Shown here one piece after another: positions 1 to 64,000 of a DNA stretch of 64,000 nucleotides. The first letter of the stretch is position 1. Each line of letters starts with the position of its first letter. The notes beneath the pieces are model-generated. The model was not told where the DNA came from, did not search any database, and worked only from the letters and a program-made list of their open reading frames with translations. Location of the stretch: positions 124,001 to 188,000 of the forward strand of contig LR134390.1 of NCBI GenBank assembly GCA_900637705.1, in the 5' to 3' direction. The position numbers and the translations under genes were made by a program. The DNA comes from Fusobacterium varium (lineage in GTDB: Bacteria; Fusobacteriota; Fusobacteriia; Fusobacteriales; Fusobacteriaceae).

Positions 1-1
1 A

Positions 2-1099
2 GAAAAATTAAAAGAAAAGCTTTTAAAAATAATGAAGATAAAAAAAATAGATGGAATTATTATAGGTTGGAATGAAAATAAAGAATTATATAGGGAACTA
101 AAGGATTTTTTAAGACCTTATAAAACAAAGCTATATTTTTGGTTTCCAGTATTTTCAGAATTATCTTATTATAAGAAATTTAATAAAGTATTAGATTATA
201 AAGAGGAAGAAATAGAAAATTTTTCATTTCAAGAAGGAGAAAACTTTGAATTTTATTGCCCTAATACTATTGAAAATATGCAAAATATAGAAAAAATATT
301 TGATGAAAAATTTTCTGATTATGAAATAGATGGAGTTTTTCTGGATAAAATAAGATATCCGGCATTTTCAAATGGAGGAAAAGCTGTATTTAGTTGTTTT
401 TGTCCTGCATGTATAAAAAAGATGAAAGAAAAGGGAATAGATGTAGAGAAATTAAAAATATACATTGAAGAAAGTTTTGGAAAGTTAGGAAATAATCCCC
501 TTGAAATAGAAAAATATGAAAATTTTAGATATAAATTTAAAAATAAGGAAATGGATCAATATTTTCAATTTAAAAATGATTCAATAACTGAAAAAGTAAA
601 TGAACTTATAGATTTTTTTAAGGGCAAAGGGTTGGAAGTTGGATTAGATACATATGCTTCTGACATATCTTATCTATTTGGGCAAGATATAATAAGGCTC
701 AGTCAAAAAGCAGATTTTATTAAGCCTATGTATTATAGAAGAACTTATGCACCAGCAGGAATACCTTTTGAAATTCAGACTTTTGAAGAAATGTATAATA
801 AAGAAGCTGGAGAATTTCTTTTAAATATTATAGGAGAAAAAGATTTAAAGAATAATATAGGAAAAGAACAAATGAAAGAGGAAGTAAAATATTTATCTGA
901 AAATTTAGAGAATATATTTCTAGGAATAGATTTTAATAAGAAAGAGAATATCGCATTAAGTGATAAAGAATATATAAAAGAAGTATTTGATATTTTAGAA
1001 GAAGGAAATTCAAAGGGAATAGTTCTTTCATGGGATTTGATGAGTATACCTGAAGAACATTTAAAAATATTTCTGGAAAGGGAGGAAAAATGCGATTAG
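2..1099 (+). CDS. Putative glycoside-hydrolase-like protein, 5' end outside window
   Basis: The reading frame is open to the left edge, and the first ATG (32) has no Shine-Dalgarno sequence, so the true start probably lies upstream. At least 355 residues are visible. The segment DGVFLDKIRYPAF, followed by a Cys-rich FCPACIKKM stretch and acidic loops, resembles TIM-barrel glycosidase-like families of bacteria. I cannot name the family. No signal peptide is visible in this part. The gene overlaps the ABC ATPase by 10 bases and is translationally coupled to it, so it probably processes the sugar or glycoside imported by the following transporter. Function is inferred from context and one motif. 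Confidence 0.55.
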   Translation, partial: EKLKEKLLKIMKIKKIDGIIIGWNENKELYRELKDFLRPYKTKLYFWFPVFSELSYYKKFNKVLDYKEEEIENFSFQEGENFEFYCPNTIENMQNIEKIFDEKFSDYEIDGVFLDKIRYPAFSNGGKAVFSCFCPACIKKMKEKGIDVEKLKIYIEESFGKLGNNPLEIEKYENFRYKFKNKEMDQYFQFKNDSITEKVNELIDFFKGKGLEVGLDTYASDISYLFGQDIIRLSQKADFIKPMYYRRTYAPAGIPFEIQTFEEMYNKEAGEFLLNIIGEKDLKNNIGKEQMKEEVKYLSENLENIFLGIDFNKKENIALSDKEYIKEVFDILEEGNSKGIVLSWDLMSIPEEHLKIFLEREEKCD

Positions 1100-2586
1100 G
1101 AGATGTAATTCTGAATTGTAAAAATATAAGCAAATCTTTTTCCAAAGTAGAAGTTTTAAAAAATATAAATATTGAAATAAAAAAAGGTGAAGTTCATGCA
1201 ATAATAGGAGCAAATGGTGCAGGAAAATCTACTTTGATGAAAATAATATGTGGAGTGCATGAAGCTAATGGTGGAGAACTTATATATAAAGGAAACATAG
1301 AAAAATTTAAAACACCCTTAGAGGCACAAAAAAAAGGAATAAGTATAATATATCAAGAATTGAGCCTTGTATCAACGCTTAAAAATTATGAAAATCTTTT
1401 TGTAGGAAATGAAATAAAAAAATATGGTGTATTTACTGACGATACAGCTATGGTTAAAAAATTTAAAGAATTATGTGAAAAATTAAATTTTGATATAGAT
1501 CCGATGGAGATAACTAGAAATATGAGTATATCTAAGCAACAAATGATAGAGATACTTAAAGTTGTAGCAAATGATTCAGATATCATAATAATGGATGAAC
1601 CAACTACTTCGTTATCAGAAAAAGAGAAAAAATCTTTATTTGATGTTATAAGAAGATTAAAAGAAGCTGGAAAGACAGTTATATATATTTCTCATATGTT
1701 AGAGGAAGTATTTTCAGTATGCGATAGAATAAGTGTATTGAGAGATGGAGAATTTATAGCTACCCAAAAAGTCTCAGAACTTACAAAAGATAAAGTAGTA
1801 GAGTTGATGACAGGAAAAGCAGTCAAAAAAGGAAATATAAAAGAAAAAAAAGATAATAGAAATGAAGTAATTCTTGAAGTAAAGGAATTGGAATATAAAA
1901 ATATATTAAAAAATGTATCTTTTCAAGTTAAAAGAGGAGAGATATTAGGAATAGCAGGATTAGTTGGTTCAGGAAGAAGTGAGTTAGCAGAATGTATATT
2001 TGGAGCAAGGGAAATAGATAAGGGAGATATTTATCTTGAAGGAAAAAAGAAAAAGTTTTCTCATCCTAAAGATGCTATAAAAAATGGAATAGGACTTATA
2101 CCAGAAGACAGAAAGAATTTTGGACTCATATTGAAACATACAATAAAAGATAACTCTACATTGATACAGATAAAAAAGATGTTGTCTGGTGTTCTTTTAA
2201 ACAGTAAAAAAGAAAATAAACATATTGAAGAATCAATAAAAGATCTTTCAATAAAAGTTTCAGATTATAATTTGAAAGTATCAAGTCTTAGTGGTGGAAA
2301 TCAGCAAAAAATAGTTATTTCAAAATGGAAAGATATGGATTTGAAAATTTTGATATTTGATGAACCAACAAAAGGAATAGATGTAAATGCCAAAGAAGAT
2401 ATCTTTAAAGTAATTGAAGATTATGCAGCCAAAGGAGTAGGAATAATTTTTATATCTTCTGATCTTGGAGAAGTGGAAAGAATAGCAGATAGAGTTCTTG
2501 TATTAAAGCGAGGAAATTTTATCAATGAACTTAGAGGAAATGATATAAATATAGAAAAAATAAACTATTTGGCATTAAATGGTTAG
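1090..2586 (+). CDS. Sugar ABC transporter, duplicated ATP-binding subunit (RbsA/MglA family)
   Basis: A 498-residue protein with two fused ABC domains, the normal size for RbsA-type ATPases that energise import of ribose, galactose or other monosaccharides. Domain 1 has a canonical Walker A (GANGAGKST, residues 40-48) and Walker B (IIMDEPTTSL). Domain 2 has the typical degenerate Walker A (GLVGSGRSE, about residue 290) and a strong signature LSGGNQQK near 399, then LIFDEPTKGID. The start follows a good RBS (GGGAGG). It is the first of three transporter genes (ATPase, permease, binding protein) in one operon. The substrate cannot be read from sequence. Confidence 0.93.
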   Translation: MRLGDVILNCKNISKSFSKVEVLKNINIEIKKGEVHAIIGANGAGKSTLMKIICGVHEANGGELIYKGNIEKFKTPLEAQKKGISIIYQELSLVSTLKNYENLFVGNEIKKYGVFTDDTAMVKKFKELCEKLNFDIDPMEITRNMSISKQQMIEILKVVANDSDIIIMDEPTTSLSEKEKKSLFDVIRRLKEAGKTVIYISHMLEEVFSVCDRISVLRDGEFIATQKVSELTKDKVVELMTGKAVKKGNIKEKKDNRNEVILEVKELEYKNILKNVSFQVKRGEILGIAGLVGSGRSELAECIFGAREIDKGDIYLEGKKKKFSHPKDAIKNGIGLIPEDRKNFGLILKHTIKDNSTLIQIKKMLSGVLLNSKKENKHIEESIKDLSIKVSDYNLKVSSLSGGNQQKIVISKWKDMDLKILIFDEPTKGIDVNAKEDIFKVIEDYAAKGVGIIFISSDLGEVERIADRVLVLKRGNFINELRGNDINIEKINYLALNG

Positions 2587-2598
2587 GATGGAGGATAT

Positions 2599-3549
2599 AT
2601 GTTAGCACAGTTAAAAAATTCTTTCAGAAGAGAAAATCTCTTGAAAAATTATGGGATAATAATAGGCTTTTTAGTTTTATGTACAATAATAAGTTTTGCA
2701 ACACCTAATTTTCTTACAAGAAACAATATACTTAATCTATTAAGACAGTCATCAATAATAGGCGTTATAGCAACAGGAATGACATTTGTAATAATTTCAG
2801 GAAACTTTGATATATCGGTAGGAAAAATAGCTGCCCTAGGGGGAACTATAATAATGAGTATGATTTCAAATGGACATAGTTTTATTATAGCATTTTTAAC
2901 AGCACTTTTAGCAGGAGCAGTTATTGGATTAATTAATGGATTTGCAGTTGCAGTCATAAAAATACCATCTCTTATAGCAACTATGGGAATGGTCGTAATT
3001 TTACAGGGGCTCATTTTTATATATACAGGGGGATATCCAATATCTGGAATAAATCCAGTCCTTTCTCTTATTGGAAGAGGCTATATCTTGGGAATACCTG
3101 TACCTGTAATAATTTTCTTCCTTGGGGTAATACTGGCTAATGTAGTTTTAAGAAAGACAGTAATGGGAAGAAGAATATATGCAGTAGGAGGGAATGAAGA
3201 TTCCAGCAGACTGTCAGGTATAGATACTATAAAGTATAAAATAATGGTATTCATGATAAATGGTATGGCCTCAATAATAGGGGGACTTATCTTAGTTTCA
3301 AGATTGAGTACAGCTACTCCTACAGCAGGAGAGGGATATGATATGGACGCCATAGCTTCAGTTGTAATCGGGGGAACAAGTGTAAATGGTGGAGAAGGAA
3401 ATGTTATGAGAACAATAATTGGAGTTCTTCTCATGAGTGTTATAAGTAATAGTTTCAACCTTATAGGTGTGAGTATATATTTTCAATATGTTTTTAAAGG
3501 AATAATAATACTTGCAGCAGTAGGGTTTGGAAGTTTTAAGAAAAAATAG
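2599..3549 (+). CDS. Sugar ABC transporter permease (RbsC family)
   Basis: A 316-residue, very hydrophobic protein. It has the RbsC-type segment NFDISVGKIAALGG early on and GMVVILQG, RRIYAVGGNEDSSRLSGI and VVIGGTSVNGGEGN in the second half, all standard for monosaccharide ABC permeases (BPD_transp_2). It forms the membrane channel for the ATPase upstream and the binding protein downstream. It starts 12 bases after the ATPase stop with GGAGG before the ATG. Confidence 0.92.
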   Translation: MLAQLKNSFRRENLLKNYGIIIGFLVLCTIISFATPNFLTRNNILNLLRQSSIIGVIATGMTFVIISGNFDISVGKIAALGGTIIMSMISNGHSFIIAFLTALLAGAVIGLINGFAVAVIKIPSLIATMGMVVILQGLIFIYTGGYPISGINPVLSLIGRGYILGIPVPVIIFFLGVILANVVLRKTVMGRRIYAVGGNEDSSRLSGIDTIKYKIMVFMINGMASIIGGLILVSRLSTATPTAGEGYDMDAIASVVIGGTSVNGGEGNVMRTIIGVLLMSVISNSFNLIGVSIYFQYVFKGIIILAAVGFGSFKKK

Positions 3550-3578
3550 GTTTCAATATAAGAATAAGGAGGAGTAAG

Positions 3579-4502
3579 ATGAAAAAATTATTATTAGGAG
3601 CTTTATGTTTAGTACTTGGAGCAACTGCTTTTGCAGCAGAAAAAGTTATCGGAGTATCTTTGCCTGGACCAGTAGGATATTTTATAGCTGTAAGAGATGG
3701 AATGGACACACAAGCTAAAAAAGAAGGGGTAAAACTAGAATATACTGATGCTAACTGGGATCCTATAAAACAATTATCTCAAATAGAAGATCTTGTAGCA
3801 AAAAAAGTAGATGTAATAGCAGTGGCAGCAGCTGATTCAGAAGCTATTAAAGGAGCAATTACAATAGCTAATGAAGCAAAAATACCAGTTATAGCATTTA
3901 CAAATGCAATAGGAAGCGATGAAGATGGAAAGTATGATGGTGTAGTTACTTATGTTGGGCAAAACGAAGTAAAAACAGGAGCACTAACAGGAAAAATAGC
4001 AAAAAATTTATTAAAAAAAGATGATGCAAAAATAGTTCTTATAGAAGGAGTTCCAGGAACACCTCCTCAAAGAAATAGAAAAAAAGGTCTTACTGAAGAA
4101 TTAGCAGGAACAAAAATGGAAATAGTATATAATCAAACAAGCAGATGGGAAAAAGAAAGAGCTATGAAAATAGTTGAAGATCTTATTCAAAAAAATCAAA
4201 AAATGGATATAATAATAACTCAAGATGATAACTCAGCTATGGGAGCAGGAATGGCATTACAAGAAGCTGGATTAAAAGATAAAATATATGTAGTAGGACT
4301 TGGAGGAAGTAAAGAAGGTCTTGCAGCCATAAAAGATGGACTTATTGATGGAACTACATATATGTCAGCTGTAGAAGAAGGAGCAAAAACTATAGAAGCA
4401 GCTGGAAAATTATTAAGAGGGGAAAAACTTGAACCAGTAACTCCTATGATTCAGGTAGAAGTAAATAAAGGAAATGTAGATAACTTTAAAGGTGAATGGT
4501 AA
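3579..4502 (+). CDS. Sugar-binding protein of the RbsB type
   Basis: A 307-residue periplasmic-binding protein. The N-terminal signal peptide (MKKLLLGALCLVLGATAFAA, cleavage after about residue 20) lacks a lipobox Cys, so the mature protein should be soluble in the periplasm, consistent with a diderm. The PBP1-like fold is shown by KVIGVSLPGPVGYF, a substrate-contact region TDANWDPIKQLSQIEDL, and VVGLGGSKEGLAAIKDG. It ends the operon and is followed at once by a strong terminator. Related members bind ribose, allose, galactose or AI-2; nothing here separates these. Confidence 0.92.
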   Translation: MKKLLLGALCLVLGATAFAAEKVIGVSLPGPVGYFIAVRDGMDTQAKKEGVKLEYTDANWDPIKQLSQIEDLVAKKVDVIAVAAADSEAIKGAITIANEAKIPVIAFTNAIGSDEDGKYDGVVTYVGQNEVKTGALTGKIAKNLLKKDDAKIVLIEGVPGTPPQRNRKKGLTEELAGTKMEIVYNQTSRWEKERAMKIVEDLIQKNQKMDIIITQDDNSAMGAGMALQEAGLKDKIYVVGLGGSKEGLAAIKDGLIDGTTYMSAVEEGAKTIEAAGKLLRGEKLEPVTPMIQVEVNKGNVDNFKGEW

Positions 4503-4510
4503 AAAATTGA

Positions 4511-4547
4511 AAGGAAGTGCAAATTCTTTTGTACTTCCTTCTTTTTT
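4511..4547 (+). terminator. Intrinsic terminator after sugar transporter operon
   Basis: Stem of 13 pairs (4511-4523 with 4528-4540, one G-U) with loop TTCT, then CTTTTTTG. It separates the sugar operon from the HutP-family gene. Confidence 0.88.
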
Positions 4548-4590
4548 GTGGTATGCTATATTTGTATATATGAAAATTGCGAGGTGTAAA

Positions 4591-5013
4591 ATGCAGTACA
4601 AAAGTAAGGATATAGCAAAAGCTTCAGTTATAATGGCTATGAGTTCAAGAGAGGAAGAAGCAGAACTTAAAGTAAAATATTTGAATTTGGGAATAAAAAC
4701 GGCTGCTGTGGATATAGGAGGAAATGTGGTTGATTCTATTTCTAAAATATTAGAGAGAGCTTTAGTGGCTTCTAAAAGAAATGGAATAATATCAGAATCA
4801 CATATATATGAGGGGGCTCTTACAGGAGCAACAAGAGAAGCTATAGCTCAGATTATGGATAAAGCAGTTGGATTTAATGTTGGAGGAAAAATAGGAATTG
4901 CAAGATGTCAGGAACATCTTTCTGTATGCATTTTTTTGACAATAGGAATGTTCAGATTGGACGAAGTGGTAATTGGGCTGGGACATAGAGCAGTACCAGT
5001 AGATCAGGAGTAA
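4591..5013 (+). CDS. HutP-family RNA-binding antiterminator-like protein
   Basis: A 140-residue protein if it starts at ATG 4591, four bases after GAGGTG; the frame is open further upstream but runs into the terminator. The segments KRNGIISESHIYEGALTGATREAI and the C-terminal VVIGLGHRA match the HutP family (PF09021), whose B. subtilis member is a hexamer that binds UAG-containing RNA when charged with L-histidine and Mg2+ and prevents termination in the hut leader. By eye, metal ligands His73 and His77 of B. subtilis align with Gly75 and Gly79 here, and His138 with Glu125. The ligand is therefore probably not histidine bound in the classical way. No hut genes are near. The next element downstream is a leader rich in UAG triplets, its likely target. 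Confidence 0.82.
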   Translation: MQYKSKDIAKASVIMAMSSREEEAELKVKYLNLGIKTAAVDIGGNVVDSISKILERALVASKRNGIISESHIYEGALTGATREAIAQIMDKAVGFNVGGKIGIARCQEHLSVCIFLTIGMFRLDEVVIGLGHRAVPVDQE

Positions 5014-5020
5014 ATAACTG

Positions 5021-5048
5021 TTGACAAAAGCAAAGATTTTTATATAAT
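5021..5048 (+). promoter_or_regulatory. Promoter of the TrpXYZ-like operon
   Basis: TTGACA (5021-5026), 16-base spacer, TATAAT (5043-5048), close to the sigma-70 consensus. Transcription should start near 5055, just ahead of the GUAG repeats, so the leader RNA is about 210 nt. Confidence 0.85.
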
Positions 5049-5064
5049 CATTATTAATAAATAC

Positions 5065-5136
5065 GTAGAATAGTAAAATAGTAGGAATTGAAAAGAAGTA
5101 GAAAAACAAAACAGTAGAATTGTAGGATAGTAGAAA
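5065..5136 (+). promoter_or_regulatory. GUAG-repeat RNA leader, candidate HutP-like protein target
   Basis: GTAG (once GTAA) occurs at 5065, 5073, 5081, 5098, 5114, 5122 and 5130, giving spacings of 8, 8, 17, 16, 8 and 8 bases. Further TAG triplets at 5071, 5079 and 5128 bring the total to nine in 68 bases. The two triple clusters (5065-5087 and 5114-5136) are direct repeats matching at 19 of 23 positions, 49 bases apart. B. subtilis HutP binds three UAG triplets four bases apart on each face of its hexamer; here the gap is five. The stretch has almost no base-pairing potential, as expected for single-stranded recognition. Function is inferred. Confidence 0.7.
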
Positions 5137-5159
5137 AAATTAATACCATTTATAAAATT

Positions 5160-5233
5160 ACCCTTTTTAAAAGGGGATTTGTTGTATTATGTTAATTTTA
5201 CCTTTTTACAATTTTATGTAAAAAGGTTTTTTT
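5160..5233 (+). terminator. Leader terminator with possible alternative pairing before TrpXYZ-like operon
   Basis: Perfect 10-bp stem (5200-5209 with 5218-5227), 8-base loop, then a T run to 5233: an intrinsic terminator ahead of the first gene. Upstream, 5161-5176 forms a smaller hairpin (CCCTTTTTAAAAGGGG). Its CCTTTTTA (5162-5169) is identical to the terminator's left arm (5201-5208), and its AAAAGG (5169-5174) can pair with that left arm. Mutually exclusive folds are therefore possible, as in attenuators. Confidence 0.75.
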
Positions 5234-5265
5234 ATTTTCCGTTCAATAATAATCAGGAGGAGAAA

Positions 5266-6234
5266 ATGAAAATAAAAGTAGGACAGAGATTAATGATGAT
5301 GGTGATGTTTTTAATTATCATTGGAGTACAAAGTGTAGCTCAAGAAGGAAAAAAGTTTAAAATAGGTATTTCACAGTTTGCAGAACACCCAGCATTAGAT
5401 GATGTAAGAAAAGGTTTTGAAGATGAATTAAAATCTTTGGGAGTAAATGCAGATATAATATATAAAAATTCACAGGGAGATACTGGAGTAGCAGGGGTAA
5501 TAGCTCAAAAATTTGTATCAGATAAAGCAGACTTAATATTTGGAATAGCAACTGTATCAGCTCAAGCTGCTAAACAATCTACAGATAAAATACCTGTTCT
5601 TTTCAGTGCTGTAACTGATCCAGTAAATTCTCAATTAGTAAAAACTATGGATAAGGTTGGAGGAAATGTAACAGGAACAACTGATGCAACTCCTATGGAA
5701 AAACAATTAGGACTATTTCAAAAAATTGATCCTAAAATTAAAAAAGTGGGAATAATATATAATACAAGTGAGTCAAATTCAGAAATACAAGTAGCCAATG
5801 CAAAAGAAATAGGTGCAAAGTTAGGGCTTGAAATAAGAGCTGTTGGAGTAAATAATATTAATGATATACCTCAGGCTGTAAATTCTATGATATCTAAAGT
5901 AGATGGATTTTATACTATTACTGATAATATAGTTGCTTCTGCAATAAACCTTATTTCTATGGCAGCTAATGAAAGAGGAATGGTAACAGTAGGTGCAGAA
6001 GAAGCTCATGTAAAAGGTGGAATACTTCTAACAGATGGACTTAGTTATTATGAATTAGGAAGACAAACTGGTCGTATGGCTAAAGAAATACTTGTAGATG
6101 GAAAGAAACCAGAAGATATGCCAGTCGAAACTTTAGCTAATACTACTAAAGTAGTAAATGTAAAAACAATGAATAATTTGAAATTGAATAAAGAGCTTCC
6201 AGTTTTTGAAGGAGCAGAGTTTATAGAACAATAG
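5266..6234 (+). CDS. Amino-acid ABC transporter substrate-binding protein (TrpX-like, PF04392 type)
   Basis: A 322-residue protein starting at ATG 5266, seven bases after AGGAGG; the open frame further upstream crosses the terminator and is not used. A signal peptide (hydrophobic MMMVMFLIIIGV, cleavage near VQSVAQ) is followed by KIGISQFAEHPALDDVRKGF, LIFGIATVSAQAAKQ, PVLFSAVTDPVNSQLV and GRMAKEILVDGKKP. These mark the ABC_sub_bind family, which includes the streptococcal tryptophan/tyrosine importer. It is the first gene of a three-gene importer under the GUAG leader. An aromatic amino acid is a reasonable substrate guess but unproven. Confidence 0.88.
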   Translation: MKIKVGQRLMMMVMFLIIIGVQSVAQEGKKFKIGISQFAEHPALDDVRKGFEDELKSLGVNADIIYKNSQGDTGVAGVIAQKFVSDKADLIFGIATVSAQAAKQSTDKIPVLFSAVTDPVNSQLVKTMDKVGGNVTGTTDATPMEKQLGLFQKIDPKIKKVGIIYNTSESNSEIQVANAKEIGAKLGLEIRAVGVNNINDIPQAVNSMISKVDGFYTITDNIVASAINLISMAANERGMVTVGAEEAHVKGGILLTDGLSYYELGRQTGRMAKEILVDGKKPEDMPVETLANTTKVVNVKTMNNLKLNKELPVFEGAEFIEQ

Positions 6235-6249
6235 AAAAAGGGGTAAAAA

Positions 6250-7140
6250 ATGAATTCGTTAATGACTATATCAATAGAACAAGGACTCATATTTGCAGTA
6301 TTGGCAATGGGAGTATTTATAACATATAAAATATTAGATTTTCCAGACTTATCAGTTGAGGGAACATTTCCATTTGGAGCATTTATTTTTGCAAGATTTG
6401 CAACTTTAGGTCTTGATCCCATAATAAGTACTGTATTAGCATTTGTATTTGGATTGCTAGCTGGGGTTATAACATATTTTCTTCATATTAAAATGAAAAT
6501 AGCTCCTATATTAGCAGGAATACTTACAATGACTATTCTTTATTCTATAAATTTAAGAATAAATGGAAAAGCAAATATTCCTTTATATAACAGCCCATCT
6601 GTTTTTTCATTAGGAAATAAGATAGTAGTTCTTGTGATAATAGTCATGCTTATAAAAGTGTTAATGGATATGTTTCTTAAAACAGAGATAGGATATCTTC
6701 TTATAGCAACTGGAGATAATGAAACACTTGTAAAATCTTTAGGTGTGAGCTGTGACAAATTTAAACTTTTAGGACTTATGCTTTCAAATGGGTTGGTAGC
6801 TGTAAGTGGAGCTCTTATGGGTCAAAGACAGGGATTTGCAGATATAAATATGGGAACATCTATAATAGTTTCTGCACTTGCTTCTATTATAATAGGAGAT
6901 ACTATTTTAAAGAAATCAACAAAATTAAAAGGAACAACAAGAGCTATACTAGGTTCCATAAGTTATAAAATAATAGGTGGAATAGCAATAGATTTAGGTC
7001 TTGCACCAACAGATTTAAAAGCTATCAGTGCAATAATAGTAATAATATTTATAGGATATAACAATGCGTCATTTTTTAGTCTGAAAAAGAAGGGAGGAGA
7101 AGAAAATGCTAAAAATAAAGAACTTGTCAAAGAGTTTTAA
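6250..7140 (+). CDS. ABC transporter permease (TrpY-like)
   Basis: A 296-residue polytopic membrane protein of the branched-chain permease fold. Typical segments are KILDFPDLSVEGTFPFGAF, ILAGILTMTILYSINLRINGKAN and GALMGQRQGFADINMGTSIIV, found in permeases partnered with PF04392 binding proteins. It starts 15 bases after the binding-protein stop, and its 3' end overlaps the ATPase gene by 35 bases, so the two are translationally coupled. Confidence 0.88.
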   Translation: MNSLMTISIEQGLIFAVLAMGVFITYKILDFPDLSVEGTFPFGAFIFARFATLGLDPIISTVLAFVFGLLAGVITYFLHIKMKIAPILAGILTMTILYSINLRINGKANIPLYNSPSVFSLGNKIVVLVIIVMLIKVLMDMFLKTEIGYLLIATGDNETLVKSLGVSCDKFKLLGLMLSNGLVAVSGALMGQRQGFADINMGTSIIVSALASIIIGDTILKKSTKLKGTTRAILGSISYKIIGGIAIDLGLAPTDLKAISAIIVIIFIGYNNASFFSLKKKGGEENAKNKELVKEF

Positions 7141-7882
7141 TGGTGGAACTGAAAATGAATTAAATATATTTAAAGGATTTAATCTAAATATAGAAGAAAG
7201 TGAATTTGTGGCAATATTAGGTTCAAATGGCTGTGGGAAAAGTACTTTGTTCAATCTTATAAGTGGGGCATTGAAAGAAGATACTGGAAGTATCCTTCTT
7301 GATGAAAAATCAATAAATAATTTAAAAGAAGAAGAGAGAGCTTGGGGAATAGGAAAAGTTCATCAAGATCCATCAAAGGGAGTATCTCCTTCTCTCACTA
7401 TATTGGAAAATCTTTCTTTAGCAGATAAAAAATGCGAAAAATTTTCTTTGAGAAGTCTTATAAAAAAGGATAAAATAAAAAGGTTTATTGAAATTTTAAA
7501 GGAAGTAGATTTAGGACTTGAAAATAAATTGAATACACAGGTAAAATTTTTGTCAGGGGGGCAAAGACAAGCTCTTTCTCTTATTATGGCAACTCTTAAA
7601 AAACCAAAACTTCTTCTTTTAGATGAACATACAGCAGCTCTTGACCCTAAAACATCAAAAGTAATAATGGAGAAGACAAAACAGCTTATTGATAAACAGC
7701 ATATTACTGCTATGATGATTTCGCATAATTTAAGGGATGCAGTGCAGTATGCTGACAGAATAATTATGCTGGACAAAGGGAAGATTATACTTGATGTAGA
7801 GAGTAAAAAAATAACTGAATCTGAACTTGTTAAAATATATAATTCTAAAATAGAAAAAGAACAGATGAGGGCAGCAGGATAA
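7106..7882 (+). CDS. ABC transporter ATP-binding protein (TrpZ-like)
   Basis: A 258-residue single-domain ATPase: Walker A GSNGCGKST, Q-loop VHQDP, signature LSGGQRQA, Walker B LLLLDEHTAALDP and H-loop MISHNLRDA. HQDPSKGVSPSLT is usual for ATPases of this transporter class. The ATG at 7106 follows GGGAGGAG inside the permease gene. No clear terminator follows; a new promoter begins about 110 bases later. Confidence 0.9.
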   Translation: MLKIKNLSKSFNGGTENELNIFKGFNLNIEESEFVAILGSNGCGKSTLFNLISGALKEDTGSILLDEKSINNLKEEERAWGIGKVHQDPSKGVSPSLTILENLSLADKKCEKFSLRSLIKKDKIKRFIEILKEVDLGLENKLNTQVKFLSGGQRQALSLIMATLKKPKLLLLDEHTAALDPKTSKVIMEKTKQLIDKQHITAMMISHNLRDAVQYADRIIMLDKGKIILDVESKKITESELVKIYNSKIEKEQMRAAG

Positions 7883-7994
7883 AATGAGAATAAAGTTTTA
7901 GAGTTTTTGAAGTTGGAAGATTTCTGATGAAAAAATTTTAAAACTTTTTTTATTAGAAAAATATTTTTATATCTTTACAAGTGTTTGATACTGA

Positions 7995-8023
7995 TTGACA
8001 AAAAACAATGGAAGTAGTATTAT
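7995..8023 (+). promoter_or_regulatory. Promoter of mrp/apbC
   Basis: TTGACA (7995-8000), 17-base spacer, TATTAT (8018-8023), with an overlapping TATAAT at 8021. Spacing and sequence fit sigma-70. Confidence 0.75.
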
Positions 8024-8062
8024 AATAGATAGTTTGGTAGAAAAATTTAGGGAGGGAGTCAA

Positions 8063-8884
8063 ATGTCAGATTGTAATACTTGTCCATCAGGAAGCAGTTG
8101 TACAAAAGATAAAGAAAGTTGTGGGATAATAAATAATCCACATAATAACATAAAAAAAGTAATTGGAGTAATGAGTGGTAAAGGTGGAGTTGGAAAATCT
8201 ACAGTAACAACTTTGTTTGCAAAAGAATTAAATAAGTTGGGATATAAAGTTGGGATAATGGATGCAGATATAACTGGTCCAAGTATTCCAAGATTAATGG
8301 GAATGAAAGATGAAAAAGCTATGGGAGATGGAGAAAATATATATCCTGTAGTATCTAAAGAGGGAATAAAAGTTATTTCTCTTAATTTATTAATAGATGA
8401 TGAAAATGAACCAGTAATCTGGAGAGGACCTGTAGTAGGTGGAGCTGTGAAACAATTCTGGGAAGATGTAATATGGGGAGATCTTGATTTTCTATTGATA
8501 GATATGCCTCCAGGAACAGGAGATGTAGCTTTAACAGTTATGCAGTCAACACCAATAAATGGAGTGGTAATGGTATCTGTTCCTCAGGATATGGTATCTA
8601 TGATAGTAGCAAAAGCTGTAAATATGACTAAAAAAATGAATATACCAGTATTAGGTGTAGTTGAAAATATGAGTTATATAGTATGTCCAGGATGTGAAAC
8701 TAAAATAAGCTTCAATGAAGAAAATGGGGTAAATGACTTTTTAAATGAAATGGGACTTACTCTATTGGGAGAACTTCCTATGACTAGAGGAATAGCAGGA
8801 CTTACAAAAGGAAAAGAAGAGGGAATAGGAGAATTATTCACACCTATTGCTGTAAATATTATTAAAGAAATTGAAAAATTATAA
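8063..8884 (+). CDS. Mrp/NBP35-family Fe-S cluster carrier ATPase
   Basis: A 273-residue P-loop ATPase of the Mrp (ApbC/NBP35) family, which binds and transfers Fe-S clusters to apoproteins in the cytosol. It has a deviant Walker A (SGKGGVGKST, residues 38-47), IDMPPGTGDVALT, and a CxxC (VCPGCE, about residue 210) for the bridging cluster. The N-terminus carries four Cys within 20 residues (4, 7, 13, 20), like the NBP35-type N-terminal cluster site, which many bacterial Mrp proteins lack. Strong RBS (GGGAGGG) before ATG 8063. It is transcribed alone. Confidence 0.92.
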   Translation: MSDCNTCPSGSSCTKDKESCGIINNPHNNIKKVIGVMSGKGGVGKSTVTTLFAKELNKLGYKVGIMDADITGPSIPRLMGMKDEKAMGDGENIYPVVSKEGIKVISLNLLIDDENEPVIWRGPVVGGAVKQFWEDVIWGDLDFLLIDMPPGTGDVALTVMQSTPINGVVMVSVPQDMVSMIVAKAVNMTKKMNIPVLGVVENMSYIVCPGCETKISFNEENGVNDFLNEMGLTLLGELPMTRGIAGLTKGKEEGIGELFTPIAVNIIKEIEKL

Positions 8885-9053
8885 TAAATAATTTTTTAAT
8901 AAAATGGAATAACTTATAAATAGAAATATTTATTAATGGTTTTATTTGTAAAAAAATATGAGAAATAATTAAAGGCAAAGAAAATAAATTTTAGTGATTT
9001 TGAGTTCAAAAATATTTTATTGAAAAAATTCTAAAATTTTATTTTCATATCAT

Positions 9054-9088
9054 ATACAAAGAGGGTGAAATTTTCACCCTCTTTGTAT
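9054..9088. terminator. Bidirectional terminator between mrp and nhaC
   Basis: Long near-perfect palindrome with core GAGGGTG (9061-9067) / CACCCTC (9075-9081). T-rich tails flank it on both strands (TTTGTAT), suiting two convergent genes. Confidence 0.8.
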
Positions 9089-9095
9089 ATTTAGA

Positions 9096-10439
9096 TTAAT
9101 TAGCTTTAACTTTATTTTTATCTAATTTAGCAATAATTTTTTCATTGATAGAGAAAAATATAAATACAGCTGTGAATATGAATAATAGAAGCTGATACCA
9201 TAATAGAGGAATAATATCTAATGGAGAAACTTTACCAGCTGTAAATCCTAATAAAATAAGCATTTGAGCCCCATAAGGAATAAGTCCCTGAAATATACAA
9301 GAGAAGATATCCAATATTGCAGCACTTTCTCTGAGATCAACATTATATTTCTGGCATATTCTTTTGGCAATAGAACCATTTATGATAATTGCAACAGTAT
9401 TATTAGCAACTGCCATATCTGTTACAGCAACTAAAAGACCAACACCAATTTTAGCACTTTTCTTTCCAATTATTATTTTTTGAATCTGGTCAATTAACCA
9501 TTGTATACCACCAGCTTTTGTAGCCATAGCAGCTAATCCTCCAGTTAGTAATGAAAGAAGGAATATTTCATTCATACCAAGAAAACCATTGTATATCTCA
9601 TTTGTTAAAGAAAGTAAAGTAAAGTTTCCAAAGGCTAATCCTATTATTCCAGAAAGGAATATTCCACAAGTAAGAACAATAAAGACATTTACTCCTACAA
9701 TAGCTAGAATAAGAACTACAAGATATGGAACAACTTTCAAGAAATTATATGTAAGAACTTCTATATGAGGAATTTGATCTGGTTTTCCAAATATCAAAAG
9801 TAAAATAACTGTAATAATAGCAGCTGGAGCAGCAATATACAAGTTTACTCTAAACTTATCTCTCATTTCAACGCCCTGAGTTTTTGTTGCTGCAATAGTA
9901 GTATCTGATATAACTGAAAGATTATCTCCAAACATTGCTCCACCCATAACAGCAGCTAAGATTAAAGGAAGAGGAACTCCACTTTTTTCAGCAAGTCCTA
10001 CAGCAATAGGAGTTATAGAAACAATAGCTCCTACAGAAGTTCCAGTGGCTGTAGATATAAAAGATGCTATTATAAATAATCCTGCAGCTATATAGTGAGC
10101 GGGAATATATGTGAGTCCCATGTTAACAGTAGCATCTACTCCTCCCATAGCTTTAGATACTCCAGCAAAAGCACCTGCAAGTAGATAAATTATACACATT
10201 GTAATTATGTCTTGGTGTCCACACCCTTCAAGGAAAGTTTCAAATTTTTCCATAATAGTTCCCTTAAACAGTATGAAGGCAACAATTATACCAACAAAAA
10301 CTGCAACTGGTGATGGCAGTTGATAGAATGCCATTGGAACACCTCTCATTTGAAGTACTATACCTGTTCCAAGATAGATGACAACAAATACCAGAAGGGG
10401 TATTAACCCGGTAAAGCTTGGTTTAGATTTGTTCTCCAT
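9096..10439 (-). CDS. NhaC-family Na+/H+ antiporter or amino-acid transporter
   Basis: A 447-residue polytopic protein of the NhaC family (PF03553). Family hallmarks include FISTATGTSVGAIVSITPIAV and a mid-protein GGAMFGDNLSVISDTTIAATKTQG. It lies 21 bases downstream of the methionine gamma-lyase gene in the same operon. NhaC-like proteins exchange Na+ for protons or organic solutes; given the partner gene, uptake of methionine or exchange of a product such as 2-ketobutyrate is possible, but that is inference. The ATG follows AGGAGG on the minus strand. Confidence 0.85.
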   Translation of the reverse strand: MENKSKPSFTGLIPLLVFVVIYLGTGIVLQMRGVPMAFYQLPSPVAVFVGIIVAFILFKGTIMEKFETFLEGCGHQDIITMCIIYLLAGAFAGVSKAMGGVDATVNMGLTYIPAHYIAAGLFIIASFISTATGTSVGAIVSITPIAVGLAEKSGVPLPLILAAVMGGAMFGDNLSVISDTTIAATKTQGVEMRDKFRVNLYIAAPAAIITVILLLIFGKPDQIPHIEVLTYNFLKVVPYLVVLILAIVGVNVFIVLTCGIFLSGIIGLAFGNFTLLSLTNEIYNGFLGMNEIFLLSLLTGGLAAMATKAGGIQWLIDQIQKIIIGKKSAKIGVGLLVAVTDMAVANNTVAIIINGSIAKRICQKYNVDLRESAAILDIFSCIFQGLIPYGAQMLILLGFTAGKVSPLDIIPLLWYQLLLFIFTAVFIFFSINEKIIAKLDKNKVKAN

Positions 10440-10460
10440 ATAGAACCTCCTGTTTATTCT

Positions 10461-11648
10461 TTATATTTTGCTAAGACCATATTCTAAATCAGCTATAATA
10501 TCTTCAATGTTTTCAAGACCAACAGACAATCTTACTAATCCATCAGTTATTCCAGCTTCCATTCTTTCCTCTTTAGTATAAGGAGAGTGAGTCATAGATG
10601 CTGGGTGTTGAATTAGAGTTTCAGTGTCTCCTAAAGATACAGCTAGTGAACATAGTTTCAAATTATTTAAAAGAATCTTTCCAGCTTCAAATCCACCTTT
10701 TAATTCAAAAGACATGATTCCACCAAAGGCGTCCATTTGTTTTGCTGCAGTTTCGTGACCTGGATGTGATTTAAGTCCAGGGAAATAAACTTCAGCAACT
10801 TTATCATGAGCTGCTAAGAACTCAGCAACTTTCATAGCATTTTCACAATGTTTTTTCATTCTTACTTCAAGAGTTTTCATTCCTCTAATTATTAAATATG
10901 CTTCCATAGGACCTAAAACTGATCCTGTCATATCTTTTATTCCAACTAATCTTATTTGATCAATTAAATCTTTTTTAGAAATAACCATACCTGCAATAAC
11001 ATCTCCATGTCCATTTAGGTATTTTGTAGCTGAATGAACAACTATATCTGCTCCTAATTCAATTGGTCTTTGGCAATAAGGAGTAGAAAATGTATTATCA
11101 ACAATAACTAATGTGTTAGGATTAGTATGAGCAACTTCAGCTATAGCTTTTATATCAACTATTTTTAAATTAGGATTAGCTGGAGTTTCCAAATAAACAG
11201 CTTTAGTATTAGGCTTCATAGCTTTTTTAACAGCTTCTGCATCTGATGTATCAACAAAACTTACTTCAATTCCAAATTTTGATAACCCATGACTAAAGAA
11301 AGCAAAAGTACAACCATAAAGAGTTTTGTCAGAGATAATATGATCTCCAGCTTTAAGTATAGTCCACATAACTGAAGAGATAGCTCCCATACCAGATGAT
11401 GTGGCTACAGCGGCTTCTCCATGCTCTAATTGAGCTATTTTATCTTCTAATACAGCAGTAGTAGGGTTTCCAAGTCTTGAATATATGTACCCTGATTCTT
11501 CCAATGCGAATCTTCTTCCACCTTGCTCAGCTGAATCAAATACAAAAGTAGAAGTTTGAAATATAGGTACAGCTAATGTACCATATGGATTTTTACAACT
11601 ACCTCCATGAATACTTACAGTACCAAATCCTGCTTTTTTGTTTTCCAT
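10461..11648 (-). CDS. megL: Methionine gamma-lyase
   Basis: A 395-residue PLP enzyme of the Cys/Met metabolism family. It splits L-methionine (and homocysteine or cysteine) into methanethiol or H2S, 2-oxobutyrate and ammonia. The PLP lysine lies in [19 protein letters not shown] carries the Tyr and the Cys equivalent to Cys116 of the Pseudomonas enzyme, and [10 protein letters not shown] carries the Lys-Asp pair typical of methionine gamma-lyases rather than cystathionine lyases. YSRLGNPT and [13 protein letters not shown] are family motifs. Methanethiol production from methionine is a known trait of fusobacteria. Good RBS (GGAGGGAG). Divergent from a MocR-type regulator. Confidence 0.92.
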
Positions 11649-11687
11649 AATACTCCCTCCTTAATAATGTCAAATATGTGTTTTAAA

Positions 11688-11746
11688 TATATAATATAAG
11701 AATAAAACGCTTTATTATAATACGATTTTATTATATAATATAAGAA
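11688..11746. repeat. Direct repeat in megL promoter region
   Basis: TATATAATATAAGAA occurs at 11688-11702 and again at 11732-11746, 44 bases apart, inside the region expected to hold the megL promoter. It may be a regulator site or simply AT-rich promoter sequence. Confidence 0.5.
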
Positions 11747-11766
11747 AAATCAAACATTTAACTTTA

Positions 11767-11797
11767 AAAGTGTCTTATGACACTTTGGATAAAGTGT
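11767..11797. promoter_or_regulatory. Candidate operator of the MocR-type regulator
   Basis: AAAGTGTC (11767-11774) and GACACTTT (11779-11786) form a perfect inverted repeat with a 4-base gap. AAAGTGT recurs at 11791-11797, giving a direct repeat 24 bases from the first. MocR regulators such as GabR and PdxR use repeated half-sites like these, usually in the divergent promoter region. It lies 37 bases before the regulator start. Confidence 0.6.
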
Positions 11798-11833
11798 TTT
11801 TAGAATACCTCAAAATGGGAGGGGAATATTACT

Positions 11834-13277
11834 ATGAATAAGAAAATTATTAGGAATACAGGAACTAATTTTTATACCCAACTTTATGAGCTCTTAAAAG
11901 CTGAAATAATTACAAAAAAAATGAAACCTGATTCAAAATTTTATTCTATAAGACAGACAGTTATCAAATTTGATGTAAATATTAATACAGTTCTAAGAGT
12001 CTATAGAATGCTTGAGGAAAATGGATATATATATTCAATAAAAGGAAAGGGGTGCTTTGTAAAAGAGTACTCAGACTTTACTATTAGTGACAAAGTTATT
12101 CCCATTATGGAAAGTTTTAGATATGGACAACAAAATGAAGTTCCTGAAATAATTTTTTCTAATGGTACGCCATCAAAAGATTTCTTTCCAGTAGAAGTGT
12201 ATCAGAAACTTTCAGAAAAAGCAATAAAAGATTGTGGAAAAGAGCTATTTGGATATCAAAATGTACAGGGATTAACTAGTTTGAGAGAAGCATTGGCTGA
12301 TTACCTTGAAAAAGATGATATTTTTGTAGAAAGTGAAGATATAATTATAACTTCTGGAACTCAACAATCTTTGGATATAGTAGTTAAAGCTTTTGGATGC
12401 CACCCAGTAAAAACAATAGTCATATCTAATCCAACATATCCCAATGCAATAAATTTTTTAGGAGATGTATGTAATATTAAGACAATGGATATTGAAAATG
12501 ATGGTTGGAATATGGAAGAATTTGAAGAACTTATAAAAAAGAAAAGATACATATGGTATATATAATATCAAATTTTCAAAATCCAACTGGAATAGTGTGG
12601 TCAGATGAAAAGAAGAAAAGACTTATTCAATTAGCTGAAGAATATGATTTTTATATAATAGAAGATGACTGTTTCTGTGAATTTTATTATGATGATAATA
12701 AAGTATATTCAATAAAAAGTATGGATAAAAATGGAGAAGAGAGGGTTATATATATAAGAACATACTCAAAGATGTTCATGCCTGGAATAGCATTAGCTTT
12801 TATGATTCCTCCAAGAAAATTTATGGAGAAGTTTGTATTCATAAAATATGGACTTGATCCAAATACACCAGGGTTAAATCAAAAAATATTAGAATATTTT
12901 ATAACAGAAGGTCATCTTGACAAGCATTTAGAGGAATCAAAAAAATATTGGCAGCTAAATTTCAAAAGATGCTTTCCTTACTTCTAAAAATACCACATAT
13001 AAAAATATTGAATATACCAAGAGGTGGTTTTTTTATTTGGATAGAGTTAGCAGACTATATTGATGGAGAGAAGTTTTATTATAAGTGCAAATTAAGAGGA
13101 CTTTCGATATTACCAGGAAGTATATTTTACTACAATAAAAGAAATTCTTGTGAGATACGAATAAGCTTTTTATCTACAACTATGGAAGAGATTGAAACAG
13201 GAATAAAAATAATGGAAAATGTTCTTATAAATTGTGAAGGAGCAAAGAAAATTACAGGGAAAAAAGCACAAAAATAG
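11834..13277 (+). CDS. MocR-type GntR/aminotransferase regulator, frameshifted twice
   Basis: The composite product is 481 residues: an N-terminal GntR winged helix (about 1-75, SIRQTVIKFDVNINTVLRVYRML) joined to a fold-type I aminotransferase domain with FGYQNVQGLTSLREALADYL, ISNFQNPTG and the PLP-lysine region YIRTYSKMFMPG. As read, it breaks near 12535-12540 (an A run) and near 12939-12945 (A7). One base is missing at each, and the three pieces are 11834-12565, 12553-12987 and 12948-13277. Adding one A at each gives a continuous family protein. Divergent from megL, so control of methionine breakdown in response to a PLP-bound ligand is likely. Confidence 0.82.
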
Positions 13278-13282
13278 ATATA

Positions 13283-13314
13283 GCCCCCTTTTATTATTTT
13301 ACTTAAAAGAGGGC
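13283..13314. terminator. Terminator between mocR-type gene and kdpC
   Basis: GCCCCCTTTTA (13283-13293) pairs with TAAAAGAGGGC (13304-13314), one mismatch. The A/T-rich arms give U-rich ends on both strands, suiting convergent genes. Confidence 0.65.
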
Positions 13315-13330
13315 GTGCATTATTCTTGCA

Positions 13331-13900
13331 TTATTTTAATAATTCTTCCAAAGCTAAATTTAATTCCAAAACATTAATCATATTATTATTTATATTATTT
13401 TTTACTAATTCTATAATTTTTTCTTCAGGAATATTATTAGCTTTAGCGATTCTTTTGGTTTGTATCATTGCTCCTTGAATTGATATGTTAGGATCAACTC
13501 CTGAGCCAGAAGCAGTTACCATATCAATAGGAATTTCTTTAGTTTCTAGTTCTGGATTATCATTTAAGAATTTTTCTATTCTATTCTTTAAATTTTCAGA
13601 ATATATAGAATTGCTTATTGATAAGTTTGAACCTCCAGAAGCAGGAAGCACTTCAGTTTCTTTCATAGAATTATATGTATTGTAATTAAAAGCAGATGGT
13701 CTTCCATGAAAATATCTATCACTTGTAAAAAGTTGTCCTATATATTTACTACCTATAGCTTGCTCATTTTTATAAATAATACTTCCATTTGCACTATTTT
13801 TAAAAAATGTTTGAGCAAATATATTTATTATACCTGTATAAAGTACAGCAATTATAAATAAAGAAATTGTAATATAAATACTTTTTTTTATCAATTCCAT
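13331..13900 (-). CDS. kdpC: K+-transporting ATPase subunit KdpC
   Basis: A 189-residue subunit of the Kdp complex with one N-terminal membrane helix, then the periplasmic domain with LFTSDRYFHGRPSAFNYN, LPASGGSNLS, IPIDMVTASGSGVDPNIS and QTKRIAKANNI, all standard for KdpC. It helps couple ATP hydrolysis by KdpB to potassium binding by KdpA. Last gene of kdpFABC, 17 bases after kdpB. Confidence 0.96.
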   Translation of the reverse strand: MELIKKSIYITISLFIIAVLYTGIINIFAQTFFKNSANGSIIYKNEQAIGSKYIGQLFTSDRYFHGRPSAFNYNTYNSMKETEVLPASGGSNLSISNSIYSENLKNRIEKFLNDNPELETKEIPIDMVTASGSGVDPNISIQGAMIQTKRIAKANNIPEEKIIELVKNNINNNMINVLELNLALEELLK

Positions 13901-13917
13901 TTTTTTCCTCCTTTATT

Positions 13918-15972
13918 TTACATTCCCAAAATTAAAAGGAATGGTGTAACTATTAAATCTATTAATTTTATTCCTATGAATGGAGCTATGATTCCACCAA
14001 CTCCATATATACCTAGATTTTTAAGAAGCATTACCTGAACATTCATAGGTTTATATTTTACTCCTTTTAATGCGATAGGAACTAGGAGTGGAATGATAAT
14101 TGCATTAAATATTAATGCTGAAATTATTGCACTTATTGGAGAAGAAAGATGCATGATATTAAGTTTTTCCATTTGAGGAATAGCAGCTATAAACATAGCA
14201 GGAATAATAGCAAAATATTTAGCAACATCATTAGCTATACTGAATGTAGTTAAAGCTCCACGAGTTATTAATAATTGCTTGCCTATTTCTACAACTTCAA
14301 GAATTTTTGTAGGATTGGAATCTAAGTCTACCATATTAGCAGCTTCTTTAGCAGCGATAGTACCACTATTCATTGCGATACCTACATCAGCCTGAGCAAG
14401 TGCAGGAGCATCATTAGTTCCATCACCTGTCATAGCTACCAATTTTCCTTGAGCTTGTTCTCTCTTTATCACTTCAATTTTTTCTTCAGGAGTACATTCT
14501 GCAACAAATTCATCTATTCCAGCTTCTTTAGCTATAGTTTCGGCAGTTAGAGGATTATCCCCAGTACACATAATAGTTTTAATTCCCATCTTTCTGATAT
14601 TGTCGAATCTTTCTTTTAATCCTGGTTTTACTGTGTCTTTTAAATAGATAACTCCATAAATTTTATCATCGACAGCAAGAACCAAGGGAGTTCCTCCAAG
14701 TCTTGATATTTTGTCAATTATACTATCAAGATCTTTAGAGATAATTCCATTTTGTTCTTGAATAAATTTTTTGATTGAAGAACCAGAGCCTTTTCTGATT
14801 TTTTGACCATTTTCAAGGTTTATTCCACTAGTTTTTGTTTGAGCACTGAATTCAATAAATTCAGCTTTATCATAATCCTTTTCATTTAAAATAATATCAA
14901 ATTTTTTACCTAACTCTACAATAGATCTTCCTTCTGGAGTCAAATCTTTTAATGAAGAAATAACAGAATATTCTATCATTTTATCTTTAGATATTCCTTT
15001 TACAGGAAAAAATTCATCAGCAAGTCTGTTACCAAATGTGATAGTTCCTGTCTTATCTAAAATAATAGTATTAATATCCCCACAAGTTTCAACAGCTTTA
15101 CCAGACATAGCGATAACATTAAATTTATTTACTCTATCCATACCAGCTATACCTATGGCTGAAAGCAACCCTCCAATTGTAGTTGGAATTAAACAGACAA
15201 GTAAAGCAATAAGTGTAGATAGTGGAAGGTGAACTCCAGCATATAATCCCATTGGAAATAGGGTAACAATGACAACTAAAAATATGAGAGTTAAACCTAC
15301 TAATACAATATTTAAAGCTATTTCATTAGGAGTTTTTTTTCTCTCAGCTCCTTCAACAAGGTTAATCATTTTATCAAGAAAAGATTCCCCACTAGAAACA
15401 GATATTTGGATTTTAATTTTATCACTTACTACACGAGTTCCACCAGTGACTGAAGAAAAATCTCCACCAGCTTCTTTGACAACAGGAGCAGATTCTCCAG
15501 TAATGGCAGATTCATCTACAGATGCTATTCCCTCAATGACAATTCCATCATTTGGGATAAGTTCTCCAGTATTTACAATAACAATATCTCCTTTTTTTAG
15601 AGAACCAGCATCTATTGTTATTGTAGTCCCATCTTCATTTAAAAGATTTGCAGAAGTTTCTTTTCTAGTCTTTTTCAAACTATCAGCTTGTGCTTTTCCT
15701 CTTCCTTCAGCGATTGATTCAGCAAAGTTTGCAAATATGATGGTAATGAAAAGAATAAATGAAATAATTCCATTGAATATTCTCAAATCAGCTTCATTCT
15801 CTGTAAACAATGAAGGATTAATTGTTAAAATTAATGTTAAGAAAAAGCCTATTTCAACAACAAATATGACAGGATTTTTAATCAAAACTCTAGGATCAAA
15901 TTTTTTTAAAGAATCAATTAAAGCTTTATTTACTATTTCTTTAGAAATAGATTTAACTTGTTTTTTACTCAT
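13918..15972 (-). CDS. kdpB: K+-transporting P-type ATPase catalytic subunit KdpB
   Basis: A 684-residue P-type ATPase, normal for KdpB. Visible motifs are the actuator AITGESAPV, the phosphorylation site [12 protein letters not shown] (about residue 305), the nucleotide-binding [10 protein letters not shown] and the hinge [18 protein letters not shown]. It hydrolyses ATP to drive high-affinity K+ uptake through KdpA. Intact, 7 bases downstream of kdpA. Confidence 0.97.
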
Positions 15973-15978
15973 AGTCGA

Positions 15979-17603
15979 TTACCCCCAGATGCTCAAATGT
16001 TCAGCAATAGGTCCTAAAGCTAAAGCAGGTAGGAATGTAAGAGCACCAATTATCAAAATTATAAAAAATAAAATAAAAGAAAAAGTTAGATTATCTGTTT
16101 TAAATGTTGATATATTAACAGGAACACTCTGTTTTTTATAAAGTGAATATCCAACTATTACCATTAATACCATACTTATGTATCTTCCTAAGAGCATGAC
16201 TATTCCTGTCATTATATTCCAAAATGTAGTTCCATCTCCAAGTCCTTCAAATCCAGAACCATTGTTAGCAGCACTTGAAGTATACTCATAAAGAACTTGG
16301 GATATTCCATGGAACCCAGAATTTGTAATTCCAGAAGTACCTAAATTACTGATAAGAGATATAGCACTTGGAACTAATATAATAATTGGGTGAATTAGTA
16401 TTAAAAATGTAATTATCTGCATTTCTCTAGCTTCAAGTTTTTTTCCAAAAAACTCAGGAGTTCTTCCAACCATCAGTCCACACAAGAAAACACTGAGCAT
16501 CATATACATGAGAATATTCATGAATCCAACACCTTTTCCTCCAAATATGCAGTTAAGCATCATATTCCATAAAGGCATCATTCCTCCTATTGGGGTTAAT
16601 GAGTCATGCATATTATTGACACTTCCTGTTGTAAAAGATGTTGTTATATCTGTAAATAAAACTGAAGCAATAAGGCCAAACCTCATTTCCTTACCTTCCA
16701 TGTTGATACCATTTAATCCATACTTAGAAAATAATGGAACTCCCTGTTTTTCAAAGTGATATAACATGAAAAAGAGAAAAGAAATAAAGTAAATATTGGT
16801 AAAAATATAAACCAACCTTGTTTTTTATTTTTAGCAGCCATTCCAAATCCTATAATAGTAGCTCCAGGAATAACCATCATGCACATCATCTCAATATAAT
16901 TTGTATATAATGAAATATTTTCAAAAGGGTGTGAAGAATTAGCTGAAAAAATTCCACCACCATTTGTACCTAAATGTTTAATAGCTTCCCAAGCAGCAAC
17001 AGGTCCTAAAGTAAGCACTTGATACTGCCCTTCTATTGTTTTTACTATTGTATGAGTAGCAAAAGTTTGAGGAATCCCCAAAACAACTAAAGAAATTGCA
17101 ACAAGTATTGATAGAGGCAGTAAAAGCCTTGTTATTGACTTTGTCAAATCTTCAAAGAAATTTCCTAATCTTATTTTTAATATTCCTCTGATAATAGCCA
17201 TGGATATGGCAAGCCCACTTGCTGCTGATGTAAACATTAGATTTATTAGAGCTAGCCTTGACATTGTTCCATTTAACCATTCACCAGAATAATGCTGTAA
17301 ATTTGTATTGGTAACAAAACTTACTGCTGTATTAAAAGCTAGTGAAGGAGAAGAACCATCTAAAGAAAGAATAATATATGTTAAAATAAACATAATTAAG
17401 TTAGTTCCTAAAAAAGCTATAATATAAGCTTTAAGATTCATATTTTCATTTCCAGTGACTTTAAATATAACTTTTTCCATTTTAGAAAATAAAGAATCAT
17501 GAATTGTTTTCTCATGCAGAATCAATTTTGATATATGTTTTCCAATAGGAATTATCAATAAAATAAAAACAATAAGAAAAATAAATACATTTAATAAAGA
17601 CAT
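15979..17603 (-). CDS. kdpA: K+-transporting ATPase subunit KdpA, one frameshift
   Basis: The potassium-channel-like subunit, 541 residues when repaired. Selectivity-filter-like segments are FVTNTNLQHYSGE, HLGTNGGGIFSANSSHPFEN, FTTGSVNNMHDSLTP and NNGSGFEGLGDGTTFWN. As read, the N-terminal part (from 17603) and C-terminal part (to 15979) are in different frames. The change lies near 16769-16773, a run of five A on the plus strand, where one base appears missing. Without it KdpA would be about half length and Kdp inactive. RBS GGGAGGGG overlaps the kdpF stop. Confidence 0.93.
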
Positions 17604-17616
17604 CTAAAACCCCTCC

Positions 17617-17694
17617 CTAAAATTTTTCTGGTTTAAATAAAGCATAAAATAAATAGCAAAACAAAAAAAATATAATGACACCTAAAATTATCAT
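17617..17694 (-). CDS. kdpF: KdpF, small Kdp-associated membrane peptide
   Basis: A 25-residue peptide: one hydrophobic helix followed by CYLFYALFKPEKF, closely matching the KdpF pattern (GYLVYALINAEAF in E. coli). KdpF stabilises the KdpABC complex in the membrane. The ATG at 17694 follows AAGGAGGA, and the stop overlaps the kdpA Shine-Dalgarno sequence, so the two are coupled. Confidence 0.9.
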   Translation of the reverse strand: MIILGVIIFFLFCYLFYALFKPEKF

Positions 17695-17740
17695 TTTTTA
17701 TTCCTCCTTAATATTTATAAATCTATAAAAAATATTTTAA

Positions 17741-17772
17741 AAATAGTATTTTCAATGTACAAAATACTATTT
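17741..17772 (-). terminator. Hairpin in kdp leader, terminator-like
   Basis: Perfect 12-bp stem (17741-17752 with 17761-17772), loop of 8. On the kdp strand it is followed by TTAAAATATTTTTTAT. It lies between the small peptide at 17830-17910 and kdpF, so it could act as an attenuator of kdpFABC. Confidence 0.6.
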
Positions 17773-17821
17773 TTTTGACAAAAAAAGACAAAACAAAAAC
17801 TGCTGTTAATGCCTAAAAATA

Positions 17822-17851
17822 TTTGAGATTTAAAAAACTAAAAATCTCAAA
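17822..17851 (-). promoter_or_regulatory. Hairpin overlapping end of small ORF in kdp leader
   Basis: TTTGAGATTT (17822-17831) and AAATCTCAAA (17842-17851) form a perfect 10-bp stem with a 10-base loop. On the kdp strand the 5' arm lies inside the last codons of the small peptide gene and the 3' arm just after its stop, followed by TATTTTTAGG. A ribosome on the small ORF would cover it, as in translation-coupled attenuation. Confidence 0.55.
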
Positions 17852-17910
17852 ATATAAAAAAATATTAAGACAAAAAAAGCAGCTGGCAATAAAGAAAATA
17901 ATTTTATCAT
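17830..17910 (-). CDS. Small hydrophobic peptide in the kdp leader
   Basis: An ORF of 26 codons from ATG 17910 with a strong RBS (GGAGG, 8-base spacing), on the kdp transcript upstream of kdpF. The product is a single hydrophobic helix (MIKLFSLLPAAFF, ending RFLVF) with two positive charges. It is not KdpF, which lies downstream. It may be a second membrane subunit or regulator of Kdp, or a leader peptide whose translation sets the fate of the two hairpins after it. I do not recognise a family. Confidence 0.55.
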   Translation of the reverse strand: MIKLFSLLPAAFFVLIFFYILRFLVF

Positions 17911-17997
17911 CTCATAACACCTCCAAATAAAAATTAAAATAAAAATAATAATGGTGAAAAAATTATTTTTATTAACAAAGAGGTTTCATAGCTATGG

Positions 17998-18027
17998 ATA
18001 TTATCATTAACCTCCCATAAAAGTCAA
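17998..18027 (-). promoter_or_regulatory. Promoter of kdpFABC
   Basis: On the minus strand, TTGACT (18027-18022), 18-base spacer, TAATAT (18003-17998). The start site near 17991 gives a leader of about 300 nt before kdpF holding a small ORF and two hairpins. Confidence 0.65.
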
Positions 18028-18107
18028 TACTTTTTTTTAAAATTTAATTAATTATTTTTTGCTATACTATAAAAGGAGAATATAAAAAAAATTTTATATA
18101 AAAAAAC

Positions 18108-18136
18108 TTGACTTTTATTTATTTTAGGAGTAATAT
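18108..18136 (+). promoter_or_regulatory. Promoter of the riboswitch-controlled kdp regulatory genes
   Basis: TTGACT (18108-18113), 17-base spacer, TAATAT (18131-18136). Transcription would begin near 18143, directly before the riboswitch. It is divergent from the kdp promoter about 80 bases away. Confidence 0.72.
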
Positions 18137-18159
18137 CTGAAAATGAAAATTGAATAATA

Positions 18160-18290
18160 CCAAATCGCTTAGTTTATTTTATTAAATAAAGCGGGGGAAC
18201 CATTATTTTTGGGGCGTATTTCCATTAGGAATAGGATACTTTTCAGTCCGAGCCCGTCAGCTAACCTCGTCAGCGTTGAAAAGAGCCTGG
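18160..18290 (+). ncRNA. Cyclic di-AMP riboswitch (ydaO/yuaA type)
   Basis: The conserved blocks of the ydaO motif appear in order: AAATCGCTTA near 18161, AAAGCGGGGGAACCATT (18188-18204), TTTTGGGGCGTATTTCC (18206-18222), AGTCCGAGCCCGTCAGCTAA (18245-18264), and CCTCGTCAGCGTTGAAAAGA (18265-18284). This class binds c-di-AMP and in known cases turns expression off when the nucleotide is high, often for potassium uptake or cell-wall genes. An intrinsic terminator follows at once, then a histidine kinase gene. DisA, a c-di-AMP synthase, is encoded at 53528-54577. Confidence 0.95.
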
Positions 18291-18303
18291 GTTTGTTTAT
18301 CAT

Positions 18304-18336
18304 AACACCATGACTTTTTTTGTTGTGGTGTTTTTT
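18304..18336 (+). terminator. Expression-platform terminator of c-di-AMP riboswitch
   Basis: AACACCA (18304-18310) pairs with TGGTGTT (18326-18332), with four further pairs inside (two wobble), then TTTT. It lies between the aptamer and the first codon, so c-di-AMP binding would favour termination. Confidence 0.85.
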
Positions 18337-18372
18337 AATTTTAAATGACAAAGAGGCAAATGGTGAAAGAAA

Positions 18373-20218
18373 ATGAGAGTAAGTATTAAAAGTGTTAAAA
18401 TGAGAGTTTTTTTAATTTTTATAACAGTCTTAGTAATTTTAACTTTAAATAGTTTGTGGGCTGTTTTTAATTTTAATATTTTGAATAATTCAATTGAGAG
18501 AATATTAGATTCCAATTATAAAAGCATAGTTGCTGCTCAAAACATGACAACAGCAGTGGAAAGACAAGACAGTCTGCAGCTATCATATATTTTTACAAGA
18601 GATGAAAAATATATAATAGATTTTATGAAAAATGAATCACAATTTTATGATTTTTTAAAAAATGCTCAAGATAATATAACAGAAAATGGTGAAAAGGAAA
18701 TAGTAATAAGCCTTGGTAATTCTTATAAAGAATATATAAAATCATTTTATAATTTCATGGAAATTGAAGATATAGGTGAACAAAGGAATTTTTATTTCAA
18801 AGAAGTATTTCCTAAATTTGAAAAAATAAAGAATATTTCTAAAAATTACTAGAAATAAATCAAGATTCTATGGTGGTTAAAAGATATGAAGCTGGAAAAA
18901 TAGCAGAGAAAGCTACATTTTTTACAGTAATGGTAGCATCGGTGACAATTTTTTTAGGAATGCTGATAATTAGCTATCTTATCAAAAAATTCTAAGCCAA
19001 TTTCAGATTTTTATTGAAAAAATAGAAGGAGTAGCTAGAGAGAATTATTCACAGAGGATACCAGCAAATTTAGACAAGGAATTTAATGAATTAGGAATTG
19101 CATTTAATCAAATGGCAGAAAAACTAAATAACTATAAAAATATAAATATAAAAAAATAATGACAGAAAAAGTAAAGCAGAGGCTATTGTAGAAAGTATAA
19201 ATGATGGAATCATTGTAACAGATAAAGAAAATAAAATACTTCTTATTAACAATGCAGCAGAAAAATTACTGAATATAAAAGAATCAGAATTGTTAGATAA
19301 ACCATTTTTTACAGCAATTCCAAATAAAAAATACATGAGAGCATTAATGAAGTTATAAATAGCAGAGAAATAAAATCTACTGTTAAACAATTGGAATTAT
19401 CTTTAAATCCTGCTTTAGAAAAAATATTTACTGTAGAGTTTTTATAAATTCTATAATTGGAAAAAATAAAGAAAATCTTGGAATAGTGACATTGTTACAA
19501 GATATAACAAAATTGAAAGAGATAGATCAAATGAAATCAGATTTTGTTTCAACAGTTTCTCATGAATTTAGAACACCATTAACTTCTATAGGTATGGCTG
19601 TAGAACTTTTAAAAGATGGATCTGTTGGTACAATAAATGAAACACAGCAGGAACTTTTAAAAGTAATAAAAGAAGATAGTGAGAGATTAAATGTCCTTAT
19701 TAAAGATCTTTTAGATCTTTCAAGATTAGAGTCTGGAAAAACTCATTTGAAATTTGAGAAAATAATATTAAAAAAATTATAGAAACAACAGTAAATTCTT
19801 TAAAAAATCTTTCTGAAAATAGAAATGTAAAAATTGAAATTAAGAATGTAGGAAGTTCGCTTTTTGTTCTAGCAGATATAAATAAAATTATATTGGTATT
19901 AACCAATCTTATAACAAATGCAATAAAATATAAGAGTGAAGAAAGGGAAGGGCATATAATAATAGAAGCTTTTAAAAAGAAAAAAATATAGTTGTATCTG
20001 TAGAAGATAATGGTCGAGGAATACCAGAAGAATATATAGAAAAAATATTTAATAAATTTATACAGGTTAAAGTTTCTAATGAAGGGAAAATAGAAGGAAC
20101 AGGATTGGGACTATCCATATGTAAAGAAATTATAAAAAATCATGGTGGAGAGATATGGGTTGATAGTATTTTAGGAAAAGGGAGTACTTTTTATTTTTCA
20201 TTAAAAAGTGCAGATTAA
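18373..20218 (+). pseudogene. Sensor histidine kinase, broken by about seven frame changes
   Basis: The composite product is 616 residues: N-terminal membrane helix (about 10-33), extracytoplasmic domain, second helix (FFTVMVASVTIFLGMLIISY), HAMP (EGVARENYSQRIPANLD), PAS (ESINDGIIVTDKENKIL), HisKA with the phospho-His (FVSTVSHEFRTPLTS) and HATPase (TNLITNAIKY, VEDNGRGIP, GTGLGLSICKEI). Breaks are near 18845, 18989, 19150, 19346, 19443, 19776 and 19985. Six look like one missing A or T; the one near 19150 looks like one extra. Whether the gene is dead or the sequence is wrong cannot be settled here. First gene under the c-di-AMP riboswitch, probably replacing the kinase half missing from KdpD. 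Confidence 0.85.
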
Positions 20219-20237
20219 AACTGTGGACAGGAGAGAA

Positions 20238-20615
20238 ATGTCAAAGAAAATTCTTATTATAGATGATGAAAAAAATATTTTATTAACTTTAAATTTAATT
20301 TTAAGAAATGAAGGATATGATGTATTTATAGCTTCAGATAGTTTAGAAGGGGTGATAAAGGCAGGAGAGATAAAGCCTAATTTAATATTATTAGATATAT
20401 GTTTACCCAAAGCAGATGGATATTCTGTATGTAGATCATTAAGATGTGATACAGATATTGAAGAAATACCAATAATATTTATGAGTTCAAAAAATCATGA
20501 AGATGATATAGAAGAAGCTTTTGATTCAGGTGGAAATGATTATTTATTAAAGCCTTTTACTAAAAAAGAGTTACTAGATGTAATAGAGAGAAATATAAAC
20601 AGGGGGAAGAAATGA
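20238..20615 (+). CDS. Single-domain response regulator (CheY-like)
   Basis: A 125-residue receiver domain only: acidic pocket IIDDEKN, phospho-Asp in LILLDICLPKADGYS, Ser in IFMSSKN, Lys in YLLKPFTKKEL. There is no DNA-binding output domain, so it probably relays phosphate rather than binding promoters. I chose ATG 20238 because of AGGAGAG upstream; the frame opens earlier but would overlap the kinase end. Its TGA overlaps the ATG of the next gene. Confidence 0.9.
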   Translation: MSKKILIIDDEKNILLTLNLILRNEGYDVFIASDSLEGVIKAGEIKPNLILLDICLPKADGYSVCRSLRCDTDIEEIPIIFMSSKNHEDDIEEAFDSGGNDYLLKPFTKKELLDVIERNINRGKK

Positions 20616-21281
20616 AAAAAGGATACTGATTACAGATGATGAAAAAATATAAGAACTACTTTAAATTGCTGTTTAATAACAGAAGGTTTTGAAATAGAGA
20701 TGGCTGCCAGTGGAGAAGAAGCATTAAATATGATTTTAAACCAAGGAAAAAATTATGACTTGATACTTTTAGATATCAAAATGTCAGATATAGATGGAAT
20801 GGAAGTTTTAAGGAAATTACGAGAAGCAGGAAATAAAACCAACATTATTATGATGACTGCATATGGAACTATAAAAGAAGCAGTAGAAGCAATGAAATTA
20901 AACGCTATTGACTTCATAAGTAAACCTTTTACTCCAGAACAGATAAGAATGCTTGTGAAAAAGGTTTTTTTAAGAGAAGAATTAGAGGAAGAAAAACTGA
21001 AAACTTATGAAGATTATATAGAATATGCAAAGCTAAATATAATTAGAAGAAAATTTGAAGAAAGTGAAAATCTTTTAAAAATAGCCATTGGTAAAAGTGT
21101 AAATTCTCCTGAGGCTCACAATTTGTTAGGGGTAATTGCTGAATGTAAAGGGAAAATAGGGGAAGCTCAAAAGCAATATAGGGCAGCCTTAGCTTTGGAT
21201 TCCTCTTACGAACCTGCTGTAAGTAATCTTGAGAGAATAACTGAAATGGATTACTCTAATGAAGATATAAAATTAGGATAG
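20612..21281 (+). CDS. Response regulator with C-terminal TPR-like region, two frameshifts at the start
   Basis: The repaired product is 223 residues. Residues 1-120 are a receiver domain (ILITDDEKNIRTTLN, LILLDIKMSDIDGMEVL, MMTAYG, ISKPFTPEQI). The C-terminal part contains TPR-like helices (SPEAHNLLGVIAECKGKIGEAQKQYRAALALDSSYEPAVSNLERI, written here as a description of residues about 170-215) instead of a DNA-binding domain. Two breaks, near 20618 (A6) and 20645 (A6), each look like one missing A. It probably acts through protein contacts. No OmpR-type KdpE is present in this cluster. Confidence 0.75.
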
Positions 21282-21293
21282 GAATGTAAAGAT

Positions 21294-22435
21294 ATGGATG
21301 AAAAAAAAAGATTAACTCCAGAAGAAGCATTGAAAATATATAATAAAGAAAAAAAAGGAAAATTAAAAATATACCTTGGATATTCACCTGGAGTAGGAAA
21401 AACTTATACAATGCTAAGAGAAGCTAATATAAGAGTTAAAAGAGGAGAAGATATATGTATTGGATATATTGAACCTCATGACAGAAAAGCTACAACAGAA
21501 CAAATAGGAATATTAGAAGAAATTCCTCCTTTGGAAATAGAATATTATGGAAAAAAGTATAAAGAAGTTGACATAGAAAAAATTAAAAAGAGAAAACCAG
21601 AAACAGTTCTAGTAGATGAGCTTGCTCATACTAATATAAAAGGAAGTAAAAATAAAAAAAGATATGAGGATATATTAGAAATATTAGAAGCTGGAATAAA
21701 TGTTCATACAACTATGAATATTCAACATCTTGAAAGTTTAAATGACACAATATATACAATAACTGGAATAATAGTAAGGGAAACTGTTCCTGATAAAATA
21801 ATAAATATAGCTGATGAAGTAGAAGTTATTGATATATCAGCAACTGGACTTGAGGAAAGACTTAAGAGAGGAGAAATATATAATCTTCAAACAGTTCCAA
21901 ATGCATTGAGAAATTTTTTAGGCAAGGGAACCTCAATGCATTAAGAGAAATAGCTCTAAGGCAAATAGCTCAAGAAGTAGATAATAATCTTGTAGAATAC
22001 ATGGAAAATAAAAAAATAAATACTAACTGGCACACTACAGAAAGAGTTCTAGTATCAATATCTTCCAGTCCTAAAGCTGGAAGAATAATTAGATATGGTG
22101 CAAGAATAGCTCAAAGATATAAATGTGAATTTTATGTTATTTCAATAGAAACTAATGGAATCTTGAAAAAGGGATTTACAGCTGAAGAATGGAAAGTAAT
22201 AGAACAACATGAAGAACTGGCTAAAACTTTAGGTGCTGAAGTTGTAAGAGTAAAAGGAAAAGATATAGTTCGAGAAATATTAAAATTTTCTTTTGAAAGA
22301 AGAATAACGCAAATAGTTTTAGGACACAGCAAAAGAGGTAAATTAGCTACTTTTTTTAAAGGTTCTGTAATAAATAAAATAATAGAAAATTCTAAAGGGG
22401 TAGAAATAAGGATAGTTCCTTGGGAGAATATGTAA
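21294..22435 (+). CDS. kdpD: Kinase-less KdpD (KdpD N-domain plus USP domain), one frameshift
   Basis: 380 residues when repaired, far shorter than the roughly 900 of full KdpD. The KdpD N-domain (about 1-225) has the P-loop GYSPGVGKTYTML, DRKATTEQI, VDELAHTN and HTTMNIQHLESLND; the rest is a universal-stress-protein domain (about 245-380). There are no transmembrane, HisKA or HATPase domains. In Staphylococcus aureus the KdpD USP domain binds c-di-AMP, and an FTAEE stretch here resembles part of the reported binding motif, though the spacing differs. One T seems missing in the T run at 21915-21920; the pieces are 21294-21944 and 21945-22435. Last gene of the riboswitch operon. Confidence 0.88.
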
Positions 22436-22499
22436 AAACTTCCTTTATAATAAAGCAGAGAAGAAGTTCATCTGTATATTATAAAAGAAGTTTATTTTT
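22436..22499. terminator. Terminator after kdpD
   Basis: Arms 22436-22451 and 22478-22493 pair at 15 of 16 positions around a 26-base loop, then ATTTTTT. It also covers the 3' end of the convergent peptidase gene. Confidence 0.75.
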
Positions 22500-23337
22500 T
22501 ATTTTTCTAATACAGAAGAATCAATAAAAAGGTATGGATTTACAAAAGTTGTTCCAATACTAATTGTAAAATGTAAATGAGGACCAGTAGTAAAACCTGT
22601 ATTTCCACTTTTTCCAATTAAATCCCCTTTTTTTACTGTATCTCCTTCTTTTACATTTAAAGAACTCATATGAGCATAGCTTGAAAATACATTCATTCCA
22701 TGGTCAATAACAAGAGTATTTCCAGTAGAAGTCAGCTCTTTTGCAAGAACTACCTTTCCTGAATTTGATGCTTTTAAAGGAGTGCCAACAGGAACAGGGA
22801 AATCAATACCCGAATGATATCCAACTACCTTATTATTCACAAATCTCATAGCACCAAAGGGACTGCTGATTTTACTTTGTACAGGAAGTATAAAATTACC
22901 AACCCAAAGTTTTTTTGCAGTTGGATTTTTTTTAGCTTCAGATACAAAATTAGTCATAACTTTCATATTTTTTTCAGAACGTTTCTCTGACATAGTTTTA
23001 GAAACAGTTATATAACTTTTTTTAAAGTTTCCATCAAGAACTTTTATTGTTTTAGAATAAATTTCATTATTTCCTTCAGATATTTTTACAGTATATACTC
23101 CTTCTGGGGTAGAATAATGTACAGGAATAAAAGCAATTTTTTATTATTGTCCTTAAAACTTTTTATTTTTATTAAAGAATTTTTAAAGGTTATTTCATAG
23201 TTTTTATTAGCAGGATATTCAATATAGAAAAATCCTCCTTGATTAACTTTATCATCTGAAAATATTATATTTTCAGATGCGAAGCTTAAAATAGTTAAAG
23301 TAAAAAATATAAAAAGCAGTAATTTTTTCATCTTCAT
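22499..23337 (-). CDS. Secreted M23-family metallopeptidase, one frameshift
   Basis: 279 residues when repaired: signal peptide (about 1-20, KKLLLFIFFTLTILSFA), a beta-rich region, then an M23 (LytM) peptidase domain with zinc ligands in YHSGIDFPVPVGTPL and GPHLHFTISIG. Proteins of this kind cut peptidoglycan cross-links or activate amidases in the periplasm. The N-terminal piece (23337 to about 23140) and catalytic piece (to 22499) are in different frames; one base is missing in the T6 run around 23139-23144. It starts 11 bases after the MATE gene stop, so they form an operon. Confidence 0.85.
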
Positions 23338-23348
23338 CTCCCTTATTT

Positions 23349-24679
23349 TTAAACAGAGGCTTCAACATAATTAATAGTTAATTTCTTCATAAATGGAATA
23401 GTAAGTATAGCTGTCATAAAATCTGCAAAAGGCAGAGCAAGCCAGATGCCATTTACTCCTATTAGTTTTGGAAGAATAACCAGTCCTATAAATACAAAAG
23501 AAAACTCCTAGACATACATATTACATTAGAAAACATAGGTCTGTCAACTGCTTGAAGATAAGCAATATTTACAAAGTTAAACCCAAGAAATGAAAGTGCT
23601 ATAGAATAAAGAATAAATCCTTTAGCTGATTCTACAACAAGTGGAGCATCATGAGTAAAGATTCTTACCACTGGTGTAGCAAGAAAAAATATTATTATGA
23701 GAGAAGCTATAGAGGCTCCAAAAGTTATTTTATGAGCAAAAATAAGCATTTTTTTAACTCTGTCTAAATTTTTTCTACCATAATTAAAACTGACTATAGG
23801 TTGAATGCCTTGTGAAAGTCCAGTAAAAAGCATTCTAAAAAACATAAAGCTATAAGATATTATTCCATAAGCAGAAGCCCCAAAAACACCTACAGCATTC
23901 ATAAATGCAATATTAAGAAGAACTGTAATAACAGCTACAGCAAACTCTAGTACAAATGAAGGAAATCCAATAGATAGAAGCTTCTTTAAAAGAAAAAAGT
24001 CTATTTTCTTTAAAGAAAGATTAAGTTTAAATGTAGAGCCAATAAAATGTCTGCAAAGATATATAGCAGATATTATTTGACTGATAGCTGTAGCATAAGC
24101 TCCTCCTTCTATTCCTAAATTAAATTTAAATATGAATAAGTAATCTAATACGATATTCAATCCAGCACCTAGAAGAGTAGATACCATTGCTCTTCTAGGT
24201 GCATTATCGTTTCTTACTACTGCATTCAAGGACATAGACATCATGAGGAAAAAAGTAGATACTGTACATGGATACATATATCCTTTTATCATTGGTAACA
24301 GTTTTTCATTTGCTCCCATAGCCATCATTAAAGGTTTAGTAAATAAAAATATCATACTTGCTACTATTATGTATACAAAAATATTAAGAAGGATTATATG
24401 GGAAAAACATTTATTTTGATATTTAATATCATCTTTTTTAAATGCAATGAGAGTAGCTCCTCCTATTCCAAACATTAGACTAAGTGCAACAGTAAAGTTA
24501 ATGATAGGATATCCAATATTTACAGCAGCAATTCCTTCGCTCCCTACTCCTCTTGTAATAAAAACACCATCAGCAATAGTATAAAGAGATGTAACTATCA
24601 TACTTATAGTTGAAGGAATTGCAAAACTGAAGAAAAGCTCTGATATTTTCCCTGTTTCTAGATTTAAGTTTTGTTTCAT
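23349..24679 (-). CDS. MATE-family efflux transporter, frameshift near C-terminus
   Basis: A 443-residue membrane protein when repaired, with the two six-helix halves of a MATE exporter: PSTISMIVTSLYTIADGVFI at the start, VRNDNAPRRAMVSTLLGAGLNIVLDYLFIF mid-protein (two adjoining motifs) and GLSQGIQPIVSFNYG. It would export drugs or metabolites using an Na+ or H+ gradient. The frame changes near 23502 (four A on the plus strand, one missing); the last 45 or so residues follow in the next frame to a stop at 23349. Weak RBS region (GGAAGGTGG). Confidence 0.88.
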
Positions 24680-24794
24680 TTTCCACCTTCCAAATATTAA
24701 TAAAATTTATATGAACAATACATATCATACACTATAAATAAAAATTTTCAATAGAATTTAAGGGGAAATTTAAAAAAACACTTGAAATATATAG

Positions 24795-24823
24795 TTGACA
24801 AAAATAAAAACCAGCTTTATACT
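24795..24823 (+). promoter_or_regulatory. Promoter of the riboflavin operon
   Basis: TTGACA (24795-24800), exactly 17 bases, TATACT (24818-24823). Start site near 24830, just before the FMN riboswitch. Confidence 0.85.
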
Positions 24824-24851
24824 ATTTGTGTAGAGAAATTAAATAAAAATT

Positions 24852-24972
24852 ATCTTCAGGGCAGGGTGAGCATTTTGCAACTCCCGACCGGCGGTAAAAG
24901 TCCGCGAAGACCTTTGGTCTTGATTTGGTGAAATTCCAAAACCGACAGTATAGTCTGGATGGAAGAAGAGGA
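24852..24972 (+). ncRNA. FMN riboswitch (RFN element)
   Basis: Conserved RFN blocks in order: TTCAGGGCAGGGTGA (24855-24869), ACTCCCGACCGGCGGTAA (24880-24897), AGTCCGCGA, a short variable stem, then TGGTGAAATTCC, AAAACCGACAGTA, and AGTCTGGATGGAAGAAGA. The class binds flavin mononucleotide and represses riboflavin genes when it is abundant. It is placed ahead of ribH-ribD-ribE-ribBA, giving feedback control of the pathway. Confidence 0.97.
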
Positions 24973-25009
24973 AAGAAATCTTTTTTGATTGTCTTTTTTA
25001 TGCTTTTAC

Positions 25010-25035
25010 AGCCTGGAGTTTATCTGGGCTTTTTT
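25010..25035 (+). terminator. Terminator of FMN riboswitch
   Basis: AGCCTGG (25010-25016) pairs with CTGGGCT (25024-25030), two wobble pairs, then TTTTTT. It ends 27 bases before the ribH start and should form when FMN is bound. Confidence 0.75.
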
Positions 25036-25062
25036 ATTTGTCCTGAATTACAAGGAGGAAAA

Positions 25063-25524
25063 ATGAAAGTATTAGAAGGAAATTATGCAGGTAGAGGGTT
25101 AAGAATTGGAATAGTAGCAGCAAGATTCAATGAGTTCATTACATCTAAATTAATAGGTGGAGCAGAAGATGCTTTAGTTAGACATGAAGTTGCAAAAGAT
25201 GATATTGAATTAGCTTGGGTACCTGGAGCATTTGAAATTCCTTTAGCAGCAAAGAAAATGGCAGAATCAGGGAGATATGATGCTGTAATTACTCTAGGAG
25301 CAGTAATTAAAGGATCAACACCGCATTTTGATTACGTTTGTGCAGAAGTTTCAAAAGGGGTAGCAACTGTAAGTCTTCAAAGTAATGTACCAGTAATATT
25401 TGGTGTACTTACTACAAATACTATAGAAGAAGCTATTCAAAGAGCTGGAACAAAAGCAGGAAATAAAGGATTTGATGCAGGAGTTACAGCTATTGAAATG
25501 GTAAACTTACTAAAGGGGATGTAA
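25063..25524 (+). CDS. ribH: 6,7-dimethyl-8-ribityllumazine synthase
   Basis: A 153-residue enzyme. It condenses 5-amino-6-ribitylaminouracil with 3,4-dihydroxybutanone phosphate to make lumazine, the penultimate step to riboflavin. Motifs are [37 protein letters not shown] (with the catalytic His) and FGVLTTNT. The start is ATG 25063 after AAGGAGGA; the frame is open upstream but lies within the riboswitch. First gene of the operon, which is less usual than ribD first. Confidence 0.96.
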
Positions 25525-25526
25525 TC

Positions 25527-26603
25527 ATGGATAAAAAGTACATGGAGAGAGCATTGGAACTTGCTGCTTTAGGAGAAGGATATGTGAATCCAAATCCTAT
25601 GGTAGGAGCTGTAGTGGTAAAAGATGGAAAGATTGTGGGGGAAGGGTATCATAAAAAATATGGTGGACCTCATGCTGAAGTTTTCGCTCTGGAAGAAGCT
25701 GGAGAAAAAGCAGAAGGAGCAACTATCTATGTCACTTTAGAACCATGTTCTCATTATGGAAAAACTCCTCCATGTGCCAAAAAGATAATAGATATGGGGA
25801 TAAAAAGATGCATTATTGCATCTTTAGACCCAAATCCACTAGTATCTGGAAGAGGTATAAAAATGATGACAGATGCTGGAATTGAAGTGGTTACAGGTAT
25901 CATGGAAAAAGAAGCTTTGGAACTCAATAGAGTTTTTATGAAATATATATCAACAAAAGTACCTTATTTATTTTTAAAATGTGGAATAACATTAGATGGA
26001 AAAATAGCCAGTAGAACAGGAAATTCCAAATGGATAACAAATGAACTGGCAAGAGAAAAAGTACAAAAACTTAGAAATAAATATATGGGAATAATGGTAG
26101 GAATAAACACAGTTCTTGCAGATGATCCAAGTCTTACAGCTAGAATAGAAAATGGAAGAAATCCATATAGAGTAGTGATAGATCCATTTTTAGATATTCC
26201 TATAGATTCAAAATTTGTAAATTTTGAAGATGGAAAAAGTATTTTGATTACTTCATACAATAATGTAGAAAAAGAAAGAATATCTTTTTTAAAAAAGAAA
26301 AATGTAAATGTGATTTTTTTAGAAGGGATAGATTTTAAATTGTATGATATATTGAAAAAAATTGGAGAGATAGGAATAGATGGAGTACTTTTAGAAGGAG
26401 GAAGTTTTTTAATATCAAAAGCTTTTTCTGAAGATGTTATAGATGGTGGAGAGATATTTATAGCTCCAAAAATACTTGGAGATGATAAAGCTATTCCATT
26501 TATAAAAGGATTTAATTTTGAAAATATTTCTGATGGATTTCAATTAAGAAATGTTAAAATAAATAATTATGGAAATAATGTATCGATGGAATTTTACAGG
26601 TAG
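25527..26603 (+). CDS. ribD: Bifunctional riboflavin deaminase/reductase
   Basis: 358 residues. The N-terminal deaminase domain has the zinc site HAE (about 50-52) and PCSHYGKTPPC (about 75-85). The C-terminal reductase (about 145-358) has CGITLDGKIASRTGNSKWIT and LLEGGSFL. It performs two successive steps after GTP cyclohydrolase II: deamination of the pyrimidine and NADPH-dependent reduction of the ribosyl side chain. Starts 2 bases after ribH. Confidence 0.96.
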   Translation: MDKKYMERALELAALGEGYVNPNPMVGAVVVKDGKIVGEGYHKKYGGPHAEVFALEEAGEKAEGATIYVTLEPCSHYGKTPPCAKKIIDMGIKRCIIASLDPNPLVSGRGIKMMTDAGIEVVTGIMEKEALELNRVFMKYISTKVPYLFLKCGITLDGKIASRTGNSKWITNELAREKVQKLRNKYMGIMVGINTVLADDPSLTARIENGRNPYRVVIDPFLDIPIDSKFVNFEDGKSILITSYNNVEKERISFLKKKNVNVIFLEGIDFKLYDILKKIGEIGIDGVLLEGGSFLISKAFSEDVIDGGEIFIAPKILGDDKAIPFIKGFNFENISDGFQLRNVKINNYGNNVSMEFYR

Positions 26604-26611
26604 AGAGGAGA

Positions 26612-27235
26612 GTGAGTTCTATTTTTACAGGACTGGTAGAAGAGATGGGAGAAGTTCTTGCTATTGAAAATGGTGAGAAATCTCTTAAAATAAAGATAAA
26701 GTGTAAAAAAGTTTTAGATAAAAGTCAGGTAGGAGATAGTATAGCAACAAATGGAACTTGTCTTACTGCTGTTGAGATAGGAGAGAATTATTTTACTGCT
26801 GACTGCATGTATGAAACAGTAAAAAGGACAAATTTGAAAAGACTTAAAACAGGAGATAAAGTAAATCTTGAAAAATCTATCACATTGGCAACTCCTCTTG
26901 GAGGACATTTGGTAACAGGAGATGTGGACTGTGAAGGTATTATTTCTTCAATAACCTCAGAAGGAATAGCAAAGATATATGAAATAGAAATAGATAGAAA
27001 ATATATGAAATATGTTGTAGAAAAAGGAAGAGTAACTTTGGATGGAGCAAGTCTGACAGTAATGAGAATGACAGATAATAGCTTAAGTGTATCTCTTATA
27101 CCCCATACTCAGGAAATGGTAACATTGGGAAAGAAAAATATAGGAGATTATATAAATGTAGAAACTGATCTCATAGGAAAATATGTAGAAAGATTACTTA
27201 ATTTTTCTGGTGAAGATAAAAAGAAGGAATATTAA
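26612..27235 (+). CDS. ribE: Riboflavin synthase alpha chain
   Basis: A 207-residue protein made of two similar lumazine-binding barrels (each with TGLVEE..., then NGTCLT/DGASLTV-type segments). It dismutates two lumazines to riboflavin plus the pyrimidine that RibH reuses. The start is GTG 26612 just after GAGGAG, giving [13 protein letters not shown]; no ATG fits the conserved N-terminus. Confidence 0.95.
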
Positions 27236-27284
27236 CAAGAGAATTTCTCTTGGAAAATGGATTTTAAAGGAGAGTGAATCAATA

Positions 27285-28478
27285 ATGTTAGATAGAATAG
27301 AAGATGCTCTGGAAGACCTTAGAGCAGGAAAATCAATAATTGTTGTAGATGATGAAAATCGTGAAAATGAAGGGGATATAATTTGTGCAGCTGAATTTGC
27401 AACATTGGAAAATGTTAATCTTATGGCTGCTCATGCAAGAGGACTTATCTGTATGCCTATGTCACAAGAGTATATAGAAAAATTGGATCTGCCTCAAATG
27501 TGCAGTGATAATACAGATAATCATTGTACAGCTTTTACTGTATCTATAGATCATGTGGATACAACAACTGGAATATCAGCATATGAACGTGGAATTACAG
27601 CTATGAAAGTAGTGGAAGAAGGAGCAAAGCCAAAAGATTTTAGAAGACCAGGGCATATGTTTCCTCTTAGAGCAAAAGAAGGAGGAGTCCTTGTAAGAAA
27701 TGGACATACAGAAGCAACTGTAGATCTTATGGTACTTGCAGGGCTTAAACCAGTAGGATTATGTTGCGAAATAATGAAAGAAGATGGAATGATGGCAAGA
27801 ATGGATGACCTTCAGGAATTTGCTAAAAAATTTAATCTTAAAATGATATCTATAGAAGATCTTCAAAAATACAGAAGAAAAAATGAAAAACTTATGGAAA
27901 TATCTGTAAAAGCAAAAATGCCAACAGCTCAAGGAGAATTTGAAATAGTTGGTTTTGATAATAAACTTGATGATAAGGAACATATTGCGCTTATAAAAGG
28001 AGATTTGGAAGGCAAAGAAGATGTTCTTATTAGAATTCATTCAGAATGTTTTACTGGGGACATTTTAGGATCGTTGAGATGTGATTGTGGTTCTCAGTTG
28101 AAAAGAGCTATGAAGAGAGTAAATGAAGAAGGAGAGGGAGCAGTTCTTTATTTAAGGCAAGAAGGAAGAGGAATTGGACTTCTTAACAAATTAAGAGCTT
28201 ATACTCTTCAAGATAATGGAGCAGATACTGTAGAAGCAAATGTAAAACTTGGTTTTGATCCAGATATGAGAGATTATTCAATAGCAGCTCAAATGATAAA
28301 AGCTCTTGGAATAAAATCTGTAAGGATAATGACAAATAATCCTGAAAAAATTAAAGGGCTTGAAGAATATGGAATTAAAGTAACAGGAAGAGAAGCTATA
28401 GAAACAGGATTTAATCCATCAAATGAAAGATATATGAAAACTAAGAAAGAAAAAATGGGACATATACTTCATATCTAA
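27285..28478 (+). CDS. ribBA: Bifunctional DHBP synthase / GTP cyclohydrolase II
   Basis: 397 residues. The N-terminal RibB domain (about 1-200, [28 protein letters not shown]) makes 3,4-dihydroxybutanone phosphate from ribulose 5-phosphate. The C-terminal RibA domain ([20 protein letters not shown] zinc site, RQEGRGIGL) opens GTP. ATG 27285 follows AAGGAGAG; the frame is open upstream without an RBS. With this gene the operon covers the whole route from GTP and ribulose 5-phosphate to riboflavin. Confidence 0.96.
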
Positions 28479-28503
28479 ATTATTAAAAAAATAAGTATTT
28501 CGG

Positions 28504-28548
28504 GAAATGGGTTTATCATTTTAATAAATGGACTCATTTCTTTTTTTT
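28504..28548 (+). terminator. Terminator of riboflavin operon
   Basis: GAAATGGGT (28504-28512) pairs with ACTCATTTC (28532-28540), then eight T. Confidence 0.82.
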
Positions 28549-28592
28549 CTAATAAATGCTATAATTAAAAAAAATAAAAATGTGGAGAAATT

Positions 28593-29534
28593 ATGAAAAA
28601 TATTAAGGAAACAATAACTGTATCTGCTAATGAAAATGATAAGGGAAAAAGAATAGATAGTTTCTTAAATGAGATTATAGATGATGCAACAAGATCATAT
28701 ATTCAGAAAATAATTGATGGTGGATATGTGGAAATAACTGGAAAGAAAGTTACTAAAAGTGGAAATAAACTTAAAGGAACAGAAATAATAGTTGTGAACA
28801 TTCCAGAAGATGAAATTCTCAATGTAGTACCAGAAAATATTCCTCTGAATATAATATATGAAGATAAGGATATAGTAATTATAAATAAGACAGCTAATAT
28901 GGTGGTACATCCAGCACATGGAAATTATAATGGAACTCTTGTGAATGCCTTGTTGTATCAGATAAAAGATTTATCTACTATTAATGGAGTTATAAGACCT
29001 GGTATTGTTCATAGATTGGATAAAGATACAAGTGGTGTCATAGTGGTAGCTAAAAATGATGAGGCTCATTCAACCCTTTCAGATATGTTTAAGGAAAAAA
29101 CTTTAGAAAAAACATATATATGTATAACAAAAGGAATATTTAAAGATAAATCAGGGAAAATAGAAACACTCATAGGAAGAGATCCAAAAGACAGAAAAAA
29201 GATGACTGTGGTAGATATAAATGGAAAAAATGCTATTTCTAATTATGAAGTATTAGATGAAGGGAAAAATTTCTCCCTTGTAAAAGTGAGAATAGAAACA
29301 GGAAGAACTCATCAGATAAGAGTTCATATGAAGTATCTTAATCATCCAATATTGGGGGATTCAGTATATGGGAACAGTAATGAAGGAATAACTAGACAAA
29401 TGCTTCATGCATATAGGTTAAAATTTACACATCCTGTAACAAAAAAAGAGATGATAGTAACAGCAGATATACCAGAAGATTTTAAGAAAGCAGCAAAGTT
29501 TGCTGGAGTAGATATAAATAAAATAAATTTTTAA
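28593..29534 (+). CDS. RluD-family 23S rRNA pseudouridine synthase
   Basis: A 313-residue enzyme with an N-terminal S4 RNA-binding domain (about 15-75) and a catalytic domain with the aspartate motif GIVHRLDKDTSG and RIETGRTHQIRVHM. It isomerises uridines in the large ribosomal RNA. It matches the RluD/YlyB group; the exact target (1911/1915/1917 or other) cannot be fixed by eye. First gene of a run reaching ComF. Confidence 0.92.
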   Translation: MKNIKETITVSANENDKGKRIDSFLNEIIDDATRSYIQKIIDGGYVEITGKKVTKSGNKLKGTEIIVVNIPEDEILNVVPENIPLNIIYEDKDIVIINKTANMVVHPAHGNYNGTLVNALLYQIKDLSTINGVIRPGIVHRLDKDTSGVIVVAKNDEAHSTLSDMFKEKTLEKTYICITKGIFKDKSGKIETLIGRDPKDRKKMTVVDINGKNAISNYEVLDEGKNFSLVKVRIETGRTHQIRVHMKYLNHPILGDSVYGNSNEGITRQMLHAYRLKFTHPVTKKEMIVTADIPEDFKKAAKFAGVDINKINF

Positions 29535-29547
29535 AAAGGAACTGATC

Positions 29548-30261
29548 ATGAAAGGTAAGAAAAATGATGAAAGACTAGAAAATCAGTTGGGACTTTTTTC
29601 TGTAGAAGAAAAAAAATCACCAAGGAAAAAGAAAGAAAAAAATATTGAAAAAGAAATGATAATATCTTTGCATGATTTTGATACTAATATAGGAGAAGAG
29701 ATTATAGGAGTAGATGAAGCTGGAAGAGGTCCTTTAGCTGGACCAGTAGTAGCTGCTGCTGTAAAAATAAAAGATTATAACAGTGAGTTAGATGAAATAA
29801 ATGATTCAAAGCAATTATCAGAAAAAAAGAGAGAAAAACTTTATGATGTAGTAAAGGAACATTTTTATATAGGTATTGGAGTTGCAGATTCTAAAGAGAT
29901 AGATGAAATAAATATACTCAATGCCACATTTTTAGCAATGAGAAGAGCTTTAGAGAATTTGAAGAAAGAGTGTAGTGGGGAGTATCTTGTATTAGTAGAT
30001 GGAAATTTTAAAATAAGAGAATATAAAGGCAGACAGGAACCTGTAATTAAAGGAGATGGGAAAAGCCTTTCCATAGCAGCAGCTTCAATAATAGCAAAAG
30101 TGACAAGGGATAGAATTATGAGGGAAGAAGCTATAAAATACCCTCTTTATGGATTTGAAAAACATAAAGGTTATGGAACAAAACAGCATAGAGATGCAAT
30201 AGAGAAATATGGAGTATTGGAAATGCATAGAAAAAGTTTTCTTACTAAAATATTAAAATAA
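29548..30261 (+). CDS. rnhB: Ribonuclease HII
   Basis: 237 residues. The RNase HII core starts around residue 52 with GVDEAGRGPLAGPVVAAAV (catalytic Asp and Glu), followed by NDSKQLSEKKRE, VDGNFK and SIIAKVTRDRIM. It removes RNA from RNA-DNA hybrids and single ribonucleotides from DNA. About 50 charged residues, rich in Lys and Glu, precede the core; this extension is longer than in typical members. Confidence 0.95.
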   Translation: MKGKKNDERLENQLGLFSVEEKKSPRKKKEKNIEKEMIISLHDFDTNIGEEIIGVDEAGRGPLAGPVVAAAVKIKDYNSELDEINDSKQLSEKKREKLYDVVKEHFYIGIGVADSKEIDEINILNATFLAMRRALENLKKECSGEYLVLVDGNFKIREYKGRQEPVIKGDGKSLSIAAASIIAKVTRDRIMREEAIKYPLYGFEKHKGYGTKQHRDAIEKYGVLEMHRKSFLTKILK

Positions 30262-30277
30262 GAAACTGGAGATTTTT

Positions 30278-30637
30278 ATGAATAAAAGAAAAAAAGGAAG
30301 TCTTTATGAAAATAGGGCAGCAGAATTTTTAGAGAGAAATTCATATGAAATTTTAGAAAAAAATTATTATGGCAGACATGGAGAAATAGATTTAATAGCA
30401 TTAAAAGATGGACAAATTGTATTTATCGAGGTAAAATATAGAGAAACATCTGAATATGGGTATGGGGTAGAATCTGTAGATAGGAAGAAGGCTATAAAAA
30501 TATACAGAACTGCAGAAGAATATCTTATAAAAAATCATATGGAAGATTATGATATTAGATTCGATTGTATAAGTTACTTAAAAGATGAACAGGAATGGCT
30601 TAAAAATATTTTATGGGGTGATGAAATTGGATTTTAA
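30278..30637 (+). CDS. YraN-family protein (UPF0102)
   Basis: 119 residues with the endonuclease-like core G-x-x-x-E-x-x-A (GSLYENRAAEFLERN), GEIDLIALKDGQIVFIEVKYR and a conserved pattern of Asp, Glu and Lys as in Holliday-junction-resolvase folds. The role is not established; the family often follows rnhB, as here. Overlaps the next small gene by 17 bases. Confidence 0.93.
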   Translation: MNKRKKGSLYENRAAEFLERNSYEILEKNYYGRHGEIDLIALKDGQIVFIEVKYRETSEYGYGVESVDRKKAIKIYRTAEEYLIKNHMEDYDIRFDCISYLKDEQEWLKNILWGDEIGF

Positions 30638-30824
30638 ATGTGTAAAATGCGGATGTGATAAATATCAGGTAAAAACTTCGATTTTACCAGAAAAAAGTCC
30701 AGGACTAAGGCTGGAATTGAGTACCTATTATATAAAAACATGCTTGAATTGTGGATATACAGAAATATATTCTGCAAAAATAGTAGATATGGAAAAAGAT
30801 GAAGAACTTAAGCCAGAATTTTAA
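30621..30824 (+). CDS. Small zinc-ribbon protein
   Basis: 67 residues with two Cys pairs (CVKCGC and CLNCGY) about 35 residues apart, a classic zinc ribbon of the nucleic-acid-binding type often annotated as PF09855. ATG 30621 is preceded by GGGGTG; the frame is open upstream but that part overlaps yraN. Function unknown; position between yraN and comF suggests a DNA- or RNA-related role. Confidence 0.75.
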   Translation: MKLDFKCVKCGCDKYQVKTSILPEKSPGLRLELSTYYIKTCLNCGYTEIYSAKIVDMEKDEELKPEF

Positions 30825-31437
30825 AAGGCTTTTCTTTTCAGTAAAGTGTTCAGTATGTGGAAGAGTTATAGAAGTTGAGAATCAATATATTTGCTGTGAT
30901 TGCTTTCGCGTATTGAAAAGAAAAAGTGAAATAAAAAATATAGATAACTATTATTTCCTATATTATTATGATAAAGATATAAAGAAAATTATAACAGACT
31001 ATAAACTTAAAAATAGAAAAGAACTTTCAAAGGAAATTTCTATTTTGATAAAAAAACCTTTAAAGGAATTGATAAGGGAAAAAAGAATAAATATAGTGAT
31101 ACCTGTTCCAATAAGTAGAAATAGAATGAGAGAAAGAGGTTTTAATCAAGTAGAGGAAATATTAAAAGAATTAAAAATAGATTATAAAACAATGGATAGA
31201 ATAAGGGATACAGAGCATATGTATTCTATACTTGAAGAGAAAAAAAGAGAAGAAAATATCAAAAAAGCTTTTAAAAATGATGAGATAAATGGAAGTGGAA
31301 AAAATATACTTATAATAGATGATATAGTGACTACAGGGAGTACAATAAGGGAAGTAGTAAAAGAAATAAGAGAAAAAAATTCTCCAAAAGAGATATATGT
31401 TTTTTCAATAGCAATGTCAAAATTCTTTAAAAAATAA
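30799..31437 (+). CDS. ComF-family phosphoribosyltransferase-like protein
   Basis: 212 residues: an N-terminal four-Cys zinc finger (CSVCGRV, CCDC) and a C-terminal phosphoribosyltransferase fold with IPVPISRNRMRERGFNQ and the PRPP loop ILIIDDIVTTGSTI. ComFC homologues take part in uptake or processing of transforming DNA. It overlaps the zinc-ribbon gene by 26 bases. Confidence 0.9.
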   Translation: MKNLSQNFKRLFFSVKCSVCGRVIEVENQYICCDCFRVLKRKSEIKNIDNYYFLYYYDKDIKKIITDYKLKNRKELSKEISILIKKPLKELIREKRINIVIPVPISRNRMRERGFNQVEEILKELKIDYKTMDRIRDTEHMYSILEEKKREENIKKAFKNDEINGSGKNILIIDDIVTTGSTIREVVKEIREKNSPKEIYVFSIAMSKFFKK

Positions 31438-31453
31438 ATGGAAAATAGAGGTT

Positions 31454-32068
31454 ATGATGGAAGTATATGTAGATAATGTAAAAGTGGAGATGAAACAGAA
31501 AAAATTTAAGAGTTTAGGAAATGCAATTTCTGCAATCAACAAAAAACTTATGAAAGAAAATAAAATTCCACATGAAATATATGTAAATGGGAGTACTTTA
31601 AGAGATAATAGTATTGTAGTTGGAAAGGATCTTAAAGTTATAGAAGTAATAACAAAGACTCATGGAGCTATGATACTTGAGTCTATTCTTATTGCAAAAG
31701 AATCTATTGATAGATATTTTGATATATTTGATGATATTGAGGAAAGTGGACAGGAAAGTCTTAATGATGAAGTAGAAATACAACTGATAGAAATGGTAAT
31801 ATTTTTGAGATGGTTTTATAATCTTCTTCTTTTGATAAAAGAAAATCATATACTTGATTTTATATATGAAGATTTTGATGAATATATAGAAGATTTTAGA
31901 AAAGAATTGGAAATTGCAGAGCATGCATATGAAGCGAGAGATCTTATTGGATTTATAGATATACTTGAATTTTCAATAGGAGATCTTTTAATTGAGTTTT
32001 ATGATAATGTAGAAGATTATTATAATGATATTGTAGAAGAGGAAAATCGTAAAAGATTGCTCAATTAA
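31454..32068 (+). CDS. Conserved-looking acidic protein of unknown function
   Basis: 204 residues that I do not recognise. The N-terminal 65 residues (VKVEMKQKKFKSLGNAISAINKKL, then IYVNGSTLRDNSIVVGKDLKVIEV) look like a small beta-alpha-beta domain with a ubiquitin-like rhythm. The rest is strongly acidic and mostly helical, with runs such as DEVEIQLIEMVIFLRWFYN and DNVEDYYNDIVEEEN. No signal peptide; one moderately hydrophobic helix near 112-128. Two ATGs (31454, 31457) are equally possible starts. It lies between comF and tpiA; fliS- or flagellar-like resemblance was considered but not convincing. Confidence 0.7.
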   Translation: MMEVYVDNVKVEMKQKKFKSLGNAISAINKKLMKENKIPHEIYVNGSTLRDNSIVVGKDLKVIEVITKTHGAMILESILIAKESIDRYFDIFDDIEESGQESLNDEVEIQLIEMVIFLRWFYNLLLLIKENHILDFIYEDFDEYIEDFRKELEIAEHAYEARDLIGFIDILEFSIGDLLIEFYDNVEDYYNDIVEEENRKRLLN

Positions 32069-32161
32069 TAGTTATAATCTGACCAATGATACATTTGAAA
32101 AATAATGATTACTATGATAATATTTATTGGAAAATAAATATAAAAATGGAGGTTATTTAGG

Positions 32162-32917
32162 ATGAGAAAAAAAGTAATAGCTGGGAACTGGAAAATGAAT
32201 AAAACTAATACAGAAGCAGTAGAAATGCTTACTGAATTAAAGGAACTTGTAAAAGGAATAGACAATGTAGGAATAATAATAGGCGCACCATTTACAGCTT
32301 TATCTGATGCTGTAAAGGCTGTAAAAGGAAGTAATATAGCAATAGCTGCAGAAAATGTTTATCCAAAAGATTCAGGGGCATATACAGGGGAAGTTTCTCC
32401 AGTTATGCTTAAATCAATAGGAGTGGAATATGTTATTTTAGGACATTCTGAAAGAAGAGAATACTTTAAAGAAAGTGATGAATTTATTAATGAAAAGGTA
32501 AAGGCTGTATTAGCTGCTGGAATGCTACCAATACTATGTATTGGGGAAAAATTAGAAGAAAGAGAATCAGGGAAAACTGCTGAAGTTACTGAAACTCAAA
32601 TAAGAGGAGGATTGAAAGATCTTACTGCTGAAGAAGCTAAAAAAGTAATAGTTGCTTATGAACCAGTATGGGCCATAGGAACAGGAAGAACTGCTACACC
32701 TGAAATGGCACAGGAAACACACAGACAAGTAAGAGATGTATTAGTATCTATGTTTGGAAATGAAACTGCTGAAGAAATGATAATTCAATATGGAGGTTCA
32801 ATGAAACCAGATAATGCAGTTGAATTATTGGCACAGAAGGATATTGATGGAGGACTTATAGGAGGAGCATCTTTAAAAGCTTCTTCGTTTGCTGAAATAG
32901 TTGTAGCAGGAAAATAA
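32162..32917 (+). CDS. tpiA: Triosephosphate isomerase
   Basis: 251 residues. Catalytic residues are in the family motifs GNWKMNKT (Lys), LGHSERREYF (His) and AYEPVWAIGTGRTA (Glu), plus the phosphate grip QYGGSMKPDN. It interconverts dihydroxyacetone phosphate and glyceraldehyde 3-phosphate. RBS GGAGG. Followed after 17 bases by gpmI, giving a two-gene glycolysis operon. Confidence 0.97.
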   Translation: MRKKVIAGNWKMNKTNTEAVEMLTELKELVKGIDNVGIIIGAPFTALSDAVKAVKGSNIAIAAENVYPKDSGAYTGEVSPVMLKSIGVEYVILGHSERREYFKESDEFINEKVKAVLAAGMLPILCIGEKLEERESGKTAEVTETQIRGGLKDLTAEEAKKVIVAYEPVWAIGTGRTATPEMAQETHRQVRDVLVSMFGNETAEEMIIQYGGSMKPDNAVELLAQKDIDGGLIGGASLKASSFAEIVVAGK

Positions 32918-32934
32918 AAGAGGTGGGAAATCAA

Positions 32935-34455
32935 ATGAACAAAAAACCATTAATGCTTATGATATTAGATGGATGGGGTATAAATAAACATCCAGAACAA
33001 AAAAATGCAATAAAAACTGCAAATCCTGAAAATTTTTATAGACTTATAAAAGAATATCCACATTCTGAACTTGAAGCTTCTGGAGAAGCTGTAGGACTAC
33101 CAGATGGACAAATGGGAAATTCAGAAGTGGGACATTTAAATATAGGATCAGGAAGAGTAGTTTATCAACCACTAGTTGAGATATCTAAAGATATTAGAGA
33201 AGGAACTTTCTTCAATAATGAAGTTTTAAAAGAAGCTTTTGAATATGCAGTAAAAGAAAGAAAACCTGTACATTTTGGAGGGTTAGTATCTCCAGGAGGA
33301 GTACATTCGCATACAGATCATCTTTATGGACTTTTAATGATGGCTAAAAAGTATGGAGTGAAAGCCTACGTTCATGCTTTTCTTGATGGAAGGGATACAG
33401 CTCCTGAATCAGGAGAAGGGTTTTTAAAAGAACTTGAAGCAAAAATGAAGGAAATAGGTGAAGGAGTCATTGCAACTATATCGGGAAGATATTATGCTAT
33501 GGATAGAGATAAAAACTGGGATAGAGTAAAAAAGGCATATGATGCTATGGTATATGGAGAAGGGAATCATGCTTCTTCAGCTGTAGAGGCAATAGAAAAA
33601 TCATATGCAGAGAATGTAAGTGATGAATTTGTAATTCCTACTGTAATATGTCCTGAAGGAACTATTAAAAAAGGAGATGTGTTTATAAACTTTAACTTTA
33701 GACCAGATAGAGCAAGAGAAATAACAAGAGCTTTAAATGATAAAGAATTTTCTGGATTTGAAAGAGAATATTTAGGACTTAAATATTATTGTATGCGTCA
33801 GTATGATTCAACTATAGATGCTCCAGTAATTTATGGAGAAAAAGATATAATTAATACATTTGGTGAAGTAATATCAAAAGCTGGATTAAAACAACTAAGA
33901 ACTGCTGAAACAGAAAAATATGCTCATGTAACTTTTTTCTTTAATGGGGGAAAAGAAGCACAATATGAAGGTGAAGAAAGAAAACTTGTGGCATCACCTA
34001 AGGTAGCAACATATGATCTTCAACCTGAAATGTCAGCATGTGAAGTAACAGAAGGACTTATGGAGGCTTTAGATTCAGGGAAATTTGATGTTATTATAGT
34101 TAATTATGCAAATCCTGATATGGTAGGTCATACAGGGGTATTTGATGCTGCTGTGGCTGCTGTGAAAAAAATAGATTTTTGTTTAGGAAAAGTTTCTAAA
34201 AAAGTATTAGAATTAGGAGGAACACTTTTTGTAACTGCTGACCATGGAAATGTTGAACTTATGGAGGATCCAGTTACAAAAATACCATTTACAGCACACA
34301 CAACAAATAAAGTTCCATTTATAATGGTATCAGATGAATATAAAAATTATAAGCTTGAAGATGGAAAATTATCAGATATAGCTCCAACTATGCTTGAAAT
34401 ACTAGGTTTAGATAAACCAAAAGAAATGAATGGAAAATCATTACTAGTGAAATAA
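32935..34455 (+). CDS. gpmI: Cofactor-independent phosphoglycerate mutase
   Basis: 506 residues, a Mn2+-dependent alkaline-phosphatase-fold mutase that interconverts 3- and 2-phosphoglycerate. MLMILDGWG and the catalytic serine in GQMGNSEVGHLNIGSGR open the protein; TADHGNVELMEDP and the HT pair supply C-terminal metal ligands. ATG 32935 has AGGTGGG upstream and matches the usual N-terminus; the frame extends a few codons further without need. Confidence 0.97.
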   Translation: MNKKPLMLMILDGWGINKHPEQKNAIKTANPENFYRLIKEYPHSELEASGEAVGLPDGQMGNSEVGHLNIGSGRVVYQPLVEISKDIREGTFFNNEVLKEAFEYAVKERKPVHFGGLVSPGGVHSHTDHLYGLLMMAKKYGVKAYVHAFLDGRDTAPESGEGFLKELEAKMKEIGEGVIATISGRYYAMDRDKNWDRVKKAYDAMVYGEGNHASSAVEAIEKSYAENVSDEFVIPTVICPEGTIKKGDVFINFNFRPDRAREITRALNDKEFSGFEREYLGLKYYCMRQYDSTIDAPVIYGEKDIINTFGEVISKAGLKQLRTAETEKYAHVTFFFNGGKEAQYEGEERKLVASPKVATYDLQPEMSACEVTEGLMEALDSGKFDVIIVNYANPDMVGHTGVFDAAVAAVKKIDFCLGKVSKKVLELGGTLFVTADHGNVELMEDPVTKIPFTAHTTNKVPFIMVSDEYKNYKLEDGKLSDIAPTMLEILGLDKPKEMNGKSLLVK

Positions 34456-34474
34456 AAAAATAAGATAATTCTTT

Positions 34475-34509
34475 AAAAGGTATCTGTTTTTCAAATAGAT
34501 ACCTTTTTT
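34475..34509 (+). terminator. Terminator of tpiA-gpmI
   Basis: Perfect 11-bp stem (34475-34485 with 34497-34507), 11-base loop and a T run. Confidence 0.9.
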
Positions 34510-34899
34510 GTTTGTTTGAAAAGTTTTAATAAAATAAAAAAAATTAAATTTTTTTTAAGAAATGATTTGAAAAATAAAAGTTAAGGAAGGGGTAATTTTT
34601 ACACATTTTTCTTCATGAAATATGGTATACGAATTAAAAAAAACATGTGTAATATGTTTAATTTTGAAATATATAGCTTGACAACTAAACGAAAAGATGG
34701 TAAAAAAGTAATAGGAAACTGGAATAATAGCATAGTTAGTATATCCATTTAAGATTTATTTTTATAAACTATTCTAATAAAAAAGAAAGTATAGGTTAGG
34801 GATATATTTTTTATTTTTTGAAGAATAAAAAATAAAGATTAAGATTTACTACTGTTATAATCATTCACAGTTTAACTTAAAAATATTTTGGAGGTAAAT
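34510..34899 (+). promoter_or_regulatory. Long leader/intergenic region before first NhaC copy
   Basis: About 390 bases without a gene. TTGACA (34678-34683) with a 17-base spacer and a weak TAAAAA (34701) is the best promoter, leaving a leader near 190 nt. TTACACAT (34599-34606) and ATGTGTAA (34645-34652) form an 8-bp inverted repeat with a long loop. I see no known riboswitch and no small ORF with a good RBS. Confidence 0.45.
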
Positions 34900-36384
34900 A
34901 TGATAGCAGTACTTAAGTTAAGTCCAGTATTTGTGCTTGCAGCACTTATGATAAGCGGATTTGACGCTCTGATAGCAGCGCCATTAGCAACAATTGTAGC
35001 AGCGTTGATAGCGATGTGGACAGAGAAGAAAAATTTTGCATACATTCTTGATGCAGCAATAACAAATGTAAGAGAGATAACAATAGCGTTATTTATCTTA
35101 ATGGCAGCATATGCTCTGGCAGAAACATTTATGTCAACTGGAGTAGGGGCATCAATCATCAATATGGCATTGAATTTAGGAATAACAGGAAAAACTGTTG
35201 CATTGACAGGAGCGATAGTAACATCTGTACTATCAATAGCAACAGGAACAAGTTGGGGAACATTTGCAGCCTGTGCACCTATATTTTTATGGCTTAATCA
35301 TATAGTTGGAGGAAATATTCTTCTTACTACTGCAGCAATAGCTGGTGGAGCATGTTTTGGAGATAATATAGGTCTTATTTCAGATACTACAATAGTTAGT
35401 TCAGGAATTCAAGGGGTAGAAGTTGTTAGAAGAATAAGACACCAAGGTGTATGGTCTGGACTTGTATTATTATGTGGAGTAATAGCTTTTGGAGTTGCTG
35501 GAATAGTAATGAAACTTCCATCAATAACTGGAAATGGAACAGAGGCTATCAATCAGATACCAGCAGAAGTATGGGTAAAACTGGCTGAAGAAAGAGAATC
35601 AGCAGTGACATTGTTAAATCAAGTAAGAGATGGAGTTCCTTATTATATGGTAATTCCTTTAGTATTAGTTCTTGTTGCAGCATTTATGGGATATCAGACA
35701 TTTATTTGTTTGTTCTTGGGAATAGCTGCTGCCTATATACTTGGAAAATTTGCTGGGACTGTAACTAGTACAAGTGATTACTTAAATAATCTTGTAATGA
35801 AAGGATTTTCAGATGCAGGAGCATGGGTTGTAGTAATGATGATGTGGGTAGCTGCATTTGGTGGAATAATGAAGGTAATGGATGCCTTTAAGCCTGTATC
35901 TGATTTAGTTGGAAAAATATCTAGAAATGTAAGACAGCTTATGTTCTGGAATGCAATTCTTTCAATATTTGGAAATATGGCACTTGCAGATGAGATGGCT
36001 CAAATAGTAACTATTGGACCTATTATAAGAAACCTTGTTGAAAAGAATGTAGTTGGAAGCGAAGAGGATATGTATACTCTTAAACTTAGAAATGCAACAT
36101 TCAGTGACGCAATGGGAGTATTTGGATCTCAGTTGATACCATGGCATGTTTATATTGGATTTTATATAGGTATAGCTTCAACAGTATATCCATTACATAA
36201 ATTCATTGCAATAGATATCATTAAATATAATTTTATAGCTTTTATAGCTGTATTTAGTATGTTGTTCTTAACTTTAACTGGATTTGACAGATTTATACCT
36301 AAATTTGCTCTTCCTAGAGAGCCAAGAGTAAGATTGAAAACTATTGAAGAAAAAAAAGCTGATGAGATTGCAACTCAAGCATAA
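34900..36384 (+). CDS. NhaC-family transporter, copy 1
   Basis: A 494-residue polytopic membrane protein. The NhaC/antiporter-family core SIATGTSWGTFAACAPIFLW and GGACFGDNIGLISDTTIVSSGIQG is clear, with a second repeat containing GNMALADEMAQIVTIGPII and SDAMGVFGSQLIPWH. ATG 34900 follows GGAGG. It is closely similar to the gene at 36995-38485, including exact DNA stretches of about 50 bases (35557-35606 in this copy), so the two arose by tandem duplication. Relatives move Na+, protons and organic solutes; the substrate is not known. Confidence 0.88.
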   Translation: MIAVLKLSPVFVLAALMISGFDALIAAPLATIVAALIAMWTEKKNFAYILDAAITNVREITIALFILMAAYALAETFMSTGVGASIINMALNLGITGKTVALTGAIVTSVLSIATGTSWGTFAACAPIFLWLNHIVGGNILLTTAAIAGGACFGDNIGLISDTTIVSSGIQGVEVVRRIRHQGVWSGLVLLCGVIAFGVAGIVMKLPSITGNGTEAINQIPAEVWVKLAEERESAVTLLNQVRDGVPYYMVIPLVLVLVAAFMGYQTFICLFLGIAAAYILGKFAGTVTSTSDYLNNLVMKGFSDAGAWVVVMMMWVAAFGGIMKVMDAFKPVSDLVGKISRNVRQLMFWNAILSIFGNMALADEMAQIVTIGPIIRNLVEKNVVGSEEDMYTLKLRNATFSDAMGVFGSQLIPWHVYIGFYIGIASTVYPLHKFIAIDIIKYNFIAFIAVFSMLFLTLTGFDRFIPKFALPREPRVRLKTIEEKKADEIATQA

Positions 36385-36397
36385 TAATTAAAAATTA

Positions 36398-36439
36398 AAT
36401 AATATGGGGGCAGATTCTATTGCTGTCCCCTATTATTTT
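36398..36439 (+). terminator. Terminator after NhaC copy 1
   Basis: AATAATA (36398-36404) plus GGGGGCAG (36406-36413) pair with CTGTCCCC and TATTATT (36423-36437), one bulge, then TT. Strong stem, short U tail. Confidence 0.75.
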
Positions 36440-36504
36440 ACTAAATCTAGAAATAAAAAATATTTTCATAAGAATAATTGAGTGCAAAAGTATTTTTATA
36501 ATTA

Positions 36505-36533
36505 TTGACAAAAGACACAAAAAGTGATAGTAA
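36505..36533 (+). promoter_or_regulatory. Promoter before first small secreted protein
   Basis: TTGACA (36505-36510), 17-base spacer, TAGTAA (36528-36533), with TAATAT at 36531 as an alternative. Confidence 0.55.
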
Positions 36534-36583
36534 TATAGTTAATGAGTGCCTTTAAAATTAAACTAAAGGAGGGTGGACTGTTT

Positions 36584-36942
36584 ATGAAGATAAAATTATT
36601 TTATTTTATCATTTCATGTATTTTTGCAATACTTACTTCAACAAATAATAGAATAGACAGAGTCCATTCTCAATTTAAAGAAAAGGAACAAAATATACTT
36701 TTGCTGGAAATACAAGAAAGTAAAATTAAGAACTATACTCCCATACTTGTTGATAAAATAGAACCAGCAAATAATTTTACTAATAAATTAAAAGGAAAAT
36801 TCGATTTTTTTATGAGGATATATTTCGTTCAGAGATAAATAAAGAAATTGTTAAAAAGAGCAACAAAGTAGAAATATTGGATGATAATTTTTTTTATTAT
36901 ACAATATTATATCGCTATAAGAGTCGAGTGCTCCGGATTTAA
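36584..36942 (+). CDS. Small secreted protein with YTIL-RYKSRVLR tail, one frameshift
   Basis: 119 residues when one T is restored in the T7 run at 36805-36811; as read, the frame stops at 36838. The N-terminus is a signal peptide (KIKLFYFIISCIFAILTS), the middle is charged, and the C-terminus ends FYYTILYRYKSRVLRI. The same tail (YTILSRYKSRVLRN) and a like signal peptide occur in the protein at 38716-39066, so the two are paralogues. I know no family with this tail. RBS AAAGGAGGG before ATG 36584. Each copy lies 52-53 bases before a transporter gene. Confidence 0.65.
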
Positions 36943-36994
36943 TTTTACCCATCTCTCAGATAATTAAAATTAAATAAATTAACCGGAGGCAAAG

Positions 36995-38485
36995 ATGGGA
37001 ATAACAGCAATAATTAAATTAGTACCAGTATTGGTTTTGGCAGCACTTATGATGAGTGGATTTGATGCTTTGATAGCAGCACCTCTAGCAACAATGGTTG
37101 CAGCAGCAGTGGCAATGTGGACTGAGAAGAAAAACTTTTCTCATGTTTTAGATGCAGCAATAACAAATGTAAGAGAGATAACAATTGCATTATTTATTCT
37201 AATGGCTGCATATGCTATGGCTGAAGTATTCATGTCAACAGGAGTTGGAGCATCAATCATCAACATGGCATTGACTCTTGGGATTACAGGGAAAACTGTT
37301 GCACTTGTAGGAGCGATAGTAACATCTGTACTATCAATAGCCACTGGAACAAGCTGGGGAACATTTGCAGCCTGTGCACCTATTTTCTTATGGCTTAATC
37401 ATATAGTTGGAGGAAATATTCTGTTGACTGTGGGAGCTATAGCAGGTGGAGCATGTTTTGGAGATAATATTGGACTCATTTCAGATACTACAATAGTAAG
37501 TTCTGGAATACAAGGAGTAGAAGTTGTCAGAAGAGTAAAACATCAAGGTGTATGGTCTGGGTTAGTATTGTTATGTGGAATAGTATCTTTTGGTATAGCA
37601 GGAATGATAATGGTACCTTCATCAGTAGCTGGAAACGGAGCAGAGGCTATCAATAAAATACCAGCAGAAGTATGGGTAAAACTGGCTGAAGAAAGAGAAT
37701 CAGCAGTTACACTATTGAATCAGGTAAGGGATGGAGTTCCTTATTATATGATAATTCCATTAATATTAGTTCTTATCACAGCATTTATGGGATACCAAAC
37801 ATTTATATGTTTGTTCTTAGGGATAGCTTCTGCATATATACTTGGTAAATTTGCTGGAACTGTAACTGATACAAATTCTTTTTTTAATGATTTAATTATG
37901 TCAGGATTTGCAGATGCAGGATCATGGGTTGTAGTAATGATGATGTGGGTAGCAGCATTTGGTGGAATAATGAAAATGATGGATGCCTTTAAGCCATTGT
38001 CGGATCTCCTTGGAAGAATATCAAGAAATGTAAGACAGCTTATGTTTTGGAATGCTGTTCTTTCAATATTTGGAAATATGGCACTTGCAGATGAAATGGC
38101 TCAAATAGTAACTATTGGTCCGATTATTAAGAATCTTGTGGAAAAAAATGTAGTTGCCAGTGAAGAAGATATGTATACACTAAAATTGAGAAATGCAACA
38201 TTTAGTGATGCAATGGGAGTGTTTGGATCTCAATTGATTCCATGGCATGTATACATAGGGTTCTATATTGGTATAGCAGCTACAGTTTATCCATTGCATG
38301 AATTTGTGCCTATAGACATCATTAAATATAATTTTATTGCATACATAGCTGTTTTTAGTATGCTTATTTTGACATTGACTGGTTGGGACAGATTTATACC
38401 TAAATTTGCTCTTCCTAGAGAACCAAAAGTAAGATTAAAGACGAAAGAGGAAATAGTAGCTGATGAGGTAGCTCTTCGTGTATAA
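36995..38485 (+). CDS. NhaC-family transporter, copy 2
   Basis: 496 residues, the second tandem copy; most of the sequence is identical in amino acids to the gene at 34900, with differences clustered at the N-terminal few residues, around 205-220 (MIMVPSSVAGNGAEA) and in one loop (VTDTNSFFNDLI). Good RBS CCGGAGG. Unlike copy 1 it shares a transcript with a small secreted protein upstream. Divergence is enough for different substrates or regulation but the core motifs are the same. Confidence 0.88.
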   Translation: MGITAIIKLVPVLVLAALMMSGFDALIAAPLATMVAAAVAMWTEKKNFSHVLDAAITNVREITIALFILMAAYAMAEVFMSTGVGASIINMALTLGITGKTVALVGAIVTSVLSIATGTSWGTFAACAPIFLWLNHIVGGNILLTVGAIAGGACFGDNIGLISDTTIVSSGIQGVEVVRRVKHQGVWSGLVLLCGIVSFGIAGMIMVPSSVAGNGAEAINKIPAEVWVKLAEERESAVTLLNQVRDGVPYYMIIPLILVLITAFMGYQTFICLFLGIASAYILGKFAGTVTDTNSFFNDLIMSGFADAGSWVVVMMMWVAAFGGIMKMMDAFKPLSDLLGRISRNVRQLMFWNAVLSIFGNMALADEMAQIVTIGPIIKNLVEKNVVASEEDMYTLKLRNATFSDAMGVFGSQLIPWHVYIGFYIGIAATVYPLHEFVPIDIIKYNFIAYIAVFSMLILTLTGWDRFIPKFALPREPKVRLKTKEEIVADEVALRV

Positions 38486-38633
38486 AAACAATGAAAATAT
38501 AGTTAATTTTTATAACTTTCGTTAAAATAAGTGAACAATAAAATAAAATAATATATAAAATGAATGAAAATTGAAAAAAACTTTTATTTTTTGAAAAAAT
38601 GATGAGTTGGTTTTTAGTTAAAAAGAGTTTTTA

Positions 38634-38662
38634 TTGACAATTGTGTTTAAAAATGGTATAAA
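38634..38662 (+). promoter_or_regulatory. Promoter before second small secreted protein
   Basis: TTGACA (38634-38639), exactly 17 bases, TATAAA (38657-38662). Confidence 0.8.
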
Positions 38663-38715
38663 ATAATTATAAAGTTTTAATTATAAAAGATTATTTAAAT
38701 AAGGAGGGGAGTAAA

Positions 38716-39066
38716 TTGAAAAGAAAATTTTTATATTTTATCATTGCTTGTGTATTTGCAATTGTAACTACATCTAGTGCAACTCAAAATACTTCCCTTC
38801 CTGTTTTTAGAGAAGTTACAACTAATAGAATATTTGAAGATATACAAAAAAATAATGAAAAAAATTATCCAATTTTTACAATTAAAAAAATTGATATGGA
38901 AAAAGGGATTACTCATAAAGATGAAATTGTATATTTGGAAAATATGCTGAAAATTGAAGTATGTTCTTTTCCAGGAATGAAAACTGAATTAATAGAAAAA
39001 GTGATTAGGTTAAGTCCTAGTTATACAATATTATCTCGATATAAAAGTCGTGTACTTCGGAATTAG
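38716..39066 (+). CDS. Small secreted protein with YTILSRYKSRVLRN tail
   Basis: 116 residues starting at TTG 38716, seven bases after AAGGAGGGG. A signal peptide (KFLYFIIACVFAIVTTSSA) suggests export to the periplasm; the mature part is about 95 residues, charged, with one Cys, and ends in the basic tail shared with the product of 36584-36942. Intact, which supports this gene family being real and the first copy being frameshifted. It is co-transcribed with gltS, 53 bases downstream. No known function; a modulator of the neighbouring transporter is one possibility. Confidence 0.75.
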   Translation: MKRKFLYFIIACVFAIVTTSSATQNTSLPVFREVTTNRIFEDIQKNNEKNYPIFTIKKIDMEKGITHKDEIVYLENMLKIEVCSFPGMKTELIEKVIRLSPSYTILSRYKSRVLRN

Positions 39067-39119
39067 AGCTCTCCTATATTTTTATTTAAAACAATAAAAT
39101 ATTATATGGAGGGAAAATT

Positions 39120-40313
39120 ATGTTGACATTAAACTTTAATATGGCAGAAACACTGGCAATTGCAATAGTTGTACTTTTACTTGGTAGAGAGGTTAAAAAA
39201 AGGGTTGCTTTTCTTGAAAGATTTTTTATCCCTGCTCCAGTAGTAGGTGGAGTTATATTTTCTATACTTCTATTGATTGGACATAATACTGGTGCTTTCA
39301 GCTTTAATTTTGATGGTGTTTTAAAAGATTTTCTAATGCTGATATTCTTCACTACAATAGGATTCACTGCAAGTGGAAAATTATTGAAAAAAGGTGGAGT
39401 TGGAGTAGCTATATTCTTGGTAACTGCTACTGTTCTAGTAATAATTCAAGACATAGTTGGAGTATCATTAGCTAAAGTATTTGGACTTAATCCTTTACTT
39501 GGACTTGCTGTAGGATCAATACCATTGACAGGAGGTCATGGAACTTCAGGAGCATTTGGACCTGTTTTGGAAGAATTTGGAGCTACAGGAGGACTTTCAG
39601 TTTCGATAGCTGCTGCAACTTATGGATTAATTGCAGGATGCTTAATTGGTGGACCTATTGCTAAAAGACTTAAAGAAAAATATAATTTAAAACCTAATTT
39701 AGAAGAAACAGGAATGTCAATTGAAGAATTAGAAGATGAAACTGCTAAACCAGTATCAGAGTCTACTTTATTTGATGCAGTAGTTGTTATTTCATTAGCA
39801 ATGGGAATTGGATATTGGATAGCACCATTCTTGAAAGGTTATGGAATTGTTATTCCAGCATATATAGGGCCAATGTTTATTGCAGCTATAATCAGAAATA
39901 TAGTTGATATGCAGAAAAAGGTGCTTCCTATGAAAGAAATATCTATCACTGGAAATATAGCACTTTCTTTATTCTTAGCGATGGCATTGATGACATTGAA
40001 ATTGTGGGAACTTGCAGCACTTGCTATTCCTATCATTTCAATACTATTGATACAAACAGCAATCATGGCAGCTTATGCTTACTTCGTTACATTTAATTTC
40101 AATGGAAAAGATTATGATGCTGCTGTTATAGCTACAGGACATTGTGGGTTTGGACTTGGAGCGACTCCAAATGCAATGGCGAATATGGAAGTATTTACCA
40201 AAGAAAATGGTCCTGCAACAAGAGCTTTTTTCGTTTTACCAATTGTTGGAGCATTATTTATAGATTTTACAAATGCAACAGTAATAACATTTTTCATCAA
40301 TATGTTTAAATAA
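39120..40313 (+). CDS. gltS: Sodium/glutamate symporter
   Basis: 397 residues, the usual GltS size, with two inverted repeats of five helices. Motifs are RFFIPAPVVGGVIFS, FFTTIGFTASGKLL, PLTGGHGTSGAFGPVLEEFGA (glycine-rich substrate loop) and TGHCGFGLGATPNAMANMEV near the C-terminus. It imports L-glutamate with Na+; glutamate is a major energy source of fusobacteria. RBS GGAGGG. Confidence 0.95.
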   Translation: MLTLNFNMAETLAIAIVVLLLGREVKKRVAFLERFFIPAPVVGGVIFSILLLIGHNTGAFSFNFDGVLKDFLMLIFFTTIGFTASGKLLKKGGVGVAIFLVTATVLVIIQDIVGVSLAKVFGLNPLLGLAVGSIPLTGGHGTSGAFGPVLEEFGATGGLSVSIAAATYGLIAGCLIGGPIAKRLKEKYNLKPNLEETGMSIEELEDETAKPVSESTLFDAVVVISLAMGIGYWIAPFLKGYGIVIPAYIGPMFIAAIIRNIVDMQKKVLPMKEISITGNIALSLFLAMALMTLKLWELAALAIPIISILLIQTAIMAAYAYFVTFNFNGKDYDAAVIATGHCGFGLGATPNAMANMEVFTKENGPATRAFFVLPIVGALFIDFTNATVITFFINMFK

Positions 40314-40359
40314 AACTATTGTTGAACTTTCTATATTTGTTGTGAATACCCTAAATCAC

Positions 40360-40392
40360 AAGGGCTGGTCTTTTATGATCAGCCTTATTTTT
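40360..40392 (+). terminator. Terminator after gltS
   Basis: AAGGGCTGGTC (40360-40370) pairs with GATCAGCCTT (40377-40386), two wobble pairs, then ATTTTTAT. Confidence 0.78.
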
Positions 40393-40443
40393 ATAATTAA
40401 TCTTAATTAAAAAAATAAAGTAAGGTATAAAATTTACTTTTTC

Positions 40444-40459
40444 ACAAGAATAAACTTGT
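40444..40459. promoter_or_regulatory. Upstream copy of LysR-type palindrome
   Basis: ACAAGAATAAACTTGT, an inverted repeat of ACAAG/CTTGT. It is the same site as at 40684-40699 except for one base and lies 240 bases upstream. Confidence 0.6.
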
Positions 40460-40503
40460 AAGACAAACATGAATTAATATGTTAAAATTGATATCAAAGA
40501 ATA

Positions 40504-40533
40504 AAAAAACTACAATTATAACTGTAGTTTTTT
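40504..40533. terminator. Perfect symmetric hairpin before lysR
   Basis: AAAAAACTACA (40504-40514) pairs perfectly with TGTAGTTTTTT (40523-40533), loop ATTATAAC. It can act as an intrinsic terminator on either strand. Confidence 0.75.
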
Positions 40534-40682
40534 ATAGGGTATGACAAAATTATCCAGAGAATTCAGATAATTTTTTTATCAATTTTAAAAATAAATTCTA
40601 TTTAAGTTATAAGAATTTTTCATTACATTAAAATTATAAATTTAAAAAGATAAAAAGTAAAACAATATATCATTTAATAGTC

Positions 40683-40700
40683 TACAAGTATAAACTTGTA
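40683..40700. promoter_or_regulatory. Proximal LysR-type operator
   Basis: Perfect palindrome TACAAGTATAAACTTGTA, fitting the T-N11-A rule for LysR boxes, 33 bases before the regulator start. Suggests autoregulation. Confidence 0.65.
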
Positions 40701-40732
40701 TGTATAATAAAAAGGAAAGGAGAAGAAAAAGC

Positions 40733-41665
40733 ATGATAACAAGTTTTGAGATATTTTTAAAAGTAGCTGAAGAATTGAGTGTAAGCAGAGCAGCAGCAAG
40801 ATGTTTTGTAACACAGCAATGTGTAAGTGATCATATAAAAAGATTAGAAGAAGATTATGGAATTTTACTTTTTAATAGAAAACCTCATTTTTCCCTTACA
40901 GAAGCAGGAAAAGTACTCTATGAGTCTGTATTAGAGATACAAAAAATAGAAGAAGATATAAAAATAAAGTTTAATAGATTAAAAAATAATAAAAAACTTA
41001 TAGTAGGAATGAATGCTACAAGAATAAGTCTTATACTTCCAGAACTTCTTCCTGTATATAATGAGATATTTCCAGATGTAGAAATATCTTTTGTAATGCA
41101 TGAAACACGAGTACTTGAACAAATGATGCTAAAAGGAGATATTGATATATTTGTTGGGGTAAATGCAAACAGCAGTTCAAAATATAATGCTGATCTCCTT
41201 GGAATGGAAAAAATAAATATAATAATTTCTTCTAAACTTTTTAAAAAGAATTTCAATTTAAAAGATTTAGAAAAAATGAAAAAGGGTGTAAATTTTTCTG
41301 AATTTAGAAATATTTCTTTTGCAAGAGAACCTGGCTGGAGTAGAATAAATGATTTAATAGATTTTTATTCAAAACGTGAAGACGTACATCTGAAATCATT
41401 GTATTATACAAGAGATTACGATACTCAAATAGCTTTATGTTCTTCAGGTCTTGTAGCAATAGTTTGTCCTGGTATGATAACTAGAAAAATTTTAGAGCAT
41501 AATGATAAAAATTCTAAAGAAAATGAGATATTTATATTTCCTTTAAATAATCAAAGTGAACTTTTAAAAATAGAATTGATAACATTAAAAAAATCAGATG
41601 AAAGCGATTATAAAATAAGATTTATAGATCTTTTAAAAGAATATATGAAGAAAAATATAAATTGA
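40733..41665 (+). CDS. LysR-family transcriptional regulator
   Basis: 310 residues. Winged helix at 1-60 (FLKVAEELSVSRAAARCFVTQQCVSDHIKRLE) and a LysR effector domain from about 90 (KLIVGMNATRISLILPELLPVYNEIFPDVEISF). ATG 40733 follows GGAG; earlier in-frame codons overlap the operator and are not needed. Target unknown; the neighbouring gltS and the twin palindromes suggest local control. Confidence 0.92.
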   Translation: MITSFEIFLKVAEELSVSRAAARCFVTQQCVSDHIKRLEEDYGILLFNRKPHFSLTEAGKVLYESVLEIQKIEEDIKIKFNRLKNNKKLIVGMNATRISLILPELLPVYNEIFPDVEISFVMHETRVLEQMMLKGDIDIFVGVNANSSSKYNADLLGMEKINIIISSKLFKKNFNLKDLEKMKKGVNFSEFRNISFAREPGWSRINDLIDFYSKREDVHLKSLYYTRDYDTQIALCSSGLVAIVCPGMITRKILEHNDKNSKENEIFIFPLNNQSELLKIELITLKKSDESDYKIRFIDLLKEYMKKNIN

Positions 41666-41796
41666 TTATAAAAAGTTTATGAGTGAATAAAAGATGAAAA
41701 TTATAATATTTTATGTAGAGATTTTCTCAGTATTTACAAATATTCTAATATATGGTAAAATTTGTAGTAATATAAATTTTTAGGAGGGGCTTTTTA

Positions 41797-42894
41797 ATGA
41801 TTGGAATAGGAATAGTAGGTCTTCCAAATGTAGGAAAATCTACACTTTTTAATGCTATAACTAAAGCTGGAGCTGCTGAAGCTGCAAACTATCCTTTTTG
41901 TACAATAGAACCAAATGTAGGTATGGTAACAGTACCAGATAAGAGACTTGAACAACTTTCTGCTATAATTAATCCACAAAGAGTAGTGCAGGCAACTGTT
42001 GAATTTATAGATATTGCAGGACTGGTAAAGGGAGCAGCTAAGGGAGAAGGACTTGGAAATAAATTTCTTTCAAATATAAGGACAACTGCTGCTATATGTC
42101 AAGTAGTAAGATGTTTTGAAGATGAAAATGTTATTCATGTAAGTGGATCAGTGGATCCTATCAGAGATATAGAAATTATAAATACTGAACTTATTTTTGC
42201 TGATATGGAAACTATAGAAAAAGCTATTGAAAAACATAAAAAGTTAGTAACAAGTAAAAACAAAGAGTCAATGGAACTGATGCCAGTGTTATTAAAATGT
42301 AAAGAACATCTTGAAAGTTTCCAATTATTAAAAATATTACCTTTAACTCCAGAAGAAACAGAATTACTAAAAACATACCAATTGCTAACTTTAAAACCTA
42401 TGATATTTGCAGCAAATGTATCTGAAGATGATTTGGCATCAGGAAATGAATATGTTGAAAAAGTGAAAGAATATGCTGAAACAGTAGGTTCACAAGTGGT
42501 AATAGTTTCAGCAAAGGTAGAGGCTGAACTTCAAGAAATGGACAATGAAGCTGAAAAGCAGGAATACTTAGAAACATTAGGAGTTGAAGAAGCAGGGCTT
42601 AATAGATTGATAAGAGCAGGATTTAAACTTCTGGGGCTTCAAACTTACTTCACTGCTGGAGTAAAAGAAGTAAGGGCTTGGACTATAAAAATAGGAGATA
42701 CAGCACCTAAAGCAGCTGGAGAAATTCATACTGACTTTGAAAAGGGATTTATAAGAGCTAAAGTTGTTTCTTTTGACGATTTTATCAAGTATTCGGGTTG
42801 GAAAGGGTCACAAGAAGCTGGAGTGTTAAGATTAGAAGGAAAAGAATATATAGTAAAAGATGGAGATTTAATGGAATTTCTATTTAATGTTTAA
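41797..42894 (+). CDS. ychF: YchF/OLA1-family ribosome-associated ATPase
   Basis: 365 residues. P-loop GLPNVGKST (about 8-16), [21 protein letters not shown] (G3), the non-GTP-type NxxE (AANVSE) that goes with ATP preference, a coiled-coil insert and the C-terminal TGS domain ([26 protein letters not shown]). Binds ribosomes and acts in translation quality or stress responses. RBS AGGAGG. Confidence 0.96.
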
Positions 42895-42921
42895 AATAAA
42901 ATCTTTGTGAAGAAATTTTAC

Positions 42922-42950
42922 TTGACAAGGTTTAAAAAAATTAGTAAAAT
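42922..42950 (+). promoter_or_regulatory. Promoter of yceD-rpmF
   Basis: TTGACA (42922-42927), 17 bases, TAAAAT (42945-42950). It lies inside the upstream open frame, which shows that the earlier GTG at 42907 is not the start of the next gene. Confidence 0.8.
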
Positions 42951-42978
42951 ATCTAGGTATAGATTGGAGGGGGTTGTC

Positions 42979-43473
42979 TTGAAACTAAGAGTTAAAGATT
43001 TTAGCAGCGTTCTTAACAATACTATAAAGTTTGATTTTTATGAAGAAAACATTGGTGATATTGAACTTTCAGATAAAATACATATAGTTGGAAGTGCAGT
43101 TTCTGATAATAATGGAAAAATAGAAGTTAGTGGAAAGTATTCCACAAAAGCTATTGTTCAATGTGTGAGATGTTTAAAAGATATTGAAGTAGATTTAAAT
43201 GGTGAATTTATAGGAAGCTTTCTTGATGAAGCGGCATATAGACAATATATGAAAAATTTGAAAACAGAGTGTGAGATAGACAGCAATGAAATTTATGATG
43301 AAATCATAAATGGAGAAATAGATTTATCAAGATTGGTAAGAGAGTATATAATACTTGATCTGCCCCCATATCCACAATGTGATCCTAAATGCGAAGACGA
43401 TTCTGAAATAGAAAAGTATAGTGATAATGGGATAGATTCAAGGTGGCAGCAATTATTACAAATAAAAAATTAA
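42979..43473 (+). CDS. YceD-family protein (DUF177)
   Basis: 164 residues from TTG 42979 after GGAGGGGG. Two Cys pairs (QCVRCLKDIEV and PQCDPKCED) and the LDLPPYPQC segment define the YceD/DUF177 family, almost always next to rpmF, as here. In some bacteria and plants it acts in 23S rRNA processing or accumulation. Confidence 0.88.
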   Translation: MKLRVKDFSSVLNNTIKFDFYEENIGDIELSDKIHIVGSAVSDNNGKIEVSGKYSTKAIVQCVRCLKDIEVDLNGEFIGSFLDEAAYRQYMKNLKTECEIDSNEIYDEIINGEIDLSRLVREYIILDLPPYPQCDPKCEDDSEIEKYSDNGIDSRWQQLLQIKN

Positions 43474-43509
43474 TTTTTTAAATATGAGTGTAGTAGGAGG
43501 GAAACTAAG

Positions 43510-43692
43510 ATGGCAGTACCTAAGAAAAAGACATCTAAGGCTAAAAAGAACATGAGAAGATCTCATCACGCTTTAACTGGAACTGGTTTAGCAACTTGTG
43601 AAGTTTGCGGAGCACCAAAAAGACCTCACAGAGTTTGTTTAAGCTGTGGAGATTATAATGGTAAAAAAGTTTTAGCTGGAGACGCTGAGTAA
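43510..43692 (+). CDS. rpmF: 50S ribosomal protein L32
   Basis: 60 residues: [20 protein letters not shown] followed by a zinc finger with CEVC and CLSC. Strong RBS (AGGAGGG). Followed by a perfect terminator. Confidence 0.98.
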
Positions 43693-43715
43693 TCAACGTA
43701 AGATGCAAATTAAAT

Positions 43716-43750
43716 AAAAAAAGACAAGAAAGGTAATCTTGTCTTTTTTT
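43716..43750. terminator. Terminator after rpmF
   Basis: Perfect 14-bp stem (43716-43729 with 43737-43750), loop AAGGTAA, with the T7 tail inside the stem's end. Confidence 0.92.
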
Positions 43751-43853
43751 ATATGTGTATATTTTTTGAAATTATTGAAATATCTAGTTTTCTATTTCAG
43801 AAAAGTAATGTATAATATATAAGGAAATGTTTTTTTATTTTAGGGAGGAAAGA

Positions 43854-44864
43854 ATGAGAATAGCTTTAGATGCTATGGGTGGAGATAATGCCCCAGTAGA
43901 AACAATAAAGGGTGCAGTAGCCGCTTTAAGTGAAATAGAAAAGTTACAACTTGTATTAGTTGGAAAAAAAGAGGTAATTGAAGCTGAACTTTCTAAATAT
44001 AAGTATTCTAAAGAGAGAATAGAAATAGTTGATACAAGAGAAGTAATAGAAATGACTGATGATCCTGTAACAGCAGTGAAAACTAAAAAAGACTCTTCTA
44101 TGAACAAAACTCTTGAACTTGCAAAAGAAGGAATTGTAGATGCCTCTGTTTCAGCAGGTAACACAGGTGCTTTAATTACAGCAAGTCAGCTTAAATTAAA
44201 AAGAATAAAAGGAGTGTTGAGACCAGCTATTGCAACTATGTTCCCTAATAAAAAAGGACATATGTTAATGCTTGATGTAGGAGCTACAGCTGATTGTAAA
44301 CCTGAATTTCTTAATCAATATGCTATGATGGGAGCTAAATATGTAGAAATTCTTTTGGGAAGAAAAGAACCTAAGGTAGGGCTTCTGAATATAGGAACGG
44401 AAGAAGGAAAAGGTAATGAGATAACTAGAGGAGCATACGATCTTTTAAAAGAAAATAAAACGATAAATTTTGTTGGAAATGTTGAAAGTACAGAAGTAAT
44501 GAATGGTGAAATAGATGTTGTTGTAACAGATGGTTTTACTGGAAATATGGTCTTAAAGACAGCAGAAGGAATTGCAAAGTTTGTACTGAGCATAATAAAA
44601 ACAGAAATAAAGAAGAGTATTATTTATATGTTAGGGGCTCTTCTACTTCGTCCAGCTTTAAAAATGATAAAATTAAAGATGGATTCTTCTGAATATGGAG
44701 GAGCAATATTTTTAGGACTTAATGGACTTTCTATAAAAGCGCATGGGAATTCAGATTCAAATGGAATAAAAAATGCAATAAAAGTTGCGAACAGATTTGC
44801 TGAAATAAATTTTGTAGAAGAATTGAAGAAAGTTATAGATATTGATAAAGAAGAAACAAATTAG
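43854..44864 (+). CDS. plsX: Phosphate acyltransferase PlsX
   Basis: 336 residues. Typical MRIALDAMGGDNAP start, VSAGNTGALI, MLDVGATADCKPEFL and IGTEEGKGNE. Converts acyl-ACP to acyl phosphate for phospholipid synthesis at the membrane. ATG 43854 after GGGAGG. First gene of the plsX-fabH-fabD-acpP-fabF cluster; a TATAAT at 43811 is the likely -10. Confidence 0.96.
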   Translation: MRIALDAMGGDNAPVETIKGAVAALSEIEKLQLVLVGKKEVIEAELSKYKYSKERIEIVDTREVIEMTDDPVTAVKTKKDSSMNKTLELAKEGIVDASVSAGNTGALITASQLKLKRIKGVLRPAIATMFPNKKGHMLMLDVGATADCKPEFLNQYAMMGAKYVEILLGRKEPKVGLLNIGTEEGKGNEITRGAYDLLKENKTINFVGNVESTEVMNGEIDVVVTDGFTGNMVLKTAEGIAKFVLSIIKTEIKKSIIYMLGALLLRPALKMIKLKMDSSEYGGAIFLGLNGLSIKAHGNSDSNGIKNAIKVANRFAEINFVEELKKVIDIDKEETN

Positions 44865-44872
44865 GAGGCAGC

Positions 44873-45865
44873 ATGGAATTTAAAAGTGTAGGAATCAAAG
44901 GAATGGGATATTATGTTCCAGAAAAAATTATGTCTAACTTTGATTTTGAAAAAATATTAGATACTAGTGATGAGTGGATAAGAACAATGACAGGAGTAGA
45001 AGAGAGAAGATTTGCAGCTCCTGAAGAGGCAACTTCTGATCTTTGTATAAAAGCAGCAGAAAAAGCATTGAAAGTAGCAGGAATGACTATTGATGATATA
45101 GATATGATAATTGTAGCTACAGTTACTCCAGACTATCCTGTTCAAAGTACTGCCTGCTTAGTACAACATAAAATGGGAGCAAGAAATGTTCCGTCTTTTG
45201 ATGTAAATGCTGCATGTAGTGGTTTTATATATTCTCTTACAATAGCAGGATCTATGATAAGAAGTGGTATATATAAAAATGTTTTAGTAATTGGAGCAGA
45301 AGTTCTTTCGAGAATACTTGATATGACTAATAGAAGCAACTGTATTCTTTTTGGAGATGGTGCAGCAGCAGCAGTAGTATCTGAAGTAGAAGAAGGATAT
45401 GGAATGCTTTCTACATATTTAGGTGCAAAAGGAGAAGATGACTATATTCTAAAAATACCAGCAGGAGGAAGCAAAAAACCTAATGATGCAGAAACAATAG
45501 CAAATAGAGAAAACTTCCTTGTAATGAAAGGGTCAGAAGTTTTTAAATTTGCTGTACATGCTCTTCCTTCAGCAACAAATAAAGCCTTAAAAATAGCAAA
45601 TGTTAAATCTGAAGAATTGAAAATGATATTTCCACATCAAGCTAATGTAAGAATAATAGAATCAGCAGCTAAAAGAATTCATGTTCCTATGGAGAAATTC
45701 TACATGAATATTCAAAGATATGGAAATACTTCTGCAGCTTCTGTAGGAATTGCTTTAGGTGAAGCACTTGAAAAAGGAATGCTTGAAAAAGGAGATTTAA
45801 TTGCTCTTACAGGATTCGGTGCTGGACTTACTTATGGGTCAATTGTTATGAAATGGGCTTATTAA
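44873..45865 (+). CDS. fabH: Beta-ketoacyl-ACP synthase III
   Basis: 330 residues. Catalytic triad in DVNAACSGFIYSL (Cys, about 113), FPHQANVRI (His) and RYGNTSAASVG (Asn). It starts fatty-acid synthesis by condensing acetyl-CoA with malonyl-ACP. Eight bases after plsX. Confidence 0.97.
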   Translation: MEFKSVGIKGMGYYVPEKIMSNFDFEKILDTSDEWIRTMTGVEERRFAAPEEATSDLCIKAAEKALKVAGMTIDDIDMIIVATVTPDYPVQSTACLVQHKMGARNVPSFDVNAACSGFIYSLTIAGSMIRSGIYKNVLVIGAEVLSRILDMTNRSNCILFGDGAAAAVVSEVEEGYGMLSTYLGAKGEDDYILKIPAGGSKKPNDAETIANRENFLVMKGSEVFKFAVHALPSATNKALKIANVKSEELKMIFPHQANVRIIESAAKRIHVPMEKFYMNIQRYGNTSAASVGIALGEALEKGMLEKGDLIALTGFGAGLTYGSIVMKWAY

Positions 45866-45868
45866 TTA

Positions 45869-45897
45869 TTGACATATTTTAAATGCTGTGATATATT
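45869..45897 (+). promoter_or_regulatory. Internal promoter before fabD
   Basis: TTGACA (45869-45874), 17 bases, TATATT (45892-45897), right after the fabH stop. It would let fabD-acpP-fabF be expressed apart from plsX-fabH. Confidence 0.8.
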
Positions 45898-45930
45898 AAA
45901 AAACAGGTGTAATTAATAAGGGGGCTTTTT

Positions 45931-46845
45931 ATGTCAAAAATTGCTTTTGTATTTCCAGGACAAGGAACACAATATGTTGGAATGGGAAAAGAACTTTATG
46001 AGAACAGTGAACTGGCAAGAAAAGAATTTGACAGTCTGTTTTCAAAGCTTGATTTTGATCTTAAAACAATAATGTTTGAAGGACCAGAAGAAGCATTGAA
46101 AGAAACAAAAAATACTCAACCGGCTATCGTTTCTATGAGCCTTATACTTACAAAATTATTAGAAGCTAAAGGGGTAAAACCTGATTATGTTGCAGGACAT
46201 TCAGTAGGAGAATACGCAGCTTTTGGAGCAGCAGGGTACTTAACTACAGAAGATACAGTGAAACTTACAAGTGCAAGAGGAAAATTTATGAATGATACAG
46301 CTATAAAAGTAAATGGTGGAATGGCTGCAATCATTGGACTTGACTCAGAAAAAATAAAAGAAGTTTTAAAAAATGTTGAAGGAATAGTAGAAGCAGTAAA
46401 CTTTAATGAACCAAATCAGACAGTAATAGCAGGGCAAAAAGATGCTATTGAAAGAGCATGTGTAGCTTTAAAGGAAGCTGGAGCAAGAAGAGCAATGCCA
46501 TTGGCTGTTTCGGGACCTTTTCATTCTTCTTTGATGAAAGAGGCTGGAGAAAAATTGAAGGAAGAAGCAGAAAAATATACTTTCCAAATGACAGATATAA
46601 AACTTGTAGCTAATACTACAGGAGAGGTTTTGAATAGTATTGAAGATATAAAAAATGAGATATATACTCAAAGTTTTGGACCAGTTAAATGGGTAGATAC
46701 TATAAAAAAATTAAAATCTGAGGGAGTAACAAAAATTTATGAAATAGGTCCAGGTAAAGTATTGGCTGGACTTGTAAAGAAAATCGACAAGGAAATAGAA
46801 ATAAAAAATGTAGAAAAACTTGAAGATTTGGAAAATTTAATGTAA
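45931..46845 (+). CDS. fabD: Malonyl-CoA:ACP transacylase
   Basis: 304 residues. FPGQGTQYVGMG at the start, the nucleophile serine in VAGHSVGEYAAF (about 92), the Arg of SARGKFM and the His of SGPFHSSLM. Loads malonyl groups onto AcpP. RBS GGGGG. Confidence 0.97.
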   Translation: MSKIAFVFPGQGTQYVGMGKELYENSELARKEFDSLFSKLDFDLKTIMFEGPEEALKETKNTQPAIVSMSLILTKLLEAKGVKPDYVAGHSVGEYAAFGAAGYLTTEDTVKLTSARGKFMNDTAIKVNGGMAAIIGLDSEKIKEVLKNVEGIVEAVNFNEPNQTVIAGQKDAIERACVALKEAGARRAMPLAVSGPFHSSLMKEAGEKLKEEAEKYTFQMTDIKLVANTTGEVLNSIEDIKNEIYTQSFGPVKWVDTIKKLKSEGVTKIYEIGPGKVLAGLVKKIDKEIEIKNVEKLEDLENLM

Positions 46846-46891
46846 AATCTAAGTATAAATGCATAGATAAAGAATTTTAAGGAGGAAAAAA

Positions 46892-47116
46892 ATGTTAGAT
46901 AAAATAAGAGAAATTGTAGTAGAACAATTAGGGGTTGACGCTGAACAAGTTACTCCAGAGGCTAATTTTGTAGAAGATTTAGGAGCAGATTCACTAGATA
47001 CAGTTGAATTAATAATGGCTTTTGAAGAAGAATTTGATGTAGAAATTCCTGATACAGATGCTGAGAAAATTAAAACTGTACAAGATGTTATGGATTACAT
47101 TGAGTCAAAAAAATAA
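46892..47116 (+). CDS. acpP: Acyl carrier protein
   Basis: 74 residues, acidic, with the phosphopantetheine serine in [19 protein letters not shown] (about residue 36). Carries growing acyl chains for Fab enzymes and PlsX. Strong RBS AAGGAGG. Confidence 0.98.
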
Positions 47117-47136
47117 GAAAATCTAATATATTGAGA

Positions 47137-47160
47137 AACGGGGTATGAATGTACCCCGTT
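47137..47160 (+). other. Strong hairpin between acpP and fabF
   Basis: AACGGGGTA (47137-47145) pairs perfectly with TACCCCGTT (47152-47160), loop TGAATG, with no U tract. It could be a processing or stability element that lets acpP mRNA exceed fabF, rather than a full terminator. Confidence 0.6.
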
Positions 47161-47199
47161 CCTTATATATACTATAATTATAAAAATAGAGGTGAGAAT

Positions 47200-48438
47200 G
47201 TGAAAAGAGTAGTAGTTACAGGACTTGGATTAATAACTGCACTGGGGACTGGGTTGGAAAAAAGCTGGAAAAAAATATTAGCAGGAGAAACTGGGGTAGG
47301 ACTTATAGAAACATATGACACTACAGATATGCCTGTAAAAATAGCAGCTGAAGTAAAGGACTTTGATCCTTTAGAATTTGGAATTGAAAAGAAAGAGGTT
47401 AAAAAATTAGCAAGGAATACTCAATTTGCTATTGCTGCAACTAAAATGGCATTAGAAGATTCAGGACTTGTTATAGATGAAAATAATTGTGAGGATATAG
47501 GAGTAATTGTTTCTTCTGGTATTGGAGGAATAGAAATATTTGAAGGACAACATCAAACTATGTTGGAAAAAGGAGTAAAAAGAATATCTCCATTTACTAT
47601 ACCAGGAATGATATCTAATATGGCAGCTGGAAATATAGGAATATATTTTGGAGCAAAAGGACCAAATAAGTCTATAGTAACAGCTTGTGCAGCTGGAACT
47701 CATTCAGTTGGAGATGCTTTTGAAATGATAAAATCAGGAAGAGCGAAAGCAATGATAGCAGGAGGAACAGAAGCTTCAATAACACCATTTGCAATGAATG
47801 CTTTTGCTAATATGAAGGCTCTATCTACTAGAAATGATGAACCAGAAAAAGCTTCAAGACCATTTTCGGCAGATAGAGATGGGTTTGTAATGGGAGAAGG
47901 AGCTGGAATCCTTATTCTTGAAGAATTAGAGTCTGCTAAAGCAAGAGGAGCTAAGATTTATGCTGAAGTGGTAGGATATGGAGAAACTTGTGATGCGTAT
48001 CATATAACTGCACCAGCTGATGGAGGAGAAGGAGCTGCAAGAGCTTTTAAAATGGCATTAAAGGAAGGAAATATCAATCTAAATGATGTTGACTATATAA
48101 ATGCTCATGGAACTTCTACACCTGCAAATGATAAAAATGAAACTATGGCAATAAAATCTGTTTTTGGAGAAAGAGCTAAAGAACTTTTAGTTTCTTCTAC
48201 TAAGGGAGCAACAGGACATGGATTGGGAGCTGCTGGAGGAATAGAAGCTGTATTGATAGCTAATACTATTTTTACAGGAATAGTACCACCTACTATAAAC
48301 TATGATAACCCTGATGAGGTTTGTGATCTTAACTATGTACCAAATAAACCAGTAGAAAGAACTGTAGAAGTAGCAATGTCAAGTTCTCTTGGATTTGGTG
48401 GGCATAATGCTGTAATTGCAATGAGAAAATATAAGTAA
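47200..48438 (+). CDS. fabF: Beta-ketoacyl-ACP synthase II
   Basis: 412 residues from GTG 47200 after GAGGTGAG; the frame is open upstream through the hairpin, but the conserved RVVVTGLG start follows this GTG. Active-site Cys in VTACAAGTHS, His in NAHGTSTPAND and KGATGHGLGAAG. Elongates acyl-ACP with malonyl-ACP. Confidence 0.96.
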   Translation: MKRVVVTGLGLITALGTGLEKSWKKILAGETGVGLIETYDTTDMPVKIAAEVKDFDPLEFGIEKKEVKKLARNTQFAIAATKMALEDSGLVIDENNCEDIGVIVSSGIGGIEIFEGQHQTMLEKGVKRISPFTIPGMISNMAAGNIGIYFGAKGPNKSIVTACAAGTHSVGDAFEMIKSGRAKAMIAGGTEASITPFAMNAFANMKALSTRNDEPEKASRPFSADRDGFVMGEGAGILILEELESAKARGAKIYAEVVGYGETCDAYHITAPADGGEGAARAFKMALKEGNINLNDVDYINAHGTSTPANDKNETMAIKSVFGERAKELLVSSTKGATGHGLGAAGGIEAVLIANTIFTGIVPPTINYDNPDEVCDLNYVPNKPVERTVEVAMSSSLGFGGHNAVIAMRKYK

Positions 48439-48448
48439 GGAGGATAAG

Positions 48449-49156
48449 TTGAAAAAGAATTATTTAGAGCTTGAAGGAAACTTAGGTTATTCTTTTAATA
48501 ATAAAGAGCTTTTAAAAAATTCACTTATCCATAGATCTTTTGGAAATGAACACTGGAGATATAAAAAAATAAGCAACGAAAGACTAGAACTGCTTGGAGA
48601 TGCAGTTCTAGATCTTGTTGTTACTGAATATCTATACAAAAGCCATGAAAGTTCAACAGAAGGAGATTTAGCAAAAATAAAATCTATGGTTGTAAGTGAA
48701 CCTGTATTGGCATCTATTTCTAAAAAAATGGATGTTGGTAAATATCTTCTTTTAAGTAAAGGAGAAGAAATGACAGGAGGAAGAGAGAGAAGTTCTATAT
48801 TAGGTGATGCATTTGAAGCAATATTAGGTGCAATATATCTTGATTCAGATTTTGAAACAGCAAAGAAATATGCTTTGAGTCATATAAAAGACTCAATAGA
48901 CCACGTGGATAAAAATGAAGATATATTAGATTTTAAAACTATACTGCAAGAATATAGTCAAAGAGAGTATAAAATAATACCATCTTATGAAGTAATAAGA
49001 GAAACAGGACCTGATCATCAAAAAGTATTTGAAATAGAAGTAAGAATTGGTGAAAGAACAGGAAGAGGAACAGGAAAAAATAAAAAAAGTGCAGAACAAT
49101 CAGCAGCTAAAGAGTTATGTAAAAAGTTAGGAGTAAAAACACATGAAGCATTATAA
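48449..49156 (+). CDS. rnc: Ribonuclease III
   Basis: 235 residues starting at TTG 48449 after AAGGAGG. Catalytic domain with NERLELLGDAVLDLV and ERSSILGDAFEAILGAIYLD (metal-binding Glu and Asp), then a double-stranded-RNA-binding domain (about 160-232) ending KSAEQSAAKELCKKL. Processes rRNA and structured mRNA. Overlaps the next gene by 14 bases. Confidence 0.97.
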   Translation: MKKNYLELEGNLGYSFNNKELLKNSLIHRSFGNEHWRYKKISNERLELLGDAVLDLVVTEYLYKSHESSTEGDLAKIKSMVVSEPVLASISKKMDVGKYLLLSKGEEMTGGRERSSILGDAFEAILGAIYLDSDFETAKKYALSHIKDSIDHVDKNEDILDFKTILQEYSQREYKIIPSYEVIRETGPDHQKVFEIEVRIGERTGRGTGKNKKSAEQSAAKELCKKLGVKTHEAL

Positions 49157-50182
49157 TATTCCTATATTCATAAGTCATTTTGGATGTCCTAATGCTTGTG
49201 TTTTTTGTAATCAAAAAAAAATAAATGGACGTGAAACTGATGTAACAATGGAAGATTTGAAAGAAACGATAGAAACATATTTAGAAACTCTGCCAAAGAA
49301 TTCCAAAAAAGAAGTGGCTTTTTTTGGTGGAACTTTTACAGGGATCTCTTTTGATCTTCAGAGGCAATATCTAGAGACAGTACATAAATATATTAAAGAA
49401 GGATTGATAGATGGTATAAGATTATCTACAAGACCTGATTGCATAAATAGAGAGATAGTGGAACAGTTGAAAAAATATGGAGTGACTTCAGTAGAACTTG
49501 GAGTTCAGTCATTAGATGAGAAAGTATTGAAAGCTACAGCAAGGTATTATCCTATAGAAGCAGTAGCCAAAGCATGCAGTTTGTTGAAAGAATATAATAT
49601 TGAATTGGGAATACAGTTAATGATAGGGCTTCCAGAGTCAACATTTGAAAGTGATTTTCTATCAGCCAAAAAAGCTTTAGAAATGAAACCAGATGTGGCA
49701 AGAATATATCCTACTCTTGTTATAAAAGGAACAAAGATGGAAGAAATGTTTAAAGTCGGGGAATATAAAGCTTTAGACATAAATGAAGCTGTAAAAAGAA
49801 CTAGAAAAATATATTCGCTTTTAGAAAGCAGTGGGGTAAATATTATAAGAGTTGGACTTCAACCAAGTGAGGATTTGCGAGAAGAAGGAGTAGTTTTAAG
49901 TGGACCATTTCATCCAGCTTTTAGAGAACTAGTAGAAACAGAGATTTATTATGACTTTTTTAATTCTATAGTTGGAAAAGAAAAAAGATTAGACATAAGA
50001 GCAAATGAAAAAGATATATCAAAATTAGTAGGAATAAAAAAGCAAATAAAGAAAGATTAAAAGAATATTTTAATATAAAAATAGATAATGGTATTGAAAA
50101 AGGTAAAGTTGTTATAAATGACAGAATGTATTCAAGGCTAGATATCCTTAGGAAGGAGATTAATGAATCAGATAGTAATTAA
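49143..50182 (+). CDS. Elp3-like radical SAM protein, frameshift near the end
   Basis: 346 residues when repaired. The cluster site is CPNACVFC (Cx3Cx2C, about residues 15-22), followed by FFGGTFTGI, RLSTRPDCINREI and VELGVQSLDEKVL, as in the Elp3/HemN-like radical SAM group. As read, the frame ends at 50060. One extra A around 50036-50041 opens a C-terminal stretch (NKKANKERLKEYFNIK, then RMYSRLDILRKE) to 50182, overlapping the RNase G start. The substrate is unknown; the family often lies next to rnc in fusobacteria and clostridia. Confidence 0.8.
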
Positions 50183-51632
50183 TATAGATGAATTTCAATC
50201 TAGAGCAGCGATAATAGAAGATGGAAAAGTTGTAGAGATACTGATAGAAAGAGAAGAAGAAGGAAGAATAAATGGAAGCATATATAAGGGAAAAGTAGCC
50301 AATGTCCTTCCTGGAATGGAATCAGCTTTTGTAAATATTGGATTAGAAAAAAATGGATTTCTTTATGTGAATGATTTAAGAGAATTTGAAGAAAAATACT
50401 TAGATGGAATATTAAATAGTAGTAGACCAATTGAAGATATATTAAATGTAGGAGATGATGTAGTAGTACAGATACTTAATGAACCTCGTGGAACAAAGGG
50501 AGCCAGAGTTACTACACATTTTACAATACCAGGAAAATACTTGGTTCTTATGCCTAATAATGATCATATAGCTATTTCAAAAAAAATAAAAGATGAAAAG
50601 GAAAGAGAAAGATTAGAGAGTATATTTAAAGAAATAAAACCTGAAAATATGGGTGTAATAATAAGAACTGCAGCTTTTGGGAAAAGTGAATTTCATTTTG
50701 AAAGAGAAATAGAATATCTTGTAAAAAAGTGGGAAGATATAGAAAAAAAAATAAAAGGTGCTAAAATAGGTGAAGTACTTTATAAAGATAATGGAATTAT
50801 CACAACAGTATTAAGAGATATTTTTTCCAATGATATAGATGAACTTATAGTAGATAATGAAGATGTATATTGGGAAGTTATAGATTATATCAATGCTTTC
50901 AGTGAGAAGACTCTTAAAACAAAAATAAAATTGTATAAAGATGGGAAAGAAAAAGATATCTTTGATTTATATGGAATAAATGAAGAGATAGACAAAGCAC
51001 TTAATGAAGTAGTATGGCTAGAGTGTGGAGGATATCTTGTTATACAAAAGACAGAAGCTCTTATTAGTATTGATGTAAATACAGGAAAAAATACTGGAAG
51101 TTTGAATCTTGAAGAAACAGTTGTAAATACTAATATAGAAGCGGCCAAAGAAATACCTAGACAACTTAGGCTTAGAAATTTTGGTGGGATAATAATAATA
51201 GATTTCATTGATATGAGAGTAGAAGAAGATAAAATAAAAGTATTGGAAGCTTTAGAAAAGCATCTGCAAAAAGATAGAATAAAAAATAATATAGTGCACT
51301 TTACTGATCTTGGGCTTGTGGAAATGACAAGGAAGCGTTCAGGAAAACCTTTAGCATACTATTTTCAAGAGGTATGCCCATGCTGTAATGGAACAGGAAA
51401 AATCAAATCAAAAGATGCACTTATCCATGAACTTATGAAGGAAATTAAAATATGTTCTGAAGATAAAGATATCAGTACAATAAAAGTAAGATTATCAAAA
51501 AATCTTATAGAATCTTTTAAAGAAATATATTTTGAAATTATTAAAGAGTTCTTAAAAATGAAGAAAAAAGCTATAGAATTAGAAGTGGATACAAATAATA
51601 GTTGCCAATATGAAATAATTCTGGTTAAATAG
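50163..51632 (+). CDS. rng: Ribonuclease E/G family endoribonuclease
   Basis: 489 residues, RNase G size without the long RNase E scaffold. An S1 domain (about 36-125, GSIYKGKVANVLPGMESAFVNIG) precedes the DNase I-like catalytic part (SIDVNTGKNTGSLNLEETV, IDFIDMR) and the zinc link CPCCNGTGK near 405. Cuts single-stranded RNA in rRNA and mRNA maturation. RBS AAGGAG, ATG 50163. Confidence 0.95.
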   Translation: MNQIVINIDEFQSRAAIIEDGKVVEILIEREEEGRINGSIYKGKVANVLPGMESAFVNIGLEKNGFLYVNDLREFEEKYLDGILNSSRPIEDILNVGDDVVVQILNEPRGTKGARVTTHFTIPGKYLVLMPNNDHIAISKKIKDEKERERLESIFKEIKPENMGVIIRTAAFGKSEFHFEREIEYLVKKWEDIEKKIKGAKIGEVLYKDNGIITTVLRDIFSNDIDELIVDNEDVYWEVIDYINAFSEKTLKTKIKLYKDGKEKDIFDLYGINEEIDKALNEVVWLECGGYLVIQKTEALISIDVNTGKNTGSLNLEETVVNTNIEAAKEIPRQLRLRNFGGIIIIDFIDMRVEEDKIKVLEALEKHLQKDRIKNNIVHFTDLGLVEMTRKRSGKPLAYYFQEVCPCCNGTGKIKSKDALIHELMKEIKICSEDKDISTIKVRLSKNLIESFKEIYFEIIKEFLKMKKKAIELEVDTNNSCQYEIILVK

Positions 51633-51643
51633 AGGAGAGAACT

Positions 51644-52138
51644 ATGAAAATAGGTGTTTATGCTGGAAGTTTTGATCCTATAACTAAGGGACACTATGAT
51701 GTTATAAAAAAATCATTAAAAATAACAGATAAGCTCATTGTAGCTGTTATGAATAATAGTAATAAGAAAGGTTGGTTTTCTCTTGAAGAGAGAAAAAATA
51801 TGATAAAGCTCTTAGTAGGAGAAGAGAATGATAGAATAGAGGTAAAAAGTTTTGATGGACTTTTGATAAATTTTATGAAAGAAAATGGAGCAGATATAAT
51901 AATCAGAGGATTAAGAGCAGTTTCAGATTATGAATATGAATTAGGCTATGCTTTTGCTAATCATGATCTTTCTTATGGAGAAGTAGAAACTGTATTTATT
52001 CCAGCTGCAAGAGAATATATGTATTTAAGTTCAAGTTCTGTAAGAGAAGCAGCTATGGTGGGAGCTAGACTTGATATATTTGTAGATGATAAGATAGCTG
52101 AGATAGTAAAGGAAAAAGTAAAAACTATCAAAGGATAG
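51644..52138 (+). CDS. coaD: Phosphopantetheine adenylyltransferase
   Basis: 164 residues. GSFDPITKGHYDVI near the start, RGLRAVSDYEYEL and YLSSSSVREAA match CoaD, the fourth step of coenzyme A synthesis. It is 11 bases after rng and 8 before radA. Confidence 0.97.
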   Translation: MKIGVYAGSFDPITKGHYDVIKKSLKITDKLIVAVMNNSNKKGWFSLEERKNMIKLLVGEENDRIEVKSFDGLLINFMKENGADIIIRGLRAVSDYEYELGYAFANHDLSYGEVETVFIPAAREYMYLSSSSVREAAMVGARLDIFVDDKIAEIVKEKVKTIKG

Positions 52139-52146
52139 GAGAAAAA

Positions 52147-53538
52147 GTGGCTAAAAATAAAAGTTTTTATGTTTGCAGTGAATGTGGATATAAATCATCT
52201 AAATGGCTGGGAAAGTGTCCTCAATGTAATGAATGGGGTACTTTTGAAGAAGAAATAGAGATAATATCAGCTGGAGCACCTGTAGTTTCTTCAGTAATTT
52301 CTGTAAAAGAAACTGCTGAAAAAGTGTATTCTTTTTCAGATATAAAAATGGAAGATATGTATAGATATAAAACAGGAATAGAAGAATTTGATAGAGTGCT
52401 TGGAGGAGGACTTTTACAAGGAGAAGTAGTACTTGTAACTGGTAATCCAGGAATAGGAAAGTCAACACTTTTACTTCAAGTTGCAGATAGATACACTTCA
52501 TATGGAACAGTCATATATATTTCCGGAGAGGAATCTCCTTCTCAAGTAAAGAATAGAGGAGAAAGACTTAAAATAAGTGCTAAAGATTTATTTCTTATGG
52601 CTGAAACAGATGTTTCTAATATTTATGAGTACCTTATAGCCAAAAAACCTAAAGTAGTAATAGTAGATTCAATACAGACATTGTATAATTCATCAATAGA
52701 TTCTATACCAGGAACACCTACACAAATAAGAGAATGTACTTTAAAAATAATAGAGCTTGCTAAAAAATACAATATATCATTTTTTATAGTTGGACATATA
52801 ACTAAAGATGGAAAAGTAGCAGGGCCAAAAATGCTTGAACATATGGTAGATGCTGTTTTTAATTTTGAAGGAGAAGAAGGACTTTTTTACAGAATTTTAA
52901 GAAGTACTAAAAATAGATTTGGGTCAACTAATGAACTAGCTGTTTTCAGTATGGAAGAAGATGGAATGAAAGAAATAAAAAATTCTTCAGAGTACTTTTT
53001 AAGTGAAAGAGATGAAAAAAATGCTGGGAGTATGGTAGTTCCAGTTTTAGAAGGAACAAAAGTATTCCTTTTAGAAATACAGACACTTCTTACAGAATCA
53101 AATATAGGAATACCTAAAAGAATAGTTCAAGGATTTGATAGAAATAGAATACAAATACTTACTGCAATAGCAGAAAAGAAAATGCATATGAGTCTTGCTA
53201 TGAAAGATATGTTTGTGAATATACCTGGAGGTCTAAGTATAGAAGATCCAGCAGCAGATCTTGCTGTTCTTATATCCCTTTTATCTGTTTATAGAGGAGT
53301 AGAAATAAGTCAGAAAATAGCAGCCATTGGGGAGTTAGGATTAAGAGGAGAAATCAGAAAAGTTTTTTTTATTGAAAAAAGGCTGAGAGAACTAGAAAAA
53401 TTAGGATTCAAAGGAGTCTATATTCCAGAAGCTAATAGAAAAGAAATAGAAAAAAATAGTTATAAATATAAATTAAAATTAATATATTTAAAAAATTTAG
53501 AAGAACTTTTAGAAAGGATGAACAAGGATGGTCAATAA
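52147..53538 (+). CDS. radA: DNA repair protein RadA
   Basis: 463 residues from GTG 52147. Zinc finger CSECGYKSSKWLGKCPQC (about 10-27), Walker A GNPGIGKST, the RadA-specific STKNRFGSTNE, and a C-terminal Lon-like domain. A branch-migration helicase in recombination. Its end overlaps disA by 11 bases; radA-disA pairs are common and disA senses branched DNA. Confidence 0.96.
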   Translation: MAKNKSFYVCSECGYKSSKWLGKCPQCNEWGTFEEEIEIISAGAPVVSSVISVKETAEKVYSFSDIKMEDMYRYKTGIEEFDRVLGGGLLQGEVVLVTGNPGIGKSTLLLQVADRYTSYGTVIYISGEESPSQVKNRGERLKISAKDLFLMAETDVSNIYEYLIAKKPKVVIVDSIQTLYNSSIDSIPGTPTQIRECTLKIIELAKKYNISFFIVGHITKDGKVAGPKMLEHMVDAVFNFEGEEGLFYRILRSTKNRFGSTNELAVFSMEEDGMKEIKNSSEYFLSERDEKNAGSMVVPVLEGTKVFLLEIQTLLTESNIGIPKRIVQGFDRNRIQILTAIAEKKMHMSLAMKDMFVNIPGGLSIEDPAADLAVLISLLSVYRGVEISQKIAAIGELGLRGEIRKVFFIEKRLRELEKLGFKGVYIPEANRKEIEKNSYKYKLKLIYLKNLEELLERMNKDGQ

Positions 53539-54577
53539 AAAACTTGAAGAAATGCTCTTGCAGATAACTCCTGGAACACCTCTGAGAGAAGGAGTGTACA
53601 ATATAATTGATGCAGGTATAGGAGCATTAATAGTAGTTGGTATGGATGAAGCAGTGGAAAAGATGCTTGATGGTGGGTTTTATATAAACTGTGAATATAC
53701 ACCAGAAAGAATATTTGAATTAGCTAAAATGGACGGAGCTATAATAGTTGATGAAGAATGTAAAACAATTATATATGCAAATGTACATCTTCAAGTTGAC
53801 AGAAAATATTCATCTGAAGAAAGTGGAACTAGGCACAGAACAGCTCAAAGAGCAGGTAAGCAAACTAGTAAATTAGTAATAGCTGTATCTGAAAGAAGAA
53901 AAACAATAAGTTTATATAAAGGTGAAATGAGATATAAACTTAAAGATATGTCTGAAATAATGAATGAAGCATCACAGGCTTTAAAAACTATGGAAAGATA
54001 CAGATATGTTTTAGATAAGTCATTGGCAAATCTAACTATACTGGAACTTGATGACATAGTTACTATTTATGATGCTGCATTGGTTTTACAGAGATTTGAA
54101 ATGATGATGAGAATAGAAGAAGAATTAAAAGGATATGTATTAGAGCTGGGAGTAGAAGGAAGACTAATAGAGCTTCAATTAGAAGATTTAGCTCAAGATA
54201 TACATGAAGAGATGCTAGAATTTTTAAGTGACTACAAGAGTGAAGATGTTGAATATGAAAGTATTCTTGCACAACTTAGAGAATTTAATAATACTGAACT
54301 ACTTGAGATTGAAAATTTTGCAAGTGTACTTGGGTATAAGAAAAGTTACAGCAGCTTAGATAATAAAATAAGCCCTAAAGGATATAGAATTCTTGGGAAA
54401 ATAAGTAAACTTACAAAAAAGGATATTGAAAAACTTGTATCAAATTATGGAGAACTTTCTTCTATACAAGAAGCTCCTATTGAAGAATTATCAGATACAA
54501 AATTGAGTAAACTGAAGATAAAAGCTATAAAAAATGGTCTTAAAAGACTTAAATTTACAGTAGAATTAGAAAAATAA
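53528..54577 (+). CDS. disA: DNA-integrity scanning protein, diadenylate cyclase
   Basis: 349 residues. The DAC domain (about 1-145) has the catalytic DGA (KMDGAIIVD) and RHR (GTRHRTAQR) motifs for making c-di-AMP from two ATP. A helical spine and C-terminal helix-hairpin-helix region (ILGKISKLTKKDIEKLV) for binding branched DNA follow. This is the only c-di-AMP synthase seen here and likely feeds the riboswitch at 18160-18290 and possibly KdpD. Confidence 0.97.
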   Translation: MVNKKLEEMLLQITPGTPLREGVYNIIDAGIGALIVVGMDEAVEKMLDGGFYINCEYTPERIFELAKMDGAIIVDEECKTIIYANVHLQVDRKYSSEESGTRHRTAQRAGKQTSKLVIAVSERRKTISLYKGEMRYKLKDMSEIMNEASQALKTMERYRYVLDKSLANLTILELDDIVTIYDAALVLQRFEMMMRIEEELKGYVLELGVEGRLIELQLEDLAQDIHEEMLEFLSDYKSEDVEYESILAQLREFNNTELLEIENFASVLGYKKSYSSLDNKISPKGYRILGKISKLTKKDIEKLVSNYGELSSIQEAPIEELSDTKLSKLKIKAIKNGLKRLKFTVELEK

Positions 54578-54584
54578 ATTATTT

Positions 54585-54615
54585 GAGGATATCCTTATAG
54601 GTTATCCTCTTTTTT
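54585..54615 (+). terminator. Terminator after disA
   Basis: GAGGATA (54585-54591) pairs with TATCCTC (54603-54609), with CC-GG inside, then six T. It ends the long run from fabD or rnc onward. Confidence 0.85.
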
Positions 54616-54860
54616 GATTAAAATATATTTATAGTAAGTAGTATTGCTAGCAGTATTTTTTATATCTACATATGTTAAAGTTTTTTCTGAATAAAGTTAT
54701 ACACTTGTAGTGAATTTATTTTTCTTTGTAAAAATAAAAAAATTTTATTATTTTAGCATTGAGGAAAAATAAAAATAAAGAGAGTATTAAATAAAAATTA
54801 AAAAATAAATTTTATTTTTTCAAAAAAATACTTGTATTTTTTTAAAAAAAGGAGTATTAT
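54616..54860 (+). promoter_or_regulatory. AT-rich intergenic region with promoter
   Basis: Mostly featureless AT-rich DNA. At its end TTGTAT (54832-54837), 17 bases and TATTAT (54855-54860) form a promoter 35 bases before the small membrane-protein gene. Confidence 0.6.
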
Positions 54861-54894
54861 AAGAAAAATAAAAATCGAGAAAAGGAGTTCAGAT

Positions 54895-55029
54895 ATGTAT
54901 TCATCAGCTAATGTAATAATAATAAGCATATATATAATATTGGTTATAATAGTTATTATAAGCAATAAATTTTTATATGCAAAAGATTATGTTAGGAAAA
55001 ATGGACTGAACTTAAAATATTTAGGATAA
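54895..55029 (+). CDS. Small single-helix membrane protein
   Basis: 44 residues. ATG 54895 is seven bases after AAAGGAG. One hydrophobic helix (VIIISIYIILVIIVIIS) is followed by a short basic tail (NKFLYAKDYVRKNG). Own promoter before it and terminator after it. No family recognised; function unknown. Confidence 0.55.
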   Translation: MYSSANVIIISIYIILVIIVIISNKFLYAKDYVRKNGLNLKYLG

Positions 55030-55065
55030 TGAAAATCTGACTAAGTATAATTAGAGTGTATGTTT

Positions 55066-55092
55066 AACAGCCTAACAGGGCTGTTTTTTTTT
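55066..55092 (+). terminator. Terminator after small membrane protein
   Basis: AACAGCC (55066-55072) pairs with GGCTGTT (55079-55085), then seven more T. Confidence 0.85.
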
Positions 55093-55124
55093 ATAAAATT
55101 TTAAAAAATGAAAGGGGAAATAAA

Positions 55125-55196
55125 ATGAAAAAGTATGTAGTAGATCGGATAAAAAGATCAGAGGGAGGGAGAATGGCAGAATTATATTTAAAGTGA
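55125..55196 (+). CDS. Possible 23-residue peptide before BASS transporter
   Basis: ATG 55125 follows AAAGGGG; the product begins MKKYVVDRIKRSEGG and ends AELYLK. The opening resembles the start of small DUF3006-type proteins but is cut short. It may be a leader peptide or the remnant of a gene. Its DNA contains a short inverted GATC repeat (GATCGG / AAGATC). Confidence 0.3.
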   Translation: MKKYVVDRIKRSEGGRMAELYLK

Positions 55197-55228
55197 AAAT
55201 TTGATAAAGATAAATAGGGAGATATAAA

Positions 55229-56233
55229 ATGAAATTATTAAATAAATTAAGCGATTTTTTAGGAAAGTATTTTATTGTTCTAGTTTTACTTATGGTAGTA
55301 GCAGCTATGGTATTGCCACAGGCATTTATTACTTTGGGAAAAACAAGAGTTTTTGGGCAGTCTTTAGTAACAGTAGGACTGGGATCTATTATGTTTGTTA
55401 TGGGACTTACTCTTAATGAGAAAGACTTTAAAGTAATTGTAACAAGACCTAAAGATGTATTTATAGGGTGTCTTGCTCAATTTACTGTAATGCCATTAAT
55501 GGCTTACTTTTTGGCAAAAACATTAAGACTTCCACCAGAATTGGCAGTTGGGCTGGTTTTATTAGGAACTTGTCCAGGAGGAACTGCAAGCAATGTTATG
55601 ACTTATCTGGCGAAAGGAGATGTAGCTCTTTCAATTGGAATGACTACTGTATCAACATTAGCAGCCCCTCTTTTAACACCAGCTCTTACATATTTTTTAG
55701 CAGGTCAGTGGGTAGAAATCAATATGTATGCTATGCTTCTTGATATCGTAAAAGTTGTTATTGTTCCTATCTTTTTAGGTATGGCAGTTCATAAAGCATT
55801 TGGAGAAAAAGTGCATAAAGTATCTAAAGTACTAGTAATTATTCCAATTGTATGTATTTTGATGATTATGGGATTATGTGTAGCACCTAATAAAATGAAT
55901 CTTATTAATTCTGGAGCTGTTCTTATTATGGCTGTATGCCTTCATAATTGGTTTGGATTTATTTTAGGATATGCTATTGGAATATTTACTAAAATGGATA
56001 ATTCTAAGAAAAAAGCACTTTCTATTGAAGTTGGCTTACAAAATTCTGGATTAGCAGTAGGATTAGCAGCACAATTTGTAAATCCTCTATGTGCATTACC
56101 GGCAGCAGTGGCTACTGTAGTACATCAGGTTTCAGGTTCTTTGTTAGCTAATGTATTTTCAGGAAATTTATCATTCAATTTTTTCAGAAGAAGAGTCAAA
56201 TCAGCAGCTAATATCAGCATGATGAACAAATAA
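55229..56233 (+). CDS. BASS-family sodium-dependent transporter
   Basis: 334 residues of the bile acid:sodium symporter family. GTCPGGTASNVMTYLAKGD is the conserved crossover region for substrate and Na+, and EVGLQNSGLAVGLA the second. Bacterial relatives carry keto acids or pantoate-like compounds, not bile acids. It is 18 bases before a dehydrogenase gene, suggesting import of a hydroxy- or keto-acid that the enzyme then reduces or oxidises. Confidence 0.9.
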   Translation: MKLLNKLSDFLGKYFIVLVLLMVVAAMVLPQAFITLGKTRVFGQSLVTVGLGSIMFVMGLTLNEKDFKVIVTRPKDVFIGCLAQFTVMPLMAYFLAKTLRLPPELAVGLVLLGTCPGGTASNVMTYLAKGDVALSIGMTTVSTLAAPLLTPALTYFLAGQWVEINMYAMLLDIVKVVIVPIFLGMAVHKAFGEKVHKVSKVLVIIPIVCILMIMGLCVAPNKMNLINSGAVLIMAVCLHNWFGFILGYAIGIFTKMDNSKKKALSIEVGLQNSGLAVGLAAQFVNPLCALPAAVATVVHQVSGSLLANVFSGNLSFNFFRRRVKSAANISMMNK

Positions 56234-56251
56234 GAGAAGGAGATAAGAAAA

Positions 56252-57328
56252 ATGTCAAATAGAAATGTATTTTTACCAAATTATACTATTGGAGATTCAG
56301 CATATAATGAAGTTATAAAAGTTTGTTCTAACTATGGAAAAAAAGTTGTATTCATTGGAGGAAAAACAGCTTTGGAAAAAGCAAGCCATTTAGTGAAAAA
56401 TTTAATGGCAGGAAGTGATTTAGAAGTAATAGATACTTTGTGGTATGGAGGAGAAGCAGCTTATGCTAACGTGGAAAAATTAAAAGAAGAGAGTACAGTC
56501 CATGAGGCAGATATGGTATTTGCTTTTGGTGGAGGAAAAGCTATAGATACTTGTAAAGTGCTTACAGGTGATTTGAATAAACCTCTGTTTGTATTCCCAA
56601 CTATTTCATCTACTTGTGCAGCTGTAACATCAGTATGTGCTATTTACAATGTAGATGGAGTATTTGAAGGATTGTATTGGAGGAAGACACCTGCTGAACA
56701 TACCTTTATTAATACAAAAATTATAGCTGAAGCACCAGATAAATATTTATGGGCTGGAATTGGAGATACTCTGGCAAAAGGATATGAACCTGAATTTTCA
56801 TCGAGAGGAAGAAAATTGGATCACCCTAATGCTTTAGGAGTTACATTATCTAAGCTTTGTCAGGAGCCTTTAGTAGAATATGGATCAAAAGCTTTAGTGG
56901 ATTGCAAAGAAAATAAAGTATCTGATGATCTTGAAGAAACTGTTCTGTCTATTATTGTAAATACAGGACTTGTATCTAATCATGTTATCAATGATTATAA
57001 CAGCTGTGTAGCTCATGCAATGTGTTATGGATTTTCTACTATGCCAAAAGTAGAACATAATCATCTTCATGGAGAGATTGTATCATATGGAGTATTAGTA
57101 CAGTTAATGTTGGATAATAATACTAAAGAAATAGATAAGCTTCTTCCATTTTATAGAGAGATAGGTCTTCCTACATCTTATAAAGATTTTGGAGTAACAA
57201 GAGAAGAGATGGAAGGAGTATTGCAAAAAGCTTCTGAAGTAAATGATGTCAAAGTAGCAGCTATGAATATTACAAAAGATAAACTTGCAGAGGCAGTAGA
57301 TAGACTGGAAAAATATGTGAGAGGATAA
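56252..57328 (+). CDS. Iron-type alcohol dehydrogenase (glycerol/hydroxycarboxylate dehydrogenase family)
   Basis: 358 residues. Nucleotide site FAFGGGKAIDTCK and PTISSTCAAVTSVC, metal ligands Asp in WAGIGDTLAKGYE and His in CVAHAMCYGF and NHLHGEIVSYG, as in GldA-like enzymes. It is closer to the group that includes hydroxycarboxylate dehydrogenase A (YbdH/HcxA) than to classical glycerol dehydrogenase by the look of the first half; this needs comparison. NAD(P)H-dependent oxidation or reduction of a small hydroxy acid is likely. Confidence 0.82.
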   Translation: MSNRNVFLPNYTIGDSAYNEVIKVCSNYGKKVVFIGGKTALEKASHLVKNLMAGSDLEVIDTLWYGGEAAYANVEKLKEESTVHEADMVFAFGGGKAIDTCKVLTGDLNKPLFVFPTISSTCAAVTSVCAIYNVDGVFEGLYWRKTPAEHTFINTKIIAEAPDKYLWAGIGDTLAKGYEPEFSSRGRKLDHPNALGVTLSKLCQEPLVEYGSKALVDCKENKVSDDLEETVLSIIVNTGLVSNHVINDYNSCVAHAMCYGFSTMPKVEHNHLHGEIVSYGVLVQLMLDNNTKEIDKLLPFYREIGLPTSYKDFGVTREEMEGVLQKASEVNDVKVAAMNITKDKLAEAVDRLEKYVRG

Positions 57329-57444
57329 AAAAGTTGAATCAAAAAAGTCAGATTAAATTTTAGAATTTTAGGAATTAGAGAGATTTGTGTAATTGATATT
57401 GTAATTAAAACATGAAAAATAGTATGTCTGAGAGAAATCAGTTT

Positions 57445-57487
57445 CCAGTAATTAAGCAGTTAAGATTTTAACTGCTGTAATTACTGG
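57445..57487. other. Large hairpin between convergent genes
   Basis: Two stacked stems of 10 and 8 perfect pairs (57445-57454 with 57478-57487; 57456-57463 with 57468-57475), small bulge between, loop GATT, no U tract on either side. It lies between the dehydrogenase and the convergent ABC exporter and may end or stabilise both transcripts. Confidence 0.6.
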
Positions 57488-57579
57488 GATACAAAAGTGA
57501 AACAATAAAAATAATAACAACTCTTTTTAATAAAAAATTTTTAAAAATTATATTCTTTTTTGTAATTTAAGTTCTTTTT

Positions 57580-59315
57580 TTATAAAGCATATTGAGTACT
57601 GTATAGATTGAAATAAAAACCATTTTTATTCATCAATTCATCATGTGTTCCCTGTTCAGCTATTTTTCCATCTTTTAATACAAGGATAAGGTCAGCATTT
57701 TTGATAGTAGAGAGCCTATGAGCTATTATGAAACTTGTTCTGCCTTTGATAAGATTAGCAATGGCTTTTTGCAGTCTTATTTCTGTTCTTGTATCAACCC
57801 CACTTGTAGCTTCATCAAGAATTAGAAACTTAGGATCAGAAGCAATAATTCTCGCTATTGTAATAAGCTGTTTTTGCCCTTGAGAAAGTATCATATTATC
57901 TTCACTTATTATAGTATCATATCCATCAGGAAATTTCATTATGAAGTCATGGGCACAGGCAAGTTTTGCACTTTCTACAACTTTATCAAATGAAATATTA
58001 TTATTTCCATAGCTTATATTATCTTTTATAGTACCTGTGAACAACCAGCTATCTTGAAGAACCATACCAAATAGTTTTCTTATTTCGCTTTTTTTATATT
58101 CCTCTATATTTATTCCGTCTAACAGTATTTCTCCAGATGTTACATCATAGAATCTCATTAAGAGGTTTACAATAGTAGTTTTTCCTCCTCCAGTTGGACC
58201 AACTATAGCAACAACTTCTCCATTTCCAGTCTTAAATGAAAGATTTTTAAGTACAGGAGTTTCTTCATTATATGCAAAATCTACATTTTTAAATTCTATA
58301 TTTCCTTTTAAAACATTGAAATCAATATTTTTCTTACCAGTATCCAAATCTTCATTTTGGTCCATGAATTGAAAAAATCTTTCAGCACTGACTAAAACAG
58401 TCTGAATAATGCTATATGCTTCTGATATACTTGCTATAGGTCTGTTAAAAAGTTTAGAGTAAATAACAAAGCTTGAAAGTCCTCCAAGAGTTATTTTACC
58501 TTGAAGCATAAATATGGCACCAATCAAAATAATAAGTGAATATCCTGTATTTCCTATAAAATTGAGGGTAGGAAAATTAAATCCAGCAAGAAAAATTGAT
58601 TTTATTGCATTTTCTTTATAAGAAGAATTAAGATTTCTAAAAGTTTCTATGGCTCTTTCTTCATATGAGAAAGATTTTACTTCAGCTTGCCCTGTAAGTA
58701 TTTCATCAATATATCCACTAAGTTTTCCAAGATATCTTTGCTGAACTCTTCTTTTTTCACGACTTTTTTCTGTTATTTTTTTAAAAATACTCCAGTAAAA
58801 GAAACTAGAAAGAGTTGTATCAAAGTAAGAGAGGGACTAATATACAACATTATTCCCAAAGCAGTGAATATAGTGAGTATATTCACTATTACCCTTGTTC
58901 CTATTTGAGAAAGAGAACCACTTATATTATCAATATCATTTATCATTATACTGATAATATTTCCTTGTGAAATACCATCAAAATATTTTAGTGGGAATTT
59001 ATGTATTTTTTCTATTCCATCTTTTCTCATTTTATTTACAATATCTTGTGATATTATATTCATTTTTATATTTTGTATTAAAGTAAGGATTGCACCAGTT
59101 ATATATGAAAAAAGTAGAAGTATAGATAGTTTTCCGAGTTGAATAAAATCACTTTTATTCATTTGAAAATGTATTTGATTTATTCCTTTTCCTACAAGAT
59201 AAGGACCTGCTAAAGTTAGAAGATTTCCTATTATTGCTAGAAAAATTAGAAAAATGAATTCTAATTTGTATTTTTTTAAATAAGGGAGTAATTTTTTAAA
59301 TAGATTATACTTCAC
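57580..59315 (-). CDS. Heterodimeric ABC exporter, second subunit, one frameshift
   Basis: 578 residues when repaired: six-helix exporter membrane domain and an ATPase with Walker A GPTGGGKTT, signature LSQGQKQLIT and full Walker B FLILDEATSGVD. The start is GTG 59315 after GGAGGG, overlapping the partner gene by 11 bases. The frame changes near 58781-58787 (T7 on the plus strand, one base missing) in the fourth to fifth helix region; the two pieces as read end at 58773 and restart toward 57580. Together with the next gene it forms a multidrug or peptide exporter. Confidence 0.85.
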
Positions 59316-61035
59316 AATAATTCCCTCCAGGTATACATATTTCTTGCGACTCACATATCTCTCTATAAATTTCACAATTTTCAGCTAAAGCAGCATGAGA
59401 ATCAAATCCTACTACTTTTCCATTATCCATTACTATTATTCTATCCATTTTCATAAGAGAAGCAACTCTTTGAGAAATAGTTAAAATAGTAGTATTTTTC
59501 AGATAGTTTTTAAGTTCATTTTTCAGATTATATTCTGTAATGAAATCTAAAGCACTGAAACTGTCATCAAATATCAATATTTCAGGTTCTTTGATAAGAG
59601 TTCTAGCTATAGAAAGTCTTTGTTTTTGTCCACCAGAAAAATTAGTACCACCTTTAGTTACTTCAGTCTTATATTGATTAGGAAGTTTTTCAACAAAATC
59701 CTTTCCTTGAACTATAGATACAACATTTTTGACATCTTCATCAGAAGCGTTTTCTTTTCCCCATTTAATATTTTGTTCTATACTTTGGGAGAAAAGGAAT
59801 GATTTTTGCATTACTATTCCAATTTTATTTCTTAATTCTTTTTCTTTGTATTTATTGACATTTACCCCATCTATAAGAATTTCCCCTTTAGTTACTTCAT
59901 AAAATTTAGGAATGAGAGCTATAAGAGAAGTTTTTCCAGAACCTATACCTCCAATTATTCCAATATTTTCACCTCTTTTTATTTTTAAATTTATATTTTC
60001 AAGAATGTAATTGTCAGTATTATCATAAGAGAATGAAACATTTTTAAATTCAATAACTGTATCTGTGAATATTTTTTCAAATTCTTCTTCAGAAAGATTA
60101 TCTATATTTTCAAAAAGAACTTCTTTTACCCTTCTATAAGATATAGCAGTTCGGCTATATAAAGTGAAAAGAAATGAAAGAGCATTCATGGAGAAGAGAA
60201 GCATATTAAGATAATTTATAAAAGCTACAACTTCTCCTAAATGCATTTTTCCATAATTTACTCTGATACCTCCGAACCATAGAACAGCAACAACTCCAAT
60301 ATTCATTATAAGAGTAATAAATGGAAGTTTACTTGCCATAAGATTATCAGCTTCAATTGTTTTTAATTTAAGATCATCATTTTTTTCTTTAAATCTTTCA
60401 GCTTCGATTTTTTCTTTTGAAAGAGCTCGAATAACTCTAATACCTGTAAGGTTTTCTCGCATCACAAGAGTAAGATTATCAAGTTTTTTTTGTACTTCAG
60501 CATATATACCAAAAGATTTTTTCATATAGTACATAGTAGTACCAACAATGGTAGGGACTATGAAAATAAAAAGTATAGCAAGGACAGGATTGATGGTTAC
60601 AGCCATAATTACAGCTCCTATACCTGTTACAAGTCCTCTTAATACCATTCTTATACACATAAGAAACATATTCATGATTTGATCTACATCTTTAGTCATT
60701 CTTGTGATAAGAGATGCCTGAGTAAACTTATTAAGATGAACAAAGTTAAAGCTTTGTATTTTAGTGAATACTTTATCTCTAAGAGAAGCACCAAAATTTT
60801 GAGTTGAATGAACAGAAAAATAATTGCAAAAGATAGAACATATATATCCTATTAATGCAATTCCAACCATAGTTCCACCCATTTTAGTAATATATGTTAA
60901 ATCTTTGTTGGAAACACCTATATCTATTATTTTAGCCATTATCAGAGGAAGAGACAGGTCACAAAATGCTTCTCCCATTTTGAAGAGTGCAGCTAATATA
61001 GCTTTAGGTATGAAAGGTTTAAAAAATTTGAACAT
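59305..61035 (-). CDS. Heterodimeric ABC exporter, first subunit
   Basis: 576 residues if started at the ATG (61035) just after TAGGAGGA; an upstream in-frame ATG at 61068 has no RBS. Exporter membrane domain, then Walker A GGIGSGKTSL, signature NFSGGQKQRLS and Walker B ILIFDDSFSALD. Asp replaces the catalytic Glu after Walker B, so this subunit carries the degenerate ATP site typical of heterodimeric exporters (such as BmrCD or TM287/288), while its partner keeps the Glu. Confidence 0.9.
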   Translation of the reverse strand: MFKFFKPFIPKAILAALFKMGEAFCDLSLPLIMAKIIDIGVSNKDLTYITKMGGTMVGIALIGYICSIFCNYFSVHSTQNFGASLRDKVFTKIQSFNFVHLNKFTQASLITRMTKDVDQIMNMFLMCIRMVLRGLVTGIGAVIMAVTINPVLAILFIFIVPTIVGTTMYYMKKSFGIYAEVQKKLDNLTLVMRENLTGIRVIRALSKEKIEAERFKEKNDDLKLKTIEADNLMASKLPFITLIMNIGVVAVLWFGGIRVNYGKMHLGEVVAFINYLNMLLFSMNALSFLFTLYSRTAISYRRVKEVLFENIDNLSEEEFEKIFTDTVIEFKNVSFSYDNTDNYILENINLKIKRGENIGIIGGIGSGKTSLIALIPKFYEVTKGEILIDGVNVNKYKEKELRNKIGIVMQKSFLFSQSIEQNIKWGKENASDEDVKNVVSIVQGKDFVEKLPNQYKTEVTKGGTNFSGGQKQRLSIARTLIKEPEILIFDDSFSALDFITEYNLKNELKNYLKNTTILTISQRVASLMKMDRIIVMDNGKVVGFDSHAALAENCEIYREICESQEICIPGGNYCEV

Positions 61036-61130
61036 CATTCCTCCTACATATTTATGTATATTTTCCATCTATAATTTTACCATAAAAAATGAAAGAAAAA
61101 AATACTTTTATAATCAAAATTTTTGTGTAT

Positions 61131-61159
61131 AAAAAAAGGAACTAAGTTTCCTTAGTTCC
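61131..61159 (-). terminator. Terminator of cold-shock gene
   Basis: On the minus strand GGAACTAAG (61159-61151) and CTTAGTTCC (61146-61138) enclose a GAAA tetraloop and are followed by seven T. Perfect 9-bp stem. Confidence 0.93.
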
Positions 61160-61182
61160 GATTAAATTCAATACCAAATCAA

Positions 61183-61380
61183 TTATTTAGTTTTGATGTT
61201 AGCTGCTTGAGGTCCTTTTTGACCTTCAATTACATCATAAGTAACTTCTTCATTTTCATTTAAAGTTTTGAATCCATCTTTTTGGATTTGAGAGAAGTGA
61301 GCGAATATATCTTTTCCATCCTCACCAGTAATAAATCCGAATCCTTTTTCTTGGTTAAACCATTTAACTGTACCTTTCAT
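61183..61380 (-). CDS. Cold-shock protein (CspA family)
   Basis: 65 residues, one OB-fold: [15 protein letters not shown] (RNP1) and KDIFAHF (RNP2). Binds single-stranded RNA and DNA and melts secondary structure. RBS GGAGG. Long untranslated leader upstream. Confidence 0.95.
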
Positions 61381-61554
61381 TTGTTTCCTCCATAAATATA
61401 AATTTTTTTAATGATATAACTTGTGATATTTTGGCAATAGTTATGACAAACTACCAGGTATAAACTTAATACTTAGGAAGATACTTCTTGAAAGACCTTT
61501 AAATATTAAAACCTCAAAACTCATAAATCTTTTATCACTACAAGAAATATTATA
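61381..61554 (-). promoter_or_regulatory. Promoter and long 5' UTR of cold-shock gene
   Basis: TATAAT on the minus strand (61554-61549), preceded directly by TG, implies a start near 61542 and a 5' UTR of about 160 nt. Such long leaders in cspA genes act as temperature-dependent RNA switches; whether this one folds that way is not shown. Confidence 0.5.
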
Positions 61555-61592
61555 CACTATTTTTTATTAAATGTATAGCTTTATTTTTAAAA

Positions 61593-61621
61593 TTGACATA
61601 TAAGAGTTGAAATAGTATAAT
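61593..61621 (+). promoter_or_regulatory. Promoter of second MATE gene
   Basis: TTGACA (61593-61598), 17 bases, TATAAT (61616-61621): full consensus. Start near 61628, only about 70 bases before the ATG. Confidence 0.88.
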
Positions 61622-61643
61622 ATACAAGATTAAATAAAGAGAG

Positions 61644-61684
61644 AGCAGGTGGGCGGCTGATAACCCATCTGCTTTTATTTTTTT
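61644..61684 (+). terminator. Attenuator hairpin in the MATE leader
   Basis: AGCAGGTGGG (61644-61653) pairs with CCCATCTGCT (61664-61673), one wobble, loop CGGCTGATAA, followed by TTTATTTTTTT and then at once the Shine-Dalgarno AGGAGG (61685-61690). A terminator placed between a consensus promoter and the RBS implies regulated read-through, but the signal is not evident. Confidence 0.75.
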
Positions 61685-61696
61685 AGGAGGAAAATA

Positions 61697-63052
61697 ATGC
61701 TTGATAAATTGAAACTAGATAAAAGATTTATAAAAACATTGTTGGTATTGGCAGTTCCAATAATATTACAAAGTCTTGTAACTGCTTCATTAAACCTTTT
61801 AGATAATTTAATGATAGGAAGCTTAGGAGAAAATGAAATTGCTGCTGTGGGAATATCAAATCAATTTTATATGGTTTATTATTATTCTATAATGGGAATA
61901 ACATTAGGAGCTGGAATATTTATGTCACAATTCTGGGGAAAGAAAGATATTTCCAGCATTCATAAATTTTTAGGAATATCCCTTGTATTTGGAATAATAG
62001 CAACTATTTTTTATGCAGCAGTGGCATTTTTTATGCCTGAAAAAATAATGAATATATTTACAAAAGAAATAATTGTAATATCACTAGGAAAGAATTATTT
62101 GAGAATGGTAGCATTAAGTTACATATTTACTACTATCTCTTTAGCTTTTGCAGCTTCACTCAGAAGTATAGGACAGACAAAAATACCTATGTATGGAAGT
62201 TTAGTAGGTCTTGTATTTAATGGAATTTTAAATTATATATTCATATTTGGTAAGTTTGGAGCTCCTGCTATGGGAGTTGCTGGAGCTGCTTTAGGGACTA
62301 CTGTATCAAGGTGTATGGAACTTTCTTTTATACTTTTTATTATATATAAAAATAAGAATATTGTAGCAGGAAATTTATCTCAGCTTTTAAATTTTGATTT
62401 TTCTCTTGTGATAAAATTTTTTAAAACGGCTACACCAGTTATATTTAATGATGTAATGTGGATTGGTGGAATAACAGCATATTTTGTGGCTTATTCAAAG
62501 TTAGGAACAAATGCTACTGCAACTATGCAGATAGCCAATACAATAAATAATGTATTTAATATATTTGGAATAGGTATAGCTTCAGCGTCTGCGATATTGA
62601 TAGGGAACAAGATAGGAGCAGGTCTTGAGGAAGAAGCAAAAAAAGATGCTTTAAAAATATCAGTATTTGGAGTCATGATTGGAATAATAATAGGAGTAGT
62701 ATTTTTTGTGGTAGCTCCACTTATAGCAATGCTGTTTAAAATAACTCCAGAAACATATCAGAATGTGATAGTTGTACTGAGGATAATGGCAGCAGCTCTT
62801 CCTTTAAGATTTTTTGGAATAGTACAGATTATAGGTGTGCTTCGTGGAGGAGGAGATGTTCTCTATGCAATAGTAACGGAATTAGTAGCTGTCTGGTGCA
62901 TTGGAGTTCCGTTATCATTTTTAGGAGCTGTATATTTTAAATTTCCAATAGTTTTAGTATATTTGATGGTGTGTTTAGAAGAGCCATTTAAAGTGGTAGC
63001 TACTGTTCCAAGACTTCGTTCAGGAAAGTGGATAAAAAATTTAATAAAGTAA
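61697..63052 (+). CDS. MATE-family efflux transporter (second)
   Basis: 451 residues, intact, twelve predicted helices in two halves: PIILQSLVTASLNLLDNLMIG, AASLRSIGQTKIPMYGSLVGLVFNGILNYIFIFG (two adjacent motifs, residues about 150-183) and IASASAILIGNKIGAG. Not a close copy of the first MATE gene at 23349-24679. Likely an Na+- or H+-driven exporter of cationic compounds, controlled by the attenuator in its leader. Confidence 0.92.
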   Translation: MLDKLKLDKRFIKTLLVLAVPIILQSLVTASLNLLDNLMIGSLGENEIAAVGISNQFYMVYYYSIMGITLGAGIFMSQFWGKKDISSIHKFLGISLVFGIIATIFYAAVAFFMPEKIMNIFTKEIIVISLGKNYLRMVALSYIFTTISLAFAASLRSIGQTKIPMYGSLVGLVFNGILNYIFIFGKFGAPAMGVAGAALGTTVSRCMELSFILFIIYKNKNIVAGNLSQLLNFDFSLVIKFFKTATPVIFNDVMWIGGITAYFVAYSKLGTNATATMQIANTINNVFNIFGIGIASASAILIGNKIGAGLEEEAKKDALKISVFGVMIGIIIGVVFFVVAPLIAMLFKITPETYQNVIVVLRIMAAALPLRFFGIVQIIGVLRGGGDVLYAIVTELVAVWCIGVPLSFLGAVYFKFPIVLVYLMVCLEEPFKVVATVPRLRSGKWIKNLIK

Positions 63053-63059
63053 TAAAGAA

Positions 63060-63085
63060 GGGCACTTCAGTTGAGGTGTCTTTTT
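63060..63085 (+). terminator. Terminator after second MATE gene
   Basis: GGCACTTC (63061-63068) pairs with GAGGTGTC (63073-63080), two wobble pairs, loop AGTT, then five T. Confidence 0.82.
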
Positions 63086-63178
63086 AATTTATCCAAAATT
63101 AAGAAAAGGAATAGATAAAATAGTAGTATTTTTGGTATGAGTACTGGAAATAAATGTAAAAAAATATAAAATAAATAA

Positions 63179-63209
63179 AAAGGCAGGGGGAAAATCTCTG
63201 TCTTTTTTT
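63179..63209 (+). terminator. Second hairpin with U tract, no gene before it
   Basis: Nine pairs (63081 series: 63181-63189 with 63195-63203, three wobble) and seven T. About 95 bases after the first terminator; either a back-up terminator or the end of a small RNA with no clear promoter. The rest of 63086-63260 shows nothing else. Confidence 0.5.
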
Positions 63210-63260
63210 ATACTTAAGAAATTTTTATAAAGTGACATAATTTCGTTTTTTATGCCGCAA

Positions 63261-63272
63261 ATACGTTTATTT
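63261..63272 (-). promoter_or_regulatory. Distal operator-like site before eda
   Basis: On the minus strand reads AAATAAACGTAT, identical over 12 bases to 63370-63381 on the plus strand. The two copies face each other across the promoter, 98 bases apart. Confidence 0.5.
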
Positions 63273-63312
63273 ATATACATAAAAAACTTTTTTAGAATTT
63301 TTTGTATTTTTA

Positions 63313-63341
63313 TTGACATAAAATAAAAAATATTATATATT
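63313..63341 (+). promoter_or_regulatory. Promoter of KDPG aldolase gene
   Basis: TTGACA (63313-63318), 17 bases, TATATT (63336-63341). Start site near 63348. Confidence 0.82.
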
Positions 63342-63369
63342 TATATCAACTAAGTAATGTATATCCATC

Positions 63370-63386
63370 AAATAAACGTATATACG
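63370..63386 (+). promoter_or_regulatory. Proximal operator-like site before eda
   Basis: AAATAAACGTAT (63370-63381) runs into a perfect 10-bp palindrome CGTATATACG (63377-63386), located just downstream of the start site where a repressor would block transcription. Confidence 0.55.
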
Positions 63387-63406
63387 ATATAAATGGAGGA
63401 GCGAAG

Positions 63407-64000
63407 ATGTATGAAGAATTATTGAAAGTATTGAGAAAAGAAAAAATAGTAGCAATATTAAGAGATGTTCCTTTAGAAAAATTTGAAAAAACATTAGAAA
63501 TTTTAAAAAAAGAAGGAATAAAGATTTTAGAAATAACATTAAACAGTAAAGATGTAGAGAAACAATTTGAAATACTTAAAGAAAAATATTTGAATGATTT
63601 TGTAATTGGAGCAGGAACAGTAGTAACCCTAGAGGGATTAAATTTTGCTGTAGAAAATGGAGCTAAATTTATACTTACACCTAATATAGATGAAGAAATA
63701 TTAAAAGAAGCAGAAAAGATTGGAATATTGTGTGTATGTGGATTTTTTACAGCTTCTGAAGCTATGAAAGCTAAGAAATACAGTTGCTGTAAAATTTTAA
63801 AATTATTTCCAGCAGGAGAAGTTCCATTTTCTTATTTAAAATCTCTTAAGGGTCCAATAAATGATCTTGAATGTATGGCAGTAGGAGGTGTTAACAGAAA
63901 TAATGTTTCTGAATTTTTAAAAGCAGGTTTCAGCTGTCTTGGTATAGGAAGTTCTCTAGTGGATAATAAACTAATAAAGGCAGGGAAATTTGATGAATTA
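63407..64000 (+). CDS. eda: KDPG/KHG aldolase, 3' end outside window
   Basis: 198 codons are visible without a stop, so nearly the whole enzyme (about 205-215 residues) is present. IVAILRDV at the start, GAGTVV, the Schiff-base lysine in KILKLFPAGE and a GGV loop (AVGGVNRNN) define 2-keto-3-deoxy-6-phosphogluconate / 4-hydroxy-2-oxoglutarate aldolases. It cleaves KDPG to pyruvate and glyceraldehyde 3-phosphate in Entner-Doudoroff or hexuronate breakdown. ATG 63407 after GGAGG. The paired operators upstream suggest sugar-acid induction; more catabolic genes probably follow. Confidence 0.93.
   Translation, partial: MYEELLKVLRKEKIVAILRDVPLEKFEKTLEILKKEGIKILEITLNSKDVEKQFEILKEKYLNDFVIGAGTVVTLEGLNFAVENGAKFILTPNIDEEILKEAEKIGILCVCGFFTASEAMKAKKYSCCKILKLFPAGEVPFSYLKSLKGPINDLECMAVGGVNRNNVSEFLKAGFSCLGIGSSLVDNKLIKAGKFDEL

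Follow-up and report, generated by a model that had tools for sequence, protein, structure and literature searches.

The HutP-family protein encoded in the analysed stretch of DNA (64 kb in length, referred to below as the window) is probably a tyrosine-responsive RNA-binding attenuator that acts through clusters of UAG triplets, and it is this explanation as a whole that we favour. The protein loaded with its ligand, most likely L-tyrosine, would bind the leader RNA of an amino-acid importer operon at two UAG clusters of 8-base period. In the unbound leader, the second UAG cluster would pair with the 5' arm and loop of the terminator to form an antiterminator, so that the importer operon is transcribed; once the UAGs are covered by protein, the antiterminator would be lost, the terminator would fold and transcription would stop. 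In related genera, the same element may act likewise before a shikimate-tyrosine operon, and where it falls on the importer's Shine-Dalgarno sequence, binding would block translation. Computation, as described below, established the conservation of the element and its target genes, the co-occurrence with HutP, the mutually exclusive structures of the leader and the HutP fold.

The window lies within a 3.3-Mb Fusobacterium genome that contains a single copy of hutP. The features of the locus are listed in Table 1. The HutP-family gene, the promoter, the GTAG/GTAA repeats, the terminator and the TrpXYZ-like operon all lie where the original prediction had placed them.

Table 1. Features of the hutP-importer locus (positions within the window)
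Feature	Position	Strand	Evidence or remark
HutP-family gene (140 aa), proposed RNA-binding regulator	4591..5013	+	PF09021 153 bits; AlphaFold2 pLDDT 86; VIA Z 17.1 to 1vea
Leader sigma-70 promoter TTGACA-16-TATAAT	5021..5048	+	12/12 consensus match; also in related Fusobacterium leaders
UAG cluster 1, GUAGAAUAGUAAAAUAGUAG; UAG at 0, 5, 13, 16, UAA at 8	5065..5084	+	Model R1 E 1.2e-6 within the window
Single GUAG between the two clusters	5098..5101	+	Without conservation in most relatives
UAG cluster 2, GUAGAAUUGUAGGAUAGUAG; UAG at 0, 8, 13, 16	5114..5133	+	Model R1 E 1.7e-7 within the window; kept in all trpX leaders
Predicted antiterminator 5' strand, overlapping UAG cluster 2	5114..5134	+	14 contiguous pairs GUAGAAUUGUAGGA/UUUUACAAUUUUAU and 5 further pairs
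Predicted inner hairpin at antiterminator tip, CCCUUUUUAAAAGGGG	5161..5176	+	Stem retained in relatives, sequences differ
Predicted antiterminator 3' strand, including terminator 5' arm and loop	5197..5217	+	Pairing/folding of the leader
Intrinsic terminator, hairpin 5200-5227 followed by U tract	5200..5237	+	Hairpin -11.2 kcal/mol
TrpX-like substrate-binding protein, predicted tyrosine-specific (E245, Y261)	5266..6234	+	PF04392; closest solved structure 6HNI (CD0873)
ABC permease, TrpY-like	6250..7140	+	PF02653
ABC ATPase, TrpZ-like	7106..7882	+	PF00005

Within the leader, GTAG or GTAA starts at 5065, 5073, 5081, 5098, 5114, 5122 and 5130, and TAG at 5066, 5071, 5079, 5082, 5099, 5115, 5123, 5128 and 5131. 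TrpX was the best NCBIfam model for the PF04392 gene, with a score below its equivalog cut-off. An Rfam search of the leader returned no family at gathering score, T-box included. Elsewhere in the window, the Rfam search identified c-di-AMP and FMN riboswitches at 18156-18290 and 24848-24974, respectively.

The HutP-family open reading frame covered profile positions 1-128 of 128 of PF09021 (153 bits; cut-off, 25), compared with 111 bits for B. subtilis HutP itself. Its AlphaFold2 model (pLDDT 86) matched HutP structures with a Foldseek E of 1e-8 and VIA Z scores of 15-17 to six HutP entries, the next non-HutP fold following at Z 6.9; the best structural match was 1vea, with about 24% identity. 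The HutP fold is thus kept in the predicted structure. The site of B. subtilis HutP formed by His73, His77 and His138, which hold metal and L-histidine, appears to be missing: Gly75 and Gly79, which are invariant in 13 diverse members, align with His73 and His77 in the profile alignment, and Glu125 aligns with His138 by the structural end range 135..148, a placement from which one sequence alignment deviates, so the histidine site is not conserved. The gene is unlinked to hut, with hutP at 128612 and a hutH homologue at G000:C1:374137. No relatives were found in viral contigs or plasmids. One contig labelled bacteriophage (MT839154, locus L080) is a clostridial-type chromosomal contig, on which a HutP-like gene lies between an SpmAB-like pair and cmk; its product carries Gly at both aligned histidine positions.

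Across Fusobacteriota, the element reads GUAG-RAUNG-UAG-RAUAG-UAG with an 8-base period. The register given in the original prediction was corrected to 0, (5), 8, 13 and 16, with 5-base spacers between the period-8 UAGs. The phylum was searched with the pattern TAGN5TAGN2TAGTAG, for which the match count by itself carried no information, a backward control giving a similar count; only recurring sequences and gene contexts told signal from noise. This search yielded sites before three kinds of gene: trpX-like genes without linkage to hutP, AGCS symporters and DAHP synthase genes. Columns outside the pattern were also constrained, with G preceding the first and second UAG in 21/21 sites. A sequence-only model (R1) was built from 21 sites, and matches with E<0.01 were counted as strong; 48 such sites were obtained in 98 Fusobacteriota genomes. 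Judged from their surroundings, 46 of these, including more than 20 outside the model-building set, are sense-oriented and precede a gene of one of four classes (trpX-like, DAHP synthase, AGCS or NhaC), the NhaC antiporter being a target class found by the model only. Of the other two, one precedes an aldolase-like gene and one is located within a coding region.

Reading downstream of each hutP gene revealed nine further loci (one strain being represented twice) with the arrangement seen in the window, in which hutP precedes the promoter, the UAG clusters, the terminator and a trpX-like gene. The UAG clusters are conserved in relatives, so that the lack of conservation named in the original prediction as a refutation did not materialize; its proposal that an amino-acid importer is controlled outside hut is likewise supported. 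A link of the element to the neighbour gene of hutP only is ruled out by the unlinked targets; for instance, the element is still present at trpX in two genomes in which hutP lies elsewhere (G023, G029). In Sebaldella-like genomes, the UAG clusters touch the start of the trpX-like gene (Sebaldella-like and Leptotrichia-like are genus readings from gene content and sequence). The regulon extends beyond the importer to tyrosine/shikimate biosynthesis and two other transporters, which had not been foreseen. In one genome (G040), the UAG-headed operon has the order DAHP-TyrA-AroA-AroC-PheA-AroE/K, comprising by Pfam DAHP synthase, prephenate dehydrogenase, EPSP synthase, chorismate synthase, chorismate mutase/prephenate dehydratase and shikimate dehydrogenase/kinase; in Sebaldella, DAHP synthase and prephenate dehydrogenase lie together under the element (Pfam). 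In three genera, the gene for TyrA comes second among the enzyme genes of the UAG operon, next to DAHP synthase. The transporter targets were identified by Pfam as AGCS (PF01235) and NhaC (PF03553), which to our knowledge are not known as tyrosine transporters.

Several individual clusters and contexts were also observed. In the window's own genome, five UAGs with an 8-base period lie just before the Shine-Dalgarno sequence of a gene at 6189-6911 on the minus strand of locus L197; this family-3 amino-acid binding protein (G000:C1:1430928) was left out of the regulon count, since the UAG cluster is hardly conserved in the sister species. In another genus (G056, L053), hutP is separated from an amino-acid-permease-like gene by a UAG cluster, which suggests a further target, and a cluster touches the start of an HMGL/aldolase-like gene (G040:C10:209-234, L101). 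In Fusobacterium strains where trpX does not adjoin hutP (L002, L011), a non-coding stretch, GGGACAGAGAGAAAAGGAAAGTATAGGTTAGGGAGT, is conserved about 150-300 bases after hutP and carries a promoter-like sequence of its own. In one genus (L004, L005, L019, L024, L025), hutP runs straight into a threonine-aldolase-like gene and UAG clusters are lacking; another role is possible there.

The predicted specificity of the importer points to L-tyrosine as the most likely ligand of the HutP-family protein. The closest solved relative of its binding protein is CD0873 (6HNI), a tyrosine-binding protein whose Glu263 touches the hydroxyl of the substrate and whose Tyr279 keeps tryptophan out; the same positions are occupied by Ala/Tyr in a phenylalanine binder and by Ala/Gln in a tryptophan binder (PMC6816091). 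The binding protein in the window has Glu245 and Tyr261 at these positions, and the Glu/Tyr pair was present in every UAG-linked binding protein compared. The pair also occurs in some binding proteins from HutP-negative genomes, and therefore marks the substrate rather than the control. Together with the position of TyrA beside DAHP synthase in three genera, this signature makes tyrosine the likeliest ligand. The same mechanism with another ligand (phenylalanine or tryptophan, a general aromatic signal, or a different chorismate-pathway product) is rather unlikely: PheA is also part of the G040 operon and the binding-protein family includes phenylalanine and tryptophan binders, but all UAG-linked binding proteins follow the CD0873 tyrosine pattern, two paralogues located behind Trp-rich leader peptides (L214, L215) have the tryptophan-type Gln, and it is TyrA that takes the second place in the UAG operon. 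Upstream of further trpX-like paralogues (L172, L175, L180 and L182 in G044, G046, G050 and G051), short Trp- or Tyr-rich frames precede hairpins (MAFVFAWWQDRL, MIRLTWWWQNN, MAHTFAYWRNDYYYYYYGS and MAHTFAYWWSYYYYYYYSSDF); these look like ribosome-mediated leader-peptide attenuators of tryptophan and tyrosine importers.

The structure of the leader bears on the sign of the proposed control by the tyrosine-loaded protein. UAG cluster 2 is complementary to the terminator 5' arm and loop over 11-14 contiguous pairs in 14/14 trpX/nhaC leaders, and in each case this pairing exceeded that of spacer-shuffled clusters (P 0.002-0.028). In the window, GUAGAAUUGUAGGA (5114-5127) pairs with UUUUACAAUUUUAU (5204-5217), prolonged by a long inner stem, whose sequence varies between species while the stem itself is retained. 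When folded in silico, RNA ending at the loop adopted the antiterminator in 14/14 leaders. At equilibrium, the full-length leader preferred the antiterminator in 10/14 cases and the terminator, even unbound, in 4/14; when the UAGs were barred from pairing to mimic bound protein, 14/14 leaders formed the terminator. In the outer antiterminator helix of the trpX leaders, two-sided compensatory changes were seen in 0/16 pairs because both strands are nearly invariant, and the support for the predicted antiterminator is complementarity and switching between families, not covariation. Other leader families show a comparable switch built from different sequences. In G046, the spacer CAACG lies opposite CGUUG of a different terminator. 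In most AGCS leaders, bases of the UAG cluster pair with the terminator loop while the RNA is nascent, with duplex energies that by themselves were mostly not significant. In Sebaldella-like DAHP leaders, UAGGAUA lies opposite UAUCCUA just before the terminator, and several DAHP leaders favoured the terminator once the UAGs were blocked. At trpX in the Leptotrichia-like and Sebaldella-like genomes, the cluster either adjoins the Shine-Dalgarno sequence or overlaps it.

The overlap of the element with an antiterminator on the one hand and with the Shine-Dalgarno sequence on the other implies repression upon binding, so that the protein most likely represses, as does TRAP and opposite to B. subtilis HutP. 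The predicted UAG/terminator switch in 14/14 leaders supports the original prediction that control is exerted through the terminator; the view that binding prevents termination, as it does in hut, is not supported. Such B. subtilis-HutP-like action, in which bound UAG clusters would prevent termination and activate the importer when the amino acid is abundant, would agree with the HutP fold, and substrate induction would be sensible for importers, as Fusobacteria ferment amino acids. We nevertheless consider it improbable, because UAG cluster 2 is itself an antiterminator strand, the Shine-Dalgarno overlap implies repression, and the element also precedes biosynthetic operons, which are expected to be repressed by their end product.

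Co-occurrence links the element to the HutP-family protein. PF09021 was detected in 52/98 Fusobacteriota genomes, and strong sites were present in 29/52 HutP-positive and 1/46 HutP-negative genomes (Fisher 1.4e-9, a value that overstates independence because the genomes are phylogenetically related). The remaining 23/52 HutP-positive genomes had no strong site, so that other roles of the protein or diverged sites are possible. No such cluster was found upstream of 20 trpX-like genes in HutP-negative genomes, the best score being 1.8 as compared with 12-40 for true sites. We infer that this protein is the binder. There is little probability that the element, although real, is read by another RNA-binding protein or by a DNA-binding regulator, with hutP as a mere neighbour. 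Elements without a detected hutP in G067 (88% complete) and, weakly, in G039 (93%), as well as the many hutP genes in different contexts, would fit such a reader. However, HutP co-occurs with the element throughout the phylum, unlinked cases included, and UAG is the known HutP target triplet. TRAP as the reader was rejected, as PF02081 was absent from all 98 Fusobacteriota genomes (0/98, with B. subtilis as positive control), and the sense-only orientation and the Shine-Dalgarno overlap argue for an RNA rather than a DNA target.

A chance cluster in AT-rich DNA has a negligible probability and was ruled out, given that, although the number of intergenic TAGs is ordinary by itself (9 vs 6.0 +- 1.9 in dinucleotide shuffles, P 0.09), 9 TAGs crowded into 68 bases, an excess already noted in the original prediction, were seen in 0/20,000 dinucleotide shuffles, and the clusters are conserved before the same gene classes in eight genera. 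In addition, the 0/5/8/13/16 register was matched by 4 of 5 TAGs in 0.025% of shuffles, and the two leader clusters were the only strong matches of the motif model in the 64-kb window.

HutP has so far been known as the histidine antiterminator of one operon. No paper on this UAG element was found in the literature searched, which included few subscription papers. There, HutP is described for hut only and TrpX importers are described under T-boxes (PMC9382623). We file the present system as a HutP-family member working like TRAP. On a wider reading, to which we incline with some reserve, HutP-family proteins outside Bacillus would be tyrosine sensors of a class of their own, in control of a UAG-cluster regulon that spans the phylum, with transcription as the controlled step for some genes and translation for the others, as a convergent TRAP counterpart on the HutP fold. 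With a similar degree of reserve, this regulon would comprise tyrosine import, shikimate/tyrosine synthesis and further transporters. Similar HutP-like proteins of Clostridia may do the same. If true, much of the HutP family may sense tyrosine and repress, with a fold and site geometry different from those of TRAP; one fold would have been refitted to another ligand and the opposite regulatory sign, many genes annotated as 'HutP' would gain a function, and the control of aromatic amino acids in gut and oral fusobacteria would be explained.

Among known systems, B. subtilis HutP (1VEA, 1WMQ, 1WPV; hut antiterminator), a hexamer whose RNA binding depends on its ligand, shares the Pfam family and fold, the UAG triplets in two clusters of three and the action on an intrinsic terminator in the leader. 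The two clusters here (5065-5084 and 5114-5133) are 29 nt apart, compared with about 20 nt between the two clusters of three NAG triplets in the B. subtilis hut leader; G046 also has two such clusters. The triplets of the B. subtilis hut leader are separated by 4-base spacers, whereas those described here have 5-base spacers. The targets are tyrosine genes instead of hut, and the effect would be termination or a translation block instead of antitermination. In the B. subtilis trp system, TRAP (MtrB) binds as a ligand-loaded oligomer to UAG repeats that overlap an antiterminator, leading to formation of the terminator, and controls other targets at the level of translation (PMC7430163). The triplets described here likewise overlap a predicted antiterminator that excludes the terminator, a likeness by analogy and not by membership: TRAP is an unrelated protein that recognizes 11 triplets with 2-3-base spacers and responds to tryptophan, whereas the present system has 6-8 triplets with an 8-base period, probably responds to tyrosine and concerns transport and shikimate genes. 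The TrpX-type aromatic amino-acid ABC importer of Streptococcus suis (trpXYZ) is controlled by T-box transcription attenuation (PMC9382623), in which tRNA is sensed by RNA, whereas the leader analysed here matches no T-box in Rfam. Finally, CD0873 of C. difficile has the same Glu/Tyr specificity residues as the importer's binding protein in the window, and the paper describing it concerns the transporter, not UAG control.
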